Both the position numbers and the translations under genes were made by a program. The notes below the pieces were generated by a model. The model did not search any database and had not been told where the DNA came from. It worked only from the letters and a program-made list of their open reading frames with translations. From assembly GCA_004296455.1 (NCBI GenBank), contig AP018280.1, forward strand, positions 5,630,794-5,694,793: DNA of 64,000 nucleotides, read 5' to 3'. The first letter of the stretch is position 1; each line of letters begins with the position of its first letter. This document shows, piece after piece, positions 1 through 64,000 of this stretch. The DNA is from Calothrix sp. NIES-4101. GTDB taxonomy: Bacteria; Cyanobacteriota; Cyanobacteriia; Cyanobacteriales; Nostocaceae.

Positions 1-193
1 AAAAATCTACATTTGCATGAACAATTGGATAAGCAATTGCGGAGTTTTGAAAAAAGTTTTTGAGATTAATCCCAGATGCTGCTAGAGATTCTTCATAAGC
101 TTCGTGGCAGATTTTTAAAACATTGGCGAAATAGACAACACCTGCGGCATCGGTATCTTGAAACCGAATGGTACGATGATACGTGAAAGACAT
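1..193 (-). CDS. Hotdog acyl-CoA thioesterase, probable 1,4-dihydroxy-2-naphthoyl-CoA hydrolase (3' part cut off by window edge)
   Basis: Translating the reverse strand from an ATG at 193 gives about 64 residues with the 4-hydroxybenzoyl-CoA-thioesterase-type motif [14 protein letters not shown] at residues 11-24. The Asp at 15 matches the catalytic Asp of this hotdog family. In cyanobacteria the closest well-studied members are the DHNA-CoA thioesterases of phylloquinone (vitamin K1) synthesis, which release 1,4-dihydroxy-2-naphthoate for prenylation. That assignment is by family; a general acyl-CoA thioesterase of the YbgC type is the alternative. The start is well placed because the conserved motif begins 10 residues in. 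The C-terminal half lies outside the window. Confidence 0.8.
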
Positions 194-275
194 TTTGCTG
201 ACAGTAATATTTGTGCATGAGTAAATATATATCAATCCTAAATCATTTGTGCTGCCATAGCTTTGGCAGAGAAGA

Positions 276-308
276 ATATCCCCAACTTCTCCAAGAAATC
301 GGGGATAT
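276..308 (-). terminator. Hairpin terminator-like element after the HopA1 gene
   Basis: ATATCCCC (276-283) pairs with GGGGATAT (301-308), and an inner CTTCT/AGAA pairing gives a nearly continuous stem. It lies 40 bp beyond the stop of the HopA1-family gene and before the start of the thioesterase gene, so it probably ends the HopA1 transcript. There is no clean U-run. The same arm sequence recurs in two other hairpins in this window. Confidence 0.5.
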
Positions 309-347
309 GACACATAAATAAAAATGGATTGCTAAATTTACATCAAT

Positions 348-1439
348 CTAACTCAAAGGTAAGTAAATATCTTCAGAATTAGGATTCAAATAGGGGCGTT
401 GTAAATCGATACCAAACCTGACAAAATAATCATGAATTGCTTCCATTTTTTCATCAGCAGAATTGCCATATTTTTGCCAAGTTTCAATTATTGCATTGGC
501 AACTATCTGACAGCGATTCATCCCAAAACTTTCTTGAGCGACAAATTTTTGCTTTGGTTCTTCAGCTAACCCCAATCCTGGTGCTAAAAATTTTGTAAAT
601 AGGGGGATTTCGCTGTGGAAGTGAGATTGATGTTGTAAATAAATAACTTGTAAAACTTGACGAACAGTTAAATAGTCTTGCTTTTCAAAAGAAAGTACGC
701 AAGCATCGTAACGTCCAAAAGCCGCAGGATGGCACAGAACTTGAAAGCTAAAGGGAATTTCCACCGCATTCAATTCTGATGTGATTGCATCCATTAATGC
801 GATCGCACCAGATGATGTAGTGTTAAAGTATATTCTCCCTAATCCCAAATCCACATTACTCTGCTGTTTTTCTTGCCCAACATTACTAATGGCAATGTAA
901 AATCCATTCTGCAAGCGATTTTTGGGCATTCTTACCGCAATGCGATCGCCTCTTTTGGCAATTGGGGCATCAGGTACAAGATGCTTATCACTCTCAGCAT
1001 ACATCGTTAAGCCACCTTTGACGACAGCCAGGCTCGCATCCGGTTCTCTTCGCAATACTTCCCAATCACCATCAAAATAACCTGTACCACAATTGCGATC
1101 GTCTAATTCTGTATAAAATTCTTTATCAATTCCCAATATCGAATTATTCTCCAAATTGTGGTGTAGCGAATAAACTTTGGAAACACGTAAAGGGGTATTT
1201 GTCAAGCTATTGCGTAGTGATGCGTTGAAATAAATGCCGTAAATAAAGTTTCGTAATAATAAAACGCGATATTTTTGTTGCAATTGCGGAGGATTACGCT
1301 CAAATCTTGCCACAACATCGGCAGGTAAAGCAAAAGGCTGATAATTCGGGTGACGAATACAAAAATTTGCCTCAATTTGAATGTCGCTAGTAATGTTTTG
1401 TAGCGTTTCCGTGAGTTTGTCAGTAGTCTCTAGCATCAT
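348..1439 (-). CDS. HopA1-family protein (class V lanthipeptide lyase-like component)
   Basis: A 363-residue protein that reads as the HopA1 family, named from a Pseudomonas syringae type III effector and related in fold to phosphothreonine lyases. Recognisable blocks are YGIYFN (67-72), KGGLTMY (141-147), RIYFN (202-206), LAPGLGLAEEP (285-295) and ESFGMNRC (303-310). The start is an ATG-ATG pair; the first is used here. In class V lanthipeptide synthesis (lexapeptide, pristinin) a HopA1-like protein works with a stand-alone APH-like kinase to dehydrate Ser/Thr and form rings. Here the kinase gene lies 297 bp upstream on the same strand, which supports a shared pathway. No signal peptide or membrane segment is seen, so it should be cytoplasmic. 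The family call is firm; the RiPP role is inferred from the pairing. Confidence 0.78.
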   Translation of the reverse strand: MMLETTDKLTETLQNITSDIQIEANFCIRHPNYQPFALPADVVARFERNPPQLQQKYRVLLLRNFIYGIYFNASLRNSLTNTPLRVSKVYSLHHNLENNSILGIDKEFYTELDDRNCGTGYFDGDWEVLRREPDASLAVVKGGLTMYAESDKHLVPDAPIAKRGDRIAVRMPKNRLQNGFYIAISNVGQEKQQSNVDLGLGRIYFNTTSSGAIALMDAITSELNAVEIPFSFQVLCHPAAFGRYDACVLSFEKQDYLTVRQVLQVIYLQHQSHFHSEIPLFTKFLAPGLGLAEEPKQKFVAQESFGMNRCQIVANAIIETWQKYGNSADEKMEAIHDYFVRFGIDLQRPYLNPNSEDIYLPLS

Positions 1440-1736
1440 GAGAACACAAATAGGGAGTAATGACTTTTAGGTGGGAGACGCGGAAAGGAAAAAGTGATAC
1501 CAATTTGAAAAAAGAATGCGACAGATGAAGTTTGTAGAAGAGACACGTTAGCAAAACTCCTCTGTTCGCTCTTAGTGTTCCCGAAGGGTAAGAGCCTATA
1601 TCGCGTCTCAGATTCTGGATGTGTTGCAAACATTTTTTGAATCGGTATGAGTGAGAGATATGGGAAAAATGAGAGAGGGAGAATAAATATTCCTTCTGCT
1701 TGCATATCTCCATCTATTTTTCCCCTCCCCACTTCT
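1440..1736 (-). repeat. Intergenic spacer between the kinase and HopA1 genes, with nested inverted repeats
   Basis: This 297-bp stretch has no convincing gene. It holds nested palindromes: GAGACACG pairs with CGCGTCTC (one mismatch), and inside it GCTCTTA pairs with TAAGAGC. The composition resembles the short intergenic repeats of Nostocales. The structure lies between two genes read on the minus strand and could attenuate or stabilise a joint transcript, or be an inserted repeat. Two overlapping reading frames here are not credible proteins. Confidence 0.4.
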
Positions 1737-2972
1737 TTAACATCCCCGCAACCGAGGTTTTTCGTAATAAATCCGCAACAAATTTTGTTCGCGTGCGGTT
1801 TTGGGAACAGTCTGTAACTTTTGTAGTGGTTCGATAATTTCGCTTTCGGAAACACCAAATACGGTTTCTACCGATTGCTGCGGCATTGTTAACAATGTCT
1901 TGGCAACTTGTAATATATTGATGCCGACATTGTCAAAATGTTGACAGCACTTGAGGTTTTGTTCGATTTGGTTAATTAGCGCTAACCCAGCAAACTGAAC
2001 TACGCGCAAAATAAAGTCTTGACGGTACTGCAAAATCATCGGAAATGCTTGCAAATAAGCGCGAGTTAATGCCAAAATCGCAGGCTGAAGTCTCTCCACG
2101 GGAATTACTGCTAACTGGAGGGATTCTTCCCATGTCAACGTGGAATCTATAACCATACTTTCGAGCCAAATCCGCAAATAATCCGCGATTAAGCTACCCA
2201 AATCAAATGCAGGCTCTCCCCAGGATGCTGCTTCCCAATCGATTAACCTCACCAAACAATTATCTAGATTTTGCCAACGCGAATGTACCAGAATATTCTC
2301 TAATTTCAAATCATTGTGCGTTAAGCAGCAAGGATTCCACTCATATGCTAAATCCGCGATGGCACTTTCTAAACTCTCATAGCACTGGTGGAAAATATAA
2401 AACTGTAAAGCTTCTGTGGGAATACTACCAAAAATTTCTGGCGAAACTGCACTAACCCCCTGTGCTGGATTGCAAAACTGATAGCGAATGACTCCAGTAG
2501 GAGAAGTCGCCATAAAATTGCGATATTCTCGGCGCGAGTAGGTTGTGCGATGCAATGTAGCCAAACTATTCCCGATTGCAGTGGCTATTGCTTCCGGGAA
2601 AATGCTGTTATCCCCATAAAAACTTTTTAATTCCTCATATTCACTGAGGTAATTACGCACCAGTATCGAATTTACCTCATCAAAATGCACTACTGATGTG
2701 CCAATTTCGGAAATATTTCCCAAAACTGGAAACTGTTGCACCAACTGATGTAACAGCCATTCATTAAAGAATTCGTGGGGTATCCCGTCAACTCCAAAAC
2801 AGCGCTCCTGTTTCACCAGCAGCTTGCGATTTCCAGTCAGAGTCACAAGAAAATTACGATTCTTACTACTCTGAGGTAATTCAGAATCTGCCGACGCGCC
2901 ATCTTCAGAGCTACACAGCCCTGCTTCTTGCAGGTACTGGATAACATTATGCGAAGACAGTGAAGAAACCAT
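1737..2972 (-). CDS. APH-like phosphotransferase (class V lanthipeptide kinase-like)
   Basis: A 411-residue aminoglycoside-phosphotransferase-fold kinase. The catalytic loop THNDLKLEN has His219, Asp221 and Asn226; the metal-binding motif is IDWEAASWGEPAFDLGSL, with Asp245; Lys54 in LLVKQE is the likely ATP-anchoring lysine. The N-terminal 40 residues look extra to the kinase core. A GGAAG ribosome-binding site sits 7 bases before the ATG. It lies directly upstream of a HopA1-family gene on the same strand. In class V lanthipeptide clusters a kinase of this type phosphorylates precursor Ser/Thr and the HopA1-like partner eliminates the phosphate. The third class V component (LanX-like) and a precursor are not recognised here. 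A small-molecule kinase role cannot be excluded. Confidence 0.8.
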   Translation of the reverse strand: MVSSLSSHNVIQYLQEAGLCSSEDGASADSELPQSSKNRNFLVTLTGNRKLLVKQERCFGVDGIPHEFFNEWLLHQLVQQFPVLGNISEIGTSVVHFDEVNSILVRNYLSEYEELKSFYGDNSIFPEAIATAIGNSLATLHRTTYSRREYRNFMATSPTGVIRYQFCNPAQGVSAVSPEIFGSIPTEALQFYIFHQCYESLESAIADLAYEWNPCCLTHNDLKLENILVHSRWQNLDNCLVRLIDWEAASWGEPAFDLGSLIADYLRIWLESMVIDSTLTWEESLQLAVIPVERLQPAILALTRAYLQAFPMILQYRQDFILRVVQFAGLALINQIEQNLKCCQHFDNVGINILQVAKTLLTMPQQSVETVFGVSESEIIEPLQKLQTVPKTAREQNLLRIYYEKPRLRGC

Positions 2973-3720
2973 GTATTACTTCCTAGCTCGTATGCTTTTA
3001 AAACAGCTTTCTCGGTAAAGGTTCGGATTCAGTATTTTTAGTTAGACAGTAACTAGATAGAAATATTGATTCGCAATAGCCACTATCTAGTAATATCCGA
3101 TTTGTGCAAGGAATACTTGCCAAAATGGCAATATAGACCTTCACCATCCCTTTAAATTATGCTTATCTAAACCTTTAAATCTTTAAATATCTTAGGGTAT
3201 TTGCGTAGATATTTATGCTGATTAGCAGTTTAGAAATGTTCATGACAATCACATTTATAGCAAATAGTTTTTACTACCTCATTCGTAAACCTATCTATTA
3301 ATTTCAGTCAACACATACAAAGTACATAAAAACTTGATGCAAGTCCGGATAAGTATGATGATTTTTATGCACTGAATTTCTTGTTGTTTAAAAGACTCCA
3401 TAAGTATTCCAGTATAAGGTTTTGAGACACTAATAAAAATTTATATGTATGTAATTTTGACATCTTATTTTAATTGCAATTAAAGCTCATATCATTTTTC
3501 TGTAGCTTTAGCAACAATTTTCATATGATGGCAAAAAAATCATTATATCAATAATAATCTGCTAATTCTTTTTGCAAATATTTCTAATTATTGTGAAAAA
3601 ATAGCAACTAAATTATGCATGATTAGTATAGCTGGATAATAACCTGCTACTTGGGGAATCAGCCTTATTTAAAAATATATAGGTAGGAGAATCAAAGCAT
3701 TTAGTCTGCTGGCAAAGCCA
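2973..3720. other. AT-rich non-coding stretch upstream of the kinase gene
   Basis: About 750 bp with no protein-like frame over 60 codons. It should hold the promoter of the kinase/HopA1 genes. A minus-strand frame of 49 codons (2998-3147) ends 25 bp before the kinase start and is discussed as a weak precursor candidate. Apart from short AT-rich repeats I see nothing else. Confidence 0.4.
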
Positions 3721-3762
3721 AATAAAAAACCCGAACGCTTTGAAAGCACCAGGTTTTTTATT
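3721..3762 (-). terminator. Strong intrinsic terminator of the TMEM14-like gene
   Basis: AATAAAAAACC (3721-3731) is the exact reverse complement of GGTTTTTTATT (3752-3762), with an inner GCTTT/AAAGC pairing. Read on the minus strand the hairpin ends in a T-rich run and lies about 110 bp after the stop of the TMEM14-like gene. The A/T arms would let it work in both directions. Confidence 0.75.
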
Positions 3763-3874
3763 ACTTATAGAGAGAATATTGCAGTTGCGATCGCACAATC
3801 AACCATTTGTATCAAATACACCCAGGATTATGGTACATTTGACCTAATAGTCAAGTGAATTGTTTTCACCCTAC

Positions 3875-4189
3875 CTAGCGAACCAACAATCGACTTAAAA
3901 TCAGTACCAGTGTCACCATTCCCAAACCCGTCATTAATCCTGCCGGCATCAACTTGCGTGTTTTTTTGAGTCTAATGGCAAAAATCACAACTAATACAGC
4001 AGTAATCACACTAGCAAAAACAAAGGCAAATTCTAGTCCTTGAACTTGCAAAAAGCCAGCAATAACGAGTAACGAACCGCTAATCGTACCACTAATTAAC
4101 GAAATTTTACTTTGGGATTGAACGTAGCCAATAATGCCACCAATCATAGCCAGAATTCCGTAAGCGAAAGTAGCGACAATACTAAACAT
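3875..4189 (-). CDS. TMEM14/UPF0136-family small membrane protein
   Basis: About 104 residues with four hydrophobic segments, glycine-rich in the first (FAYGILAMIGGIIGYV) and third, and a basic KKTRK loop before the last. This matches the TMEM14 family, which includes plant FAX fatty-acid exporters of the plastid envelope. A role in lipid or fatty-acid movement across a cyanobacterial membrane follows only by family. The ATG at 4189 is chosen; a TTG four codons upstream (4201) is the alternative. A strong terminator follows, and the divergent DUF815 gene starts about 165 bp away. Confidence 0.75.
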   Translation of the reverse strand: MFSIVATFAYGILAMIGGIIGYVQSQSKISLISGTISGSLLVIAGFLQVQGLEFAFVFASVITAVLVVIFAIRLKKTRKLMPAGLMTGLGMVTLVLILSRLLVR

Positions 4190-4354
4190 ATTTAGTGACA
4201 ACCTATGGAGAAAATAAGAAGGAGTGAGGAGTGAGGAGTGTTGAGTGTTGAATACTGAATGTTAATTTAAGAAAGTAGAGAATTATGGAAGCATTAAAAA
4301 CAGAAAATATTCAACTCCCAATTTTCCCACTCAACACCCAGCACGATTAAACAG

Positions 4355-5761
4355 ATGACGGATAGTCAAACAATTGCCCGGATACAATTTCTGCAACGCC
4401 AAGCCGCCTCCCTCTTACTCTATCAATCTGTCTTGAAAGGGCAAACAGGAAGCGCATTTTTGGGGCTGTTGCAAGCAATACGTTATAAAGATGCAGATGC
4501 CAGAGGTTGTTTGGAGGCTTACGGGAATTACTTCCAATCCCTAGCATCACAAAATCAAAATTGGGAAGAATATTTAGTTTTGCAAATTCTCCGGGATGAC
4601 AATCCTTTTTCCCGTGCCGCCCAAAAATATGACTTTGCCGAATTGCCGCCAGCCCTAATTGCGGCGACTCAACACGATTTGCAAATTATGCGATCGCTTT
4701 ATGAATGTAGTAGTGCATTATTAAGTGAATGGGTGCAGCATGTTGCCCATTTACCCGTATCGCCGATTGTGTGGTACATCGAGCCGCCAGAAATGTCTAC
4801 TCTAGAAGCAGAATACATTGCTTCCCTACAACAATTAGAACATTGGACGGATGTGGTTGAGGATTTAGCGACTTACTATCGTCGGTGTGGTACAGGCTTA
4901 TTTGCAGAATATAGGGCTTTGCGCTGGCAAGCGGGCAAGTTTATTGGTATTCCCCATCCCGATACAATTAGATTGGGGGAACTGGTGGGTTATGAGTCGC
5001 AAAAAGAGACTTTGCTCAAAAATACAGAATTTTTATTATCGGGACAAACAGCATTGAATGTATTGCTTTACGGTAGTCGTGGTGCTGGTAAATCGTCCTT
5101 GGTAAAAGCTTTATTGAATGAGAATTCTCATTCCGCCAATAGTAACTCTCCAGGAAACTCAAATAGTGAGAGTTTTGCTTCCCGTGGTTTGCGGTTAATT
5201 GAAGTTGCCAAATCAGAACTCAAAGACTTACCACTAATTGTTGAAAAACTCAGCGAATTGTCACCAAAATTCATTATTTTTGTGGATGACTTATCTTTTG
5301 AAGAAGATGACGACGCATTCAAAGCCTTGAAGGTTGTCCTAGAAGGTAGTTTAACATCGCGATCGCCCAATGTTGTCGTTTATGCAACATCAAATCGTCG
5401 CCACCTCATCCGCGAATTTTTTAGCGAGCGCCCTGCACCAAGAGATAATGATGAAGTGCAAGCTTGGGACACCATGCAAGAAAAACTGTCCTTTAGCGAT
5501 CGCTTTGGTTTAACTTTAACATTTGCACCCGCAGACCAAAATACTTACCTAGAAATAGTTCGTCACCTTGCCAAGCAAGCAGAAATTGCGATCGACATAG
5601 AGGAGCTAGAGTATAAAGCTTTACAATGGGCAACTCGTCATAATGGGCGATCGGGAAGAACTGCACGACAATTTGTAGATTACCTAAAAGCTGATATAGC
5701 AGTATTTGGCTGGAAAAATTCAACCTCTAATCCTAGTGAGTTATCTGTGCAAAAAAAATAA
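4355..5761 (+). CDS. DUF815-type AAA+ ATPase
   Basis: A 468-residue protein with an all-alpha N-terminal region (1-200) and a P-loop ATPase domain. Walker A is GSRGAGKS (240-247), Walker B is FIIFVDDLS (306-314) and a sensor-like ATSNRRHL follows at 344-351. The order, and the later arginine-rich GRSGRTARQF segment, match the DUF815 family of predicted AAA+ ATPases, which is widespread but uncharacterised. A polar Ser/Asn-rich insert sits at about 256-276, just after Walker A. No membrane segment or signal is visible. The next gene on the same strand begins after a 450-bp gap, so it is probably transcribed alone. Confidence 0.8.
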   Translation: MTDSQTIARIQFLQRQAASLLLYQSVLKGQTGSAFLGLLQAIRYKDADARGCLEAYGNYFQSLASQNQNWEEYLVLQILRDDNPFSRAAQKYDFAELPPALIAATQHDLQIMRSLYECSSALLSEWVQHVAHLPVSPIVWYIEPPEMSTLEAEYIASLQQLEHWTDVVEDLATYYRRCGTGLFAEYRALRWQAGKFIGIPHPDTIRLGELVGYESQKETLLKNTEFLLSGQTALNVLLYGSRGAGKSSLVKALLNENSHSANSNSPGNSNSESFASRGLRLIEVAKSELKDLPLIVEKLSELSPKFIIFVDDLSFEEDDDAFKALKVVLEGSLTSRSPNVVVYATSNRRHLIREFFSERPAPRDNDEVQAWDTMQEKLSFSDRFGLTLTFAPADQNTYLEIVRHLAKQAEIAIDIEELEYKALQWATRHNGRSGRTARQFVDYLKADIAVFGWKNSTSNPSELSVQKK

Positions 5762-6211
5762 GTATTTCATTTTTTGGCTACTTCCAGTAAAGTGTTATAC
5801 GCATATACTTGTAGACAGCAAAATGGAGAAAATAAAAGGGGGAAAGGAAAAATCATAGATTGCCAGCTTCATAATCACTCAGTCTTCCCAGAAAAATTAA
5901 AATAAGGAAAGGGGCTACTACCATTAAGCAAACGTCAGCAGGCAAACGAAATAAAATATATTCTCTGAGCGTTTCTGGCGTACTTTACTAGAGCTACAAC
6001 TCTGTAAAACCCCAAACTTAACATCTCAACTTTACAATCGAAAACATAAATAGCATCAACATACTGATTTTAAATATCTGAATTAATAATATTTAAGTTA
6101 ATCAAGAAATTAAAGATGTTAAAGATGAAAAATTTTTGTTTGAGCAAAATTCTCATCCTCTCCGCTTTCCGCAAGCAGTATTGACACCTGACTAGGCTAA
6201 ACATCAGCAAT
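5762..6211. other. Non-coding gap between the DUF815 ATPase and the coiled-coil gene
   Basis: 450 bp, AT-rich with purine-rich stretches, and no frame resembling a protein. It presumably holds the promoter of the gene at 6212. No clear hairpin, RNA or binding site was recognised. Confidence 0.4.
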
Positions 6212-7543
6212 ATGCAATCACCAACATTCAGCAATCGATTTATTTTAATAATAGTAGCTTTCGGGGTGAGTTTTGGTCTTAGCCTTGTCCTTCATTGGAA
6301 TTTTAATCAAGCCTTCCTGACAGCTTTGATTACTGCGCCATCTACTTATTTAGCGGCTTTTTTTGTAGATAAACGCCATCGAAATTATGAGATGTTGGTG
6401 CTGGATTCTTTATACAAACGAATTCGTGAACTCGAAGGTGTAAAATCTCATGTTGTTAGCGAAATTAATCAACTAGAAAACCATCGTAATTCCCTATATT
6501 CTGAATCAAATCAACTCAAAAATCAAATAGGCGATCGACGTAGTCAACGTGATAGTCTCAATCGTGAACTTAGTAGCTATATCACAGAGCAAAGACAGCT
6601 AGAATTGATTATAGAGCAATTAAAAAATGAAATAAATAGTCTGGAAAAAAGTAAGATAGAACTCAATAACTCCTTCGTCGCCGAGAAACGCAAACAAGAG
6701 TTAAATGTTAGCGTTTCCCGCGCAGAAATTACTCAGTTACAAATACAAATTAACGAATTTAAAAAAGAAAAAGAAGAATTAGAAAATAATTTAACCTTAC
6801 TCGATAGACTCAAACCCCAGCTAGAAGCAAAGCTGCACGAGTTACGCATACAAATGCAACAACTTGAAGAGCAAGAACAGCAGAAAAACGAACTCATATC
6901 TGCAAAAACCAGCGAACGTAAAAATCTAGAAACTAAAATTAAAAGCCTCCAAGATAAACTAAAATCTAAGCAAGAAGAATTAAAACATTTACAAGAGCAG
7001 ATATCTTTATTACAAGATGAACGTAACTTGTTGCAAACCCAAGTATGGGAACTATTACAACAGATGGAAAACCTCAATCCCGAAGAGGTAGAAAATGAAC
7101 ATATAGATAATATTAGTCACGATATTTTAGAAGAAAATGTAGAATTATTTCCTTTCTCCGAATTAATTGAAAATCTAGATTCACACGCTAAAAATATAAA
7201 CTATTTAGGTAACTCACATGTAAATAATCAATCAAGTGAAAACTTAGACAATGAATGGCATGAGTTTGTATATCAACTATCTAGTCACGAACTGCAAGTA
7301 TTAAAAGCAATTTTAGAACAAGCAAATCCTAATCCGAACATTAAGCAAATAGCAGAGGCAAATATTACAATGCCGAATCTTCTCATTGACTCAATCAACG
7401 AAATTGCCAGCAATACAATCGGTGAACTAATTATCAATACCACTTCTGAATTTCCATCTTTTGAACAAGAACATATGGCCAATATTCAAAAAGTTATAGA
7501 AAGCTATGAACAAATAATTACTCAAAGGTCATCATCAAACTAA
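6212..7543 (+). CDS. Membrane-anchored coiled-coil protein with C-terminal TerB-C-like domain
   Basis: A 443-residue protein in three parts. Two hydrophobic segments near the N-terminus (about 9-27 and 33-52) anchor it, a long heptad-rich coiled coil runs from about 65 to 290, and an acidic C-terminal domain follows. The last ~90 residues (LSSHELQVLKAILEQ, then an INEIASNTIGELII block) resemble the TerB-C domain of predicted tellurite-resistance-associated proteins, where the domain is linked to metal sensing and DNA-processing ATPases. The gene downstream is a BREX-type ATPase, the partner expected for such a domain. The membrane-plus-coil form suggests a scaffold. The TerB-C call is by eye and moderate. 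Confidence 0.6.
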   Translation: MQSPTFSNRFILIIVAFGVSFGLSLVLHWNFNQAFLTALITAPSTYLAAFFVDKRHRNYEMLVLDSLYKRIRELEGVKSHVVSEINQLENHRNSLYSESNQLKNQIGDRRSQRDSLNRELSSYITEQRQLELIIEQLKNEINSLEKSKIELNNSFVAEKRKQELNVSVSRAEITQLQIQINEFKKEKEELENNLTLLDRLKPQLEAKLHELRIQMQQLEEQEQQKNELISAKTSERKNLETKIKSLQDKLKSKQEELKHLQEQISLLQDERNLLQTQVWELLQQMENLNPEEVENEHIDNISHDILEENVELFPFSELIENLDSHAKNINYLGNSHVNNQSSENLDNEWHEFVYQLSSHELQVLKAILEQANPNPNIKQIAEANITMPNLLIDSINEIASNTIGELIINTTSEFPSFEQEHMANIQKVIESYEQIITQRSSSN

Positions 7544-7794
7544 AATAACTTAAATTTTGAAAACAATTCAAGTAAATCTTTCAAAATATTGTAAAATATT
7601 TGTATTCATATTATATATAAAAGACATAAGTAAGTAGATAGGTTTCATTAAATATAAAACCCGAAGACAGTGTATTTAGCTTGCGGAGGGTATTGGTTTT
7701 GATCGTAACCACGTACTTGTATCAAACTATATATCAAACTATAAAAGATATAGATGCAAACCTCTACGGTTAAAATAAACTGAGGTTCACCAAT

Positions 7795-9123
7795 ATGGTA
7801 AAGGTTAAACTCTCCAAAAAAATATCTACTGCCTTAATTAATTCCCTTGGTGCTGGGGTAGTACCAAGAGAAGGTGTTGAACATATCGCAGTCGGAAGAG
7901 AAAAAGAACTAAAAAGCCTCATTCAAAATCTTGACGATATTGCGGAAGGAGTTGCGGCATTCCGCTTTATTATTGGTAATTACGGTTCAGGTAAAAGCTT
8001 TATGCTGCAACTAATTAGAAACCGAGCCATGGAAGAGGGTTTCGTCGTTGCAGATGCCGATTTATCATCAGAAAGACGATTAGCTGGAAGTAATAATGAA
8101 GGACTAGCCACTTATCGAGAATTAATGAGTCATCTCTCTACAAAAACTCGTCCCGATGGTGGCGCTTTAATTTCAATTTTAGAAGGTTGGATCAATAAAA
8201 TTCAACAAGAAGTTGCCAAAGATACGGGAATGCGCCCTAATGATGAAGGTTTTGATGACAAAGTTGAAGCAAGAATACGCGAAGTTGTTCAATATATCGA
8301 AGACTTAGTGCATGGGTTTGATTTTGGCAATGTAATTAGTGCTTATTGGCGAGGGTATAGACAAGATGATGACAATTTGAAAAACGCTGCGCTTCGGTGG
8401 TTACGAGGTGAATTTAACACCAAAATTGAAGCAAAACAAGCTTTAGGTGTGCGCGTGATTATTGATGATGATAGTTGGTATGATTACATCAAAATCTTGG
8501 CAAAATTTGTGGCGGAAATTGGCTATAAAGGGTTGATAATTATGCTCGATGAAGCCGTAAATTTATATCAAATTCCTACTACTGTCACCCGTGAAAAAAA
8601 CTATAATCGCCTACTCGGTATTTTCAATGACACCATGCAATGTAAAGCTGAAAATTTAGGCTTTTTAATTGGTGGTACAACTAAATTTTTAGAAGATCAG
8701 AATCGGGGACTTTTCTCAGATCAAGCATGGCGCAGACGTACTAAAGAAAGTCGTTTTGCGAGTCAAGCAGGAGTACAAGAATTTCATGGCCCTGTAATTC
8801 GGCTAAATCCATTAAGTGAGGAAGAAATTCTTTCTTTGTTGCAGAGATTAGCAGAAATTCATGCATCCAATTATGGTAACAAAGTTTTAGCAAATCGTGA
8901 ATGTAAAGAATTTGTCCAAGAAATTGTGACTCGTTTGGGTGCAGATGCATTATTAACACCGGGTGAAATTGTCCGTGATTTCATTAGTGTTTTAAATATT
9001 ATTCATCAAAATGCAAATATTAAATTTGGTGACATAATTCATGGAGATAAATTTAAACCTACTCTTGTGGGTAGTAATCCCGAAGTTAATACTGAAAATG
9101 ATGTTGCCGAGTTTAGTTTATAG
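7795..9123 (+). CDS. BREX-type ATP-binding protein (BrxC/BrxD, DUF2791 P-loop family)
   Basis: A 442-residue P-loop ATPase. Walker A is GNYGSGKS (61-68), Walker B is LIIMLDEA (247-254), with a sensor-like GGTTKFLED (293-301) and an arginine cluster RRR (313-315). The pattern matches the DUF2791 family, which includes BrxD of BREX phage-defence systems and ATPases linked to TerB-C proteins in predicted DNA-processing modules. A GAGG site lies 9 bases before the ATG. It follows the TerB-C-like gene on the same strand after 251 bp. No helicase, methyltransferase, PglZ or nuclease gene is adjacent, so this is not a full BREX locus. The ATPase assignment is firm; a defence role is inference. Confidence 0.8.
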   Translation: MVKVKLSKKISTALINSLGAGVVPREGVEHIAVGREKELKSLIQNLDDIAEGVAAFRFIIGNYGSGKSFMLQLIRNRAMEEGFVVADADLSSERRLAGSNNEGLATYRELMSHLSTKTRPDGGALISILEGWINKIQQEVAKDTGMRPNDEGFDDKVEARIREVVQYIEDLVHGFDFGNVISAYWRGYRQDDDNLKNAALRWLRGEFNTKIEAKQALGVRVIIDDDSWYDYIKILAKFVAEIGYKGLIIMLDEAVNLYQIPTTVTREKNYNRLLGIFNDTMQCKAENLGFLIGGTTKFLEDQNRGLFSDQAWRRRTKESRFASQAGVQEFHGPVIRLNPLSEEEILSLLQRLAEIHASNYGNKVLANRECKEFVQEIVTRLGADALLTPGEIVRDFISVLNIIHQNANIKFGDIIHGDKFKPTLVGSNPEVNTENDVAEFSL

Positions 9124-9191
9124 AAAAGGAAAATACCCAATTCGTAATTTGTAATTTGTAATTACCTAGCCCTTGCCTGAAGATTTCTGAT

Positions 9192-10529
9192 TCATTGCGT
9201 TGAATCATATAACTTTCTGAGTATTGCTAAAATCCTTGTACCATAGTCTAGAGAGGCAGACCAACGCCCGGATAAATCGCCAACTAAAGGGGCAACACCT
9301 CGCGTCACAAAACGAAATCTGGGATCGACAACTTCTTCCTGCAAGGGTTCAGAACTTGCGTATGCTTTTAAATGTTGAATATGTGCCCTAACACCAATTC
9401 GGGCACTTTCAAAGGTTGCAGATTCGCTACCACCGCCAACTGTTCCCAAGCCCGCAAAATTATTTTGTTCAGCTTTGATATCACCACTAAAGCGTAAATA
9501 ATCTGTTTCTAAACACATTTGGCTAAAGGCAATATCATAATTCACGCCTTCTTTATTAGCTTCATCGATATATAACTGCGTAATATCTGGAAATTGAATT
9601 AAAGCATTGTTATGATTATTTTTGAGGAATGACTCTAACTGCTCTTTTGTGGTTTTACCACTTGACATGATCTTATCAATTTGACCAGAGGCAAGATTGG
9701 AACGTAATTTTACCGTGCGTGTTGTTCCATCCCAACCAACTGAAACATTGAATCGCTGTAAATCTACTGCTTTGATATAAATAATTTGTTTGTAAGCAAC
9801 CTGCCTAATATCTGGTGCTGTCGATAAATCTATATTTAAACTATTTAATAAACTGATAGGAATATAAGAATTCCCATTGATGAGAACACCTTTTTCATTA
9901 ACATTTTTGCCATTAACATTAATATTAATAATGGGGTAATTGATTTCGGGGGGAATTGAACCTGGGTCGATAATACCAGCCCATGAAGCTAAACCATCCG
10001 CAATCCCCACAGCAAAGTCGCGACGACGATTTTGTAGTAAAGACCTATCATCAGGGCTGGTAAGAAATCCCACTTGCATTTGTAATGAGGCAATTGTTGT
10101 TTGTCGGCAAAAAATTAAACTACCGAACCCAGAATTAGTATCTGGTTTGACACCACGATTTGGTAATTGGGGAATTTTTCGCAGCAAAGCCAAAAGTAAA
10201 ATTTCGGCATGTTTTCGCCGATCGCTATTATTGGCAATATAGTAAACAGTAGCACCGCGTACTGATGGGCTGGCAGCTGCATCTGTTTGAATCTCCAAAG
10301 CAACATCACGGGGACGAGAGCGGGAATTAATCCAAGTAATCGTACCTTGAGCGCTTAAATCATCAGGAACCGAGAGAACTTCCCAATTTCGTGATCGCAA
10401 TTCAGTTACAATCAAATCTCGCAACAAAATCATTTCGCGGGCTTCTGTAGTTCCCCCAGCCACAGTACCTGGGTCAATTCTCCCACCTTCTCGCCCCCCA
10501 TGGGCTGCGGAAATAAAAATACGTCCCAT
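9192..10529 (-). CDS. Amidase_3 / copper-amine-oxidase-like / glucosaminidase three-domain cell-wall protein, amidase site degenerate
   Basis: A 445-residue protein. Residues 1-185 have the N-acetylmuramoyl-L-alanine amidase (Amidase_3) fold with two expected zinc ligands, His10 (AAHGG) and Glu29 (GTTEAREM). The third ligand, usually His in a SIHANA-like motif, is Gln81 (EIQTDAA), and the catalytic Glu of EVGF is Gln152 (MQVGF). Residues about 200-280 resemble a copper-amine-oxidase-N-like wall-binding domain. Residues 310-400 resemble a glucosaminidase, keeping a Glu at 341 in CLETDYLRF. The amidase domain may therefore bind peptidoglycan rather than cut it. No signal peptide is evident, so the export route is unclear. 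It is convergent with the upstream ATPase gene. Confidence 0.82.
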   Translation of the reverse strand: MGRIFISAAHGGREGGRIDPGTVAGGTTEAREMILLRDLIVTELRSRNWEVLSVPDDLSAQGTITWINSRSRPRDVALEIQTDAAASPSVRGATVYYIANNSDRRKHAEILLLALLRKIPQLPNRGVKPDTNSGFGSLIFCRQTTIASLQMQVGFLTSPDDRSLLQNRRRDFAVGIADGLASWAGIIDPGSIPPEINYPIININVNGKNVNEKGVLINGNSYIPISLLNSLNIDLSTAPDIRQVAYKQIIYIKAVDLQRFNVSVGWDGTTRTVKLRSNLASGQIDKIMSSGKTTKEQLESFLKNNHNNALIQFPDITQLYIDEANKEGVNYDIAFSQMCLETDYLRFSGDIKAEQNNFAGLGTVGGGSESATFESARIGVRAHIQHLKAYASSEPLQEEVVDPRFRFVTRGVAPLVGDLSGRWSASLDYGTRILAILRKLYDSTQ

Positions 10530-10711
10530 TTTCCGTAAATCCTCTGATAAAGTTTCGCTTTAGCGCTAAGTTATAACATTCTCGGTGAAAACTGCAAAGA
10601 TTAAGGGAAAAGGGGAAAATAAAACTTCTAGTTTTATTGTACTAAGTTGTACTAATTCTTTGTCTTACAATGAAATCACCTCTTTCCCATTCCTAATTCC
10701 TAGCACCCAAT

Positions 10712-12685
10712 ATGCAAATCCCCCGCTTGCATCCCGACACAATCGAAGCTGTCAAAGAACGAGCCGATATATATGATGTCGTCTCAGAGCATGTGGTGTT
10801 ACGCAGGCGTGGTAGAGATTATGTCGGTTTGTGCCCCTTCCACGATGAAAAAAGTCCCAGTTTTACTGTCAGCCAATCTAAGCAAATGTACTATTGTTTT
10901 GGCTGTCAAGCTGGTGGCAATTCGATTAAGTTCTTGATGGAGTTGCAAAAGCACTCTTTTTCGGAAGTAGTCCTAGATTTAGCACGACGGTATCAGGTTA
11001 CAGTCAAAACCCTAGCACCAGAAGAAAGTAGGTCGTTACAGCATCAGATTTCTCTGCGGGAGCAACTATATCAAGTCTTAGCGACAACGGCACAATTTTA
11101 CCAGCACGCGCTCAAAAATGTCGCCCATGGGGCACTGGAATATCTGCGGGATAAGCGACAATTGAGTGATGAAGTCATTGGACAGTTTGCTTTAGGTTAT
11201 GCACCGGGGGGCTGGGACACCTTGTATCGGTATTTGGTGGAAGATAAACATTACCCCGTACAGTTGGTTGAGAAAGCTGGTTTAATTAAACCCCGTGAAG
11301 GAAGCGGTTATTACGATGTGTTTCGCGATCGCTTAATGATTCCCATTCGTGACGTGATGGGACGTGTGATTGCCTTCGGTGGCAGGACAATGAAGGAAGG
11401 GGTACAGCCGAAATATTTAAATTCGCCGGAAACTGAATTATTTAGCAAGGGTAGGACATTATTTGCCCTTGATGCTGCTAAAAATGGCATAGCACAGTTC
11501 GATCAAGCTATTGTAGTTGAAGGATATTTTGATGCGATCGCGCTTCATGCAGCAGGTATAAATAATGCAGTGGCATCCCTTGGCACTGCCTTAAGTCTGG
11601 AGCAAGTAAAATTAGCATTGCGTTACAGTGAATCAAAGCAGCTGGTGCTTAATTTTGATGCAGATAAAGCTGGCATCAATGCGGCAGAAAAGGCAATTGG
11701 GGCAATCGCAGATTTAGCTTATAAGGGTGAAGTAGCTTTAAGGATTCTCAATATTCCTAATGGTAAAGATGCTGATGAGTATTTAAAATCCTATTCTGCG
11801 GAAGCCTATCGACAACTATTAGCTAATGCGCCAATTTGGATTGATTGGCAAATTCAAGAAATTATTAAAAATAGAGATTTAAAACAGGCGACAGATTATC
11901 AGCAAGTCTCGCAACAAATAGTCAAATTACTCAAAAATATTGCCAATAAAGATACTTTAACTTACTATATTTCTCATTGTGCGGAAATTTTGAGTTTAGG
12001 GAATAGTCAATTAGTACCTTTGCGAGTTGAGAATTTACTCACACAAATTGCCCCTGAAAAACCAAATAATTCGGACAAACCACGTTTTTATCAAAGGTTA
12101 GAAAAGAGTAATTATGCCAGTTCAAATACTGGGCAATCAAAACTTACATCTCAACAAGCTACACTCGGGAAAACAGAAAATAGTTTATTAGCTAGAGCCG
12201 AAGCTTTATTATTAAGAATATATTTGCATTGTCCAGGACAACGAAATAATATTATCAAAGAGTTGGAAGAGCGTGATTTACAATTTAGCCTCTCCCATCA
12301 TCGTTTTTTGTGGCAGAATATATTAGCAATAACTGATGAAATCCATGACACTATTAATAGTGAAATAGATTTAATTTCCAGATTACAGGACATTTGTTTA
12401 GAGTTTACTGAAGAATCTGAGTTAATTTCTCATCTATTTATTCTCACAGAAAAAGCGAAAACAGAAATCATGCGATCGCCTCAAGTTGTCCAAGCTACTA
12501 TTGCGCGTATGGAGGAGGTATTGTGTGAAAAACGTATCCAGTATTTTGTCAAGCTCTTACAAGAATGCGATTCGCAAATCGAACCAGAACAATATGACTC
12601 TTATTACCAAGCATTTTATCGAGAAAAAATTAGGCAACAAGAATTAGAGCGTCAACGACAATTTACAATTATTGATTTATTGTGA
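10712..12685 (+). CDS. dnaG: DNA primase
   Basis: A 657-residue DnaG, which makes RNA primers for DNA replication and works with the DnaB helicase. The N-terminal zinc-binding domain has Cys41, His44, Cys62 and Cys65 (CPFHDE, then CFGC). The TOPRIM core has VVEGYFDA with Glu269 and FDADKAG with Asp315 and Asp317. The rest is a helical, poorly conserved C-terminal region that would contact DnaB. The start at MQIPRLHPDT fits the usual DnaG N-terminus. It is divergent from the amidase gene across 182 bp, with no operon partner downstream. Confidence 0.97.
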   Translation: MQIPRLHPDTIEAVKERADIYDVVSEHVVLRRRGRDYVGLCPFHDEKSPSFTVSQSKQMYYCFGCQAGGNSIKFLMELQKHSFSEVVLDLARRYQVTVKTLAPEESRSLQHQISLREQLYQVLATTAQFYQHALKNVAHGALEYLRDKRQLSDEVIGQFALGYAPGGWDTLYRYLVEDKHYPVQLVEKAGLIKPREGSGYYDVFRDRLMIPIRDVMGRVIAFGGRTMKEGVQPKYLNSPETELFSKGRTLFALDAAKNGIAQFDQAIVVEGYFDAIALHAAGINNAVASLGTALSLEQVKLALRYSESKQLVLNFDADKAGINAAEKAIGAIADLAYKGEVALRILNIPNGKDADEYLKSYSAEAYRQLLANAPIWIDWQIQEIIKNRDLKQATDYQQVSQQIVKLLKNIANKDTLTYYISHCAEILSLGNSQLVPLRVENLLTQIAPEKPNNSDKPRFYQRLEKSNYASSNTGQSKLTSQQATLGKTENSLLARAEALLLRIYLHCPGQRNNIIKELEERDLQFSLSHHRFLWQNILAITDEIHDTINSEIDLISRLQDICLEFTEESELISHLFILTEKAKTEIMRSPQVVQATIARMEEVLCEKRIQYFVKLLQECDSQIEPEQYDSYYQAFYREKIRQQELERQRQFTIIDLL

Positions 12686-12754
12686 TTTCTATTCTATTGG
12701 TTTTTATTTCATGATTTAGTGCTTTATAGTTGGGAGATTTATTATTTGGAGAGA

Positions 12755-12811
12755 AACTCGGTTTCTGACTTAATTATGCTTGATGTGGGATTTTGGGGGA
12801 GAAACCGAGTT
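12755..12811. repeat. Inverted repeat with AACTCGGTTTCT arms
   Basis: AACTCGGTTTCT (12755-12766) is the exact reverse complement of AGAAACCGAGTT (12800-12811). The left arm is itself nearly palindromic (AGAAAC-TCG-GTTTCT). It lies between the convergent dnaG and pentapeptide genes, so it may act as a terminator. Similar GAGAAAC/GTTTCTC arms occur at 32633-32687, suggesting a dispersed cyanobacterial repeat. Confidence 0.6.
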
Positions 12812-12837
12812 ACTGAAATCCCTGATTGTTTCTTCGC

Positions 12838-13365
12838 CTATGGACACATTAAAGTTTCCCGGGTATCGCGTTTAGTAACTGGGTTTATACCTTTAGCGAC
12901 TTGACATAATTTTTTTTGTTCATCATCACGCAGCAAAACATCAGTAAAATCAGCCCCATCGATAATCGCACCTTCAAACCGGGCACTGGCAGCAAATGCT
13001 CCTTCTAATACAGCATTGCTTAAATTAGCTTTAATTAATCTTGCCGAATCTAAAGTCGCATTGGTTAAATCTGCACCTGTGAAATCTACCGATTCTAGAT
13101 TGGCAGCAAAAAAACTCACTCCCCGTAGATTCGATTTACTGAAGTTACTTTGCTTGAGGTTGGCTTTCGTGAAGCTGGAATCACTCAAATCACGTCCAGA
13201 AAAGTCAGCTTCTATGAGAATTTCTTTATTGTAATCAAGTGCAAAAGCTGCGGGAACAAAACCGAAAACAAGCGTAATGCTAATTACTCCGTAAAGGAAT
13301 AAACTAAGTATGCCCGCACAAACTTGCTTGCTAAAGTTATAATCTCTAATTTGTCTAAAATTCAT
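12838..13365 (-). CDS. Secreted pentapeptide-repeat protein, probably thylakoid-lumenal
   Basis: A 175-residue protein with a hydrophobic signal peptide (about 16-42, ending near AFA) and then roughly 17 pentapeptide-repeat units of the A(D/N)LXX type from about 50 to 146. The C-terminal tail has a pair of conserved-looking cysteines (KKLCQVAKG and TLMCP). The repeats would form a right-handed quadrilateral beta helix. The tail resembles lumenal pentapeptide proteins of chloroplasts and cyanobacteria (TL15/TL17 type), whose function is unknown. The start is only 13 bp from the divergent yraN start. Confidence 0.82.
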   Translation of the reverse strand: MNFRQIRDYNFSKQVCAGILSLFLYGVISITLVFGFVPAAFALDYNKEILIEADFSGRDLSDSSFTKANLKQSNFSKSNLRGVSFFAANLESVDFTGADLTNATLDSARLIKANLSNAVLEGAFAASARFEGAIIDGADFTDVLLRDDEQKKLCQVAKGINPVTKRDTRETLMCP

Positions 13366-13378
13366 AGTAATTATACTA

Positions 13379-13918
13379 ATGCCAAATCCATCTCCTTCTA
13401 ATTATCCCGATATCGGTACATTAGGTGAAGACCTAGTTTCCCAGTGGCTAGAATCCTGCGGTTGGAAAATTCTACATCGTCGCTGGCGCTGTCGTTGGGG
13501 TGAGATTGATATTATTGCTGAATATTTAGGCAAAGAAGGTAAAGACAGCCAAGAAAGAGCGACACAAGGAGAAAGTGACATTTCCGTGTCTGCTGGGAAT
13601 CGGCACTTGACTCTAGCATTTATCGAAGTCAAAACCCGCAGTGCAGGCAGTTGGGATACTGGGGGGAGAGATGCAATAACACCACGCAAACAGGAAAAGC
13701 TTGTTCGTGCAGCACAAATGTATTTAGCTAAGTATCCAGAAAAATCTGATTTCAATTGTCGCTTTGATGTGGCGATCGCATTTGCTCAAAAAGCCTCAGA
13801 ATACAATAACACAAACAACTATTTTGAGAGTATTGCTTCTGTGTCAACACCTAATCATTTTTTGATGCTGCAAGAATACATTCCCGGCGCATTTGATTCT
13901 TTGATTGATAATTGGTAG
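13379..13918 (+). CDS. YraN family (UPF0102) nuclease-fold protein
   Basis: A 179-residue YraN protein with the restriction-endonuclease-like core: GTLGEDLVSQWLESCGW near the N-terminus, RWGEIDIIA and FIEVKTR. The spaced Glu/Asp, Glu and Lys residues correspond to the PD-(D/E)XK pattern. The family is widespread and predicted to act on DNA or Holliday junctions, without a settled role. An insert of about 25 polar residues lies between the EIDIIA and FIEVKTR strands. The gene is divergent from the pentapeptide gene with only 13 bp between starts. Confidence 0.88.
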   Translation: MPNPSPSNYPDIGTLGEDLVSQWLESCGWKILHRRWRCRWGEIDIIAEYLGKEGKDSQERATQGESDISVSAGNRHLTLAFIEVKTRSAGSWDTGGRDAITPRKQEKLVRAAQMYLAKYPEKSDFNCRFDVAIAFAQKASEYNNTNNYFESIASVSTPNHFLMLQEYIPGAFDSLIDNW

Positions 13919-14146
13919 TTGATGCTGCGGTGACAACCTCAACTCCCAATCACCATTAAATTAATCATCAGATTATTAGCCAATAAATTATTAGCCATGA
14001 TTATTGCCTGCATTTGCTAGGCATGAAATAAAGTTTTCCGGCACAGAATTTAGCATTTTGATTTTTGATTTCACAATGCCATGAATTTATCCTGCCACAG
14101 AACTGCCAACAAGATTCACAAGAAGACGTAATCAGGGCAGTAATGA

Positions 14147-14560
14147 TTAAGCTAAGGTTTCCGGGCAGTAGCCCAAACCTCGGACAAACTGCTGGCGGAA
14201 TGCTTCTATCTCTTCCCTTTCTGGACTTCCATGGGAAACAATCGCCACTTGATAGCGACGCATAACATCAACAGGACATTGTCCAGCTTCTAAACTCCAC
14301 AGTGCCATTTGTACCCGCATCGGTGGTTCGTATCTAATTCCCAGTTCATTCAAAAAGGCGCGGAAATCACCATCCTCATCGGCAGTAATTTGATTTGTGA
14401 GCTTAACTCGCACTACCCAACCATCAATTTGATGTATGACGGTGACAAATGAAACGGGTAATTGGGGTCGCGAGTGTAAGAATTGAACTACCCTCAAGGT
14501 TAGACTGGCATTTGCCAGGTAATATAAATATTCCATTTCGGTATTTGGGATCAAAGCCAA
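14147..14560 (-). CDS. Conserved-looking cyanobacterial protein of unknown function
   Basis: A 137-residue soluble protein that I do not recognise. It has an alpha/beta pattern with a central VRVKLTNQITADEDGDFRAF segment and an EREEIEAFRQQF helix near the C-terminus, and no signal or membrane segment. The frame opens with TTG at 14560; an ATG eight codons in (14536) is an equally possible start. It is divergent from queA, with a strong hairpin between them. Codon use and length look like a real gene. Confidence 0.6.
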   Translation of the reverse strand: MALIPNTEMEYLYYLANASLTLRVVQFLHSRPQLPVSFVTVIHQIDGWVVRVKLTNQITADEDGDFRAFLNELGIRYEPPMRVQMALWSLEAGQCPVDVMRRYQVAIVSHGSPEREEIEAFRQQFVRGLGYCPETLA

Positions 14561-14603
14561 CCCTACATTTCCATTATTGGTTCATAGACCCCCACATCCG
14601 GTA

Positions 14604-14641
14604 GGGTAAATGCCCCCGTTTTTTGATGGGGAGATTTACCC
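14604..14641. promoter_or_regulatory. Long hairpin in the queA upstream region
   Basis: GGGTAAAT (14604-14611) pairs exactly with ATTTACCC (14634-14641), with CCCC/GGGG pairing inside and a T-rich loop. It lies about 140 bp upstream of queA and 43 bp upstream of the divergent unknown gene. It does not follow any gene end, so a regulatory or replicative role is more likely than termination. The function is not known. Confidence 0.5.
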
Positions 14642-14778
14642 AATTTTCACATTAATATTTACGTGGTACTTAATGGTATTCATCATAAACTCTAAGGATA
14701 AAATTTACCCTTAATCCTTTAAAGTTCATTTGTGGAGGAAAGCTAAATTTAGCTTATGATAACTATCTTAACTTAATA

Positions 14779-15972
14779 ATGTCGCAAGAATTGAAATCAG
14801 AAAACTTGGATTTAACCTCTATCCCAGGAGATACATTTTCCGACTTAGATCGTTCTGCTGCTGGGTATGATTACGAATTGCCGCCAGCATTAATTGCCCA
14901 AAATCCAGTAGTGCCGCGTGATAGCTCACGTTTGTTAGTGGTGGATTCAACTACAACAGGTGAAGTCAGCCCGCCTCTAAACCATATCTTCCGAGATTTA
15001 CCGGAACTACTGCGACGTGGCGACTTATTAATCATGAATAACACTAAAGTTATTCCCGCACGACTATATGGGCGTAAATCTACGGGTGCTGATGTCGAAG
15101 TTTTGCTCCTGGAAGAACGACTGCATAATTGTTGGTTGGCTTTGGTGAAACCAGGAAAGCGGTTTAAGGTGGGTTCGCAGATTGTTTTTGCAGAAGTTGC
15201 TAGGGAAACGTGGAGATATGAGGATAGGGAAGAAACTTCACCGTTATCCTCCTCCCTAACTGCGACTGTCATGGCTATGGACGAAACAACTGGGGGACGA
15301 ATATTAAAGTTTGATGTGCCAAATGGTAAGTCTTTGGTGCAGGTACTCGATCAATTTGGGGAGTTGCCTTTGCCACCCTATATTACTGATAGCCAAGCAG
15401 CAGACGAGCAATATCAAACGGTATATGCTCAGACTCCTGGAGCGGTAGCAGCACCAACGGCTGGGTTACATTTTACGCCAGAACTATTAGAGAAATTACA
15501 GAATCAAGGGATTAACCGAGCTTTTATTACTTTGCATGTGGGTGTAGGCACGTTTCGTCCGGTGGAAGTTGAGGATGTCACAACCCATATCATGCATGAA
15601 GAATGGATTGAGGTTCCACCTGAGACTATTGAGCAAATTCAGGCGACTCAAGCTGCTGGTGGCAGAATTATTGCTGTGGGCACGACGGCTGTGAGGGCTT
15701 TAGAGGGTGCGGCAGCAGCCAGTGGTGGAAAGTTGCAGCCTTTTTGTGGGAAAACGAATTTATTCATTTATCCCGGTTACAAATGGCAGGTAGTGGAGGG
15801 GTTAATTACTAATTTCCATTTACCACGTTCGAGTTTGTTGATGTTAGTGAGTGCTTTAATCGGCAGAGAACGGTTATTGAAGATATATGAAGAAGCGATC
15901 GCATCCCAATATCGTTTTTATTCCTTTGGTGATGCCATGTTAATCCTACCAGAAGCAGTCAGTCATGATTGA
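14779..15972 (+). CDS. queA: S-adenosylmethionine:tRNA ribosyltransferase-isomerase
   Basis: A 397-residue QueA, which transfers and isomerises the ribosyl part of SAM onto 7-aminomethyl-7-deazaguanine in tRNA to give epoxyqueuosine. Typical blocks are [58 protein letters not shown] and [17 protein letters not shown]. About 27 residues precede the usual start of E. coli QueA; such extensions occur in cyanobacteria. The start could be a little further in. It appears to be a single-gene unit. Confidence 0.96.
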
Positions 15973-16107
15973 GAATTGGCGAAGATGGAAGAGGACACTC
16001 TATTCCTCTTTGTTCTCTTCTCAATTTTTTGGATACAGTGAAATTTCTTTGAGCATACTGGGAAACCTATAGCTATAAGTCTTTAGCAAAATTCAGGTCT
16101 GCCAGAT

Positions 16108-17214
16108 ATGTCTCAAAAATATCATTTTCATCAGTATTTACATCGTTATTCTCAAATTACACTGTTGACAACGTCTATTTTAATTACCCTTGCCATACCT
16201 GCATTTTCTGGTTTACCAGGAAGTAAGTTATTAGCCCAGACTGCTGCTACCCAAAATTTAGAAGCTGCTGGATTATACCAGCAGGGCGTAATTCGTTACA
16301 GTCGCGGTGATTTTCAAGGCGGGGAAATGTTGTTGCGCCAAGCTTTGCAAATTGACCCCAATTTAGCGGCAGCGCGGACATATCTTGGTAATATAATGTT
16401 GCGGCAAAATCGTTTGGAAGCTGCGGTACATGAATATTCGGAAGCTGTACGTATTGACCCGAATTTTGCGGAAGGTTATTTTAATTTAGGTCTCGGATTG
16501 CAAAAGTTAGGACAGCGTGAAGCTGCGGTGACTGCATATCGTCAGGCTTTAGTAGTGAATCCGACAATGACAGCAGCCCATTATAATATGGGTTTGGCGT
16601 TATATGAGATGGGAAAAATTGAAGAAGCGATCGCATCCTATCAAAAGAGTATTAATATCGATAGCAGCAATGCCAATGCTTACTATAACCTCGCACTTGC
16701 TTTGCAACAGCAGGGACAAGCACAGGAAGCCATGAATGCTTACCGTCAAGCCTTACAGATTAATCCCAGTAATGTTGCCGCCTATAATAACCTTGCTAGT
16801 TTAATGGTAAGTCAAGGACAGACCACAAATGCGATCGCAACTTACCAAGAAGCAATTCGTCGTGTTCCTAATAATCCTGATGCTTACTACAATTTGGGCA
16901 TGGCTTGGTATAACCAAGGGGAGTATAAAAAAGCTAGTAGTGCCTTTAAACGCGCTCAAAAACAATATCGCGAACAGGGAAATTATGAACTAGCAGAAAA
17001 AATGGTGGGATTGATTCAACAAACCGCACAGGGCAGAAACAACTTAGCGACTCCGGGAGAAACTTCTGCTCAGACAAATACTCCTAGTGAAAATACTCCA
17101 AACATGCCCAATAATGTTGTTGAATTTGGAACACCAACTCCTGAACAATTGGAGAATCCAGATAGTCCGAATACGCCAGCAACAGAAGCACAACCAGCTT
17201 CTTTAGATAAATAA
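16108..17214 (+). CDS. Secreted TPR-repeat protein
   Basis: A 368-residue protein with an N-terminal hydrophobic segment (about 18-45, ending LLAQ) that acts as signal peptide or anchor. About seven tetratricopeptide repeats run from about 50 to 300, with typical units such as AEGYFNLGLGLQKLGQREAA. A Thr/Pro/Asn-rich low-complexity tail (about 310-368) follows. TPR arrays bind partner proteins; the partner is unknown. It lies convergent to the ktr genes with a hairpin between them. Confidence 0.85.
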   Translation: MSQKYHFHQYLHRYSQITLLTTSILITLAIPAFSGLPGSKLLAQTAATQNLEAAGLYQQGVIRYSRGDFQGGEMLLRQALQIDPNLAAARTYLGNIMLRQNRLEAAVHEYSEAVRIDPNFAEGYFNLGLGLQKLGQREAAVTAYRQALVVNPTMTAAHYNMGLALYEMGKIEEAIASYQKSINIDSSNANAYYNLALALQQQGQAQEAMNAYRQALQINPSNVAAYNNLASLMVSQGQTTNAIATYQEAIRRVPNNPDAYYNLGMAWYNQGEYKKASSAFKRAQKQYREQGNYELAEKMVGLIQQTAQGRNNLATPGETSAQTNTPSENTPNMPNNVVEFGTPTPEQLENPDSPNTPATEAQPASLDK

Positions 17215-17299
17215 CACAAATATCAGTCCAAAATAATTTTTTGGGGCGTTATTTCGCTAAGTATTGAGCAAAGGCTAAACTAGCTGAGGCTGAAACTAA

Positions 17300-17331
17300 A
17301 TATCTTCGACTTTTTTAGAAGTCGGGGATAT
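17300..17331. terminator. Bidirectional hairpin between the TPR gene and ktrA
   Basis: CGACTT (17307-17312) pairs with AAGTCG (17319-17324), with outer ATATC/GATAT pairing around a TT/GG internal mismatch. It sits between two convergent genes. It belongs to the same sequence family as the hairpins at 276 and 42022. Confidence 0.5.
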
Positions 17332-17466
17332 AAGTCATACATTTTTCATAAGTTAATCATCACCAAATATTCAGTTTCCATGTAGAGTGTGGAAACCAAG
17401 CAATATAAATTATGTCAATGGCAGCCTCCCCATCAGTCATGAAGAGTTGGTAATCGTCAGAATTGT

Positions 17467-18162
17467 TTAAATTGGTAAACGATTAATATCTTTATTACAA
17501 CCAATTACTACCATGAGAGTGCCCTTTTCAAGTCGCTTATCAGCCTCAGGATTAATCAAAAATTTACCATCTCGACTCACAGCCAATAAATTCACACCAT
17601 AGCGATTACGTAATTGTAACTCAGCAATTGTTTTGCCATGAAATTCATCTGGAACAATCACTTCCACAATACTATTATCTGGATCGAGATCAAATCTTTC
17701 CAGAATTGATGGTTTAGTTAAAGTTCGGGCTAAAGCTCTGCCAGCTTCATATTCTGGAAACACAACATGATCAGCACCAACACGTGTTAACAGCTTACAA
17801 TGAACTTCAGTAGAAGCCTTGGCAACAATATGAGGAACACCACCCTCTTTAACATTTAAAGTCGTAATTATACTTTCTTGAATATAGTTACCAATCGCAA
17901 TAATTACCGTATCAAATTCAAAAATTCCTGCTTCTTTGAGTGCCGCAGGCTCAGTAGAATCAAGTTGTAATGCATGTCCGACAATTTTTTCAGTTAATGC
18001 ATCAGAAACACGTTTTTCATCAATATCGGTTGCCAGGACTTGATAGCCGAATTTGTGTAGTGTTGAACATACAGAACGTCCAAAACGTCCCAATCCAATC
18101 ACGGCAAATTGATTATTATCTTTACGTAGACTGCGGAAAAACCCTAATGATGAAAGGTTCAC
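17467..18162 (-). CDS. ktrA: K+ uptake regulatory subunit, TrkA/RCK type
   Basis: A 231-residue cytoplasmic RCK protein. The Rossmann nucleotide-binding motif is VIGLGRFGRS (GLGRFG at 23-28), followed by a TrkA-C domain from about 145 (EVIVPDEFHGKTIAEL). Such rings bind ATP/ADP or NAD(H) and open the KtrB channel-like transporter. The start codon is GTG, with an AGGA site 8 bases upstream. The gene lies 168 bp downstream of ktrB on the same strand and is probably cotranscribed. In Synechocystis the KtrAB system is important for osmotic stress. Confidence 0.9.
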   Translation of the reverse strand: MNLSSLGFFRSLRKDNNQFAVIGLGRFGRSVCSTLHKFGYQVLATDIDEKRVSDALTEKIVGHALQLDSTEPAALKEAGIFEFDTVIIAIGNYIQESIITTLNVKEGGVPHIVAKASTEVHCKLLTRVGADHVVFPEYEAGRALARTLTKPSILERFDLDPDNSIVEVIVPDEFHGKTIAELQLRNRYGVNLLAVSRDGKFLINPEADKRLEKGTLMVVIGCNKDINRLPI

Positions 18163-18330
18163 AATTGTATTCCTTATTTAGGCTGTTTCAAAAATTAATA
18201 AGTGTTCTGGAAACTTATGAATATAAAATTCATAAGTCAGCTTCATTTTAGTTTATTTTAAACTTTATTTTAAACGATATTCCTACCATAAATATCATTT
18301 ATTCTGACTCATGAATTCTTATATAATTAC

Positions 18331-19716
18331 TTAACCAACAAGTAAGTTTTCTTCAGGATAATGAATGCGAGTTGGACGCGGGTCTCCTAAAATAGCAGAC
18401 ATTAATAGTAAAACTCCGACACGACCAATATACATAGTAGCAATGAGGATTAACTTAGCAGAAATAGTCACGCTACCAGTAATTCCCGTTGACAGTCCAA
18501 CAGTTGCAAATGCAGAAACCACTTCAAATAAGATTTGAACAAAGGCAACTTCTGGATCAGTTAGGGAAATTAATACTGTTGAAGCAATCACCGTTGCTAC
18601 CGAGCCAACTAAAACACCAACTGCTTTTAAAACGAGAGGATAGGCAATTTTTCGTTGATATAATAAAACCTCTTCCTTCCCTTGAAGAATTGCTTTTGTA
18701 CAACTAGTTAAAACTCGTAAAGTCGTAGTTTTAATTCCTCCACCAGTACCACCAGGACTTGCACCAGCGAACATCAACGCAATAGTAATAAACAATCCAG
18801 CATTAGTCATTTTGCCAATATCTATCGTATTAAAGCCAGCCGTCCGGGGTGTTACCGACTGAAACCAAGCTAGTAATACTTGATTACCAAAACTGATATT
18901 ACCAAATGTTTGTGGATTTCTTAATTCCACACCTAAAAAAGCAATTACGCCAACAATCAACAGAATTAGAGTCGTTGTGGTTGCCACTTTAAAATCCAAC
19001 GAAAAAACGAGTTTTTCTTGTCGTTTATTGATGCGATCGCGCAACCACATATAACCTTCTAAAATTACTCCATAGCCAATTCCACCAAGAATAATCAAAC
19101 TAGTCATTGTCAACACGACTAAGGGTGAAAACTGATAACCAATCAAGTTATCTTTAAATAAGCTAAAACCTGCATTATTCCAAGCATTAATACTATGAAA
19201 AATAGCAAACCATAAACCTTTGCTCCATCCATATTGAGGCACAAAAGCAGGTATGAGCAAAAGAATGCCCGTGATTTCAAAAATTAGCGTTGTGGCAATA
19301 ATTGAACGAATAATTTGGGCACTGCCACTCATCCCAGGTCGGTCTAATGCTTGCTGAATCGCAATTTTTTGCCGCATATCAAACTTTTTGCCAATTAGCA
19401 AAATTAAAAAAGTGGTTGTTGTCATATAACCCAAACCACCAATTTGCGCTAACAAGGCAATAAATAATTCACCCCAGAAAGAAAAATATGTACCTGGGTC
19501 TACCACTGATAAACCCGTAACGCAGACTGCGGAAGTAGAGGTGAAAAGCGCTACAACTAGGTTATTCCACTCACCGCTACTAGTCGAAAAAGGCATCATC
19601 AATAAGATAGTTCCTACTGCGATAACCGCTAGAAAACCCAAGCAAATTGTTCGAGAAACGGTCATATTCTGGTCAAAAATAAAATTATCCCAGGTTATCT
19701 TGGCTGGGTTCACCAT
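18331..19716 (-). CDS. ktrB: K+ uptake transmembrane subunit, TrkH/KtrB type
   Basis: A 461-residue membrane protein of the TrkH/KtrB family, made of four M1-P-M2 repeats. The selectivity-filter glycines are seen in CVTGLSV (Gly68), NNAGFSLF, RTAGFNTI and TVGLSTGITG. The third M2-type segment after GASPGGTGGGIKTT contains the glycine-rich gating loop typical of KtrB. It imports K+, usually Na+-coupled, with the RCK subunit encoded just downstream. It is divergent from the tocopherol methyltransferase gene. Confidence 0.93.
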   Translation of the reverse strand: MVNPAKITWDNFIFDQNMTVSRTICLGFLAVIAVGTILLMMPFSTSSGEWNNLVVALFTSTSAVCVTGLSVVDPGTYFSFWGELFIALLAQIGGLGYMTTTTFLILLIGKKFDMRQKIAIQQALDRPGMSGSAQIIRSIIATTLIFEITGILLLIPAFVPQYGWSKGLWFAIFHSINAWNNAGFSLFKDNLIGYQFSPLVVLTMTSLIILGGIGYGVILEGYMWLRDRINKRQEKLVFSLDFKVATTTTLILLIVGVIAFLGVELRNPQTFGNISFGNQVLLAWFQSVTPRTAGFNTIDIGKMTNAGLFITIALMFAGASPGGTGGGIKTTTLRVLTSCTKAILQGKEEVLLYQRKIAYPLVLKAVGVLVGSVATVIASTVLISLTDPEVAFVQILFEVVSAFATVGLSTGITGSVTISAKLILIATMYIGRVGVLLLMSAILGDPRPTRIHYPEENLLVG

Positions 19717-19814
19717 CCTGGGAGCGAAAAATACCCTAATTCAAATCAAAACACACATGGTAGCCTACGAATATGTGTATTTTATTTCTGCTTTTTCTTA
19801 ACATTTCTTAACTC

Positions 19815-20738
19815 ATGAACGCAACACTATACCAGCAAATTCAGCAGTTTTACGATGCTTCTTCTAGTTTATGGGAGGAGATTTGGGGTGAACATATGCA
19901 CCACGGTTACTACGGTGCAGACGGTACTGAAAAGAAAGAACGTCGTCAAGCACAGATTGATTTGATTGAGGAAGTGTTGAAATTTGCTTTAGATGAGGAA
20001 TTAGAGGGGGAGGAGGAAACACAGGGAGATATTTTCCCTACATCTTCCCGTCCCCTGGTTAGTGTTAACTCTGGTTCCTCCGATATTCTTGACGTTGGTT
20101 GCGGGATTGGTGGCAGTTCGCTGTATTTGGCGGGTAGATTTGGCGCTAAGGTGACAGGGATAACTTTGAGTCCGGTACAGGCAGAAAGAGCAAAGCAACG
20201 TGCTAGGGAGTTTGGCTTAGGTAATAGAACAAATTTCCAAGTTGCGGATGCTTTAAATATGCCGTTTGCAGATAATTCCTTTGATTTAATTTGGTCATTG
20301 GAAAGTGGCGAACATATGCCCGATAAAGTGAAGTTTTTACAGGAATGTCACCGTGTTTTAAAGCCAGGTGGAACAATGATTATTGTTACTTGGTGTCATC
20401 GTCCAATTGATAATTCCCCCTTAACTCCAGAGGAAAGAAAGCATTTAGAGGAGATTTATCGAGTTTATTGTTTACCTTACGTGATTTCATTACCGGAGTA
20501 TGCAGAAATCGCCCGTCAACTACCTCTAAAAAATCTTCGCACAGCCGATTGGTCTAAAGCTGTAGCCCCTTTTTGGAATATGGTGATTGATTCTACATTT
20601 AGCTTACAAGCTCTTTGGGGGCTATTATTTTCCGGCTGGAGTACAATTCAAGGAGCTTTGTCGTTGGGGTTAATGCAGCGCGGTTATGAAAGCGGTTTGA
20701 TTCGCTTTGGCTTGATTTGTGGGCAAAAAGAAAGTTAA
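19815..20738 (+). CDS. Gamma-tocopherol methyltransferase
   Basis: A 307-residue SAM-dependent methyltransferase with motif I ILDVGCGIGG (91-100), then VADALNMPFADNSFDLIWSLESGEHMPD and the motif III block RVLKPGGTMIIVTWCHRP. The pattern and the C-terminal part (YVISLPEYAEIARQL, VAPFWNMVIDS) match cyanobacterial gamma-tocopherol methyltransferases (Slr0089/VTE4 type), which convert gamma- to alpha-tocopherol. An acidic insert (about 60-87) before motif I looks specific to this strain. A second tocopherol-pathway methyltransferase is encoded at 38415-39371. Confidence 0.85.
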   Translation: MNATLYQQIQQFYDASSSLWEEIWGEHMHHGYYGADGTEKKERRQAQIDLIEEVLKFALDEELEGEEETQGDIFPTSSRPLVSVNSGSSDILDVGCGIGGSSLYLAGRFGAKVTGITLSPVQAERAKQRAREFGLGNRTNFQVADALNMPFADNSFDLIWSLESGEHMPDKVKFLQECHRVLKPGGTMIIVTWCHRPIDNSPLTPEERKHLEEIYRVYCLPYVISLPEYAEIARQLPLKNLRTADWSKAVAPFWNMVIDSTFSLQALWGLLFSGWSTIQGALSLGLMQRGYESGLIRFGLICGQKES

Positions 20739-21653
20739 GCAGGTGAGAATTCGCCAATCAAGTACCAGTTTTTTTGTATTTGTACTACTCTACTGAAAAC
20801 TAGAGAATGAGTAATTTTTCACCAATTAGCGATCGCTGTAAATTTTTGTCAGAAAATTCACATATTTGTGTTTGTTTTGTCACATTTTTTATCAGCAAAA
20901 CTAACGATATGATCATAATCTCTAGTTGAAGTGTGATAGTACAAACATCTACATTACATAAGTCAATATCAAAATCAAGGTGTCATACACCAGGGTGTTG
21001 ATTTTGATGGAATTTCCCCGTTTTTAGTTCATGCAACTTTTGTGTTCTTGTCAACGTAAAGTCTATATAAAATCAGCTTTTACCCAAACATTAACCACAT
21101 ATTGAGCATGAATTTTACCCCTAAAAAAGTTGAAACTAAACAGCCCATTCAGGTACTCTACTGTTGTAAGCATGTCAGTTACGTAAGTTCTACTCAGATG
21201 AATCGCACTGTGATCAGAGCATGAACTCAACAAAGATTTTCAAGTATTTATTTAGTACTTGAAATCACTATTTATTACTTAAAAAATAGGTGTTTTTTGA
21301 TAACTAGCAACTTTTGGTTAATATCCAGGTTTCTCCTCAAAGATAAGTTTTCTTACAGAATCTGTTTATACTATTTCATCAGGAGATAAATGCTAGTAAA
21401 TACATAATTAAGTACTGTTTGCTATCGACCAAAATACTGAGATGTGGTAGTATCACCAGTTGAAATCCGTTCCCTATGATTGTTTGAAAATATACTACAG
21501 TAAAACAGTGCCAAAATTACCTAAATTTTTAACTGCTTGGTATTAAGTGTTGAAAATCATCAAACTGGGCTGAGTAATGTTGGGGTAACAAAGCTTGACT
21601 AGCTTATTGATGCTCACAATTAAGTGGGGTTTTGATTGCCAAGGATGGATGGA
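20739..21653. other. Long non-coding stretch upstream of the metalloprotease gene
   Basis: About 915 bp without a credible gene. It contains a GTA-N8-TAC site at 20939-20952 (NtcA-like, but expected by chance in this much sequence), the strong inverted repeat at 20968-21008, and AT-rich sequence up to the metalloprotease start. A small RNA or a long 5' leader is possible, but nothing decisive is visible. Confidence 0.4.
20968..21008. repeat. 11-bp perfect inverted repeat with nested hairpin
   Basis: ATCAAAATCAA (20968-20978) is the exact reverse complement of TTGATTTTGAT (20998-21008). Between them GGTGT and ACACC form a second small stem. It lies 230 bp after the methyltransferase gene and 645 bp before the next gene, too far for an ordinary terminator of either. 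Confidence 0.55.
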
Positions 21654-24632
21654 ATGAAGCGATTAACTTGTGATGCTTTTTTATTACATGGTTGTATTTT
21701 GGGTGTCTCTAGCGCCATTGCCCTGACTATGGGGATGAGTGCTATGACAAAACCTGTTGTTGCCGATAATGGAGTGCCAGAGCAGAAGGTAGGGGAAACA
21801 GGTGGAAATAAAAAAAGGAGCGCTTTAAAACCCGGAGAAGTATGGGTTTTAGGCAAAAATAAACAGGTGCAGCCACAGGGGTTTGCCTGGGTGGTGGAAG
21901 ATGTGAAAAAAGCCAGTCAGCAACCTTTTTTACAATTGGCGAAGACTCCAGATCAGAAAAAGCCCGAAAGTAGTAGCAAAAAGCCAGGTGAAAAAACCAA
22001 GCCACCAAAACGTGATGATTTGGAATCCTTTGATGAGGTGACTAAAGATACTCAACGTTTGTCTGGATTGTTTACGCTGTATCGAAATAAAGAAAAGAAT
22101 AAAATCTATTTGGAAATTAAGCCGGAACAACTAAATAAAAACTTTTTAACTACAGCCACGTTAGAATCGGGCATTGGTGAAGGTGGTATTTACAGTGGGA
22201 TGCCGTTACAGGACTTTTTATTTTACTTTCAACGGGTAAATAATAACCTTCAGTTTGTAGTTCGTAATGTCAATTTTCGTACCCGTGAAGGCGACCCCCA
22301 AGCGCGATCGCTCGCCCGTTCCTTTAGTGATTCAGTTCTATATAATATTTCCATTAAAAGTATTCATCCAGAACGCAAAACCCTATTGATAGATTTAGGT
22401 GACCTATTACTCACTGACTTGGCGGGATTATCCTCAAGTTTAGGAGTTGCGGCTGGTGCTGATGGGTCTTATTTTGGTAACGCTAAGACTTTCCCCCAAA
22501 ACATTGAAATTGAGTCTGTGATGAATGTGACTGGTGCTGGAGGTAGCGGACCGTCTAAAAAACCAGGTTTACCCAATTTTGAAACTTTAGCAGATAGTCG
22601 TGGTTTTACCCTACGGATTCACTACAGCCTTTCCCAACTTCCAGACAATAATTATCGCCCTCGGTTAGCAGACGAGCGTGTCGGTTATTTCATTACCGCA
22701 TACCAAGATTTATCTAACGATTCTCGTCGCGACCCATTTGTTAGGTATGTTAACCGTTGGAATCTGGAGAAAAAAGACCCGAATGCGGCAATTTCCGTAC
22801 CGAAGAAACCCATAGTTTTCTGGATTGATAATGCTGTTCCCTTCGAGTACCGTGATGCCATCAAAGCAGGGGTGTTGATGTGGAACCAAGCCTTTGCCAA
22901 AATTGGCTTTAAAGACGCAATCCAAGTGCAGCAAATGCCTGATAATGCGGCATGGGACCCCGCAGACATTCGTTACAATACAATTCGTTGGATCAATACC
23001 GTCGATGGATTCTTTGCGATGGGGCCATCACGGGTAAATCCCCTGACTGGGGAAATTTTGGATGCTGATATTTTAGTGGATGCCAGCTTTGTTCGCGCCC
23101 TCAAGAGCGATTATCGTCAACTGGTACAACCGAGCCAAACCCAGAATCGAACATCGATTTCGGCATTGATGCAAAACCGCTTACTATGTGCCAATGGACT
23201 CGATCAGAAACTATTTTCCCAGGGACAAGAATCATCAAATCAACCGTCAAATCAGGGTGGATTTCTCCGGCAAATGTCCCAACTCGCAGGGGAATACGAC
23301 CTTTGTTATGGCATTGAAGCCGCCAACCAATTTGCTGTGGGCAAAATGACAATGACGATGTTACCAGCAGTTCCAGCCACCAGCGAACAAATAAAAACCT
23401 ACATTCATGAATATTTGCGCTTAATTATTGCCCATGAAGTCGGACATACATTAGGATTGCGGCACAATTTTCGTGGTAGTACAATGTTGAAGCCGGAAGA
23501 GATGAATAATCCAGGAATTAGTCATACCAGAGGGTTGACAGCATCGGTAATGGATTATATCCCCCCGAATATTGCCCCCAAAGGAACTACACAGGGTGAT
23601 TATTTCCCCAGTATTGTGGGGCCCTACGATGATTGGGCAATTAAATACGGCTACGCACCTATACCAGCCACAACAACCAACGCAGAAAAGCCATTCCTAG
23701 ATAAAATCGCCCAAGAGTCGGCCACAAAGTCAGAATTAAGCTATTCTACCGACGAAGATATGTTTGACCTTGATCCGACAGTAAACCCTTGGGATAATAG
23801 CGCCAACGTCCTCACTTATTCCCAATGGCAACTGGATAATTCTCGGCAGTTGTGGGATTTCATCAATAAGCGTTACCCCGTCAATAATGATGCTATCAAC
23901 GATGTCAGTGAACAATTTGGGACAGTTTTGGGTAATTACTTCCAAAATATTTTCTTTACAACAAAATATATTGGTGGACAATCATTTTACCGAGTTCGTG
24001 GCAGCGATCGCAATGGACGTTTACCATTTGAGCCTGTACCTGTAGAAAAGCAACGGGAAGCTTTAGCAACACTACAAAAATATGTGTTTGCTGAAGATGC
24101 TTTCAATTTCCCACCAGAACTGTTAAATAAATTAGCGCCTTCTCGATGGCGACATTGGGGCACTAGACCGCAAATGGGACGCTTAGACTATCCAATTCAC
24201 GATTTAGTATTATTTATCCAAAGTTCGGTTTTAGTCGATTTGCTATCCGGTGACAGGTTGTCGCGGATGAAAGACATCGAAATGAAAACAAAATCAGGGA
24301 AAGCACTAACTATTCCCGAACTATTTGATACTTTACAATCGGGAATTTGGACAGAGGTGATTAAAGCCAAACGTGAAAACATCAAAATATCCAGCCTACG
24401 ACGAGGCTTACAACGAACTTATTTAGACCTTTTAACAGGTATGGTATTGCGTAAAGAAGAAGGTTCCAGGCGTATTCCCGATGACGCTCGTACATTAGCT
24501 TGGTATAAATTAAAACAGCTTGAAGAAAAATTGAAGTCAGTCAACTCGAATGACGAATACACCAAGGCACATATTTTGGAAACACGCGATCGCATTGATA
24601 AAATTTTGGATGCGAGGATTCAATCAAATTAA
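21654..24632 (+). CDS. Zinc-dependent metalloprotease (metzincin, DUF4953/DUF5117/DUF5118 type)
   Basis: A protein of about 992 residues with an N-terminal hydrophobic signal segment (about 10-34) and a Lys/Pro-rich linker (about 100-125). The zinc site HEVGHTLGLRH at 594-604 is a full metzincin HExxHxxGxxH motif, followed by a likely Met-turn (SVMDYIPPN). The layout matches large predicted zinc metalloproteases with DUF5117/5118 and DUF4953 regions. It should act in the periplasm or outside the cell; substrates are unknown. The ATG at 21654 is chosen because AAGGA lies 5 bases upstream; ATG 21645 and TTG 21636 are alternatives. A possible solute-binding protein gene follows after 89 bp. Confidence 0.87.
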   Translation: MKRLTCDAFLLHGCILGVSSAIALTMGMSAMTKPVVADNGVPEQKVGETGGNKKRSALKPGEVWVLGKNKQVQPQGFAWVVEDVKKASQQPFLQLAKTPDQKKPESSSKKPGEKTKPPKRDDLESFDEVTKDTQRLSGLFTLYRNKEKNKIYLEIKPEQLNKNFLTTATLESGIGEGGIYSGMPLQDFLFYFQRVNNNLQFVVRNVNFRTREGDPQARSLARSFSDSVLYNISIKSIHPERKTLLIDLGDLLLTDLAGLSSSLGVAAGADGSYFGNAKTFPQNIEIESVMNVTGAGGSGPSKKPGLPNFETLADSRGFTLRIHYSLSQLPDNNYRPRLADERVGYFITAYQDLSNDSRRDPFVRYVNRWNLEKKDPNAAISVPKKPIVFWIDNAVPFEYRDAIKAGVLMWNQAFAKIGFKDAIQVQQMPDNAAWDPADIRYNTIRWINTVDGFFAMGPSRVNPLTGEILDADILVDASFVRALKSDYRQLVQPSQTQNRTSISALMQNRLLCANGLDQKLFSQGQESSNQPSNQGGFLRQMSQLAGEYDLCYGIEAANQFAVGKMTMTMLPAVPATSEQIKTYIHEYLRLIIAHEVGHTLGLRHNFRGSTMLKPEEMNNPGISHTRGLTASVMDYIPPNIAPKGTTQGDYFPSIVGPYDDWAIKYGYAPIPATTTNAEKPFLDKIAQESATKSELSYSTDEDMFDLDPTVNPWDNSANVLTYSQWQLDNSRQLWDFINKRYPVNNDAINDVSEQFGTVLGNYFQNIFFTTKYIGGQSFYRVRGSDRNGRLPFEPVPVEKQREALATLQKYVFAEDAFNFPPELLNKLAPSRWRHWGTRPQMGRLDYPIHDLVLFIQSSVLVDLLSGDRLSRMKDIEMKTKSGKALTIPELFDTLQSGIWTEVIKAKRENIKISSLRRGLQRTYLDLLTGMVLRKEEGSRRIPDDARTLAWYKLKQLEEKLKSVNSNDEYTKAHILETRDRIDKILDARIQSN

Positions 24633-24721
24633 CTCGTAAATTTCTGATTTTTGGCAGTTAGATAGTTAATCGAACTGCTTTTTTAATCGCATCCATTACT
24701 AAATCCCCAAAATTCCCATGT

Positions 24722-26029
24722 ATGGCGAAGCTTTCCCGACGTAAATTTTTGGCTGCGACTGGTGCAACTGCGATTGCCTATAATATCGCCAATATTCAGC
24801 AATCTCAAAATTCCACTCTGGCGCGATTAAAACCTGGTGTCTATGCAGGTTACAGCGATACACCGGAAACAACTAAAGCCATTCTCGGTTTTGTCCCAGT
24901 AGTTAGTTGCTGTCCGCTAATTATTGCTAAAGCCAAAGGGATGTTTGCTAAGTATGGTGTACCAGATGTGATTGTCCAAAAGCAGCCATCCTGGGCAGTC
25001 ACCCGCGATAAATTAATGTTGGGTTCGGCGGATGAAGGTTTAGATGGGGCACATTTGCTGTTTCCGATGGCTTATCTGATTGCCACGGGGGAGATTAGCT
25101 ATAACCGCAAAATACCGATGTATATCCTGGCACGTTTAAATCTCAATGGTCAGGGTATTTCCATTGCTAATGCCTACAAAAACTTGAATCTGGGTTTGAA
25201 TAGTGCTCCGATGAAAGTAGCATTGCAAACTAAAGCTAAATCTGGGGAGTCAATTCGCTTTGCCATACCCTTCCGGCGAGTGACAGGGGATTTCTTTATG
25301 CGCTGGTGGTTAGCTAATGGGGGAATCGATCCCGATTTAGATGCATCATTAATTGTGATTCCGCCGCCGCAAATGGTGGCAAATATGCGCGGTGGTTCGA
25401 TGGAAGGATTTTGTGTTGTCGATCCTTGGCATCAGCGTTTAATTAAACAAAAGATTGGTTATTCGGCGGTGACAAGTGGGGAACTATGGAATAATCATCC
25501 CGAAAAAGCTTTTGTGATGCGTGGGCAATGGGTTGATAAATATCCCAAAGCTGCACAAGCTATTTTAGCAGCAATTATGGAAGCACAAATTTGGTGCGAT
25601 CGTCCAGAAAATAAAGCTGAGTTATTCGAGATTGTTTCCCAAAAACAATGGATAGGTGTATCTAAAGATGTTATTAGTCAGCGTTTATTAGGTATTTTTG
25701 ATTACGGGAATGGCAGAGTTGTCGAAAATAGTCCTCATGCTGTGAAATTTTGGGCAGATAATGCTTCTTATCCATATAAAAGTCATGATTTATGGTTTTT
25801 ATTTGAAGATATGCGCTGGGGTAATCGTTCGCCAGATATGGAAACTAAACCATTAATTGATGCTGTTAATCGTGAAGATATTTGGCGAGAAGTTGCCAAA
25901 AAAATTGGTCAAGAGCAAGCAATTCCTGCAAGCAGTTCGCGAGGAGTTGAAAAATTTTTCAACGGTTTAGAATTTGACCCCGAAAATCCTCATATATATC
26001 TGCAAACGCCAAAAATAAATTATCAATAA
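24722..26029 (+). CDS. ABC transporter substrate-binding protein, NrtA/CmpA-like, Tat-exported
   Basis: A 435-residue periplasmic binding protein of the nitrate/bicarbonate (NrtA/CmpA) family. A twin-arginine signal (SRRKFLAATGA, residues 5-15) opens it, followed by family blocks GFVPVVSCCPLIIAKAKGMF, LDGAHLLFPMAYLIATG, FMRWWLANGGIDP and FCVVDPWHQRLI. NrtA and CmpA cannot be told apart by eye; nitrate, bicarbonate or another small anion is possible. The permease gene follows after 81 bp, but neither NrtC- nor NrtD-type ATPase genes are present. ATP-binding subunits may be encoded elsewhere. Confidence 0.82.
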   Translation: MAKLSRRKFLAATGATAIAYNIANIQQSQNSTLARLKPGVYAGYSDTPETTKAILGFVPVVSCCPLIIAKAKGMFAKYGVPDVIVQKQPSWAVTRDKLMLGSADEGLDGAHLLFPMAYLIATGEISYNRKIPMYILARLNLNGQGISIANAYKNLNLGLNSAPMKVALQTKAKSGESIRFAIPFRRVTGDFFMRWWLANGGIDPDLDASLIVIPPPQMVANMRGGSMEGFCVVDPWHQRLIKQKIGYSAVTSGELWNNHPEKAFVMRGQWVDKYPKAAQAILAAIMEAQIWCDRPENKAELFEIVSQKQWIGVSKDVISQRLLGIFDYGNGRVVENSPHAVKFWADNASYPYKSHDLWFLFEDMRWGNRSPDMETKPLIDAVNREDIWREVAKKIGQEQAIPASSSRGVEKFFNGLEFDPENPHIYLQTPKINYQ

Positions 26030-26110
26030 ATACTATATATTTGAGATTTGAGTCTGAGAAGTCGCCATAATTTTAATTATAAAAAATTAGATAAAGGATA
26101 ATAATTAAAA

Positions 26111-26923
26111 ATGCAGATACAACAAATAAATAATAAACTTATCCAAAGGAAAATTCTGCAAGTATTGCCTTCATTTGCTGGCATTTTTGTACTAGTAATT
26201 ATTTGGCATTTATTAAGTCTGCGACCTGATACTTCCTTACCTTCCCCAATACAAGTTGTCACGGATACTTGGGAATTAATTAGTCATCCATTCTTCTATA
26301 AAGGAAATAATAATAAAGGTTTATTTTGGTTACTTTTAGCTAGTCTAAAACGGGTAGGAATGGGTTATTTTCTTGCCGCAGTAGTCGGAATTCCGATTGG
26401 TTTTCTGATTAGCCTAGTTCCCTTAATTAAACAAGCAGTTGAACCAGTAATTCAATTATTACGCCCTGTTGCACCCTTAGCTTGGCTGCCATTAGCCCAA
26501 GCTATATTTCTCAAACCAAATCCTTCAGCAATATTTGTGATTTTTATTACTGCAATTTGGCCGATTATTCTGAATACAGCTTTAGGTGTGCAATTAATTC
26601 CTCAAGATTATATTAATGTGAGTAGAATGCTGAAATTACCTATATTCAAGCATTTTTATAAGGTACTTTTGCCTGCTACTTTACCTTATATTTTTACAGG
26701 TTTACGAATTGCTTTAGGTTTATCTTGGTTGGCTGTTGTCGCTGCGGAGATGCTTTTATCTGATGATGGATTAGGATTTTTTATTGTTAATGCTTATAAC
26801 AATTCTGATATTAGTGAGATTATTCTGGCAATATTTTATTTGGGCGGAGTCGGAATTATTCTTGATAAGTTAATGTCTTTAATTGTTACAGGTTGGGAGC
26901 GAAGAATTAAGCCAAATTCATGA
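26111..26923 (+). CDS. ABC transporter permease, NrtB/CmpB-like
   Basis: A 270-residue inner-membrane permease with about six hydrophobic segments. The typical EAA-loop region is NVSRMLKLPIFKHFYKVLLPATLPYIFTG in outline (residues about 178-205), which contacts the ATPase subunits. It follows the NrtA/CmpA-like binding-protein gene and probably forms a transporter with it. No ATPase gene follows; the next gene is convergent. Confidence 0.83.
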   Translation: MQIQQINNKLIQRKILQVLPSFAGIFVLVIIWHLLSLRPDTSLPSPIQVVTDTWELISHPFFYKGNNNKGLFWLLLASLKRVGMGYFLAAVVGIPIGFLISLVPLIKQAVEPVIQLLRPVAPLAWLPLAQAIFLKPNPSAIFVIFITAIWPIILNTALGVQLIPQDYINVSRMLKLPIFKHFYKVLLPATLPYIFTGLRIALGLSWLAVVAAEMLLSDDGLGFFIVNAYNNSDISEIILAIFYLGGVGIILDKLMSLIVTGWERRIKPNS

Positions 26924-26976
26924 ATATTTTCAGTTTGACATTAAAAATAAACTATAAAACTTCATGCTCTAGAAGT

Positions 26977-27002
26977 AGAACATGGGAGTCACCCCATGTT
27001 CT
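26977..27002. terminator. Perfect hairpin between convergent genes
   Basis: AGAACATGGG (26977-26986) pairs exactly with CCCATGTTCT (26993-27002) around a 6-base loop. It lies between the permease gene and the convergent prenyltransferase gene. No strict U-run follows on either strand, but the position suits a shared terminator. Confidence 0.6.
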
Positions 27003-27015
27003 CATCAATGAGAAA

Positions 27016-27900
27016 TTACAGCAAATATCCAACTTCCATTCCAGCCAATAAAATAAATCCAATCCAAACATTTTGCCGGAACATTTCCCCATATACAGAA
27101 TTTGGTAAATTCTGATTTTGGAGGCGAAAATATTGCCATACCCATCCCAAAGTAGCGATCGCCAAACTAATCCAAAAACCAAGATGCAGGTGAATCACAA
27201 TACCCAACCCAGCCAGGAGAGCCACAGTACCCACATAGAAAAATGCGATCGCAATTTCCACATATTTACCAAAAAACAAAGCACTGGAGTTCACACCGAT
27301 ACGTTTGTCGTCTTCTCTGTCGGACATAGCATAAACGGTATCAAATCCTAACGTCCAAAGTACAGTAGCTCCCCACAACAACCAAGTCGGCAGGGAAAGA
27401 CTCTTGGTGACAGCAGTCCAACTAATTAAAACCGCGAAACCCCAAGCAATCGATAACACCAATTGGGGAACCGGAAATACTCTTTTGGCTCCAGGATATA
27501 ACAAAATAACTGGTACGGCGGCTACACACAACCAGAATGACAACAGGTTAAGATAAAAAGCCAGAATCGCTGCACAAGCCATTGCCACAATCGCCACAAC
27601 GATACCAACCTTTACAGACAGCGTTCGGGATGCTATGGGACGACTCTTGGTACGTTCCACTTCTGGATCGATGTTTCGATCCCACAAATCGTTGACAACA
27701 CAACCTGCGGCGCTAGTGGCAAGGGTTCCCAAGATAATTACCCCAACGAGAGGTAAAGGTGGTTTTCCTGCTGCGGCGAGGAATACAGCCCACAAAGCTG
27801 GAATCATTAAAATGAGTCTACCTTCGGGTTTGTGCCAGCGTAAAAGCCTGATGACACTTAACCATACAGGTTCGCCGTTGCTTTTGGTAGGATTTAACAT
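27016..27900 (-). CDS. 4-hydroxybenzoate polyprenyltransferase (plastoquinone synthesis)
   Basis: A 294-residue UbiA-family membrane prenyltransferase with about eight or nine hydrophobic helices. The first Asp-rich motif is NDLWDRNID (70-78) and the second is YAMSDREDD. In cyanobacteria the enzyme (Slr0926 type) attaches a solanesyl chain to 4-hydroxybenzoate for plastoquinone-9. The N-terminal RLLRWHKPEGRLILMIPALWAVF block in outline is typical. It lies between a permease gene and ppx with no clear operon partner. Confidence 0.92.
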   Translation of the reverse strand: MLNPTKSNGEPVWLSVIRLLRWHKPEGRLILMIPALWAVFLAAAGKPPLPLVGVIILGTLATSAAGCVVNDLWDRNIDPEVERTKSRPIASRTLSVKVGIVVAIVAMACAAILAFYLNLLSFWLCVAAVPVILLYPGAKRVFPVPQLVLSIAWGFAVLISWTAVTKSLSLPTWLLWGATVLWTLGFDTVYAMSDREDDKRIGVNSSALFFGKYVEIAIAFFYVGTVALLAGLGIVIHLHLGFWISLAIATLGWVWQYFRLQNQNLPNSVYGEMFRQNVWIGFILLAGMEVGYLL

Positions 27901-28112
27901 AGAACCGAAAGTAGGGTTTTGAAACGAAAATTAACAATATTTACATCTATAGAATAACTTTATTTGTTATTTGTAAGTTATTTGTAAAAGCGATCGCAGG
28001 AAGTAGCGGGTTAAAACCCCTACTAAGTATTGTCCAAGCTGATATTATCCAAGCTGAATTCAGCAATTCTGCATTCTTCACGAGCTTTTTCAACAACAGA
28101 GAGAAAACACAA

Positions 28113-29762
28113 ATGGTGGATTTGGTTTCGGCTAGCAGGGAGAGTATTCCGACATTTCCAACGGCAGAACAGCGAATTATTGCTGCCATTGACTTGGGAA
28201 CAAATTCGTTACACATGGTAATTGTGCGGATCGAACCGACATTACCTGCGTTTAGCATTATTGCCAGAGAAAAAGAAACAGTTCGACTGGGCGATCGCGA
28301 TTTGACAACGGGGAACCTCAAACCCGAAATTATGGAAAGGGCGATCGCGACATTGCGAAGGTTTCAAGAGGTTGCCAAAACTTTCAATGTCGAAACAACT
28401 ATTGCTGTTGCCACTTCTGCTACCCGTGAAGCACCCAATGGCAAGGATTTTCTCCACGATATTGAAGTGCAGCTAGGGTTAAAAGTTGATTTAATTTCCG
28501 GACAAGAAGAAGCACGCCGGATTTATTTGGGTGTGCTATCGGGGATGGAATTTAATAACCAAGCTCATACAATTATTGATATTGGTGGTGGTTCCACAGA
28601 GATAATTTTGGGTGACAGTCATGAAGAACGCACATTGACTAGTACTAAAATTGGTGCAGTCCGTCTGACTAGCGAACTAATTACCACTGACCCGATTTCT
28701 ACCCATGAATTTGAATACCTCCAAGCATATGTGAGGGGAATGCTAGAGCGATCGGTAGAGCAGGTTGTCGCCAATTACCAGTTTGGTGAGTCTCCCCGCT
28801 TAGTGGGAACATCGGGAACCATAGAAACAATTGCTGCAATCCACGCCCGCGAACATTTGGGATTTATCCCCTCTACCCTCAATGGCTATCAATTCCCTCT
28901 CCGGGATTTACGCGAATTAGTCAATCGCTTGCAACATAGAAATAATATTGAACGGGCAGCAATTCCGGGGATGCCAGAAAAACGTTCGGAAGTGATTTTA
29001 GCAGGCGCGGTAGTCCTACAAGAAGCAATGACCTTGCTCAACGCCGAATTTATCACTGTATGTGAGCGTTCTTTGCGAGAAGGTGTCATTGTCGATTGGA
29101 TGCTGACTCACGGTTTGATTGAAGATCGTCTGCGTTACCAAGGCTCGGTGAGACAGCGCAGTGTCCTCAGAACCGCCAAGAAGTATCATAGCAATTTGCC
29201 ACATAGCGACAGGGTTGCTAATTTTGCCCTGAGTATATTTGACCAAACCCAAGCAACTCTCCACAATTGGTATCCAGAATGTCGCCAATTACTTTGGGCA
29301 GCAGCAATTTTACATAACTGTGGTCACTATGTCAGTCATTCAGCACACCACAAACATTCCTACTATCTTGTCCGCAATAGCGAACTCCTAGGTTACACCG
29401 AAACAGAAATCGAAATTATCGCCAATATTGCCCGTTATCATCGCAAATCACCGCCGAAGAAAAAGCACGAAAACTATCGCAATTTAGTCAATAAAGAACA
29501 CCGTTTAATGGTGAATCATTTGAGTGCTATCTTGCGTTTGGCAACAGCTTTAGACCGCCGGCAAATCGGTGCAATCTCCCGAATTCAATGCGATTACAAT
29601 CCCCAGGAAAAGAGCTTTAAATTGCGTGTTTATCCTACCTATCCTAACGATGACTGCTCGTTAGAACTTTGGAGTTTAGACTATAGCAAAGAAGTCTTTG
29701 AAACCGAATTTAATATCAAAGTTTCTGTGATTTTAGAACCAACAATTGTAACCGTGAGTTAA
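28113..29762 (+). CDS. Ppx/GppA family phosphatase (exopolyphosphatase-like)
   Basis: A 549-residue Ppx/GppA protein. The actin-like N-terminal half contains AAIDLGTNSLHMVI, the phosphate-loop block IDIGGGSTEI and VGTSGTIETIAAI. The C-terminal half has an HD-like layout (AAILHNCGHYVSHSAHHKHSYYL). Such enzymes hydrolyse polyphosphate and/or pppGpp; which activity dominates here cannot be read from sequence. The length matches cyanobacterial exopolyphosphatases. Confidence 0.9.
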   Translation: MVDLVSASRESIPTFPTAEQRIIAAIDLGTNSLHMVIVRIEPTLPAFSIIAREKETVRLGDRDLTTGNLKPEIMERAIATLRRFQEVAKTFNVETTIAVATSATREAPNGKDFLHDIEVQLGLKVDLISGQEEARRIYLGVLSGMEFNNQAHTIIDIGGGSTEIILGDSHEERTLTSTKIGAVRLTSELITTDPISTHEFEYLQAYVRGMLERSVEQVVANYQFGESPRLVGTSGTIETIAAIHAREHLGFIPSTLNGYQFPLRDLRELVNRLQHRNNIERAAIPGMPEKRSEVILAGAVVLQEAMTLLNAEFITVCERSLREGVIVDWMLTHGLIEDRLRYQGSVRQRSVLRTAKKYHSNLPHSDRVANFALSIFDQTQATLHNWYPECRQLLWAAAILHNCGHYVSHSAHHKHSYYLVRNSELLGYTETEIEIIANIARYHRKSPPKKKHENYRNLVNKEHRLMVNHLSAILRLATALDRRQIGAISRIQCDYNPQEKSFKLRVYPTYPNDDCSLELWSLDYSKEVFETEFNIKVSVILEPTIVTVS

Positions 29763-29818
29763 TGTTCTATGTTAATCGCCCAAAAATGAAAAGATTCTCC
29801 AGCTACTCTTGAATTGTC

Positions 29819-29860
29819 AACTCGTAGCAAACAATGTCATCTGTATGTTTACTACGAGTT
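29819..29860. terminator. Long hairpin between convergent ppx and mltA genes
   Basis: AACTCGTAG (29819-29827) pairs with CTACGAGTT (29852-29860), extended past one mismatch by AAACA/TGTTT. The 15-position stem with a 12-base loop lies between two convergent genes and is probably a bidirectional terminator. Confidence 0.7.
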
Positions 29861-29899
29861 CAGTAATCTTAAATAATTGTGCTAATTGACACAAGGAGA

Positions 29900-31165
29900 T
29901 TATTCCTTCAGCAATAGATAATATAGTTGCCCATTGCCCCCAGTCACGCCCGCGCGATCGCCTGCTAACTTTCCGGTTCCCATGAAATAATCTACACGTC
30001 CAGGGCCTTTGATGGCGCTACCTGTATCTTGATCGAGAACGAAACGGCTGACTGCACGCCGTTCTAAACCACCACCAGGTTTAGGATAGGGAAAACTATT
30101 ATAAATTAATGCCAATGCACCGGGAGGCATTAATGACTTATCAGTCGCAATTGAACGTTCGGCGGTTACAGGTACACCAATGCTACCTGTTGCCGGCCTA
30201 CCACTGCTTTCTTTAAAGAAAATAAATCTTTCCCAAAGTGGCAAATATATATCTAAATCCCGAGGGTTCTTTTTGAAATGGGCAATCATGGCTGGCATGG
30301 TGGCATTTTGCGGGTCTAATTTACCATCTTTGATTAATGCCCTACCAATACTCGTCCAGGGGTAGTCAGTGGCACCAGCGTAGCCAATACTTGTTGATTT
30401 GCCATTAGTTAATTTGATTTGTGCTGAACCTTGGATATGAATCATATAAGCATCCAAGCGATCGCGGAACCAAAGCATTTCTAAACCGCGTAGTTGGCTC
30501 TTATTGCCTAACAACCCATCCGCACCTTCTAAATCAACTCGCTTTGGATGTGGCTTTGGCCATTTATCTAAATCGGCAGGAAGTCGATAAACTGGATATT
30601 TATACTGAGCAGTACGTGTGCGACTAGCGCTATAAACTGGTTCGTAATATGCCGTAAATTTGACAGTACCTTGACCATCATTGCCAACCGACTTATAAAA
30701 TGCAAATTCTTTCCGAACTTTGGATTGCAATTCTGCTGGAGTTTTTGAGGCTACAACCAATTGCCGGAAGCGCTGCAAACTTTTACGTACCCGTTCTAAA
30801 GTAATTCCTTGGACTGGATAATTTTGATACCGATTGGCAGCTGTGGGGGTATTCAAATAGCGCAAACTATGGTCAATCGATTGCAATAGTGCCGTGCGAT
30901 CGCCCTTTTTACCTCGATGCCAAAATAGCTGTTCGTCCCAACCCAGGCAACCATGGGCAGGTTTGCAATCAAGCCCTAGCTCCATCAATTTTAGGGGTGG
31001 AGTCAATTCTGGTTGTGGTGCTGGCGGTAACTCTGGTGGTAACGGTGGTGTTATCTGGGGGTTGCCCGGTGTCGGCAAGCTAGGCACCTGAGCAACAACA
31101 GATAAAAACGGTATGACAGTAGCGATACCTAGACTCAAGGAAAGTAAAGCAAACTTTTTTCTCAT
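29900..31165 (-). CDS. mltA: Membrane-bound lytic murein transglycosylase A
   Basis: A 421-residue MltA. A signal peptide (about 1-25) is followed by a Pro-rich linker (about 28-58), the MltA domain (from about 120 to 320), and the 3D domain carrying QDTGSAIKGPGRVDYFMGTG with its conserved Asp residues. It cleaves peptidoglycan glycan strands non-hydrolytically to 1,6-anhydro products. A small gene of unknown function ends 3 bp upstream, so the two are likely cotranscribed. No lipobox Cys was seen, unlike E. coli MltA. Confidence 0.9.
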   Translation of the reverse strand: MRKKFALLSLSLGIATVIPFLSVVAQVPSLPTPGNPQITPPLPPELPPAPQPELTPPLKLMELGLDCKPAHGCLGWDEQLFWHRGKKGDRTALLQSIDHSLRYLNTPTAANRYQNYPVQGITLERVRKSLQRFRQLVVASKTPAELQSKVRKEFAFYKSVGNDGQGTVKFTAYYEPVYSASRTRTAQYKYPVYRLPADLDKWPKPHPKRVDLEGADGLLGNKSQLRGLEMLWFRDRLDAYMIHIQGSAQIKLTNGKSTSIGYAGATDYPWTSIGRALIKDGKLDPQNATMPAMIAHFKKNPRDLDIYLPLWERFIFFKESSGRPATGSIGVPVTAERSIATDKSLMPPGALALIYNSFPYPKPGGGLERRAVSRFVLDQDTGSAIKGPGRVDYFMGTGKLAGDRAGVTGGNGQLYYLLLKE

Positions 31166-31168
31166 TGT

Positions 31169-31423
31169 TTACGTAAATCGTTCGACACTAGAGCTAAAAA
31201 TTGGTTCAACACGAATTGCCACAACCTTAGAGGGTCGGACAACCATATATTCACCCTGAATATTCTTGATCGGCACGCTAATGAAATCATCAGAAGCAGC
31301 TTTAGGCATCAGTTCGCCACTATACCACTTCTGAAAATCCTGGATTGTGGGAAAGCGTATTTCTTCGCGGTGCCCGCTTTCCATCATCATATGTACTACG
31401 TATTCGCTAGCTGTTCTCGGCAT
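31169..31423 (-). CDS. Small conserved-looking protein upstream of mltA
   Basis: An 84-residue soluble protein that I cannot assign. It has TASEYVVHMMMESGHREEIRFPTI in outline at the N-terminus and a FISVPIKNIQGEYMVVRPSKV beta-rich segment. The stop is 3 bp before the mltA start, which indicates coupled expression. No signal peptide or membrane segment is seen. The context suggests, but does not show, a role linked to cell-wall turnover. Confidence 0.72.
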   Translation of the reverse strand: MPRTASEYVVHMMMESGHREEIRFPTIQDFQKWYSGELMPKAASDDFISVPIKNIQGEYMVVRPSKVVAIRVEPIFSSSVERFT

Positions 31424-31796
31424 AATAGTTGAATCATTTTAAACATGTCCAACCCATTTTTAACTTCATAACTCCAAAATTGGGAAGAGCAGAAGTATCT
31501 TTAAGTTGCACAGACAAGATAGTTAGCAAAATATCTCATACAGGTTTTCATTTCTCCCCATGACGTTCTTTTACCCAAATACGGTTCCTTGGCAAGTGAA
31601 AATAAGCTGAAATCCAGGAATATGAACACAGGAGAGGTATATTTGGTTTTGTGCCCCGTTTGCTTATTGCTGCTTCCCATTAAGTAAAACCAAGAAAGCT
31701 ATACAGTTTTTACATCACCCTGTTAATTTGAGTAGGATTGCCTAAAATAAGCAGTTGAGGGACAAATTTCACTTAGTAGTGCGAGGTACAGACAGG
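31424..31796. other. Non-coding gap between divergent genes
   Basis: About 370 bp separating the small gene upstream of mltA from the DUF1868-type gene. Promoters for both should lie here. No hairpin, RNA or clear site was recognised. Confidence 0.4.
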
Positions 31797-32585
31797 GTGG
31801 ATGACGATTTTCAAACTTATTTGAATCGATTGGCACGAATGACGCGACTAGAGGCTTATCAAATCCAAGTTCAAAATATTCAAGAGTCGTACAAGTATCA
31901 AAAACTACCTACAGGAGAACGACAAGCTGCACCGTTTCCTGGCTATACAATTATTACTCCACCCAGCGAGGAGGATGACAAGAATGCTGGTTTTTACAAG
32001 CAACTACAGGAGTACCAAGTACAACTATTAAATTTACCGATCGCTTCTCAATTATTAGTGCCTTTACCCACTGGCAGTTTTCATGTAACCTTGGCTGATT
32101 TAATTTGGGATAATGCTTATCGAGATGCTTGCGATCGCAATCCTAATTATGAATCAGATTTGCGATCGTGCTGCACGAGTATTTTCCACCAGTACCGACA
32201 AAATTCCCAGCCAGCGACTCCAATTCGTTTTTCCATACTTGGGATTATGTTAATGCCAAGAGCTATTGCTGTTTGTTTGGTTCCTCAAGAACGCAGTTCC
32301 TACGAACAAATTATTAGTTTCCGCCGCACTATTTACCAAAACTCGCAATTAATGCCTTTAGGAATTGAACAAAACTATCATTTAACAGCCCATGTAACCC
32401 TGGGGTATTTTGGTGAGATGAAACCAGATTTAGATCGACAAAAATTTGTAGAAGAACTCTCCGAGTTAAATGAAAAATGGCTGGGGAATTCCCCAGAATT
32501 TTTAGTGCATCGTGGTGAATTACGCAAATTTGATGATATGACACGTTACTACCGTGAACCTGATTGGGCTGCGATCGATTTTTAA
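31797..32585 (+). CDS. DUF1868 family protein, 2H-phosphoesterase-like
   Basis: About 262 residues from a GTG start. Two His-x-Thr motifs, SFHVTL (His96) and HVTLGYF (His199), are placed as in the 2H phosphoesterase fold, which cleaves cyclic phosphodiesters or acts on RNA ends. FPGYTIITPPSEED in the N-terminal third is typical of DUF1868 proteins. The GTG at 31797 has GAGG 10 bases upstream and gives a VDDDFQTYLNR start; a TTG at 31755 would add 14 residues. The substrate is unknown. Confidence 0.78.
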   Translation: MDDDFQTYLNRLARMTRLEAYQIQVQNIQESYKYQKLPTGERQAAPFPGYTIITPPSEEDDKNAGFYKQLQEYQVQLLNLPIASQLLVPLPTGSFHVTLADLIWDNAYRDACDRNPNYESDLRSCCTSIFHQYRQNSQPATPIRFSILGIMLMPRAIAVCLVPQERSSYEQIISFRRTIYQNSQLMPLGIEQNYHLTAHVTLGYFGEMKPDLDRQKFVEELSELNEKWLGNSPEFLVHRGELRKFDDMTRYYREPDWAAIDF

Positions 32586-32632
32586 TTGAGTTGTCATTGA
32601 ATTATATGTAAAGACGAGATCGCCTTCATGTT

Positions 32633-32687
32633 GGGAGAAACCCATTTGCTCGAGCCATTGATTGTCTCCACAAATCAAGTTTCTCCC
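32633..32687. repeat. Inverted repeat with GGGAGAAAC arms
   Basis: GGGAGAAAC (32633-32641) is the exact reverse complement of GTTTCTCCC (32679-32687), 37 bp apart. It follows the DUF1868 gene by about 50 bp. The arms resemble those of the repeat at 12755-12811. Confidence 0.5.
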
Positions 32688-32750
32688 TCACAAAAAATTG
32701 CCAATCAGCATTATCAACCATCGAACTCACGTTGCGTTGCATTCAATCAA

Positions 32751-32778
32751 GCCAAAACATGCGATCGCATGTTTTGGC
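32751..32778. repeat. Perfect 28-bp palindrome centred on a HIP1 octamer
   Basis: The sequence reads GCCAAAACAT, then GCGATCGC, then ATGTTTTGGC, and equals its own reverse complement over 28 bp. The centre is the HIP1 octamer. It lies in the non-coding region between the DUF1868 and fut genes. It may be an operator-like site, a cruciform-forming repeat, or a HIP1-targeted structure. Confidence 0.85.
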
Positions 32779-33421
32779 GGTGAAATGGTATTACTGGTAA
32801 TTTACAAAACGCTTGCTTCTGCATCTTGATTTGCATCAGTTTTGGCTTCAGTTTCCGTTATCCCTACTCCAACAGAGATATTGAATTTGGGACTACTTAC
32901 AGACTTCGCAACATCTCGACAGAACCTTATTAAAAGCTCTTATTTGATATTTTTCTATCCAGGCATCTTGATATAAATTTCCAGGTGTATCAATCGGGAT
33001 TATCTTTAGAATTGATACTCGAAGTATTGACTATTACAGTCAATAGTGATAAAAATATATCTCAATAAAGGATTACGTTATTGATTTTGCTAGGCATCTT
33101 GATGAAAAATTTATAAGTAAACAAATGGTAGCTTTTTTAAAATATTTTTACTGCTTTCCGTTTTAATTATAATTCTCATATCTCTGGCAACCGAGAAAAG
33201 GAGTTTGGGGAAAATTTTGTAGTCATTTATTGCATAAACTATTATTAAAACCGTATTTTTACTGAGTTGCAATATCCATAAGCTCTATAATAATCAAGAA
33301 TAAAATAATTTTAATAAAATATTTAATAGTACTTTTAAATACCTAGTTTTACTAAGAGATACTGATAAACTTAAGTCAAAATGTTGCAAATAATTATTAA
33401 GAACTTTGGAGGAAAAGCAAT

Positions 33422-33820
33422 TTGAAAAAATTATCACTGGTGAAGTTCTGCGCTGGTGCTTTAGCAGTTGTTGTTTTGGGAACGGGGTTAGCTGTCAACA
33501 CTCAACAATCGAAGACTCTAACTATCTACTCTGGCAGAGAAGAAAAGTTAATTGATCCATTGATTGAGAAAGCCACGAAAGACCTAAAACTGAAGATTCA
33601 AGTTCGTTATGCTGATACCGCAGAATTAGCGATCGCTCTCTTTGAAGAAGGTAATAATAGTCGTGCAGATATGTTCTTGGCTAAAGATGCGGGCGCTTTA
33701 GGGACAAAATCAGCATCTGGGCAAATTCCCGTGAATAAATTAATTCTTCCTCGTGATTTGAGTCAATTGTCTGATTTACCGAGCACATTGAAAGTTTTAC
33801 AACAAGCGGGAGTATTGTAA
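33422..33820 (+). pseudogene. Internally deleted FutA-like iron-binding protein (132 residues)
   Basis: The first ~100 residues match the N-terminal lobe of an Fe3+-binding FutA protein: signal segment 9-25, TIYSGREEKL, QVRYADTAELA, ADMFLAKDAGALG. The last ~25 residues (LSQLSDLPSTLKVLQQAGVL) match the extreme C-terminus. About 205 residues between are missing compared with the intact paralogue at 37064-38164, including the Tyr-Tyr iron-ligand region. The frame is kept, a perfect GGAGG lies upstream of the TTG start, and the futB start follows the stop by 3 bp. It could be a decayed gene or a still-translated short protein that couples translation to futB. Confidence 0.8.
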
Positions 33821-33823
33821 ACA

Positions 33824-35407
33824 ATGAAAGCGGCTCGTCCCCCACTTTTTCTGACTATCACAGCTGGGGTGGTGGCAGTTACCGTCACTCTACCTTTTTT
33901 ATATTTGGTCATTCGCGCTGCAAGTATTGGTGGGGAGGGCTTGTGGGATTTAATTTCCAATTCTCGCTATTTGATAATTATGTTGAATAGTGCTGGGATG
34001 GCGACAATCGTGACTCTTTTATCAGCATTAATTGCCGTACCCTTGGCATTTTTGACAGTGCGAACAAACCTACCTGGAAGACGCTTTTGGTTGGTGGCAA
34101 CAACCTTACCCTTAGCAGTGCCCAGCTATGTGGGGAGTTTTGCCCTGATTGCCACCTTTGCACCACGGGGTAGTCTGTTGCAGCTGCTACTGGAACCCTT
34201 GGGGGTGAAGGAATTACCATCCATATATGGCTGGCCTGGGGTAATTTTGTCAATGACCTTGTTTACCTACCCCTATATGCTTTTGAGTGTGCGTGCTGGC
34301 TTACAAGGAATTGACCCCTCCCTAGAAGAAGCCGGACGCAGCTTGGGTTATAGTAGTCAAGAAACCTTTTGGCGTGTGGTTTTACCCCAGTTGAAACCAT
34401 CTTTGGTTGCTGGGGGACTATTGGTGGCATTATATAGTTTGCGTGACTTCGGGACACCCTCCCTGATGCAATTTGATGCTTTTACCAGGGCGATTTTTAT
34501 TCAGTATAAAACCAGTTTTGATCGCAACACAGCAGCAGCTCTATCTTTAATGTTAGTCGCCTTAGTCATGGCAATTTTATGGGTTGAATATCGAGTTAGG
34601 AGCCGCGCAGCTTATTACACTCGCGGTTCTGCATCCTTGCGTCCTGCCAAAATCATTAAATTGGGAATTTGGAAGTGGATAGCCTTTGGCTTTTGCTTGG
34701 TAATTACTTTGTTGGGGGTAGCATTACCTGTGGGGGTAAGCTTATTTTGGTTGGTACGGGGAATGTTGAATAGCGATTATGCAATTCCCAACTTGTTTCC
34801 AGCAATTTTAAACTCAGTTTCCGCAGCTGGATTAGCAGGTTTAGCGACTACTATTTTTGCCCTCCCGATCGCAATTTTATCTGTGCGCTTCCCCAGTAAA
34901 ATCACTGCCATAATTGAGCGTAGTTCTTACATTGCTTTTGGTTTGCCAGGAATTGTGGTTGCTTTAGCAGTCGTATTTTTTGGAGCAAATTACTTACCAG
35001 TACTATATCAAACCTTACCAATGCTGATATTTGCTTACTTGGTATTATTTGTTCCCCAATCAGTAGGTAACATTCGCAGTTCTCTATTACAAGTTAGTCC
35101 CCGATTGGAAGAATCCGCTCGCAGTTTGGGGAGGACTCCTTGGGAAACTTTAAGAGAAATCACCATTCCTTTAGTCAGTCCGGGTTTAGTCAGTGGTGCA
35201 GTGCTGGTATTTTTAACTGCAATCAAAGAACTACCTGCCACGATTATGCTAGCACCAATTGGCTTTAATACCCTTGCCGTCGAAATTTGGAAAGCAACAG
35301 AAAACGTTGATTTTGATGATGCGGCATCTGCTTCTTTAGCCATGTTATTTGTATCAATGATTTCAACATTTTTAGTGTTATCCCAGGAGAAAAGAGCTAA
35401 AACCTAA
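33824..35407 (+). CDS. futB: Iron(III) ABC transporter permease
   Basis: A 527-residue permease with about twelve hydrophobic segments and two tandem permease domains. Each has an EAA-type loop (EEAGRSLGYSSQETFWRVVLPQL in outline, then EESARSLGRTPWETLREITIPL). This fused form is typical of the Fbp/Fut Fe3+ transporters. The start lies 3 bp after the truncated futA. It carries Fe3+ delivered by FutA across the inner membrane, driven by FutC. Confidence 0.9.
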   Translation: MKAARPPLFLTITAGVVAVTVTLPFLYLVIRAASIGGEGLWDLISNSRYLIIMLNSAGMATIVTLLSALIAVPLAFLTVRTNLPGRRFWLVATTLPLAVPSYVGSFALIATFAPRGSLLQLLLEPLGVKELPSIYGWPGVILSMTLFTYPYMLLSVRAGLQGIDPSLEEAGRSLGYSSQETFWRVVLPQLKPSLVAGGLLVALYSLRDFGTPSLMQFDAFTRAIFIQYKTSFDRNTAAALSLMLVALVMAILWVEYRVRSRAAYYTRGSASLRPAKIIKLGIWKWIAFGFCLVITLLGVALPVGVSLFWLVRGMLNSDYAIPNLFPAILNSVSAAGLAGLATTIFALPIAILSVRFPSKITAIIERSSYIAFGLPGIVVALAVVFFGANYLPVLYQTLPMLIFAYLVLFVPQSVGNIRSSLLQVSPRLEESARSLGRTPWETLREITIPLVSPGLVSGAVLVFLTAIKELPATIMLAPIGFNTLAVEIWKATENVDFDDAASASLAMLFVSMISTFLVLSQEKRAKT

Positions 35408-35623
35408 ACCAATTTTGGATTGCAGATTTTGACTTGGAGATGTCTACTTAATTGAGTAAGAGTTTTATGAATCTATCTGTCAAGTATTTATTGTTCAAGC
35501 TACGGATAAATGGGAGCAACGCTTTCGTCCAGAACAAGGAAGTGATGACAAGTTTCTCAACAACAACAGATAATTAAATTTTTGGTCAAAATTGTTGATA
35601 TATTTGAATATATATTTATAACT

Positions 35624-36682
35624 ATGAAAGAATCAGTAATACTTAGCCTAGAAAACGTCACTAAACAATACTCTGAAGATAGTAAACCTGCTGTTAATCA
35701 TGTATCTTTGAGTTTGCTGGAAGGAGATATATTAGGATTTCTTGGCCCCTCTGGTTGCGGTAAAACTACGCTCTTGCGATTAATTGGTGGTTTAGAGCGT
35801 CCTCAAACTGGAACAGTGGCGATTGGTGGAAAGGTGGTTTGCGATCGCACAAATTGGATACCGCCAGAAAATCGGGATATTGGCATTGTTTTTCAAGATT
35901 ATGCCCTGTTTCCCCATTTAACAGTAGTGAAAAATGTCGCCTTTGGCTTAAAAAATCTCAGTAAACAACAAGTAGAGCAGCGTGTATCCGCAACCTTGAA
36001 ACTTGTCCAACTTACAGGTTTAGAACAACGTTACCCCTACGAACTTTCTGGCGGACAACAGCAACGAGTTGCTTTAGCACGGGCTTTAGCACCCCAACCA
36101 AAATTACTCCTCCTCGATGAGCCTTTATCTAACTTAGACGTACAAGTTAGATTACAATTGCGGGAAGAAATGCGAGATATTATCAAAGCTGCGGGAACTT
36201 CGGCAGTTTTTGTTACCCATGACCAAGAAGAAGCCTTAGCAATGTGCGATATTGTGGGGGTAATGCAGCAGGGACACTTAGAACAAATCGGGACACCAGA
36301 GGAAATTTATACTCATCCAGCATCGCGGTTTGTCGCGGAATTCGTCACCCAAGCTAATTTTCTTCCTGCTCGTCGCCAAGGTCATTTTTGGTCAACAGAA
36401 ATTGGTAAATTTGACGTAAAAACCAAAGATTCTCCAGAAACTGGGGAAATCATGATTCGTCAAGAAGACTGCATATTGCAACTATGTACTAATAGTCCCT
36501 TAGTGATTCGCAGTCGGCGGTTTTTAGGGAGAGAGTATCGTTATTGTTTACACACTCCTTCTGGTCAAGAAATTCATATTCGCACTGGGATTGATACGGC
36601 GATACCAGAAGGTGCAACTGTGCAAATATCTGTTGCTGATGATTTAGTACGAATATTCAGTGATTATACTCAAAAGGGGTAA
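35624..36682 (+). CDS. futC: Iron(III) ABC transporter ATP-binding protein
   Basis: A 352-residue ABC ATPase with Walker A GPSGCGKT (41-48), signature LSGGQQQRVALARAL, Walker B LLLLDEPLSNLD and a switch His in VFVTHDQEEAL. The C-terminal ~110 residues form a regulatory TOBE-like domain. ATG 35624 is chosen; a TTG 14 codons upstream (35582) is less likely. It lies 216 bp after futB and powers Fe3+ import. Confidence 0.9.
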   Translation: MKESVILSLENVTKQYSEDSKPAVNHVSLSLLEGDILGFLGPSGCGKTTLLRLIGGLERPQTGTVAIGGKVVCDRTNWIPPENRDIGIVFQDYALFPHLTVVKNVAFGLKNLSKQQVEQRVSATLKLVQLTGLEQRYPYELSGGQQQRVALARALAPQPKLLLLDEPLSNLDVQVRLQLREEMRDIIKAAGTSAVFVTHDQEEALAMCDIVGVMQQGHLEQIGTPEEIYTHPASRFVAEFVTQANFLPARRQGHFWSTEIGKFDVKTKDSPETGEIMIRQEDCILQLCTNSPLVIRSRRFLGREYRYCLHTPSGQEIHIRTGIDTAIPEGATVQISVADDLVRIFSDYTQKG

Positions 36683-37063
36683 AAACTGAACTTTCTAAAT
36701 TGCTGCAATGTCCATGGTTAAGGCTAAATAGCTAACCGCTCAGAGTCTAATCAATATCTGCATCTTTAGTCTTAATTTATACTGCAATACTCATAACTTC
36801 TCAAACAGAAGCTATTCTGATTGCAGACATATTTATTAGGGGACAGGCTATTAGCGGAATTAATTAGCCTCACGCAGAGGCACAGACAGCAAGAGTTTTA
36901 AAAACCTGATTTTTGAATTTCGTACTTTGAATCAGCAACTACTATACAAAATAATTGCAATTTAGAACAAGCGAATATGCACTTATCTGGGGTGTCTCTT
37001 TAAATAAGAAAATAAAATTATGATATGATTGTTGAGAATTTTTCTTGAATCAAGAGGTTAGGG
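36683..37063. other. Non-coding gap between futC and futA
   Basis: About 380 bp, AT-rich towards the futA start, with no gene. It probably carries a separate futA promoter. A purine-rich GAGG site lies about 10 bases before the futA ATG. No clear Fur box was recognised. Confidence 0.4.
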
Positions 37064-38164
37064 ATGAAGCGTCGCAAGTTTGGATATTTAGCAGGATTAA
37101 CAGTCGTTAGTGGATGCTTTGCGATCGCATGTAATAATGAGACTCCGACAATAACAAGTGAATCATCACCAACCACAACGAGTGAATCATCACCGCAAAG
37201 TACCCCAGTAGGCAGCACGACTACTAGTGGGACTTTGGAAAAAGAATTAGTCATTTATTCTGGGCGTAACGAAAAGCTAGTAGGGAAACTGATTCAGCAG
37301 TTTGAGCAAGAAACAGGAGCTAAACTTCAAGTTCGCTATGGAGATACCTCTGAGCTAGCTGCGGCGATTTTGGAAGAAGGAGCAAATAGTAAAGTAGACG
37401 TATTTTTTGCTCAAGATGGAGGAGCTTTAGGAGCTATTCAGCAAGCTGGTAGAACCATAGAATTACCAGCATCACTTCTGGATTTGGTTGATAGCAGCTA
37501 CCGCTCACCAGAAGGAAAATGGTTAGGTATTACAGGTCGAGTGCGTACTGTAGATTACAATACCAACTTAGTCAAAGCAGCAGAATTACCATCGTCCATT
37601 TTCGGCTTTACTGAAGCAAAATGGAAAGGAAAAATTGGCTGGGCACCCACTAATGGTTCATTCCAATCTTTTGTGACTGCTTTGCGAGTTGCTGAAGGAG
37701 AAGAAAAAGCGAAGAAATGGCTAGAAGGAATTAAAGCGAATAATCCTAAAGTTTATTCCAACAACACATCAATAGTAGAAGCACTTTCCCGTGGTGAAAT
37801 TAGCGTTGGATTTGTCAATCACTATTATTTAGAAAAGATTAAACAAACCAATCCAAAAGTACCAGTAGAACATCATTTTACCAATGATGTCGGTTCTTTA
37901 GTGAATGTTGCAGGTGTGGCAATTTTAAATACAGCAAAACATCCCAATATTGCCAAAAAATTTGTCGAGTTTATGCTGAGTAAGGATGCACAAAACTACT
38001 TTGCTAATGAGACTTTTGAGTATCCACTAGTATCGGGAATAGCTGCAAAAAGCAACTTAAAGTCTCTCAAAGAAGTGAAGAAACAAAATCAAAATATTGA
38101 CTTGAGTAATCTCAAAGATTTAAAAGCAACATTACAACTTATGCAGCAAACACAAGTTCTTTAA
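37064..38164 (+). CDS. futA: Iron(III)-binding periplasmic lipoprotein
   Basis: A 366-residue Fe3+-binding protein. A lipoprotein signal ends at FAIAC (Cys23), and a Ser/Thr-rich linker with an internal SESSP duplication follows. The first strand is VIYSGRNEKL (Tyr65), then VRYGDTSELA and SYRSPEGKWLGITGRVRTVDYN in outline. The Tyr-Tyr pair in VNHYYLEKI corresponds to the iron-ligand tyrosines of FutA/FbpA. The C-terminus matches the tail of the truncated paralogue at 33422. It captures Fe3+ for FutB/FutC. Confidence 0.92.
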   Translation: MKRRKFGYLAGLTVVSGCFAIACNNETPTITSESSPTTTSESSPQSTPVGSTTTSGTLEKELVIYSGRNEKLVGKLIQQFEQETGAKLQVRYGDTSELAAAILEEGANSKVDVFFAQDGGALGAIQQAGRTIELPASLLDLVDSSYRSPEGKWLGITGRVRTVDYNTNLVKAAELPSSIFGFTEAKWKGKIGWAPTNGSFQSFVTALRVAEGEEKAKKWLEGIKANNPKVYSNNTSIVEALSRGEISVGFVNHYYLEKIKQTNPKVPVEHHFTNDVGSLVNVAGVAILNTAKHPNIAKKFVEFMLSKDAQNYFANETFEYPLVSGIAAKSNLKSLKEVKKQNQNIDLSNLKDLKATLQLMQQTQVL

Positions 38165-38197
38165 CTGAGACAATATTCAAGTATTTATAGCATCACC

Positions 38198-38308
38198 CTA
38201 GTACGTGAAGGCAAAAGTAAGAAGGCAGGAGGCAGAAGGAATAAAGCCTATAAAACAAGCTTTTTGTCTATTTGCAATGGTTGGTTTATTTCCGCCGACC
38301 TGTACTAG
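38198..38308 (+). mobile_element. MITE-like 111-bp element, copy 1
   Basis: A 111-bp segment starting CTAGTACGTGAAGG and ending CTGTACTAG, with 7-bp terminal inverted repeats (CTAGTAC/GTACTAG). It is almost identical to the reverse complement of 55113-55223; only a few bases differ. It has no coding capacity and lies just after futA. Its flanks here show no target duplication, so this copy may be older. The transposase family is unknown. Confidence 0.75.
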
Positions 38309-38414
38309 AGTTTTTCATGGGTAGACGCAGCCCGTCGCAGTCATCGTCTGAGTCTTCGGGTGCAAAGCACCCGAAATCACCTAAACCGCAATCAACCCAT
38401 GAATTACTAACATG

Positions 38415-39371
38415 TCAATATGTTAGCGAATTCGCCCGTATTGCCTGGAACATACCGAAGCGACAAAGACCCGTACCAAATGCTAGGCGCATTAGTAGCA
38501 AAGTTGGTACTTCTCGCAGAGATTTAATCAAGCCAGATAGACCAAAACGCACCAGCCCGCTTGGTCGAACAACTCCTTGCCAGATAGAATCTAACCAAGA
38601 AGGAAGTGTTGCTGTTGTCCAGTCTGCTGTTACCACTTCTCCTTCTACTAATCCCGTCGCCGCCAAAAGTTCAGAAAATCCCTCAATGCTGGCAAAAGCT
38701 GGATGAGACCACTGATCGAGTAGCTGTTGCATGACAGGTTTTTCCCAAAAATTCAGAGGAATTTGGCGATCGTCTCTCTGATTCCAGTCAGCCACAACCA
38801 AGACTCCACCAGGTTTGAGTACCCGCATCAATTCTTGAGCAAAAACGGCTTTATCAGGCATATGGGGGCCAGCTTCAATCGACCAAACTACATCAAAACT
38901 GGCATCAGCGAAAGAAAGCGCCATCGCATCATCCACCTGAAACTTTAAATTCAGTCCATTTGGAGTTAACTCCTGAGCCCGTTGAACTTGTTGGGGACTG
39001 ATGGTAATTCCTGTCACCGCAAAGCCATAATTATCAGCCAGAATGCGACTGCTACCGCCAATTCCACAGCCCACATCTAAAACAGTCGTACCTGGGGGTA
39101 ATTTATCTAAACCACCCCAACGCACCATTTCATGTACAAAGTCTGATTTGGCAGCAAGGAAATCCTTCCGTTGCGGTGGCGAGCCGTAATGACCTAAATG
39201 AATGTGTTCACCCCAGTAAAATTCCAAAATCCCGTCTTCTGTCCATTGATCGTAGGAATTAGCGACAGTATTAGATGATTGATAACGGCGAGGAGTGAGT
39301 AAATATAATAATATAATTCCGACTATCAGTAGTGGAATAATAATTCCCGGCACAGAAAACAAAAAATTCAT
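38415..39371 (-). CDS. MPBQ/MSBQ methyltransferase (2-methyl-6-phytyl-1,4-benzoquinol methyltransferase)
   Basis: A 318-residue SAM methyltransferase with an N-terminal membrane anchor (about 8-25), motif I VLDVGCGIGGSS (97-108), VDDAMALSFADASFDVVWSIEAGPHMPD in outline and the block RVLKPGGVLVVADWNQ. The N-terminal anchor and C-terminal WLDSIWQGVVRPSGLVRFG region match Sll0418-type MPBQ methyltransferases, which methylate the ring in both plastoquinone and tocopherol synthesis. The gamma-tocopherol methyltransferase at 19815-20738 shares the fold but lacks the anchor. Confidence 0.88.
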   Translation of the reverse strand: MNFLFSVPGIIIPLLIVGIILLYLLTPRRYQSSNTVANSYDQWTEDGILEFYWGEHIHLGHYGSPPQRKDFLAAKSDFVHEMVRWGGLDKLPPGTTVLDVGCGIGGSSRILADNYGFAVTGITISPQQVQRAQELTPNGLNLKFQVDDAMALSFADASFDVVWSIEAGPHMPDKAVFAQELMRVLKPGGVLVVADWNQRDDRQIPLNFWEKPVMQQLLDQWSHPAFASIEGFSELLAATGLVEGEVVTADWTTATLPSWLDSIWQGVVRPSGLVRFGLSGLIKSLREVPTLLLMRLAFGTGLCRFGMFQAIRANSLTY

Positions 39372-39482
39372 TGAAATTAAGCCTGATTATTTTTCATAAT
39401 TTTATCTTATATCCCAACTCTAAATTGAGCAGTGACAATACATTTTTCATTGTTTAATGATGGAGTGATTCTGCATTTTTAT

Positions 39483-39899
39483 TTACGCAATATAACCAGA
39501 AAACTCATGCCATCTTTGACGTACTTGTTGATAGCATTCCCGTGGTGTCATCACAGGTTTTTGGAGAATATCTATCTCAATTTGTGAGCCATCTTGGACT
39601 AATAAAATCATATCTATTTTGGGGTCGTAAGTATCAACTGCCTTTAATATTTTCGTAATTATCTCTGGTGAAAGTATCCATTCATGTAAATAAGCAGCTA
39701 GTTGCTTCTGGGGAAGAAAATGGGTACTGACTATTTCCTTTGCATAGTGATATTTAGCATGACAAATAGGAAAATCAAAACTGGACAAACCCACTTGTTT
39801 AAGATGACAAAAAACAGCCCCACGTCCGAACTGATAAAAACCTTTCCAAGCGGTATAACCAATTAAGATAAAATTGGTAAAATTTAATTCTTTTGGCAC
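39483..39899 (-). CDS. Unknown protein, 138 residues
   Basis: A soluble protein of 138 residues starting with GTG; GGAG lies 10 bases upstream and a stop codon is immediately upstream in frame. It is not recognised. It has aromatic-rich FQFGRGAVFCHLKQVGLSSFDFP in outline near the N-terminus and a C-terminal RECYQQVRQRWHEF helix. Length, start site and amino-acid composition look genuine. It is transcribed in the same direction as the methyltransferase gene. Confidence 0.6.
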   Translation of the reverse strand: MPKELNFTNFILIGYTAWKGFYQFGRGAVFCHLKQVGLSSFDFPICHAKYHYAKEIVSTHFLPQKQLAAYLHEWILSPEIITKILKAVDTYDPKIDMILLVQDGSQIEIDILQKPVMTPRECYQQVRQRWHEFSGYIA

Positions 39900-40134
39900 A
39901 TTAATCCATCTCCGAAAGTATTTTAGCTATATATGAGGATATTTTGAATTGATGGAATCCCTATTTCCTCGACGACGAGTTTTAAATCAAAATGAGGATT
40001 TACCCAAATTTTAGTTAAGTGGGTAATACCAATTTTCCAAAAGAAAATAAAAGATGGAGAGAGAAGGAGATTTATTTGACTCTCCGTCCTTTAGAACCAA
40101 TCTCAAGCCAGCAATTGTTTAGTTTGGCGAAGAA

Positions 40135-40560
40135 TTAGTTACACAATTCCAATTTAATATTTTTCTTCTCTACGGGAATAAAAGCTGCTGGGATGCGAGC
40201 TAAGATGCCTTTCTTCAGGGGATCAGGACGTTCTGACCAAGGCAAGGAGCCTTCTGGATGTACGTAGTATTTATCTGCACAACTAAATACACCCTGAACC
40301 TCTGCGGAGGTTAATTCAGGTGAGATATCACCAAAAACATAAGTAGTTTTATCTGGTGCAGCGAAGGAAATGACACAGGAGCGACTACAAGCACTCATGC
40401 ATTCAACTGGTTGAATAACAAATTCTCTGTTTAATTGCCAATTAGAATAATCTACTTGCAAGCGTTGGAGTAGCTTTTCACCACCACTCTCACCGATGCG
40501 CTTACCATTTTCCCACTTACTCGCACAAGTGGTACAAACAAAAATTGTATGTGCTCTCAT
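40135..40560 (-). CDS. DUF1636 ferredoxin/thioredoxin-like metal-binding protein under B12 riboswitch control
   Basis: A 141-residue DUF1636 protein. Five cysteines are placed as Cys9, Cys12, Cys54, Cys58 and Cys62 (VCTTCASKW, then PVECMSACSRSC), as in small [2Fe-2S] thioredoxin-like ferredoxins. GAGG lies 5 bases before the ATG. A cobalamin riboswitch fills the leader, so expression should be repressed when adenosylcobalamin is plentiful. This links the protein to cobalamin or cobalt metabolism. DUF1636 has been noted near cobalamin genes; its reaction is not known. Confidence 0.85.
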   Translation of the reverse strand: MRAHTIFVCTTCASKWENGKRIGESGGEKLLQRLQVDYSNWQLNREFVIQPVECMSACSRSCVISFAAPDKTTYVFGDISPELTSAEVQGVFSCADKYYVHPEGSLPWSERPDPLKKGILARIPAAFIPVEKKNIKLELCN

Positions 40561-40591
40561 CTATGCCTCGTAGATTGTAGCTAGGTTTTCA

Positions 40592-40736
40592 TGAATTTGT
40601 CGGCGGGCATTCTGACTGACAAGGTGCAGTTTTTTCTGTGATTGTCCTTGATTACAGTTGCGGGACAGCGCCGGACTTACACCGAACTTTCCCCGTTACC
40701 TCTAGTGACTGATACCCACTAGAACCGAAGCATTGA
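40592..40736 (-). promoter_or_regulatory. Cobalamin (adenosylcobalamin) riboswitch
   Basis: On the minus strand the B12 box reads GCTGTCCCGCAACTGTAA (40669 down to 40652). It is preceded by GGGGAAAGTTCGGTGTAAGT and followed towards the gene by GTCAGAATGCCCGCCG, the typical 3' end of the aptamer. It lies about 30 bp before the DUF1636 start, so it should control that gene, probably at translation. The ends of the aptamer are approximate. Confidence 0.93.
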
Positions 40737-41402
40737 TAATATAACACGACTGGGGTTAATAGTGATGATATTTTTATCCGCGTTACCAGTAGCAATTATT
40801 TGATTGTTGGGATTATGGGGATTATGAGCGATCGCATAAATTGCTGCTGTGCGCCTCGCAAAATGATTGTATTTTCCCAACTTTTTATGGATATGTTGAA
40901 AACAAAGATTAAAAACAAGTCTTTGGATAGATGTATTATTGCATTTTTTATGGAATTTAAAATTAGAAGATCACAATCATTAGCTTCAACAATAAACCTG
41001 AAGACGTAACTCGATTTCTAAACTGTTACTATTCGTTAAATTAATCAAATAATTCTATAGAAAAGTGCTTTGCTGACTTCTTTATTAGTCGGGGACGTTG
41101 CAGTTTTTATTACCCTCGAATCCCATTTTTCCGGAAAGTATAAATTGATTCTTGAAGACAATATCGTTACATGTCGGCAAATAAAAGCAGATAGTAGAGA
41201 TTTTAGAAATGAAAAAATAAATCAAACTTGTTTACTTCCAACTCTATCTGTCACGAAAGCTCTATCCACATCATATATAGATAACTAAGGCAAAAGTAAA
41301 TCAAATGTCAACCAAAAACTAAATATACGAAGGCAATTAATTAATAAGCATTTGTCTATATCTGTACCTGTATCGATAGAATATTCCACAAAAGGAGCAA
41401 AA
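40737..41402. other. Non-coding gap upstream of riboswitch and the next gene
   Basis: About 665 bp. It should hold the promoter of the riboswitch-controlled gene on the minus strand and that of the unknown gene at 41403. Two short plus-strand frames of about 70 codons look random. A partial copy of the hairpin-family arm (AGTCGGGGA) occurs near 41089. Confidence 0.4.
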
Positions 41403-42017
41403 ATGATTATTACAGGTTATGAAGCAGAGGGAACTCAACTTGTTTGTAATAATTTACAAAATTCACTAGCAAACTATCCATTGCTGGCAGAAAGTGAAGA
41501 AATTAGAAGTTATTTTCAAGCAGATGATTTTATGGATTGGCAAGTACTGGGCACAGCATTAACCCCCTTGCCAACTACATTCTTAATGACCACTTATCGA
41601 GGAGCAGAAATTCAGGTAAGTATAGCTTCTGGATCATTATTAAGAATTGAGCAAACTCCAGAGCTAGCTGCTAGTTTTGAAATTGGTGATGCACTATTAT
41701 TTACAGGTTTTGGTAATCCTGGACCGCTAACTATTGTGTTTGACAAACCTGTGTTAGGAGCTTCAACACAAATGCAATCTGATACTGTTAAATATTCGGA
41801 ATATTTAGTTTCGATTGAAGCTTTTGATCGTTTAGATAATAGTATTGGAAAAATTGATGTAGTTGCACGTAGTCACAGGGCTGGTGGTGGTATAGTTCCG
41901 GTGAGTTTATTTGATCGTAAAGGTCGTATTAAAAAGTTAGTTTTAAATGCAAAAGAAGAAGGTATTCATATGCCTTTTGCAATTAACTTGATGAAGTTAA
42001 AAACTAACTTCGCTTAG
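41403..42017 (+). CDS. Unknown protein with a fold like exported PEP-CTERM-linked proteins
   Basis: A 204-residue protein. A strong AAAGGAG site 5 bases upstream fixes the start at ATG 41403, giving MIITGYEAEG. A long in-frame extension to 41352 is therefore not used. The middle part (FTGFGNPGPLTIVFDKPVLGAS, then EYLVSIEAFDRLDNSIGKIDV in outline) resembles a beta-sandwich region common in secreted cyanobacterial PEP-CTERM proteins. This protein has neither a signal peptide nor a PEP-CTERM tail. I do not know its function. A clear terminator follows. Confidence 0.7.
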   Translation: MIITGYEAEGTQLVCNNLQNSLANYPLLAESEEIRSYFQADDFMDWQVLGTALTPLPTTFLMTTYRGAEIQVSIASGSLLRIEQTPELAASFEIGDALLFTGFGNPGPLTIVFDKPVLGASTQMQSDTVKYSEYLVSIEAFDRLDNSIGKIDVVARSHRAGGGIVPVSLFDRKGRIKKLVLNAKEEGIHMPFAINLMKLKTNFA

Positions 42018-42021
42018 ATGA

Positions 42022-42051
42022 ATATCCCCGATTTATTCTAGTCGGGGATAT
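42022..42051 (+). terminator. Intrinsic terminator
   Basis: ATATCCCCGA (42022-42031) pairs exactly with TCGGGGATAT (42042-42051), followed by TTTTAT. It begins 5 bp after the stop of the preceding gene. It has the same arm family as the hairpins at 276 and 17300. Confidence 0.8.
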
Positions 42052-42154
42052 TTTATCTTGCTATTTTTAATGTTTGTGATTAAAATATAAACGCTGAATG
42101 TAGCATCAGTGAACAATTAATTTAGACAAAAGAAAAGTAATCACAAATCACACC

Positions 42155-42721
42155 ATGCAGCCAGTATCAACTACGATTTTTCTACTATTTTTTCCTGCTT
42201 GTATGGGAATATTAGGACAAGCAATTTGGGCTAAAGAATTAACTAGTCAAATAATTGCGATCGCGATGTTTTTTTTCTGTATTGAACAAGCAAGAATGGC
42301 TGTTAAGGATTTAAATCAAATAGCTGATGCAAAACAGTTAGTTAGTGATATACGTTTGGATAATTTTTACATTGTTACAGTGATTACAATTGCCATTGAA
42401 CTTGTGGGCTTTTATGGATCGTCAGTATGGTTAGGATGGGGTGCAATTATAATTTTATTAAGTCAAGTTTGGTTTAACTTGCTAGCAAAAATTAAGATTC
42501 AAACTTCTGCAAAAAACATCATTGAGAATTGGAAAATTTCTGAACGCTTACCTGTATTAATAGCTGATATCGTCGGATTGATTTTAGTTTCTGTTTGGAT
42601 GTTGAAGTTTGCTTCTTTTTGGATTTCCTTAATCTTGGGTGGAATGGTAGTAGTTTACTTGAGCATTAAATTGCTGACAAGTGTGACTAATTATTTTAAA
42701 AATCCTGTTTCTTGGGGTTAA
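42155..42721 (+). CDS. Unknown multi-pass membrane protein
   Basis: A 188-residue protein with about six hydrophobic segments (near 7-22, 30-43, 70-87, 91-106, 130-148 and 150-168). The short loop between segments two and three (DLNQIADAKQLVSDIRLDN) is charged. I do not recognise a family. It probably has its own promoter after the terminator at 42022. It is convergent with the hybrid kinase gene; only 13 bp separate their ends. Confidence 0.68.
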   Translation: MQPVSTTIFLLFFPACMGILGQAIWAKELTSQIIAIAMFFFCIEQARMAVKDLNQIADAKQLVSDIRLDNFYIVTVITIAIELVGFYGSSVWLGWGAIIILLSQVWFNLLAKIKIQTSAKNIIENWKISERLPVLIADIVGLILVSVWMLKFASFWISLILGGMVVVYLSIKLLTSVTNYFKNPVSWG

Positions 42722-42734
42722 GATTAGGTGATTT

Positions 42735-45700
42735 TCACTCACGGAACTTTACCATATTGGTTATTTGCATGATTTTTTCAAACTGAAAATTGCGGGCTAA
42801 TTCATAGAAAAAGTCTTTAATTAATGTATTCTCTGATGAGATTTCTGCAAGTAAATCAAGAATTAAGTCGTCACTACATCTGGCAGCACAATCATGTAAA
42901 TTTTTGACCAATTGTGGGGATAATTGCGATAGCATATCTACGACTTTATCATCAGACAAAAGTGGATTATTTTGGTTTTTCGTATCACTAATTACTGAAT
43001 CTTCTGGTTCTTTATATAGATATTCAACTTTGAGATATTGCTGAATTTTTCCTAACAGAAATTCTTCACGAAATGGTTTATTAATAAAGTCATCGCATCC
43101 AGCTTCAATAATTGTTTTACGTTGTTCTTCAAATACATTTGCTGTCAGAGCAATAATTACTGTTGGAGATGATGGAGGAATATTCTGTTTTTGCTGTTGC
43201 TCCAGTCTTTTAATTTCTCGTGTCGCTTCGTAACCATCCATCATTGGCATTCGCATATCCATAAATATCAAATGTGGTTGCCAATTTGACCAAATAGAAA
43301 TAGCCTCATTACCATTGGTAGCTTCATTAACTGCAAAACCGATTGTTGTTAGTAACTTAACTAGAAATTTTCGGCTGTCATCAGCATCATCAACGACTAA
43401 AATTCGATAATTTCGCTGTTCTGCTGCTAAACCAATTATTTGATTTTGCTTGGAAGTAGAAGAAATATCCGTTTCGGTTACGATATTAATTTGAATATTG
43501 AAAGCAAATATACTACCAACATCTACAGTAGAATTAACTGAAATATCTCCGCCCATTAACTGAACATATTTACGACTGATTGCTAAACCAAGTCCTGTTC
43601 CTTGTTGGGATTTTCTACCCGTTTCCGTTTGTCCAAATGCTTCAAAAAGTAAATTTATTTCTTCTGGTGCAATCCCAGAACCTGTATCTATTACCTCAAA
43701 GTGCAGGAATTGGGGATTTTGGGATTTGGGGACAGAAGAAGCTGGAAATTCTTGACTCTCAACATTGATATCTTCTTCTATTCCTACTTCATCTTTTGCC
43801 TCTTCCCAAGAAACCCGCAAGACAACACTACCGACTTTGGTAAATTTAATTGCATTACCTAAAAGATTGAGCAACACTTGACGTAGTTTGTTGGCATCGG
43901 CTTGGATATATTGAGGAATATTATGAGCGTATTCAAATACCAATGCCAAGTTTTTGGCTGTGGCACGAAATTGCAACATTTCTTTGAGAATTTCCAGGAG
44001 TTGAATCAAATCAAAATTGCTGAGGTTGAGAGTGCTTCTACCTGCTTCGATTTTGGACATTTCGAGAATGTCATTAATGAGGCTGAGTAGGTGTTCTCCA
44101 GCACGGTTGATGACAGCAAGATTTTGTTGAATCTCCCTATCCAAGCTCGTGTCGCGGCTCATCAGCTGCGTAAATCCCAGGATGGCATTTAGTGGTGTAC
44201 GTAACTCGTGGCTCATACTGGCGAGAAATTCACTTTTGGCACGGTTCGCTGCATCTGCTGCCAGGGCTGCTTTTTCGAGCGCTTGTGATTGACGTTGTTT
44301 AACTGCCAGTAGTTCGGCTTGTTGTAGGGCGACACCCAGTTGATTGCCAATTTGGACGGCTATATTAATTTCGCCCGGTTTCCAATGTCGGGAACTACTA
44401 TTTTGGTAGCTAGCGAGTAATCCCCAAAGTTGAGCGCCACAAAAAATAGGTACGGTGATATATGCTTTGGCTTGGAAACGTTCGAGAAGTTGAATATAAC
44501 ATTCATCTAACCCAGCCGCGTAGATATCGGAAACACAGAGGAAACTAGTTCCACAACTATAGCTTCCTCCTTGAGTATCTTGAAGATGGGTATCGACAAC
44601 TTGGTTGGGGTTGCTGTTAATTGCTTGGAGAATACAATTCTCGTCTTCAAGCATTCCTGCGGTTAAGTCTGGTGTTTGTTTATGGGCTTCGATTAACGAT
44701 ATCCAATCATCACCTACAGATTCGGCAACAAATTCACCACTCCAATCGGAATGAAAACGATAAATGACAGCGCGATCGCATCCTAACACTTGCCGTAGTT
44801 CTTGGGTAGTAGCTGCAAATATTGTTTCTAAATCCAATGTTTGCCGCATTCTTTGGATGACTTGGGTAATTGCTCGTTCACGTTCAGCACTTTCCAGAAG
44901 GGCTAATTCAGCACGTTTTAGTTCCGTAATTTCTACTAATACTGAGCCAACACCGGAAGGAATACCATCTTCTCCGGGTATGGGAAAATAGGAAATTAAG
45001 AAATTCCGTAACCCATCTGGTTCCTCAGGAGATGGCATATTTAATGCTTGGTTGAGAATTGCTTCCCCCGTAGTTAATACACGCTGATAAGATGGTTCGA
45101 TGAGAGAGGCTACTCGACATAAAACTTCATTGAGCTTCTTGCCAATATGTTCTTGAATGGGGATACCGTTAATTTCTGCTAGCAGTTGGTTAATCCGCAC
45201 AAACCGGAGTTCTTTATCTAAGATGCATAAACCAATCGGAGCATTGTTAAAAAAGGCATTCAAACGTGCCTCTTTTAATGCCAATTCCCCCTCTAACAGT
45301 TTACGTTCGGTAATATCTTTGTGTGTCCCTGTCAAGCGTAGAGGTTTATTATACTCATTGCGATCGAATACTTTTCCACAAGATTCAATCCATTTCCATT
45401 CACCCGATTTTGCCCGCATCCGAAATTCGGCTCGGTAAATTGAATTCTCACCACGTAAGTATTTTCCCAAAGTTGCACTCACAGAAGCTAAATCTTCGGG
45501 ATGTACTAATTCTCGAAACGCTTGCCGAGTATCGGAAATTTCGTTTTCCTCATACCCCAGCATTCGCTTCCAGCGCCAATCACGATATATTTTATTCCTG
45601 GTGAGGTTCCAATCCCACATTCCCAAATCGCTAGCTTCCAGTGCCAATTGCAAGCGTTCTTCACTTTGAAGGTGGGCTGCTTCGGCTTCTTTACGCTGAA

Positions 45701-48700
45701 TTAAGACCCCTAACTGGGCTGCGACTGTGCTAACTAAATAGAGTAAGCGTCGATCTAAGGGTAATTTGATGCTTTTGAAAAAAACCAACACCACTAGCAC
45801 TTTCTCTTTTGCCAAGATGGGAACAGCAAAACCTGTCTTTAATCCCGCATCACTAGCAATTGCACTTCTCAAAAATATAGTTTCTGTAGTTTTTGTGACA
45901 TCCTCAATCCATTCTGGTTGCTGGTTTTGCCAAACTCGCCCTGGTAATCCGACACCACGGGCAAATGTCATATTCTGACTGCGATCGCAAAATTTTTTGA
46001 GGTTACTGGTTTCACCGTACCAACCCAGTTGGTATTCCAAAACCTTACCGGATGGGGAGGGAACCCAGGCTTCGGCAAAATCCCAGTGAATTGTATCGCA
46101 AATTAACTGCAATACTTGGGCGATGGCATTATTGACGTTTACTGCTCGACTAATGGCTTGTGTCGTCAAAAGTAGCAAACGACTTTCATTTTCGGCTTGC
46201 TTGCGTTCGCTAATATCCCTAGCTGTACCGAGTAAATATTTTTGTGCATCAATCTCAATTAATTCGGCACTGAAAAGCATGGTTCTAATTTCGCCGTTGG
46301 CGGTGCGAAGTTCCAATTCTTGATCGCGAATTGCTTGTGATTGCTTGAGTATCTGCATAATCTGTTGGCAATCGGCTAAATTTGCCCAAACTTTCACTTC
46401 TTCGGCTCGGCGATTAATGATTTCTTCACGCTTGTAACCAAAAACTCGACAAAAATTGTCGTTAACTTCGATATAACGGGTGTCGGGAAAGGTGGCAAGC
46501 GCAATGGGATCGGGTGATGAACGAAAAGCCGAAGCCAGTTTTGCTTCTGCACGTGTCGAGCGTCTTGCTTCTAAGGATAGGGAAATTAAATTGGCGAGCG
46601 ATCGCGCAAAGTTAATATCTTCGAGCATCCATTGCTGGGGAACTGCCACTTGTTCTAAACACAATACCCCAGTTGTGACTCCTCCTAATTGCACAGGTAC
46701 GTCAAGTACAGATGTAATTTGGTGGGGAATTAAATAGGTATCTTTTAACTCCTGGGTGCGCGCATCTGTCAAAGCATTTTCTGCGATCGCTAATTGGTTG
46801 GAGTCTAGAGCCTGAAAAAAAGCTGGATAATCGGATATGGGCAGTTGGATGTTGGGTTTACTGTGTCGATTCCGACTGAGTTCAAACAAATCGAGGCACT
46901 CAATCGTTTGCTGGTTTTGGCGATACAACCAAATACTGGCTCGTTCAACGCCAATATATCGCGCCCCTGCTGCTGTAATTTCCCGTAAAGCCTGCTCGAA
47001 ATCCCCTGCATATAATACTTGCTTGCTGGCAATCTGAGTCAGAATCAAATTATGTTGACTTAATTTTTTGGCACTTTCGCGCAATTTTTGTTCGCTAGCT
47101 CGCAAAGCCGTTTCTGCTTGAGTGCGATCGTGAATTTCTTGTTGTAGGAGAATATTTGCTCGTTTTTCATTCTCCAATAGCTGAGCTTGGGAAAAAGCAA
47201 TCCCAAATTGGGTGGCAATTGATTCGAGTAATTCTATTTCTGCTGGAGTCCAATGACGCGGTTGATCACACTGGTGTAAGCAAATTAACCCATTTACATC
47301 ACCTTTACAGGATGTTCGCACTACTAGTATCGATTTGATTTCAAATTGATCACAAATCTCAGTTATATTTTCCAATAGTGGTTCTTGATATACATTATTG
47401 GATGCTACAGCTTGATCCTGTGATAGGGTTTTTTGTAAGTGGGCATTACTTAATACGGGAATGTCAAAGTTGAGTAGTGATGCGTAACCCGGAACTAAGA
47501 ATTCTGCTAAGATTGGGACTTTGGGGGTTTCTCCAGCTTCGTAACTATGAATCAAAACTCGACTAACATTTAATGCTTCACCAATTACGGCGGCGGCGGT
47601 AGCTAAAAGTTTTTTGGTATCGAGTTCCGAGCGAATTTGATCGGTGATTTTCTTAATTAAATAACTGCGTTCTAGTTGTCTTTGGAGAGCCTTTTCAGCA
47701 TCTTCTCGTTCGTATGCTAATGCTAGTGAATTTGTCGCAGCTTGCAAAAAATCAATTTCCGCATCTTCCCATATCTTGGGTTCCAAGCAACTATCAAATC
47801 CCAGAAAACCAATAAATTCTCCCTTGGCAATAATTGGTAAAATTAAAATTGAAAGTATTCCCTGTGCTTCGAGAATGAGGCGTTCGGCATCGGGAAAATC
47901 TTGGACAATTCCATTGATAATGCCACCTTTTGCTAATATCTCTAACCAGCGAGGCAAGAAATCAGCCAAGGAAAAATTTTTGAATGTCTGATGATTAATA
48001 TCATCATTCATTCCCGCAGCATACCATTCCGCCTTTTGGTTGATGAGCAAACTACCATCTGTAGCCTGACGGTTTTCAAAATAGTAAACCCGACTAGCTT
48101 GAGCCGCATTTCCTAAGATTTTAATAATTTCTTCATAGCAATTACTACAAGTATCAAAAGCTAATAACCGACATTTGATGTCTACCAATGCCGCTAAATA
48201 ACGTTCGCGATCGCACTTTTTGCTATTATCTAAAACTGTGATGACTGCAAATGTTTCCCCATCTTCTTGTACAAATGCTCTCAATGTTGTGTCTGCATCA
48301 AAACGCGAGCCATTTTTGCGACTGAGAGTTAAATTTTGGCGGGTAAAGTGGATATTATGGTTGGTGTAATTCTGACGGGACGGAACACTCTGACGATATC
48401 CCTCAATTAATTCGGTTTGTTGAGCTTTGCTCAAATGGGAATAATGAAGAGTAAATAATTTACCAATAAGTTCATCTTTACTAAATCCAAACATTTGACA
48501 GTAAGCAGGATTTGCTTCCAGCACATATCCTTGCTTATCAAGCAAACCAATCCCTACCTGCGCCGTTTCTAAAATTAATTCGATTTGTTGGTTTCGATTT
48601 TGTAATTCCACCGTCAAATGCTGTTTCTTTTCTAATTCATAATTTAATTCTTGATTTTTTAATCTTAATTCATTTTGTAATTTCTGTATTTGTAATTGGT

Positions 48701-49061
48701 TGGCAACTCTAACTAAAACTTCCTCCGGTTGAAAAGGTTTTGTAATGTAGTCAGAACCACCTACTTTAAAGGCAGTAATTTTATCTTCAGCTTCCTGTGC
48801 TGCGCTCAGAAAAATAATTGGAATATGTTGAGTATGAGAATTCGCTTTTAAGTAGCTACATACTTCAAACCCATTAATATTAGGCATTTTGATGTCAAGC
48901 AAAATTAAATCTGGATTAAAATCTAGCGTTGTCGCCATTACTTTTGCTCCAGAATTAAGCTTGCCGACAATATAGCCTCTATCAATCAAAATATCGGATA
49001 GAAAATCTAAATTTGCTTGGTGATCGTCAATCAGTAAAATTTTTTGATTTTCTCTATCCAT
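42735..49061 (-). CDS. Giant hybrid sensor histidine kinase (REC-PAS-multi GAF/PAS-HisKA-HATPase-REC)
   Basis: A 2108-residue cytoplasmic hybrid kinase with no membrane segment seen. It opens with a receiver (about 5-125, phospho-acceptor Asp56), then roughly PAS (155-280), GAF (285-455), GAF (465-640), GAF (680-830), PAS (840-960), GAF (965-1130), PAS (1140-1265), PAS (1270-1395) and GAF (1400-1580). The kinase core follows: HisKA with His1618 in SMSHELRTPL, then HATPase with GTGLGLAIS. A second receiver has Asp1935 in FMDMRMP. The 80-residue tail may be a degenerate Hpt-like helix bundle. The stimulus is unknown; the last GAF (LGCDRAVIYRF) resembles phytochrome-type GAFs but lacks an obvious chromophore Cys. 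No partner regulator gene is adjacent. Confidence 0.93.
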   Translation of the reverse strand: MDRENQKILLIDDHQANLDFLSDILIDRGYIVGKLNSGAKVMATTLDFNPDLILLDIKMPNINGFEVCSYLKANSHTQHIPIIFLSAAQEAEDKITAFKVGGSDYITKPFQPEEVLVRVANQLQIQKLQNELRLKNQELNYELEKKQHLTVELQNRNQQIELILETAQVGIGLLDKQGYVLEANPAYCQMFGFSKDELIGKLFTLHYSHLSKAQQTELIEGYRQSVPSRQNYTNHNIHFTRQNLTLSRKNGSRFDADTTLRAFVQEDGETFAVITVLDNSKKCDRERYLAALVDIKCRLLAFDTCSNCYEEIIKILGNAAQASRVYYFENRQATDGSLLINQKAEWYAAGMNDDINHQTFKNFSLADFLPRWLEILAKGGIINGIVQDFPDAERLILEAQGILSILILPIIAKGEFIGFLGFDSCLEPKIWEDAEIDFLQAATNSLALAYEREDAEKALQRQLERSYLIKKITDQIRSELDTKKLLATAAAVIGEALNVSRVLIHSYEAGETPKVPILAEFLVPGYASLLNFDIPVLSNAHLQKTLSQDQAVASNNVYQEPLLENITEICDQFEIKSILVVRTSCKGDVNGLICLHQCDQPRHWTPAEIELLESIATQFGIAFSQAQLLENEKRANILLQQEIHDRTQAETALRASEQKLRESAKKLSQHNLILTQIASKQVLYAGDFEQALREITAAGARYIGVERASIWLYRQNQQTIECLDLFELSRNRHSKPNIQLPISDYPAFFQALDSNQLAIAENALTDARTQELKDTYLIPHQITSVLDVPVQLGGVTTGVLCLEQVAVPQQWMLEDINFARSLANLISLSLEARRSTRAEAKLASAFRSSPDPIALATFPDTRYIEVNDNFCRVFGYKREEIINRRAEEVKVWANLADCQQIMQILKQSQAIRDQELELRTANGEIRTMLFSAELIEIDAQKYLLGTARDISERKQAENESRLLLLTTQAISRAVNVNNAIAQVLQLICDTIHWDFAEAWVPSPSGKVLEYQLGWYGETSNLKKFCDRSQNMTFARGVGLPGRVWQNQQPEWIEDVTKTTETIFLRSAIASDAGLKTGFAVPILAKEKVLVVLVFFKSIKLPLDRRLLYLVSTVAAQLGVLIQRKEAEAAHLQSEERLQLALEASDLGMWDWNLTRNKIYRDWRWKRMLGYEENEISDTRQAFRELVHPEDLASVSATLGKYLRGENSIYRAEFRMRAKSGEWKWIESCGKVFDRNEYNKPLRLTGTHKDITERKLLEGELALKEARLNAFFNNAPIGLCILDKELRFVRINQLLAEINGIPIQEHIGKKLNEVLCRVASLIEPSYQRVLTTGEAILNQALNMPSPEEPDGLRNFLISYFPIPGEDGIPSGVGSVLVEITELKRAELALLESAERERAITQVIQRMRQTLDLETIFAATTQELRQVLGCDRAVIYRFHSDWSGEFVAESVGDDWISLIEAHKQTPDLTAGMLEDENCILQAINSNPNQVVDTHLQDTQGGSYSCGTSFLCVSDIYAAGLDECYIQLLERFQAKAYITVPIFCGAQLWGLLASYQNSSSRHWKPGEINIAVQIGNQLGVALQQAELLAVKQRQSQALEKAALAADAANRAKSEFLASMSHELRTPLNAILGFTQLMSRDTSLDREIQQNLAVINRAGEHLLSLINDILEMSKIEAGRSTLNLSNFDLIQLLEILKEMLQFRATAKNLALVFEYAHNIPQYIQADANKLRQVLLNLLGNAIKFTKVGSVVLRVSWEEAKDEVGIEEDINVESQEFPASSVPKSQNPQFLHFEVIDTGSGIAPEEINLLFEAFGQTETGRKSQQGTGLGLAISRKYVQLMGGDISVNSTVDVGSIFAFNIQINIVTETDISSTSKQNQIIGLAAEQRNYRILVVDDADDSRKFLVKLLTTIGFAVNEATNGNEAISIWSNWQPHLIFMDMRMPMMDGYEATREIKRLEQQQKQNIPPSSPTVIIALTANVFEEQRKTIIEAGCDDFINKPFREEFLLGKIQQYLKVEYLYKEPEDSVISDTKNQNNPLLSDDKVVDMLSQLSPQLVKNLHDCAARCSDDLILDLLAEISSENTLIKDFFYELARNFQFEKIMQITNMVKFRE

Positions 49062-49354
49062 TGTTCAGAAAATTTACTTCAAATATATAATTTAGCAGTC
49101 ATTACTCGCAATTATCAAACTTACATCAATCACAATCATGATTAATTTATCACCGTTGATGTGAATTTATAACAGGATTCCGCAGAAGTAAACAGGCTTT
49201 ATTCCTAACAACCATAGTTTTCAAGTCATGTATCTACGATTAATTAACTCAAAAATCAGCAGTTAATCTCGATATTGGCATCAATGAAAATTATCGGAGA
49301 TGTGAATTCTTCAGAAATCTCAACTAAAGCTCTTTTTCAGTCCATCTCCAATTC

Positions 49355-49558
49355 CTAAAAACGCCACCAAGTTTTTTGCACATAAGCAAGAATACCCATG
49401 AATATGGCGATGAGTAACAGTAGCCAAATCACTCCCCCTGGAATTGCAGCCAAAATCCCCACTCCAAAACCTCGTAGTACCCAAACCGCGATCGCAATTC
49501 CCAGAAACATTCCAAAAGCCTGGGTAAATATACGGCTGGACTTTGATGATTGTGACAT
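49355..49558 (-). CDS. Small membrane protein, 67 residues
   Basis: A 67-residue protein with a short polar N-terminus and two hydrophobic helices (about 13-35 and 37-60), rich in Gly/Ala and ending WWRF. No family is recognised. An overlapping longer frame (49320-49580) is a shadow. It is probably a real small cyanobacterial membrane protein, but the evidence is limited to composition and a good ATG start. Confidence 0.55.
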   Translation of the reverse strand: MSQSSKSSRIFTQAFGMFLGIAIAVWVLRGFGVGILAAIPGGVIWLLLLIAIFMGILAYVQKTWWRF

Positions 49559-50358
49559 ACGATTTTATACTCCCATTCAAGTTTATTCCACAATAGCAGT
49601 CTTGAGTTAACTACCTAATTAAATATACATTTTTATCTATTTTCATCTATGACTGATTTGCAATGTTTTTGCTTCTGTTCTCTACCCTATTGAACTGCTA
49701 GAGTCTTCAATTCAGCAATTACCCCTAAATTCTCAGTTTTTGAGCAAATTTGCTGGCATTGTGAAAAATTCAACGGACTGAGAGACAAAATTGTTATCAT
49801 GCTTTTGCTAATGATTGCTACTTCAGAAAACCCTTAATGATGATGTCATCGTTATTTTGTGATCCATTCCCATGGTTTTTGCGATACGAAATACTGCTGA
49901 AAAGATTAAAGATATGATAAAGCTGTCATCGCGACAACGTTTTAGTATTATTTTAAACTATAGTCATCAATACTTATTAACCTAAATAATGGCGCAATCA
50001 GGTGTTTGGCAGGAGTATTTTGGGATTTGTAATTGCCACAAGCTTTCTGGAGCAAACATGAGTTAAAAATCTCCTAGATGAGTAAACTGTTGAGATGATT
50101 ATGGATATTAACTCAGTAGTAATCTAAATTTGATGTTTACTATGGGAATTACCTACTTAGTAGATTCACATAAACAAATAAAAAGTTATAAAAAAGACAT
50201 AGTTTTAATGAATTTTTTGGGAAAAATCATCTAAGAAACAACTATTTCCGGAAAATTTATATATTGTACTGGAACTACAATTAATAGGTTACACTCGATT
50301 CGCATTGAGTTTTAACTTTCAAGACAGCAAAAGTAGTGATGAGGAGTGACTGAAATTT
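49559..50358. other. 800-bp non-coding region
   Basis: AT-rich sequence between the small membrane protein gene and the SRPBCC gene. Promoters for both should be here. A TATATT -10-like element lies about 100 bp before the SRPBCC start. No RNA gene, hairpin or repeat stood out. Confidence 0.4.
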
Positions 50359-50916
50359 ATGATGTCTGCATCTTATAACTCAGACTCGGTACCTATAGGT
50401 TCAGGGATGGCATGGAGTCCAGAACAACAAGCCAAAGTTATCGAAGGAGAAGTAATTCTCGAAACCCGATCGCATAATGCTTGGGGTGGCGCAGTCACAG
50501 CTTGGATGTACTTACCCATTAAGCGATCGCACGCATGGCAACAATTAACAGATTATCCTCGCTGGGTGCAATATTTCCCAGATGTCACAAAAAGCGAAGT
50601 AATTCAACGGGGAGAAGCCAAACGCTTGTATCAAGCAGCACAAAAAGCCTTCCTGTTTTTTACCGCACAAGTAGAAATTTATCTCCACGTCGCTGAAGAA
50701 ATTGGACAACGCATCCAATTCCGTCTAGAGAAAGGAAGTTTCCACGATTTTACAGCTAATATTGAACTCCAAGACTTTGGCAACGGGACATTACTCAAAT
50801 ACGCGGTACAAGCTACTCCCACAATCCCAGTACCCTCAGTTTTGATTCAGCAAGCCATGAATTTTGAGTTACCTGCAAATATGCGTAAAATGCGACAAGT
50901 GTTGTGTAAGAGTTAA
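50359..50916 (+). CDS. SRPBCC (polyketide cyclase/dehydrase-like) family protein
   Basis: A 185-residue single-domain START/SRPBCC-like protein. It shows the WMYLPIKRSHAWQQLTDYPRWVQYFPDV entry block in outline (from about residue 50) and a beta-rich C-terminal half. Such folds bind hydrophobic ligands in a deep cavity. The ligand is unknown. The next gene starts 9 bp after the stop, so the two form a probable operon. Confidence 0.82.
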   Translation: MMSASYNSDSVPIGSGMAWSPEQQAKVIEGEVILETRSHNAWGGAVTAWMYLPIKRSHAWQQLTDYPRWVQYFPDVTKSEVIQRGEAKRLYQAAQKAFLFFTAQVEIYLHVAEEIGQRIQFRLEKGSFHDFTANIELQDFGNGTLLKYAVQATPTIPVPSVLIQQAMNFELPANMRKMRQVLCKS

Positions 50917-50924
50917 TCAGGGTA

Positions 50925-51500
50925 ATGTCACAGGTAGAGGAAATTCTCGACTTTTGGTTTGGTAGTCCAACTGAAACAGATTACGGTAAACCAAGAAATG
51001 TTTGGTTTTCCAAGCAAACGGAATTTGACAGTGAAATCCGTTCCCGCTTTCTTTTAGATTATGAGAAAGCTGCACAAGGTTTGCTAAATGAATGGAAAAA
51101 CTCACCCGAAAGCTGTTTAGCACTAATATTGCTTCTCGATCAATTTCCGCGTAATTTGTTTCGCGATACTCCAAAAGCATTTGCCACAGACTGGGAAGCA
51201 CTATCAACCGCAAAAAAGGCTGTCGCGCGGAATTTCGATCGCCAGTTACTACCTGTACAACGTTGGTTTATATATTTACCTTTTGAACATAGCGAAAATC
51301 TTGCCGAGCAACATCAAGCTGTTAATTTGTTCAAGTCACTTAGTCACCACCCCGACAGTGCTAACGCAATTACATATGCTATCCGCCACATGGAAGTAAT
51401 TGAACAGTTTGGACGTTTTCCCCATCGTAATTCTATTTTAGGACGCACTTCGACAGGCGCAGAAACCGAGTTTCTAACGCAAGCTGGTTCTGTTTTTTAG
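50925..51500 (+). CDS. DUF924 family protein
   Basis: A 191-residue DUF924 protein with the typical ILDFWFG start and blocks LILLLDQFPRNLFRDTPKAF and FIYLPFEHSE, all near the expected spacing, and RFPHRNSILGR towards the end. The family is helical and uncharacterised. It follows the SRPBCC gene by 9 bp. Confidence 0.88.
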   Translation: MSQVEEILDFWFGSPTETDYGKPRNVWFSKQTEFDSEIRSRFLLDYEKAAQGLLNEWKNSPESCLALILLLDQFPRNLFRDTPKAFATDWEALSTAKKAVARNFDRQLLPVQRWFIYLPFEHSENLAEQHQAVNLFKSLSHHPDSANAITYAIRHMEVIEQFGRFPHRNSILGRTSTGAETEFLTQAGSVF

Positions 51501-51545
51501 CCACTCTAGATATGTTCACAAATCAATAACCACCAATGCTTAAAT

Positions 51546-51570
51546 AGGGACACAGCAAGGCTGCATCCCT
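51546..51570 (-). terminator. Strand-specific RNA hairpin after the sugar transferase gene
   Basis: On the minus strand AGGGATGCAGC, a CTT loop and GCTGTGTCCCT form an 11-bp stem with two G-U pairs. On the plus strand the same positions give two A-C mismatches. This favours a minus-strand transcript, that is, the 3' end of the sugar transferase message. A second stem (CTTCC/GGAAG with a CAG/CTG inner stem) lies at about 51630-51655. Confidence 0.45.
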
Positions 51571-51718
51571 AAATGCTGGATATATAAGTGCAGCTAATCA
51601 ATAGCTAATCAACGGCGAATTAAAATACCTTCCTTCAGTTACCCTGCCGGAAGTTGCACTATGATGCCAAGTCTCCGGGTTTTTAGCTCCCCATCTCCGC
51701 ATTCAGGCGAATCTGAGA

Positions 51719-52393
51719 TTAATAAGCTCCGATTCTGGCAAAAATCACGTAGATAGTTTTGAAAACAACTAACAAGTCATACATGGGGTACCACTTTTTT
51801 TGGTATTGCAAATCTAAATCAACAACACTCTCAAAATCTGTAATTTGCGATCGCCCGTTAACTTGCCATTCACCAGTCAATCCCGGCTTCACATCTAATC
51901 TTTGCCAATGACGTTGATTGTAATGCATTACCTCATCTTCAGTCGGCGGACGGGTTCCCACCAAACTCATTTCACCCACGAAAACATTCCAAAATTGCGG
52001 CAACTCATCTAAACTACTGCTTCGCAAAAAACGACCTATTTTTGTCACCCGAAAATCATCTTTACTCTTAAAAATTAGCCCTTCTGATTCATTTTTCACG
52101 AGAGTTTTTAGCTGTTCTGCATCCACTACCATGGAGCGAAATTTGCGAATCCGAAAAGTTTTTCCATACAATCCATAGCGTTCTTGGGTAAAGAAAATGG
52201 GGCCTGGATTATCTATTTTAATAGCGATCGCAATGGGAATAAACACAACAGCTAAAATCAGTAACCCAACTAAACTACCTATAATGTCTAAAGCTCGTTT
52301 GAATTTGGAATTAACAGAGGGGTGAGGTTGAATCTCATACAAATTATTGGTACTTGCACTCTGAAATATATTTAGAAATGGTATGTGGTACAT
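51719..52393 (-). CDS. Sugar transferase (undecaprenyl-phosphate glycosyl-1-phosphate transferase)
   Basis: About 224 residues of the bacterial sugar-transferase (WbaP C-terminal) family. One membrane segment (about 35-57) is followed by TQERYGLYGKTFRIRKFRSM, SSLDELPQFWNVFVGEMSLVGTRP and KPGLTGEWQVNGRS. It starts exopolysaccharide or O-unit assembly by moving a sugar phosphate to undecaprenyl phosphate. ATG 52393 is chosen; a TTG at 52414 adds seven residues. No other polysaccharide gene is adjacent. Confidence 0.88.
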   Translation of the reverse strand: MYHIPFLNIFQSASTNNLYEIQPHPSVNSKFKRALDIIGSLVGLLILAVVFIPIAIAIKIDNPGPIFFTQERYGLYGKTFRIRKFRSMVVDAEQLKTLVKNESEGLIFKSKDDFRVTKIGRFLRSSSLDELPQFWNVFVGEMSLVGTRPPTEDEVMHYNQRHWQRLDVKPGLTGEWQVNGRSQITDFESVVDLDLQYQKKWYPMYDLLVVFKTIYVIFARIGAY

Positions 52394-52414
52394 CTCTGAA
52401 TGAACTTGGGTCAA

Positions 52415-53028
52415 AACGTATAAATACGTATCTTTTATTCCACTATAGACTTGCCGTTCAAAAAGACAATTACCCTCAACCGTATATTCACTGAATCTTC
52501 ATTGATCTTGACTGAGTCATGATATTTTATAAACTTAATATGAAGGTAATTTAGTATATCTTATGGTAGGTGAAAACTTTATTCCAATGTGTATATTTGA
52601 ATCAGTTGTATTATCTTCTACTGGCAATTATGTACGATTGCGGAAATACTGAGCGAATGTTTCCACTTTTAAATAAGTAGTAAATAAAGCAAATTTAAGC
52701 TTGCCGACTAAATACTTATGTGGAAATATTTGCAGTGTTGACACACAAGTAGATAAATTATCAACTATTTAACTATTATTAACTATTAACCCCAAAAACT
52801 ACGGTAAATTTAGCGAAACAATTTGGCTATTAAATACCAGTAGTTTCGCTAAAATAGTTTAACTCAAAATGTAAAATTTTATAAAGTATAAAAACTGACC
52901 GTGTAATTGGCAAATTATGTTTTAAGGAGTAGTAAGTCATATTGCTACTGCGGCGTAATTGGCTAATAGTTTTATTGAAATTTGTTCAGGGATAATCTTT
53001 GCTTTGTTAAAAACGAGGTGCTAGAGAA
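52415..53028. other. Non-coding region with inverted repeat between divergent genes
   Basis: About 610 bp. TTTAGCGAAAC (52809-52819) is the exact reverse complement of GTTTCGCTAAA (52843-52853). Just before it are three near copies of AACTATT. It should carry promoters for the sugar transferase and the small coiled-coil gene. Confidence 0.5.
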
Positions 53029-53328
53029 ATGGTTGCAGTTGGATTTGAAGTTAAAGTAAATCGATTAGAGTCAATTGTCGAGCAAATTGGGGAAGCTGTA
53101 TTAGCGACTACAGAAACAATTGATCGATTAGGCGATCGCATGGATAATCTGAGCGTGCAGATAGAGGAACAAGGTAAACAAATTCAGCAGCAGGGATACC
53201 AAATATTGGCATTATGCGACGCAGTACAAACACTTGCCGAAACTCAAGACGATTCGTTACAGAAGTTGTCCCAACTTACTCAAACATTAGATCGTTTGAT
53301 GACGATTATTCAAGGTTCGGAAGAATAA
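53029..53328 (+). CDS. Small coiled-coil protein
   Basis: A 99-residue protein that is almost entirely a predicted coiled coil, with heptad-like Leu/Ile spacing (RLESIVEQI, DRLGDRMDNLSVQI, LQKLSQLTQTLDRL). It has no signal, membrane segment or Cys pair. GAGGTGCTAGAGAAATGG surrounds the start, giving a reasonable ribosome-binding site. It is probably an oligomerisation or scaffold protein; the function is unknown. Confidence 0.65.
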   Translation: MVAVGFEVKVNRLESIVEQIGEAVLATTETIDRLGDRMDNLSVQIEEQGKQIQQQGYQILALCDAVQTLAETQDDSLQKLSQLTQTLDRLMTIIQGSEE

Positions 53329-53404
53329 GTAAGGGAAGGGGAAAGGTGAAGAGCATTGTAATTTGTAAATTAATAATTTGTCATTTGCCATTGTCAGTTC
53401 CCAG

Positions 53405-54085
53405 CTAAACCCTTAACTGTGTCACCGCAATGTTCCCAGAGAAGCAAACATCAACATCGCTACCCGGAGTGCGATCGCGTTTGCTATAATCTCCTTGATA
53501 ATAAAAATCATTGCCTTCTATTCGATAATTCACGGGTAAAGGTTTATTGCAAGCTTGGCAAAAAATAATCTCTGGTTCTGGCTCTCCTGGCTGTAAATGA
53601 GGCAAATTTACATTCCAAAATGTTCCCACTTCCCAAGTTCGCGAGAGCAAATCCTCTAATACTTTTACTGCCATTTGTTTCGCAGCTTCCCAATTGTAAT
53701 CAAGCTTGCCTTTGCGATAGTGAGAAATAGCAACTCCAGGTATCCCGAGCATTGCCGCTTCGCGAACTGCGGCGACAGTACCGGAAATATATGCATCAAC
53801 TCCCAAATTTCCCCCAGCATTAATCCCAGATAAAACAAATTTAGGATTGGGATAAATATGAGTGAGTGCAATGCGAGTGCAATCGGCTGGTGTGCCTCCA
53901 ATGGCGTATTCACGTTCAGAACGAGGGTAAAGGGGGATGGAGCGATTTGTAGTCACCTGATGTCCACAACCCGATTGGTGTTCATTAGGAGCAGCAATAA
54001 TTGTTTGATAGCCTTTGACAGCCTCCAATAGTACCCGAATTCCTGGAGCATCAATACCATCGTCGTTAGTTAAGATTAAAGTCAT
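53405..54085 (-). CDS. surE: 5'/3'-nucleotidase SurE
   Basis: A 226-residue SurE acid phosphatase. Metal-binding residues are seen in LTNDDGID (Asp8, Asp9), the substrate Ser in HQSGCGH and the block LSGINAGGNLG. It removes phosphate from nucleoside monophosphates and is linked to stress and stationary-phase survival. A sugar ABC permease gene lies 58 bp upstream on the same strand. Confidence 0.93.
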   Translation of the reverse strand: MTLILTNDDGIDAPGIRVLLEAVKGYQTIIAAPNEHQSGCGHQVTTNRSIPLYPRSEREYAIGGTPADCTRIALTHIYPNPKFVLSGINAGGNLGVDAYISGTVAAVREAAMLGIPGVAISHYRKGKLDYNWEAAKQMAVKVLEDLLSRTWEVGTFWNVNLPHLQPGEPEPEIIFCQACNKPLPVNYRIEGNDFYYQGDYSKRDRTPGSDVDVCFSGNIAVTQLRV

Positions 54086-54143
54086 TCAATTTTGAAGTTT
54101 AATTTTAGATTTTAGATTTTTCTGACTCAGCCCATTTCAGATA

Positions 54144-54989
54144 CTAACCTTTGACAGCACTACCAGTATCAGTCGGGACAATATAACGTTGGAGAAACAA
54201 AAATAGTATCATCACTGGGGCGATTGACATGACTGAACCAGCAGCAATCAAACGCCAATCAGATGAAAATGTACCCGCTAATTTGGCAACGCCAAGGGGT
54301 AACGTATATAAATTCTCGTCTTGAATTACAATTAGAGGCCAAAGAAAGTCACTCCAAGCACCAATAAATACAAAAATTGCTAGGGTTACAAGTGCGGGTT
54401 GAATCGCAGGTAACATAATATTCCACCACAAACCGAACTCTGAGCAACCATCCATTCGTGCAGCTTCTTCCAATTCTTTAGGTACTCCCAAAAAGGCTTG
54501 TCGTAGTAGAAAAATACCGAATGCAGAAGCCAAACTTGGCAAAATCATACCTAAATAAGTATTTCGGAGTCCGATTTGCACTGTCAAAATATATAGAGGG
54601 ATCATCACGATTTGAAATGGGATCATAATGGTAGTGACGATCGCAGTAAAAATCCAGTCGCGTCCTGGAAATGATAATCTCGCTAGGGGATAAGCAGCCA
54701 GGGCACAAAAGATGAGGTTGATGACAACAGTGAGTACGGCGACTAAAGTGCTGTTGAATATGTATTGTGCAAATGGGTTAGTTTGCCAGACAGTGACAAA
54801 GTTTTCCCAGGTTGGTTGTGCTGGTAATAATTGGGGTGGTGATTGAAAGATATTTTCTGTTTGGGATTTAAATGCAGTTCCCACTAACCATAGCAATGGG
54901 AAAAGAGTTAAAAGAGCAATGAGGCTTAATAAGCCATACATGAGGATGGTTTTGATTTGAGAATTTGTTTGATGATTTGGCGATCGCAT
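54144..54989 (-). CDS. Carbohydrate ABC transporter permease (MalG family)
   Basis: A 281-residue permease with about six hydrophobic segments and the EAA loop EEAARMDGCSEFGLWWNIMLP in outline (about 190-210). The PTWENFVTVWQTNPF segment after the first helix is typical of MalG/UgpE-type sugar permeases. No matching MalF, binding-protein or ATPase gene is adjacent, so partners lie elsewhere. surE follows by 58 bp. Confidence 0.85.
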   Translation of the reverse strand: MRSPNHQTNSQIKTILMYGLLSLIALLTLFPLLWLVGTAFKSQTENIFQSPPQLLPAQPTWENFVTVWQTNPFAQYIFNSTLVAVLTVVINLIFCALAAYPLARLSFPGRDWIFTAIVTTIMIPFQIVMIPLYILTVQIGLRNTYLGMILPSLASAFGIFLLRQAFLGVPKELEEAARMDGCSEFGLWWNIMLPAIQPALVTLAIFVFIGAWSDFLWPLIVIQDENLYTLPLGVAKLAGTFSSDWRLIAAGSVMSIAPVMILFLFLQRYIVPTDTGSAVKG

Positions 54990-55067
54990 TTTCGTATTTG
55001 GGAATGTAATTTGGTAATGTAATTTATAAATTTGTAATTAAGTGCGTGGTGACAATAAAAACTAAGC

Positions 55068-55090
55068 AAGAGAGTTCACTCAACTCTCTT
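55068..55090 (-). terminator. Hairpin terminator
   Basis: AAGAGAGTT (55068-55076) pairs exactly with AACTCTCTT (55082-55090). Read on the minus strand, the stem is followed by GCTTAGTTTTTATT, so it probably ends the transcript from the 5-formyl-THF cyclo-ligase gene, with the MITE in between. Confidence 0.7.
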
Positions 55091-55112
55091 CGGGTTTTAT
55101 ATTTAATTAAAT

Positions 55113-55223
55113 CTAGTACAGATCGGCGGAAATAAACCAACCATTGCAAATAGACAAAAAGCTTGTTTTATGGGCTTTATTCCTTCTGCCTCCTGCCTTC
55201 TTACTTCTGCCTTCACGTACTAG
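55113..55223 (-). mobile_element. MITE-like 111-bp element, copy 2, with 10-bp target duplication
   Basis: A 111-bp segment bounded by CTAGTAC and GTACTAG, nearly identical in reverse complement to 38198-38308. It is flanked on both sides by an exact direct repeat TTAATTAAAT (55103-55112 and 55224-55233), as expected for a target-site duplication. It has no coding capacity and lies 36 bp after the 5-formyl-THF cyclo-ligase gene. The duplication suggests this copy moved more recently. Confidence 0.82.
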
Positions 55224-55259
55224 TTAATTAAATGTAGCCACTGAATAGGTTGTTAACAA

Positions 55260-55829
55260 TTAACCAATTATTCCATTTTCAGTACAAACACTTTGTAATG
55301 GTTTATCCCAGGTTGCAATTGGTAATTGTGGCAAATGGGCAAATGCAAAGACAATGCCGATAGTGGGCTGAAATTGCCATTCAGGAGAACTAAGCATTCT
55401 GTCATAATAGCCACCACCATACCCTAAACGAAAGTATTGGCGATCGCAAGCTACACTGGGGACAAGGATTAAATCAACATCACTCGGTTCAATAATTTGG
55501 CTATGGGGATGAGGTTCAGTAATTCCATAAGCGCCTGTTTGTAGAGTCGCAAAATTGCCAATTTCGACGGAATGCCAAAACATATTTTTGCCAACACAGC
55601 GAGGAAACCCCCAAGTTTTAGCAGTCTGAGTAAATAAACTACTCAAATCTGCTTCTTGGCGAAAGCTGAAATAAGCCAAGATCGTTTTTGCTTGAATAAA
55701 TAAGGGTGATGTTTGTAAATGAGTGCAAATGCGATCGCTTTTTTCTCTCCATTCAGCGACACTCATTTGAGTACGTTGGTTGATTAGTGTTCGCCGTAAC
55801 TCGATTTTCTGATCAACTGAATTTTCCAT
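55260..55829 (-). CDS. 5-formyltetrahydrofolate cyclo-ligase
   Basis: A 189-residue enzyme that makes 5,10-methenyl-THF from 5-formyl-THF with ATP. The signature LGYGGGYYDRML is near the C-terminus, with an RSDRIC-type basic N-terminus (REKSDRICTHL). The ATG directly follows the TAA of the upstream unknown gene (TAAATG), so translation is probably coupled. Confidence 0.93.
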   Translation of the reverse strand: MENSVDQKIELRRTLINQRTQMSVAEWREKSDRICTHLQTSPLFIQAKTILAYFSFRQEADLSSLFTQTAKTWGFPRCVGKNMFWHSVEIGNFATLQTGAYGITEPHPHSQIIEPSDVDLILVPSVACDRQYFRLGYGGGYYDRMLSSPEWQFQPTIGIVFAFAHLPQLPIATWDKPLQSVCTENGIIG

Positions 55830-56243
55830 TTAATCAAACAATAAAAGTGCCTGACTAAAAATTTTCTCCTGACTGCGAGTTGCCAATATTGACTTGACTA
55901 AACTCATAAATTCTTGATCTACTTTTTCATCATTTTCAATTGTTTTGGTGGCTGCATAAAAACTAACGTCATCTAACTTTAACTCATTAGTTAAACCTGT
56001 TTGGATTTGACGGTGCTTACTATCCCAAGATAATGATTTGCCTCTAAAAGTAAACTGAAACCAAATAATATTGTCATCTTTTAAATCAAAAAAAATATCG
56101 AAGTATGGTTCTTCTCCTTGAAACCATATTCGCTTTAATCCTTCTTCGTCAGCCTGTTTCAAAAGCTTTTGCTCAATTTCCCGTAAGGAATCTCCGAGCA
56201 ATTCAATTTCATCTTTAGTTAACAAATTATTATTTCTTGACAT
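55830..56243 (-). CDS. Unknown 137-residue protein coupled to 5-formyl-THF cyclo-ligase
   Basis: A soluble acidic protein. Residues about 35-75 (IWFQGEEPYFDIFFDLKDDNIIWFQFTFRG in outline) form a beta-rich segment with many aromatics. I do not recognise a family. The stop codon abuts the next ATG, so it is cotranscribed with a folate enzyme. Its own start has no strong ribosome-binding site. Confidence 0.68.
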   Translation of the reverse strand: MSRNNNLLTKDEIELLGDSLREIEQKLLKQADEEGLKRIWFQGEEPYFDIFFDLKDDNIIWFQFTFRGKSLSWDSKHRQIQTGLTNELKLDDVSFYAATKTIENDEKVDQEFMSLVKSILATRSQEKIFSQALLLFD

Positions 56244-56367
56244 TTTGACTTCCCTGATTTTTGCTTTATTTTGAGTTTAATGATGATAGATAATTATGAA
56301 TACAAATATGATAATTTTTCACTGAATCAATATCTGAGACAATCAAAAAAATAATAAAATACTAGCA

Positions 56368-57501
56368 TTAAAAAACAGACGATTGCGAAGAAATTGCTCC
56401 AGCCTTAACAGCCAGAATTTGTGAAGAATTGAGCCATTGAGAATCAAAAGAACCCAAATGAGTTGTTGTAATTAACGTTTGAAAACGGTCTTGAATTGCA
56501 TCAAGTAATTGATTTTGTCTGGAAGGATCGAGTTCCGCCAAAACATCATCAAGTAGTAGCAAAGGTGGTTCACCAACAACTTCTTCAATTAATTGCAATT
56601 CTGCCAACTTTAACGATAAAACTAAGGTTCTCTGTTGACCTTGCGAACCATATTGACGCGCAGGTGTTTGGTTAATAGTCAATTCTACTTCGTCGCGATG
56701 GGGACCGACAAGAGTTGTACCTTGATGCAACTCAGCAACAGCGCGCTGTTGAATTTTCTCTAAAAAAGCCTGCTGAACTTGTTCTGATTGGGTTTCCTCC
56801 AAAGGTACATTCGGAGTGTATTTTACCTGAAGAACTTCCGTGCTACCGCTAATACTAGCGTGCCATTTAGAAGCGATAGGAGCTAGACGTTGAATTGCGC
56901 GATCGCGTCTTCTAATCACTCGGGTTCCAGCATTTGCTAGTTGTGCATCCCATACGCTTAATTCGGATTGTAAAGCAGTTAAATTTAATGTCTCTAGATG
57001 ACGTTTCAAAAAAGCATTACGTTGGCGCAAAACTTGCTGATATTGCTGCAAAATATAAGCATAAACTGGTTCAAGTTGCACTAGCAAAGTATCCAACCAA
57101 TGACGGCGAACTTCAGGACTACCTCGCACTAAATCTAAATCCAGGCTTGAAAATTCTACAGCATTGAGAACCCCTAAAAAATCGGTTTGCCGTCGCAAAT
57201 TCTCACCATTCAAATTTACTGTGCGCCGACCATTACGGCGTAATGTTAAAGTGAGGTCACTAATTCCCACTTCTCGCTGCAAACTCGCTTTAATTTGGGC
57301 AATTGCTTCGCTGTCTTGTACTAATTCCTTATCCCTTGCCATTCGGTGACTACGTAACGTCGCTAGTAACTCCACAGCCTCCAACAAGTTTGACTTTCCT
57401 TGAGCATTATTACCCAACAAAATGGTTTTAGGAGCAGTAAATTCAATGTACTGCTCCTGATAATTACGAAAGTGACGAAGTTGGAGAGATTGGAGAAACA
57501 T
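56368..57501 (-). CDS. recF: DNA replication and repair protein RecF
   Basis: A 377-residue SMC-like ATPase that helps load RecA at gaps. Walker A is GNNAQGKS (30-37), the ABC-type signature is [16 protein letters not shown] and Walker B is [12 protein letters not shown]. The length is normal. It stands alone here, away from dnaA/dnaN, as is common in cyanobacteria. No oriC-like sequence is visible nearby. Confidence 0.95.
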
Positions 57502-57567
57502 AAATTATAATCACTAATTCTGAATTGATAATTCGCAATTTAAATACGAATTATCAATTATGAATTA

Positions 57568-60444
57568 CTAGACGTTGCGTTTACCGATGATGCGGAAGAA
57601 GATTTTTTCAGCTTCAATCCAAATAAACATTAAGGCACTAAAACCGAAACAAACTAATAATTGGGTTTGATCAAGTATTTGCGTACCAAAAAATGCTCGT
57701 AGGGATGGCACATAAACCAGCATTAATTGCAAAATTGAAGTAATGACAACAGCCCCCAATACGTAGGGATTGGATAGCGGGTTCATTTGGATACTTAACT
57801 GGTTATTAGAACGAATTGCGATCGCATGTCCCATTTGCGCTAAACACAAAGTCGTAAATACCATTGTTTTCCAAGATTCTGGTTGAGGATATCCGGGCTG
57901 GTGGGTGTAATTATATGCCCATGCCATCATCGCGATCGTAATGATCGCAAAGACAATCCCAATCCGAATCATGTAAGAACCTAAACCGCGAGCAAATATG
58001 CTTTCACGGGGGCTAAAGGGGGGACGTTTCATTACGTCGGGTTCGGGTGGTTCGACTGCTAAGGCTAAGGCTGGTAAACCGTCGGTAACGAGGTTCATCC
58101 ATAAAATTTGTAACGGACTCAAGGGTACACCACCCAAGCCAAGTAATGGGGCTGCTGCTACAGTCAGAACCTCACCGATATTGCTACCAAGAATATACTT
58201 AATGAATCTTCTGATATTGGTATAAACTACACGACCTTCTTTAGTAGCCGCCACAATCGTGGCAAAGTTGTCATCAAGCAAAATCATGTCGCTGGCTTCT
58301 TTACTCACATCGGTTCCAGTAATACCCATGGCAATCCCGATGTCAGCTTGTTTCAAAGCGGGTGCATCATTGACTCCATCTCCCGTCATGGCAACAAAAC
58401 GCCCGCGCCGTTGCAAAGCCTGAACGATACGCAGTTTGTGCTCTGGGGCGACTCTAGCATAAATACTGACCAGGTCAACTTGCTGTTCAAGTTCCTGATC
58501 GCTCATTTTCTGCAATTCTTGCCCGATCAGGACACGGGCGTTGAAATCCTCAACAATACCTAAATCTTTGGCGATCGCTCGTGCTGTTAGTTGATGGTCA
58601 CCTGTAATCATCACGGGGCGAATTCCGGCATCACGACATTCTTGCACGGCGGCACGCACTTCCGGACGAGGTGCGTCGAGCATTCCCACCAAACCCAACC
58701 AAACTAATTCTGTTTCAGAGGCTTCATCCGAACCTTCGGGGGGTACTTCTGTAAGTGGTTTGTAGGCAAATCCTAATACTCGCAAGCCGTTACTTGCCAT
58801 GTTGTCGTTTTCGGCGAGAATTAGCTTGCGGATATCATCGTTTAAATGAATGAACTGTTTGCCATTGTCTATGTATTGACATCGAGCTAGCACCAATTCG
58901 GGCGAACCCTTAGTAAACATGAGATAGCGCTCATCTTTGACGCGGCTTTTCAGCATTGGGTCAAGATTTCCCAACAATGAGCCTGTATCAACTGGCTCGA
59001 TTTTGGCAATAATACTCATCCGCTTGCGTTCGGAGGAGAAAGGAAATTCACTTACGCGGGGTAATTTGCTGTCCCACTGGTCTTTTTCAATTCCACCTTT
59101 AGCAGCTAATGTTACCAAAGCGCCTTCCGTGGGGTCACCTAAAATCGTCCACTGACCTTCTTTGTGTTGTAGCAAGGAGTCGTTACATGTGGCACAAGCT
59201 ACCAGTAAAGCGGAGACTGTGGGGTGATCTTCCAAAGAAACCTGTGCACCGTCTAATCTAAATTCCCCTTGCGGTGCATAGCCGTCTCCAGTAACCTGAA
59301 AAGCTTGATTGTTGGTGAATAGTCTTTGCACCACCATTTTATTTTGGGTCAGGGTTCCAGTTTTATCCGAACAAATTGTTGTCACGGAACCTAATGTTTC
59401 CACCGCAGGTAATTTGCGAATGAGGGCATTACGCCTAACCATACGTTGGGTTCCCAGAGCCAGGGTGACGGTGATGACGGCAGGTAAGCCTTCCGGTACA
59501 ACTGCTACAGCCATCGACAGGGAAACTTCCACAAGTTCTTGTAAGCGTTTCCACAAGTCGTTTCCGGTTAAACCAGTGAAGTAAGCGTGGAGCATCCCAC
59601 CAATAATGACGATCGCCACTAAAATTAGGGAACCAGTCACCAAGACATTACCCAACTGCGTCATCCTCTGCTGAAGGGGAGTGGGTTCGCTTTCCACCGA
59701 TTGCAGCATTTCGGCAATTTTTCCCAGTTCGGTTGTCATGCCTGTATTGGTGACAAGAACTTTACCGCGTCCCTGAACAACTTCAGTTCCTTGGAAAACC
59801 AAATTAATGCGATCGCCTAAAGCGGCATCTTCAGGTAAAGTTATTTCTGACTGCTTGTTAACCGCCTCAGCTTCACCAGTGAGGGCAGACTCGCGGATTT
59901 GGAGGTTGGATTGGTCAATTAAGCGTCCATCTGCTGCAACCTGCATACCAGCTTCTAGCAACATAATATCCCCCGGCACTAAATCCTTGCCTGCTATTTC
60001 TAGCTGTTTGCCGTTGCGAATTACTCGCACATTGGGAGAAGATAATTTTTTCAGAGCTGCCAGCGCTTGTTCAGCACGACTTTCTTGGACGTAGCCGAGA
60101 ATACCATTCAGAATTACAATTGCTAGAATAGCGATCGTATCCTTAAAAGGGACTTCTCCGGGTTTTAATCCTCCACTTTGCCAACGCAGGAAATCCAGAA
60201 ATCCAGAAATCAAGGCGACTGCAATCAGCATCAACAACATGACGTTCTTGAACTGATCCACCAAAATTTCCCAAGGGCTGCGACCATTAGATTCTTCTAA
60301 CTCGTTTGTACCGTATTTTTGCAGCCTTTGTTGTACTTCTTCTTTCGTTAAACCCGTGTCTGCGCTAGTTGATAGCTGTTGTAGTGCTAACTTTGGTTCT
60401 AAACTATGCCACACGGCGTTATCAGGCAGGGAATGAGCAGACAT
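57568..60444 (-). CDS. P-type Ca2+-transporting ATPase, PacL-like (P2A)
   Basis: A 958-residue cation-transport ATPase. The phosphorylation motif is CSDKTGTLT with Asp360; the hinge is [17 protein letters not shown]-type actuator residues are in ALTGEAEAV. Membrane Ca2+ sites are suggested by VVPEGLPA (M4), NIGEV (M5) and [12 protein letters not shown] (M6). The N-terminal WHSLEP block is typical of PacL/SERCA-like pumps. It exports Ca2+ (Na+ is less likely). It is divergent from the transglutaminase gene across 690 bp. Confidence 0.92.
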
Positions 60445-60918
60445 CGTATTAATTTACAAGGATTTAGTTACAAATTTCAATCATAATTTAGTCAAGGTTG
60501 GAAAACCATCAACTAAAGTTACATTAGGTTGTCATAGATAGATATCTATGTTAAGTGCTATGTAGGTGCTATTGCTGACATCTCCCGATATTTAATTTTG
60601 GAGTCTTTAGATAATACTGACTCAGGTTAAAGTATTTCATGGCACATAATTAGCTACATAATGAATAAACAAAGTCTGAAAAATCATCATAATATAGGAA
60701 TACTGGGAAGATTTTGGAAATATTTGAAATATACGTAGGTAGGTTTATGCCTGACGACATATCTGGCTTTTGCTGGGCTGTGCCCAACTTCCCTACAGAG
60801 ACTTAAATTTTTGCAAAAACAATTTAGGATTCCTATAGGACATTACTTAATTAATGTGAGTTCGACGAATCAAATCTCACCCCTTGACCTAACCTGCTCC
60901 CATTCCCTAAGGATTAAA
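60445..60918. other. Non-coding region upstream of the structured leader
   Basis: About 470 bp with no gene. It should contain the promoter of the P-type ATPase (minus) and that of the transglutaminase gene (plus). No clear site is recognised. Confidence 0.4.
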
Positions 60919-61057
60919 AGTCTATAGGGATAGACTGCGCGCAAAAATCCTTCCTTGGTGCTGACTGGCAGGCTTCTTCTCCACTGCAAGGAACCAGAGA
61001 AGTTGAACAACCGGATTTTATGGCTTTGTTTAGCCCCGCTTGGTGTCGGGGAAGCTT
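60919..61057 (+). promoter_or_regulatory. Structured 5' leader candidate of the transglutaminase gene
   Basis: Several nested perfect stems lie 80-220 bp before the start. AGTCTAT pairs with ATAGACT (60919-60936). AAAATCC (60944-60950) pairs with GGATTTT (61013-61019). TTCCTTG (60951-60957) pairs with CAAGGAA (60987-60993). CCCCG (61034-61038) pairs with CGGGG (61047-61051). The AAAATCC and TTCCTTG arms are contiguous, so both stems can stack. It does not match a riboswitch class I know. Confidence 0.4.
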
Positions 61058-61135
61058 AGGTAGGGAGAGTTTCCTTCAAACTCACGTTTAATTATTTTCA
61101 GACTAGATTCAACCATTGATATAGATCGGTTTCGT

Positions 61136-62806
61136 ATGAGTTCTGCACTACTAGATTTGACTGCTAACAAAATGTTTGGGCAAAGGATAATTCGACCATT
61201 ATGTGCAAGCGCGATTTATGGCATTACCTTTATTAAGGATACACTCATCGCGATTGACCAAAGAAAGGGTTTTCTCCTGGAAATTGACCCGCTATCAAAC
61301 AATACTAAAGTTTTGAATCCCCACCAAGTTCGCGAGTTTACAGATGTAACTGGCATATGCCTTTGGGAAGACACATTGTGGGTAACACGAGACAATAGTG
61401 TGTATTTATGCAAGCTCAATTCTTTGGGTTTGGAGCATTTTATCACTTTGCCTTACCCCGCAGATGGGATTGCAGTTTGGGAGTCAACAGTTTACGTTAG
61501 CTGCCAAAAACTAGGCGGAATCCTCATTTTTGATCGCCATACCCGCAAACAAATTACACAATTCTACGCCCCCGGAGTTGGAGTAGAAAATTTAGCAGTG
61601 AGCGAAGAAACACTTTGGGTTTGCGATCGCACCGAACAAACAGTTTATGCGATCGACCGTGCGACTGGAGAAATTCAATTTAATGTTCTCACTCCATTTG
61701 AGTCCCCTACAGGCATTGCTGTACATACAAACTCTGAAAGCGGCGAAAAAACCCTTTTCATTGCCTATGCATCGGAAGAAGCCTACGTTCGCGACAACCC
61801 GAATGCTGACCCCAGTCAAGAAATTGCCTACCGCGATAAAACGTTTATTCACCCCCTCAACTATTGCTACGATCCCCAAAAACGCTTTGCTCTTTCTAAT
61901 GGCTACCGCATTGAAATGTCCTATGTTGAGGAAATAGCTCCCCTGGATGAGGTCTATGTTCCCAACCTGGAATGGCACATTGCTCTTCCTAGCGACACCG
62001 ATCGCCAAAAAGTTGTTAGTGTTGAACCTATCGGCTTACCTTTTACTGAACAGGTAACTGATGGACAGCGAGTTGCGGTGTTTAAATTTGATGCCCTCAC
62101 CCCTGGAGAACGGCATGTATTTGGCTGGAAAGCAATTTTAGAAGTGCGTGGCATCAAATACCGCATTACTCCTCGTGAAGTCGAAAACATCCCCGAATTA
62201 CCGGAAGAGTTTCAAACCCGCTATCTCGTTGATAACGATGATTTAGCGATGGATACGGGTATAGTTATCCGTGCAGCGAGGGAAGCTGTTGGTACTGAAA
62301 CGAACTTATTACGAAAAATGTATAACATCCGTAATTACGTATATGATCACCTTTCCTATGGCATTAAACCATACATTGATACGCCAGATGTTGTCCTCGA
62401 ACGTGGAATTGGTTCCTGTGGTGAATATGTCGGTGTATTGCTGGCATTATGTCGTTTGAATGGTATTGCTTGTCGCACCGTCGGGCGTTACAAATGTCCC
62501 AATGTTGCTGACAGTCAAAATGTGCCCCTACAACCAGACTTTAATCACGTTTGGCTAGAATTTTACATCCCTGGTTTTGGTTGGCTACCAATGGAATCCA
62601 ACCCTGACGATTTGGGATACTATAGCGCTCACCCAACCCGCTTTTTCATGGGTTTATGTTGGTATCACATCGAAATCGGCAAAGGTATCCCCTTTGAAAG
62701 CATGATTAGTCAAGGGGTAAGACTCAAAAAAGAAGATGTTGCGATCGGTGATTTAGCTATAAATCATATTCGCTTCACAATTCTTGACGAATTACCGCCA
62801 CTTTAG
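61136..62806 (+). CDS. Beta-propeller / transglutaminase-like protein
   Basis: A 556-residue protein. The first ~230 residues have repeating WV/SVY/AV strands like an NHL or streptogramin-lyase propeller (for example DRATGEIQFNVLTPFESPTGIAV in outline). A beta-rich linker follows. The transglutaminase-like domain has Cys428 in GSCGEY and His471 in NHVWLEF. After GWLPM the usual catalytic Asp position is Glu487, with Asp490/491 nearby. It may be a cysteine protease or peptide-crosslinking enzyme. No signal peptide is seen. Confidence 0.82.
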   Translation: MSSALLDLTANKMFGQRIIRPLCASAIYGITFIKDTLIAIDQRKGFLLEIDPLSNNTKVLNPHQVREFTDVTGICLWEDTLWVTRDNSVYLCKLNSLGLEHFITLPYPADGIAVWESTVYVSCQKLGGILIFDRHTRKQITQFYAPGVGVENLAVSEETLWVCDRTEQTVYAIDRATGEIQFNVLTPFESPTGIAVHTNSESGEKTLFIAYASEEAYVRDNPNADPSQEIAYRDKTFIHPLNYCYDPQKRFALSNGYRIEMSYVEEIAPLDEVYVPNLEWHIALPSDTDRQKVVSVEPIGLPFTEQVTDGQRVAVFKFDALTPGERHVFGWKAILEVRGIKYRITPREVENIPELPEEFQTRYLVDNDDLAMDTGIVIRAAREAVGTETNLLRKMYNIRNYVYDHLSYGIKPYIDTPDVVLERGIGSCGEYVGVLLALCRLNGIACRTVGRYKCPNVADSQNVPLQPDFNHVWLEFYIPGFGWLPMESNPDDLGYYSAHPTRFFMGLCWYHIEIGKGIPFESMISQGVRLKKEDVAIGDLAINHIRFTILDELPPL

Positions 62807-63353
62807 GTAAGAATACAGGGTATGGGGTAAAGGGGTAATACTGATTAAATCCCATGCCCTCTGCCCTATTTATACAGAATTTAATCAATAATTTATCTTT
62901 GTTTGTCAAAGTTTAACTTCAACTTGATTCAACATGTTAGTTACATGGGTTAACTTGTGAAGTGTAATGAATATTCAGGAATTTTAATAGCTCTTATCAC
63001 AAGAAACGATTAATTCAAGATGCTGTTGTCAATACCTAAGTGAATTTATTTACTTAATTTATCAATCGCTAATTCAGTTTTCCTTACGAAACAATTATTC
63101 AGCAGATAGGTTGAATTCAACATGAAACCCAAAGAAGGTGTAGAGATTCTTGACTCTCTCTATTCATTTTGAGCTTTACCACGTAACTCGTGAGTGGAAC
63201 TTTTAGTAATTATTTATTGTCCTAGGTTTCAGGGAATAATGATTACATAAAATTCGTCATCCATTTAATTAAAGTCTAAAGATTAAAGTATAGATAAACA
63301 TTCCCTGAAGATTTATCGGATAACTAAATTAACTTGAAGATGGTGTAAGCAAA
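62807..63353. other. Non-coding gap before the right-edge gene
   Basis: About 550 bp, with one G-rich stretch just after the transglutaminase gene and then AT-rich sequence. It should contain the promoter of the gene at 63354. No hairpin or RNA was recognised. Confidence 0.4.
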
Positions 63354-64000
63354 GTGAGTAATTTGATAAATTCTTATTATCCAAATATTCTTCCTGAAGA
63401 ACAGAAGATATATCAACATTTGCTTCATTTAGTACAAATCAAGTCTCCTCACGAAATGATAGAACATTTTCGTGCTTTATTTATTGAAGGAATTAATTAT
63501 CCGGAACCGGAAATTATTGCAGTTCTGGATCAAATTACGGCATCTGCAACAGCCACACAAGAATTTAAGTTTTTTCTCAATCGCTGCTGTCATATATTAA
63601 TTAACCGATGGCATATGCAGCCACAATTGCAACATGCGATTCCTGAACTAATCAGACTTTTTGAATCTCCACCATCTCGATATAAAATTACTAGTTTTCG
63701 TGAAAAAGCTATTCGTCGTTTACAGGTTTTAATTAAACAATTTATCGACAGCGAACAATATACAACATTACGACGATTAACTCAGATAATCGCCCAAAAT
63801 GATTCGGCGCAACATGAACAAAAACAACTATTTACTTTGATGCGTCGCTACCCATACTTATATGAGCATTGTTTATTAACAGAAAATTCTACTTTTGAGC
63901 ATCAATGGACTGTCAAAAAAATTAAAGCAGAGGTTCAGAAGAAATTTGAAATAGATTTATCCCGGTATGTGACTTACCAAGTACGGTGTCATCATTTCAA
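63354..64000 (+). CDS. Conserved-looking cyanobacterial protein of unknown function (C-terminus outside window)
   Basis: The frame from a GTG at 63354 stays open to the edge, giving about 215 residues. It is mainly helical, with LPEEQKIYQHLLHLVQ and FKFFLNRCCHILINRWHMQP near the start, and no signal peptide. It resembles a protein family I associate with cyanobacteria but cannot name. A stop lies seven codons before the GTG; the next in-frame ATG is about 35 codons in, so GTG (or TTG 63363) is preferred. Confidence 0.7.
   Translation, partial: MSNLINSYYPNILPEEQKIYQHLLHLVQIKSPHEMIEHFRALFIEGINYPEPEIIAVLDQITASATATQEFKFFLNRCCHILINRWHMQPQLQHAIPELIRLFESPPSRYKITSFREKAIRRLQVLIKQFIDSEQYTTLRRLTQIIAQNDSAQHEQKQLFTLMRRYPYLYEHCLLTENSTFEHQWTVKKIKAEVQKKFEIDLSRYVTYQVRCHHF

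What the first reader, a model, noticed from the sequence alone, without database searches (positions are those of the whole stretch)
348..2972. HopA1-family and APH-like kinase pair: candidate stand-alone class V lanthipeptide machinery in a cyanobacterium
Seen: a HopA1-family protein (348-1439) lies just downstream of an APH-fold kinase (1737-2972) with intact HND and DWE motifs, on the same strand. Known: class V lanthipeptides (lexapeptide, pristinin) are made by separate enzymes including an APH-like kinase and a HopA1-like protein. Inference: this pair may modify Ser/Thr in an unknown peptide. A LanX-like gene, transporter, protease and obvious precursor are missing, so the substrate may be encoded elsewhere, or the pair may modify another target.
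Basis: partly seen in the sequence, partly recalled or inferred. Interest (0 to 1): 0.75.

Follow-up and report, generated by a model that had tools for sequence, protein, structure and literature searches.

The report
Heterocyst-linked kinase with disabled lyase partner
Nearly all sampled heterocyst-forming cyanobacteria carry this kinase and lyase-like protein pair, which looks borrowed from peptide-antibiotic enzymes but has lost the lyase's key residue and shares a DNA element with genes used in making nitrogen-fixing cells.

Summary
The two genes are real: 348-1439 is a HopA1/LanY homologue (PF17914, 197.6 bits) and 1737-2972 an APH-type kinase with intact catalytic motifs. The class V reading is only half right. 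Nostocaceae carry two kinds of this pair. 'Type B', also present once in this genome, sits beside double-glycine leader peptides (46 of 53 loci) and fits the published cyanobacterial RiPP family. 'Type A', the window's kind, differs: 0 of 33 loci have such leaders within about 8 kb; it is one clade in each tree; 210 of 217 family genomes have a kinase scoring better than any sampled outside the family. None of 110 type A HopA1 proteins has the lyase's essential lysine (Q in 99); 53 of 55 type B keep it. The kinase ends in a conserved RLRGC tail that type B lacks. A palindrome, TGCCANNNTGGCA, lies before 66 of 80 type A kinases (0 of 55 type B), at 17 of 20 hetP loci and before heterocyst-specific NsiR8 in three genomes. 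Best reading: a kinase with a pseudo-lyase partner, acting under nitrogen starvation or in heterocyst development. Substrate and regulator are unknown.

The parts
348..1439 (-). HopA1/LanY-like protein, 363 aa, predicted pseudo-lyase
   Evidence: PF17914 197.6 bits; fold match to LxmY 9dk3_B E 5.2e-13 (model pLDDT 74.6, pTM 0.53); dN/dS about 0.11-0.14 against two congeners
741..743 (-). codon of Gln233, in place of the catalytic Lys of LanY (CaoY K219)
   Evidence: alignment to LxmY and to 110 type A / 55 type B proteins
834..836 (-). codon of Arg202, matches CaoY R187 (kept)
   Evidence: R in 100 of 110 type A, 49 of 55 type B
711..713 (-). codon of Arg243, matches CaoY R229 (kept)
   Evidence: R in 109 of 110 type A, 51 of 55 type B
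690..692 (-). codon of Ser250, in place of CaoY Y236
   Evidence: Y in 71 of 110 type A, 49 of 55 type B
1737..2972 (-). APH-fold kinase, 411 aa, catalytic residues K54, E71, H219, N220, D221, N226, D245 present
   Evidence: APH 47.9 bits, LxmK 69.4 bits below cut-off, residue counts
1740..1832 (-). C-terminal extension of the kinase ending RIYYEKPRLRGC, found in type A only
   Evidence: exactly RLRGC in 72 of 79 complete kinases (78 named plus window) and 31 of 33 unnamed; in none of the 55 type B tails listed
3118..3130 (-). palindrome TGCCATTTTGGCA, operator-like element
   Evidence: exact in 66 of 80 loci (79 named plus window) and 31 of 33 unnamed, 0 of 55 type B
3087..3096 (-). ATATTACTAG, -10-like element 21 nt after the palindrome
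   Evidence: same 21-nt spacing in 68 of 80 loci
1..313 (-). start of a 4HBT-family thioesterase gene downstream of the pair (cut by the window edge)
   Evidence: PF13279 67 bits on the whole ORF in the flank; relatives found in 44 of 79 named loci
3875..4201 (-). TMEM14 family protein upstream of the pair (context, not claimed as a part of the mechanism)
   Evidence: PF03647 75.8 bits; 43 of 79 named loci
4355..5761 (+). DUF815 ATPase, divergent neighbour (context)
   Evidence: PF05673 304.6 bits; 47 of 79 named loci

Best explanation
The pair descends from a class V-like RiPP dehydratase (kinase plus phospho-Ser/Thr lyase) and has become a core gene pair of heterocyst-forming cyanobacteria. 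The kinase should still transfer phosphate to Ser/Thr of a peptide or protein. The HopA1-like partner has lost the base needed for elimination but keeps the two arginines; it probably still binds the kinase and the phosphorylated substrate, so the product would stay phosphorylated instead of being dehydrated. The kinase's C-terminal RLRGC tail probably binds another partner or the substrate. Transcription is probably switched on during nitrogen starvation or heterocyst development by an unidentified regulator that binds TGCCANNNTGGCA, the element also found at hetP and NsiR8. Shown by computation: ancestry, loss of the lysine, the tail, the taxonomic range in the samples, the shared palindrome. 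Inferred: kinase activity, complex formation, lack of elimination, heterocyst expression, the role of the tail.
For: 0 of 110 type A HopA1 proteins have Lys at 233, 53 of 55 type B do; CaoY K219A lost elimination but not phosphorylation, R187A nearly so (PMC9486802, text read). Both genes are under purifying selection, dN/dS 0.05-0.26 over 8 species pairs. Type A is one clade in the HopA1 tree (SH-aLRT 98) and in the kinase tree (100). 210 of 217 Nostocaceae genomes have a kinase at E below 1e-140 (my count), better than the best hit from other families in the order sample, 4.2e-140. Leaders: 0 of 33 type A loci, 46 of 53 type B loci. Palindrome: 66 of 80 exact plus 12 with one mismatch; 31 of 33 unnamed; 0 of 55 type B. 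hetP loci: 21 exact sites in 20 loci, 17 of 20 loci hit (HetP family confirmed for the own-genome protein, NF037966), against 5 sites outside type A promoters in 1.32 Mb. NsiR8: 29 nt lie between palindrome and Rfam 5' end in 3 genomes; NsiR8 is HetR-dependent and heterocyst-specific (PMC4734099, passages). Palindrome plus -10 pattern: 49 matches (both strands) in 8 genomes, 1 for the reversed control.
Against: No expression or biochemical data. The three NsiR8 loci were found with the palindrome pattern, so they do not show how many NsiR8 genes have it, and none of 13 own-genome palindrome loci carries NsiR8. 3 of 20 hetP loci lack the site, and one of 10 lower-scoring hetP-family loci has one. 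The palindrome also occurs elsewhere, some copies inside coding genes and one 513 nt before a cas6 gene, and its regulator is unknown; the reversed-pattern control in three genomes of the window's genus was 3, 14 and 9 against 15, 25 and 18 sites. In type A a TTTAAA element also lies on the other side of the palindrome, so the promoter's direction is not certain. 7 of 112 type A kinases, Nostoc-type by the names available, have Asn for the metal-binding Asp245, and one has HNE, so activity may not be universal. The lysine may be replaced by another base (K56, K141 and K283 are invariant in type A, but are common in type B too). The kinase structure model was poor (pLDDT 54). Some Nostocaceae lack the pair: G015 has type B only; G209 and G212 had no match. 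Rows are related and the named and unnamed sets overlap, so the Fisher values overstate independence.
Confidence: 0.5

Rival explanations
1. Active dehydratase acting in trans: the lyase still eliminates phosphate with another base, and the pair makes Dha/Dhb in a peptide encoded elsewhere.
For: Kinase motifs and two lyase arginines are kept; the HopA1 protein is under purifying selection; the fold matches LxmY. One relative outside the family has Arg at the lysine position (L230) and two type B proteins have Glu, so the position is not absolutely fixed.
Against: 0 of 110 keep the lysine. 7 of 9 genomes with only type A have no leader of the known cyanobacterial family, 2 have one weak hit. 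Comparing the window's ORFs of 30 aa or more with 79 named loci showed no recurrent short gene of its own beside the pair (short ORFs absent from the window would be missed); the conserved stretch upstream of the kinase has indels that break any frame (part of the output was cut).
Confidence: 0.2
2. Scaffold or regulator: neither enzyme activity matters; the complex works as a binding device, for example through the RLRGC tail, or regulates another kinase-like protein.
For: Lyase lysine lost in all 110 type A proteins compared; metal-binding Asp245 lost in 7 of 112 kinases; conserved C-terminal tail in type A only; in 16 genomes the tail motif turned up elsewhere only as a partial copy beside the kinase in G022 and as hits at E above 0.06.
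Against: Kinase K54, E71, H219 and N220 are kept in 112 of 112 and D221 in 111 of 112, which a pure scaffold would not need.
Confidence: 0.17
3. Small-molecule or housekeeping kinase tied to its neighbours (thioesterase, TMEM14, DUF815), with no link to heterocysts.
For: These neighbours recur in 43-47 of 79 named loci. The APH fold often phosphorylates small molecules (family knowledge). The kinase also passes Pfam's cut-off for Choline_kinase, 31.2 bits against 29.
Against: In the genomes sampled the pair was not found outside the heterocyst-forming family at this score, although such neighbours are general genes (recalled; their range was not tested). No NCBIfam metabolite-kinase model passed its cut-off, and the best NCBIfam model is LxmK. 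The promoter element is shared with hetP.
Confidence: 0.1

Closest known systems
LxmK/LxmY and CaoK/CaoY (class V lanthipeptide dehydratase)
   Same: Same two families, adjacent genes, HopA1 match to LxmY by sequence and fold; kinase motifs kept.
   Different: Catalytic Lys of the lyase lost; no known precursor, LanC, LanD, C39 peptidase or ABC exporter among the neighbours scanned; kinase has an extra tail; kinase scores far below the LxmK cut-off.
Cyanobacterial 'Family 1A' HopA1-phosphotransferase RiPP clusters (Eyles 2021, PMC8153245, passages read)
   Same: My type B loci fit its description: pair beside several double-glycine leader peptides (not compared with its data sets); nearest relatives of type A.
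   Different: Type A lacks precursors, is one clade, keeps no lyase lysine and has its own promoter element. I saw no separate mention of such a subgroup in the passages read.
hetC-hetP locus and NsiR8 of heterocyst-forming cyanobacteria (PMC10986499, PMC4192349, PMC4734099, passages)
   Same: Share the TGCCANNNTGGCA element and a similar distance to a -10-like box.
   Different: Different gene functions; HetR's own site is GGGnnnnnCCC, seen upstream of only 1 of 80 type A kinases.
OspF-family phosphothreonine lyases
   Same: Mechanistic relatives of LanY according to PMC9486802.
   Different: Not compared by sequence here; the lysine they need is absent in type A.

Membership tests
Class V lanthipeptide machinery | HopA1-like LanY next to APH-like LanK | tested here: met
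Class V lanthipeptide machinery | LanY catalytic lysine (CaoY K219) | tested here: not met
   Gln233 in the window; Lys in 0 of 110 type A
Class V lanthipeptide machinery | LanK curated score (NF038156) | tested here: not met
   69.4 bits against cut-off 315
Class V lanthipeptide machinery | Precursor peptide nearby | tested here: not met
   0 of 33 loci with the known cyanobacterial leader; other precursor kinds cannot be excluded
Class V lanthipeptide machinery | LanD or LanC, peptidase, ABC exporter nearby | tested here: not met
   none among the 15 neighbours scanned; an AI-2E family transporter is present
Class V lanthipeptide machinery | LanX | tested here: inconclusive
   no kinase-fold gene among the 15 scanned neighbours; no LanX profile was searched
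Class V lanthipeptide machinery | Dehydration of a peptide | not testable with these tools
   needs biochemistry
Cyanobacterial Family 1A RiPP pair (type B) | Double-glycine leader peptides in the locus | tested here: not met
   0 of 33 against 46 of 53
Cyanobacterial Family 1A RiPP pair (type B) | Kinase and HopA1 homologous to the family | tested here: met
   44 percent identity between the two kinases of this genome; trees
Heterocyst-development gene | Restricted to and near-universal in heterocyst formers | tested here: met
   210 of 217 family genomes at E below 1e-140; best from other families sampled 4.2e-140 and aligned only to residues 1-381. That the family equals heterocyst formers is recalled from the names
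Heterocyst-development gene | Shares a promoter element with known heterocyst genes | tested here: met
   NsiR8 loci were found by the pattern itself
Heterocyst-development gene | HetR/nitrogen-dependent expression or mutant phenotype | not testable with these tools
   no expression data at hand

The most novel reading that the evidence does not exclude
The pair phosphorylates a peptide or protein signal of heterocyst development, possibly the unknown cargo of the peptidase-exporter HetC: a RiPP dehydratase turned into a developmental phospho-switch.
Probability: 0.13. Interest if true: 0.92.

Novelty: new variant of a known kind. Interest (0 to 1): 0.68.

Why it matters
In the papers seen here, kinase-lyase pairs of this sort belong to RiPP biosynthesis and HopA1 alone to a bacterial effector. 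A clade-wide version with a disabled lyase would show a peptide-antibiotic enzyme recruited into the cell biology of a multicellular bacterium. The substrate of HetC is an open question (PMC10986499, passages), and this gives a new testable candidate for how such a signal might be handled. The palindrome TGCCANNNTGGCA ties hetP, NsiR8 and this pair together and points to a regulator still to be found.

Tried and rejected
Upstream small ORF (2998-3147) as precursor: its DNA is conserved across species, but with indels that break the frame, so it is read as a regulatory stretch (part of that output was cut). Leader peptides in trans: searched in 20 genomes, not found in 7 of 9 type-A-only genomes, one weak hit each in the other two. 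RLRGC tail as a shared motif of other proteins: in 16 genomes only a partial copy beside the kinase in G022 and hits at E above 0.06. SigJ J-Box: consensus GGGaAtacT in PMC6495340 does not fit the conserved GGATATTAG (my comparison by eye). NtcA site upstream: 45 of 80 against a mean of 11.3 in simple shuffles, but at scattered distances from the palindrome, so not used. DIF1 motif TCCGGA: 13 of 80 against 3.2, not followed. HetR site: 1 of 80, not enriched. Small secreted HGSGTR peptide as a target of the same element: site upstream in the own genome and two congeners and in G021 (401 nt), one-mismatch site in G019; exact in only 2 of 15 loci read, so not counted as a shared target; one search had missed the G021 case. 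AlphaFold of the kinase: too poor to use. VIA-align library was not available.

No earlier report: library searches for HopA1 with Nostoc (0 papers), HopA1 with cyanobacteria (8), HopA1/lanthipeptide/kinase (8 papers, 7 listed), and heterocyst/hetP/hetC/HopA1/phosphotransferase terms (19 papers, 10 listed) showed no study of this pair in the titles and abstract starts listed; subscription papers are not held. Papers: PMC9486802 parts 1-2 of 5 read, plus one passage; PMC8153245, PMC7794033, PMC10880069, PMC12141560, PMC12291118, PMC6495340, PMC4192349, PMC10986499, PMC4133259, PMC4734099 passages only; the rest, listings only.
Full report
WHAT IS THERE. 348-1439 is a HopA1-family protein and 1737-2972 an APH-fold kinase. 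NCBIfam's nearest model for the kinase is LxmK of class V lanthipeptides, but far below its cut-off. The HopA1 protein matches LxmY of the LxmKY dehydratase by sequence (9dk1_B, E 3e-06) and by fold (9dk3_B, E 5.2e-13; model pLDDT 74.6, pTM 0.53).

TWO KINDS OF PAIR. HopA1 occurs in 41 of 60 related genomes: all 36 of the window's own family including its own genome, and 5 of 24 from other families, one of these only as a fragment. One search lists 91 matches. Apart from the window's own, 88 HopA1 ORFs were read, and all 88 have a kinase beside them (in L064 the kinase is split into two ORFs). They fall into two kinds by kinase score against the window: 33 type A (480 bits or more) and 55 type B. 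Type B has the leader family MAxIxISxLxxxGSELFxDSESFLNEL..GG (consensus) in 46 of 53 loci; type A in 0 of 33, with about 8 kb read on each side where the contig allowed. A looser pattern had given 40 of 55 type B pairs and 7 of 33 type A; the seven look like chance peptides. Type B fits the published cyanobacterial Family 1A (PMC8153245, passages: 570 peptides in 183 clusters). The window's genome has one pair of each kind. Among 16 family genomes searched for the leader (part of 20), all 7 that hold a type B pair have it; of 9 with type A alone, 7 have none and 2 have a single weak hit (33.6 and 25.2 bits). Four genomes of other families had none.

TYPE A IS A CORE PAIR OF ONE FAMILY. In 217 genomes of the family, 210 have a kinase match below E 1e-140; the other seven are G015 (type B only), G208, G141 (72 percent complete), G211, G118 (54 percent complete), G209 and G212 (my count from its rows). 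In the order sample of 388 genomes the best match from another family was E 4.2e-140 and aligned to residues 1-381 only; a phylum sample of 244 gave nothing better outside the family. 79 named loci are from genera such as Nostoc, Calothrix, Scytonema, Anabaena, Nodularia and Richelia; that these form heterocysts is recalled. Type A is one clade in a HopA1 tree (SH-aLRT 98, 113 rows) and in a kinase tree (100, 115 rows, tail left out of the type A rows); both are quick trees without bootstrap. The named and unnamed sets overlap in part (identical rows), so counts are not independent.

THE LYASE HAS LOST ITS BASE. In CaoY, K219A loses elimination and R187A nearly so, R229Q weakens it, Y236 is the conserved tyrosine (PMC9486802, text read). 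In LxmY the same residues appear with the same spacing (R, +32 K, +10 R, +7 Y), and the lysine aligns with Gln233 of the window. Over 110 type A proteins the position is Q 99, H 6, Y 3, E 2 and never K; in 55 type B it is K 53, E 2. The arginines are kept (100 and 109 of 110). The tyrosine is kept in 71 of 110 and is Ser in the window. One further type A locus from G206 has Glu there, with the tail and the thioesterase neighbour. Neighbouring lineages just outside type A still have Lys (L232-L234), one has Arg (L230). dN/dS is 0.11-0.16 for both genes against two congeners, and 0.05-0.26 in six other pairs: the protein is kept, not decaying.

THE KINASE KEEPS ITS SITE AND HAS A TAIL. K54, E71, H219 and N220 are present in 112 of 112 and D221 in 111; D245 is Asn in 7, Nostoc-type by the names available. 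After the kinase domain comes a variable linker and a conserved end, consensus LxRIYYEKTRLRGC. Exactly RLRGC ends 72 of 79 complete kinases (78 named plus window) and 31 of 33 unnamed. Type B lacks it. No other protein with the motif stood out in 16 genomes.

A SHARED ELEMENT. Upstream of type A kinases lies TGCCANNNTGGCA: exact in 66 of 80 (12 more with one mismatch) and in 31 of 33 unnamed (2 more with one mismatch), against 0 of 55 type B (1 with one mismatch). It lies 21 nt before an ATNTTANTAG box in 68 of 80. In the window it is 3118-3130 on the - strand. The own genome and two congeners hold 58 such sites. Reading 44 of them in 40 stretches led to a locus with a C39-peptidase ABC exporter that also has a weak cNMP-domain match below cut-off (HetC-like), a HetP protein (NF037966, 120 bits) and two palindromes. 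In 20 family genomes, the best hetP locus has an exact palindrome in 17 (21 sites); of 10 lower-scoring hetP-family loci one (L313) has a site. L037-L121 hold 36 sites in 1.32 Mb, 31 of them the type A promoters, 5 elsewhere. At 14 of 21 hetP sites a -10-like box starts 20-21 nt after the palindrome on one strand; the box forms were chosen by eye after seeing the sequences. With a TANNNT box in the pattern, 8 genomes gave 49 matches on the two strands against 1 for the reversed control; a palindrome with boxes on both sides counts twice. In three of these loci 29 nt lie between the palindrome and NsiR8 (Rfam RF02593), an sRNA shown to be HetR-dependent and specific to developing heterocysts (PMC4734099, passages). 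These three were found with the pattern, so they are a link, not a rate; none of the 13 own-genome loci had NsiR8. HetR's own site is different (PMC4192349) and is not enriched here.

HOW IT PROBABLY WORKS. LxmK and LxmY form one complex in which the substrate moves from kinase to lyase site (PMC12141560, passages). Type A most likely keeps this complex, phosphorylates Ser/Thr, and stops there, with the HopA1-like partner holding the phosphorylated chain by its arginines. An element shared with hetP and NsiR8 suggests action in nitrogen-starved or differentiating cells. HetC is an exporter needed for heterocysts whose cargo is unknown and beside which no double-glycine gene was found (PMC10986499, passages); a link to this pair is a guess. 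The main doubts are that there is no biochemistry or expression data, that the regulator is unknown, that promoter direction is uncertain, and that a few kinases have lost a metal ligand.

NOVELTY. The families and the RiPP pair are known. A precursor-less, lyase-dead, family-wide version with its own promoter element was not mentioned in the searches and passages named in Tried and rejected. I rate it a new variant of a known kind.

Noticed in passing
G000:C1:6748317-6752399 (L035, L001): Second kinase-HopA1 pair of the same genome, with lysine intact and four double-glycine leader peptides downstream: an ordinary Family 1A-type RiPP cluster.
   Followed up: yes
L044, L047, L060, L089, L095, just downstream of HopA1: A short HetP-like protein (97-102 aa) lies 15-177 nt after HopA1 on the same strand in 5 of 53 type B loci (motif search), 0 of 33 type A; RiPP clusters and the heterocyst commitment family meet here.
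   Followed up: partly
L341, L348, L354, L355, L358, L364, L366, L263, L270: A recurrent transcript-like sequence (AAGATAAACGACTTCAAGGG in most; L348 diverges) after the same palindrome, no clear ORF; no Rfam match in the eight of these loci scanned, L270 not scanned: candidate new small RNA.
   Followed up: partly
HopA1 at L054 (8002-9096), L073 (6648-7844), L121 (8010-9119): Type B pairs whose kinases read HNN for HND; in L054 and L121 the HopA1 has Glu for the lysine. L054 and L073 hold a second pair in tandem that is not on the list of odd active sites.
   Followed up: no
window 6212-9123 (+): TerB-C protein followed by a BrxC/D-type ATPase that matches PADLOC SngB with 592.5 bits: possible defence genes.
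   Followed up: no
window 40585-40744 (-): Cobalamin riboswitch, RF00174, 53.5 bits.
   Followed up: no
L323-L337: Small proteins ending GGPDSxHGSGTR or similar, matched in 15 of 20 family genomes (one of them only as a fragment); the palindrome lies about 400-470 nt upstream in 2 of 15 loci and a one-mismatch copy in a third. Reminiscent of heterocyst inhibitor peptides (recalled).
   Followed up: partly
G022:C10:25970-26002: Partial copy of the RLRGC tail coding sequence just after the type A kinase stop.
   Followed up: no
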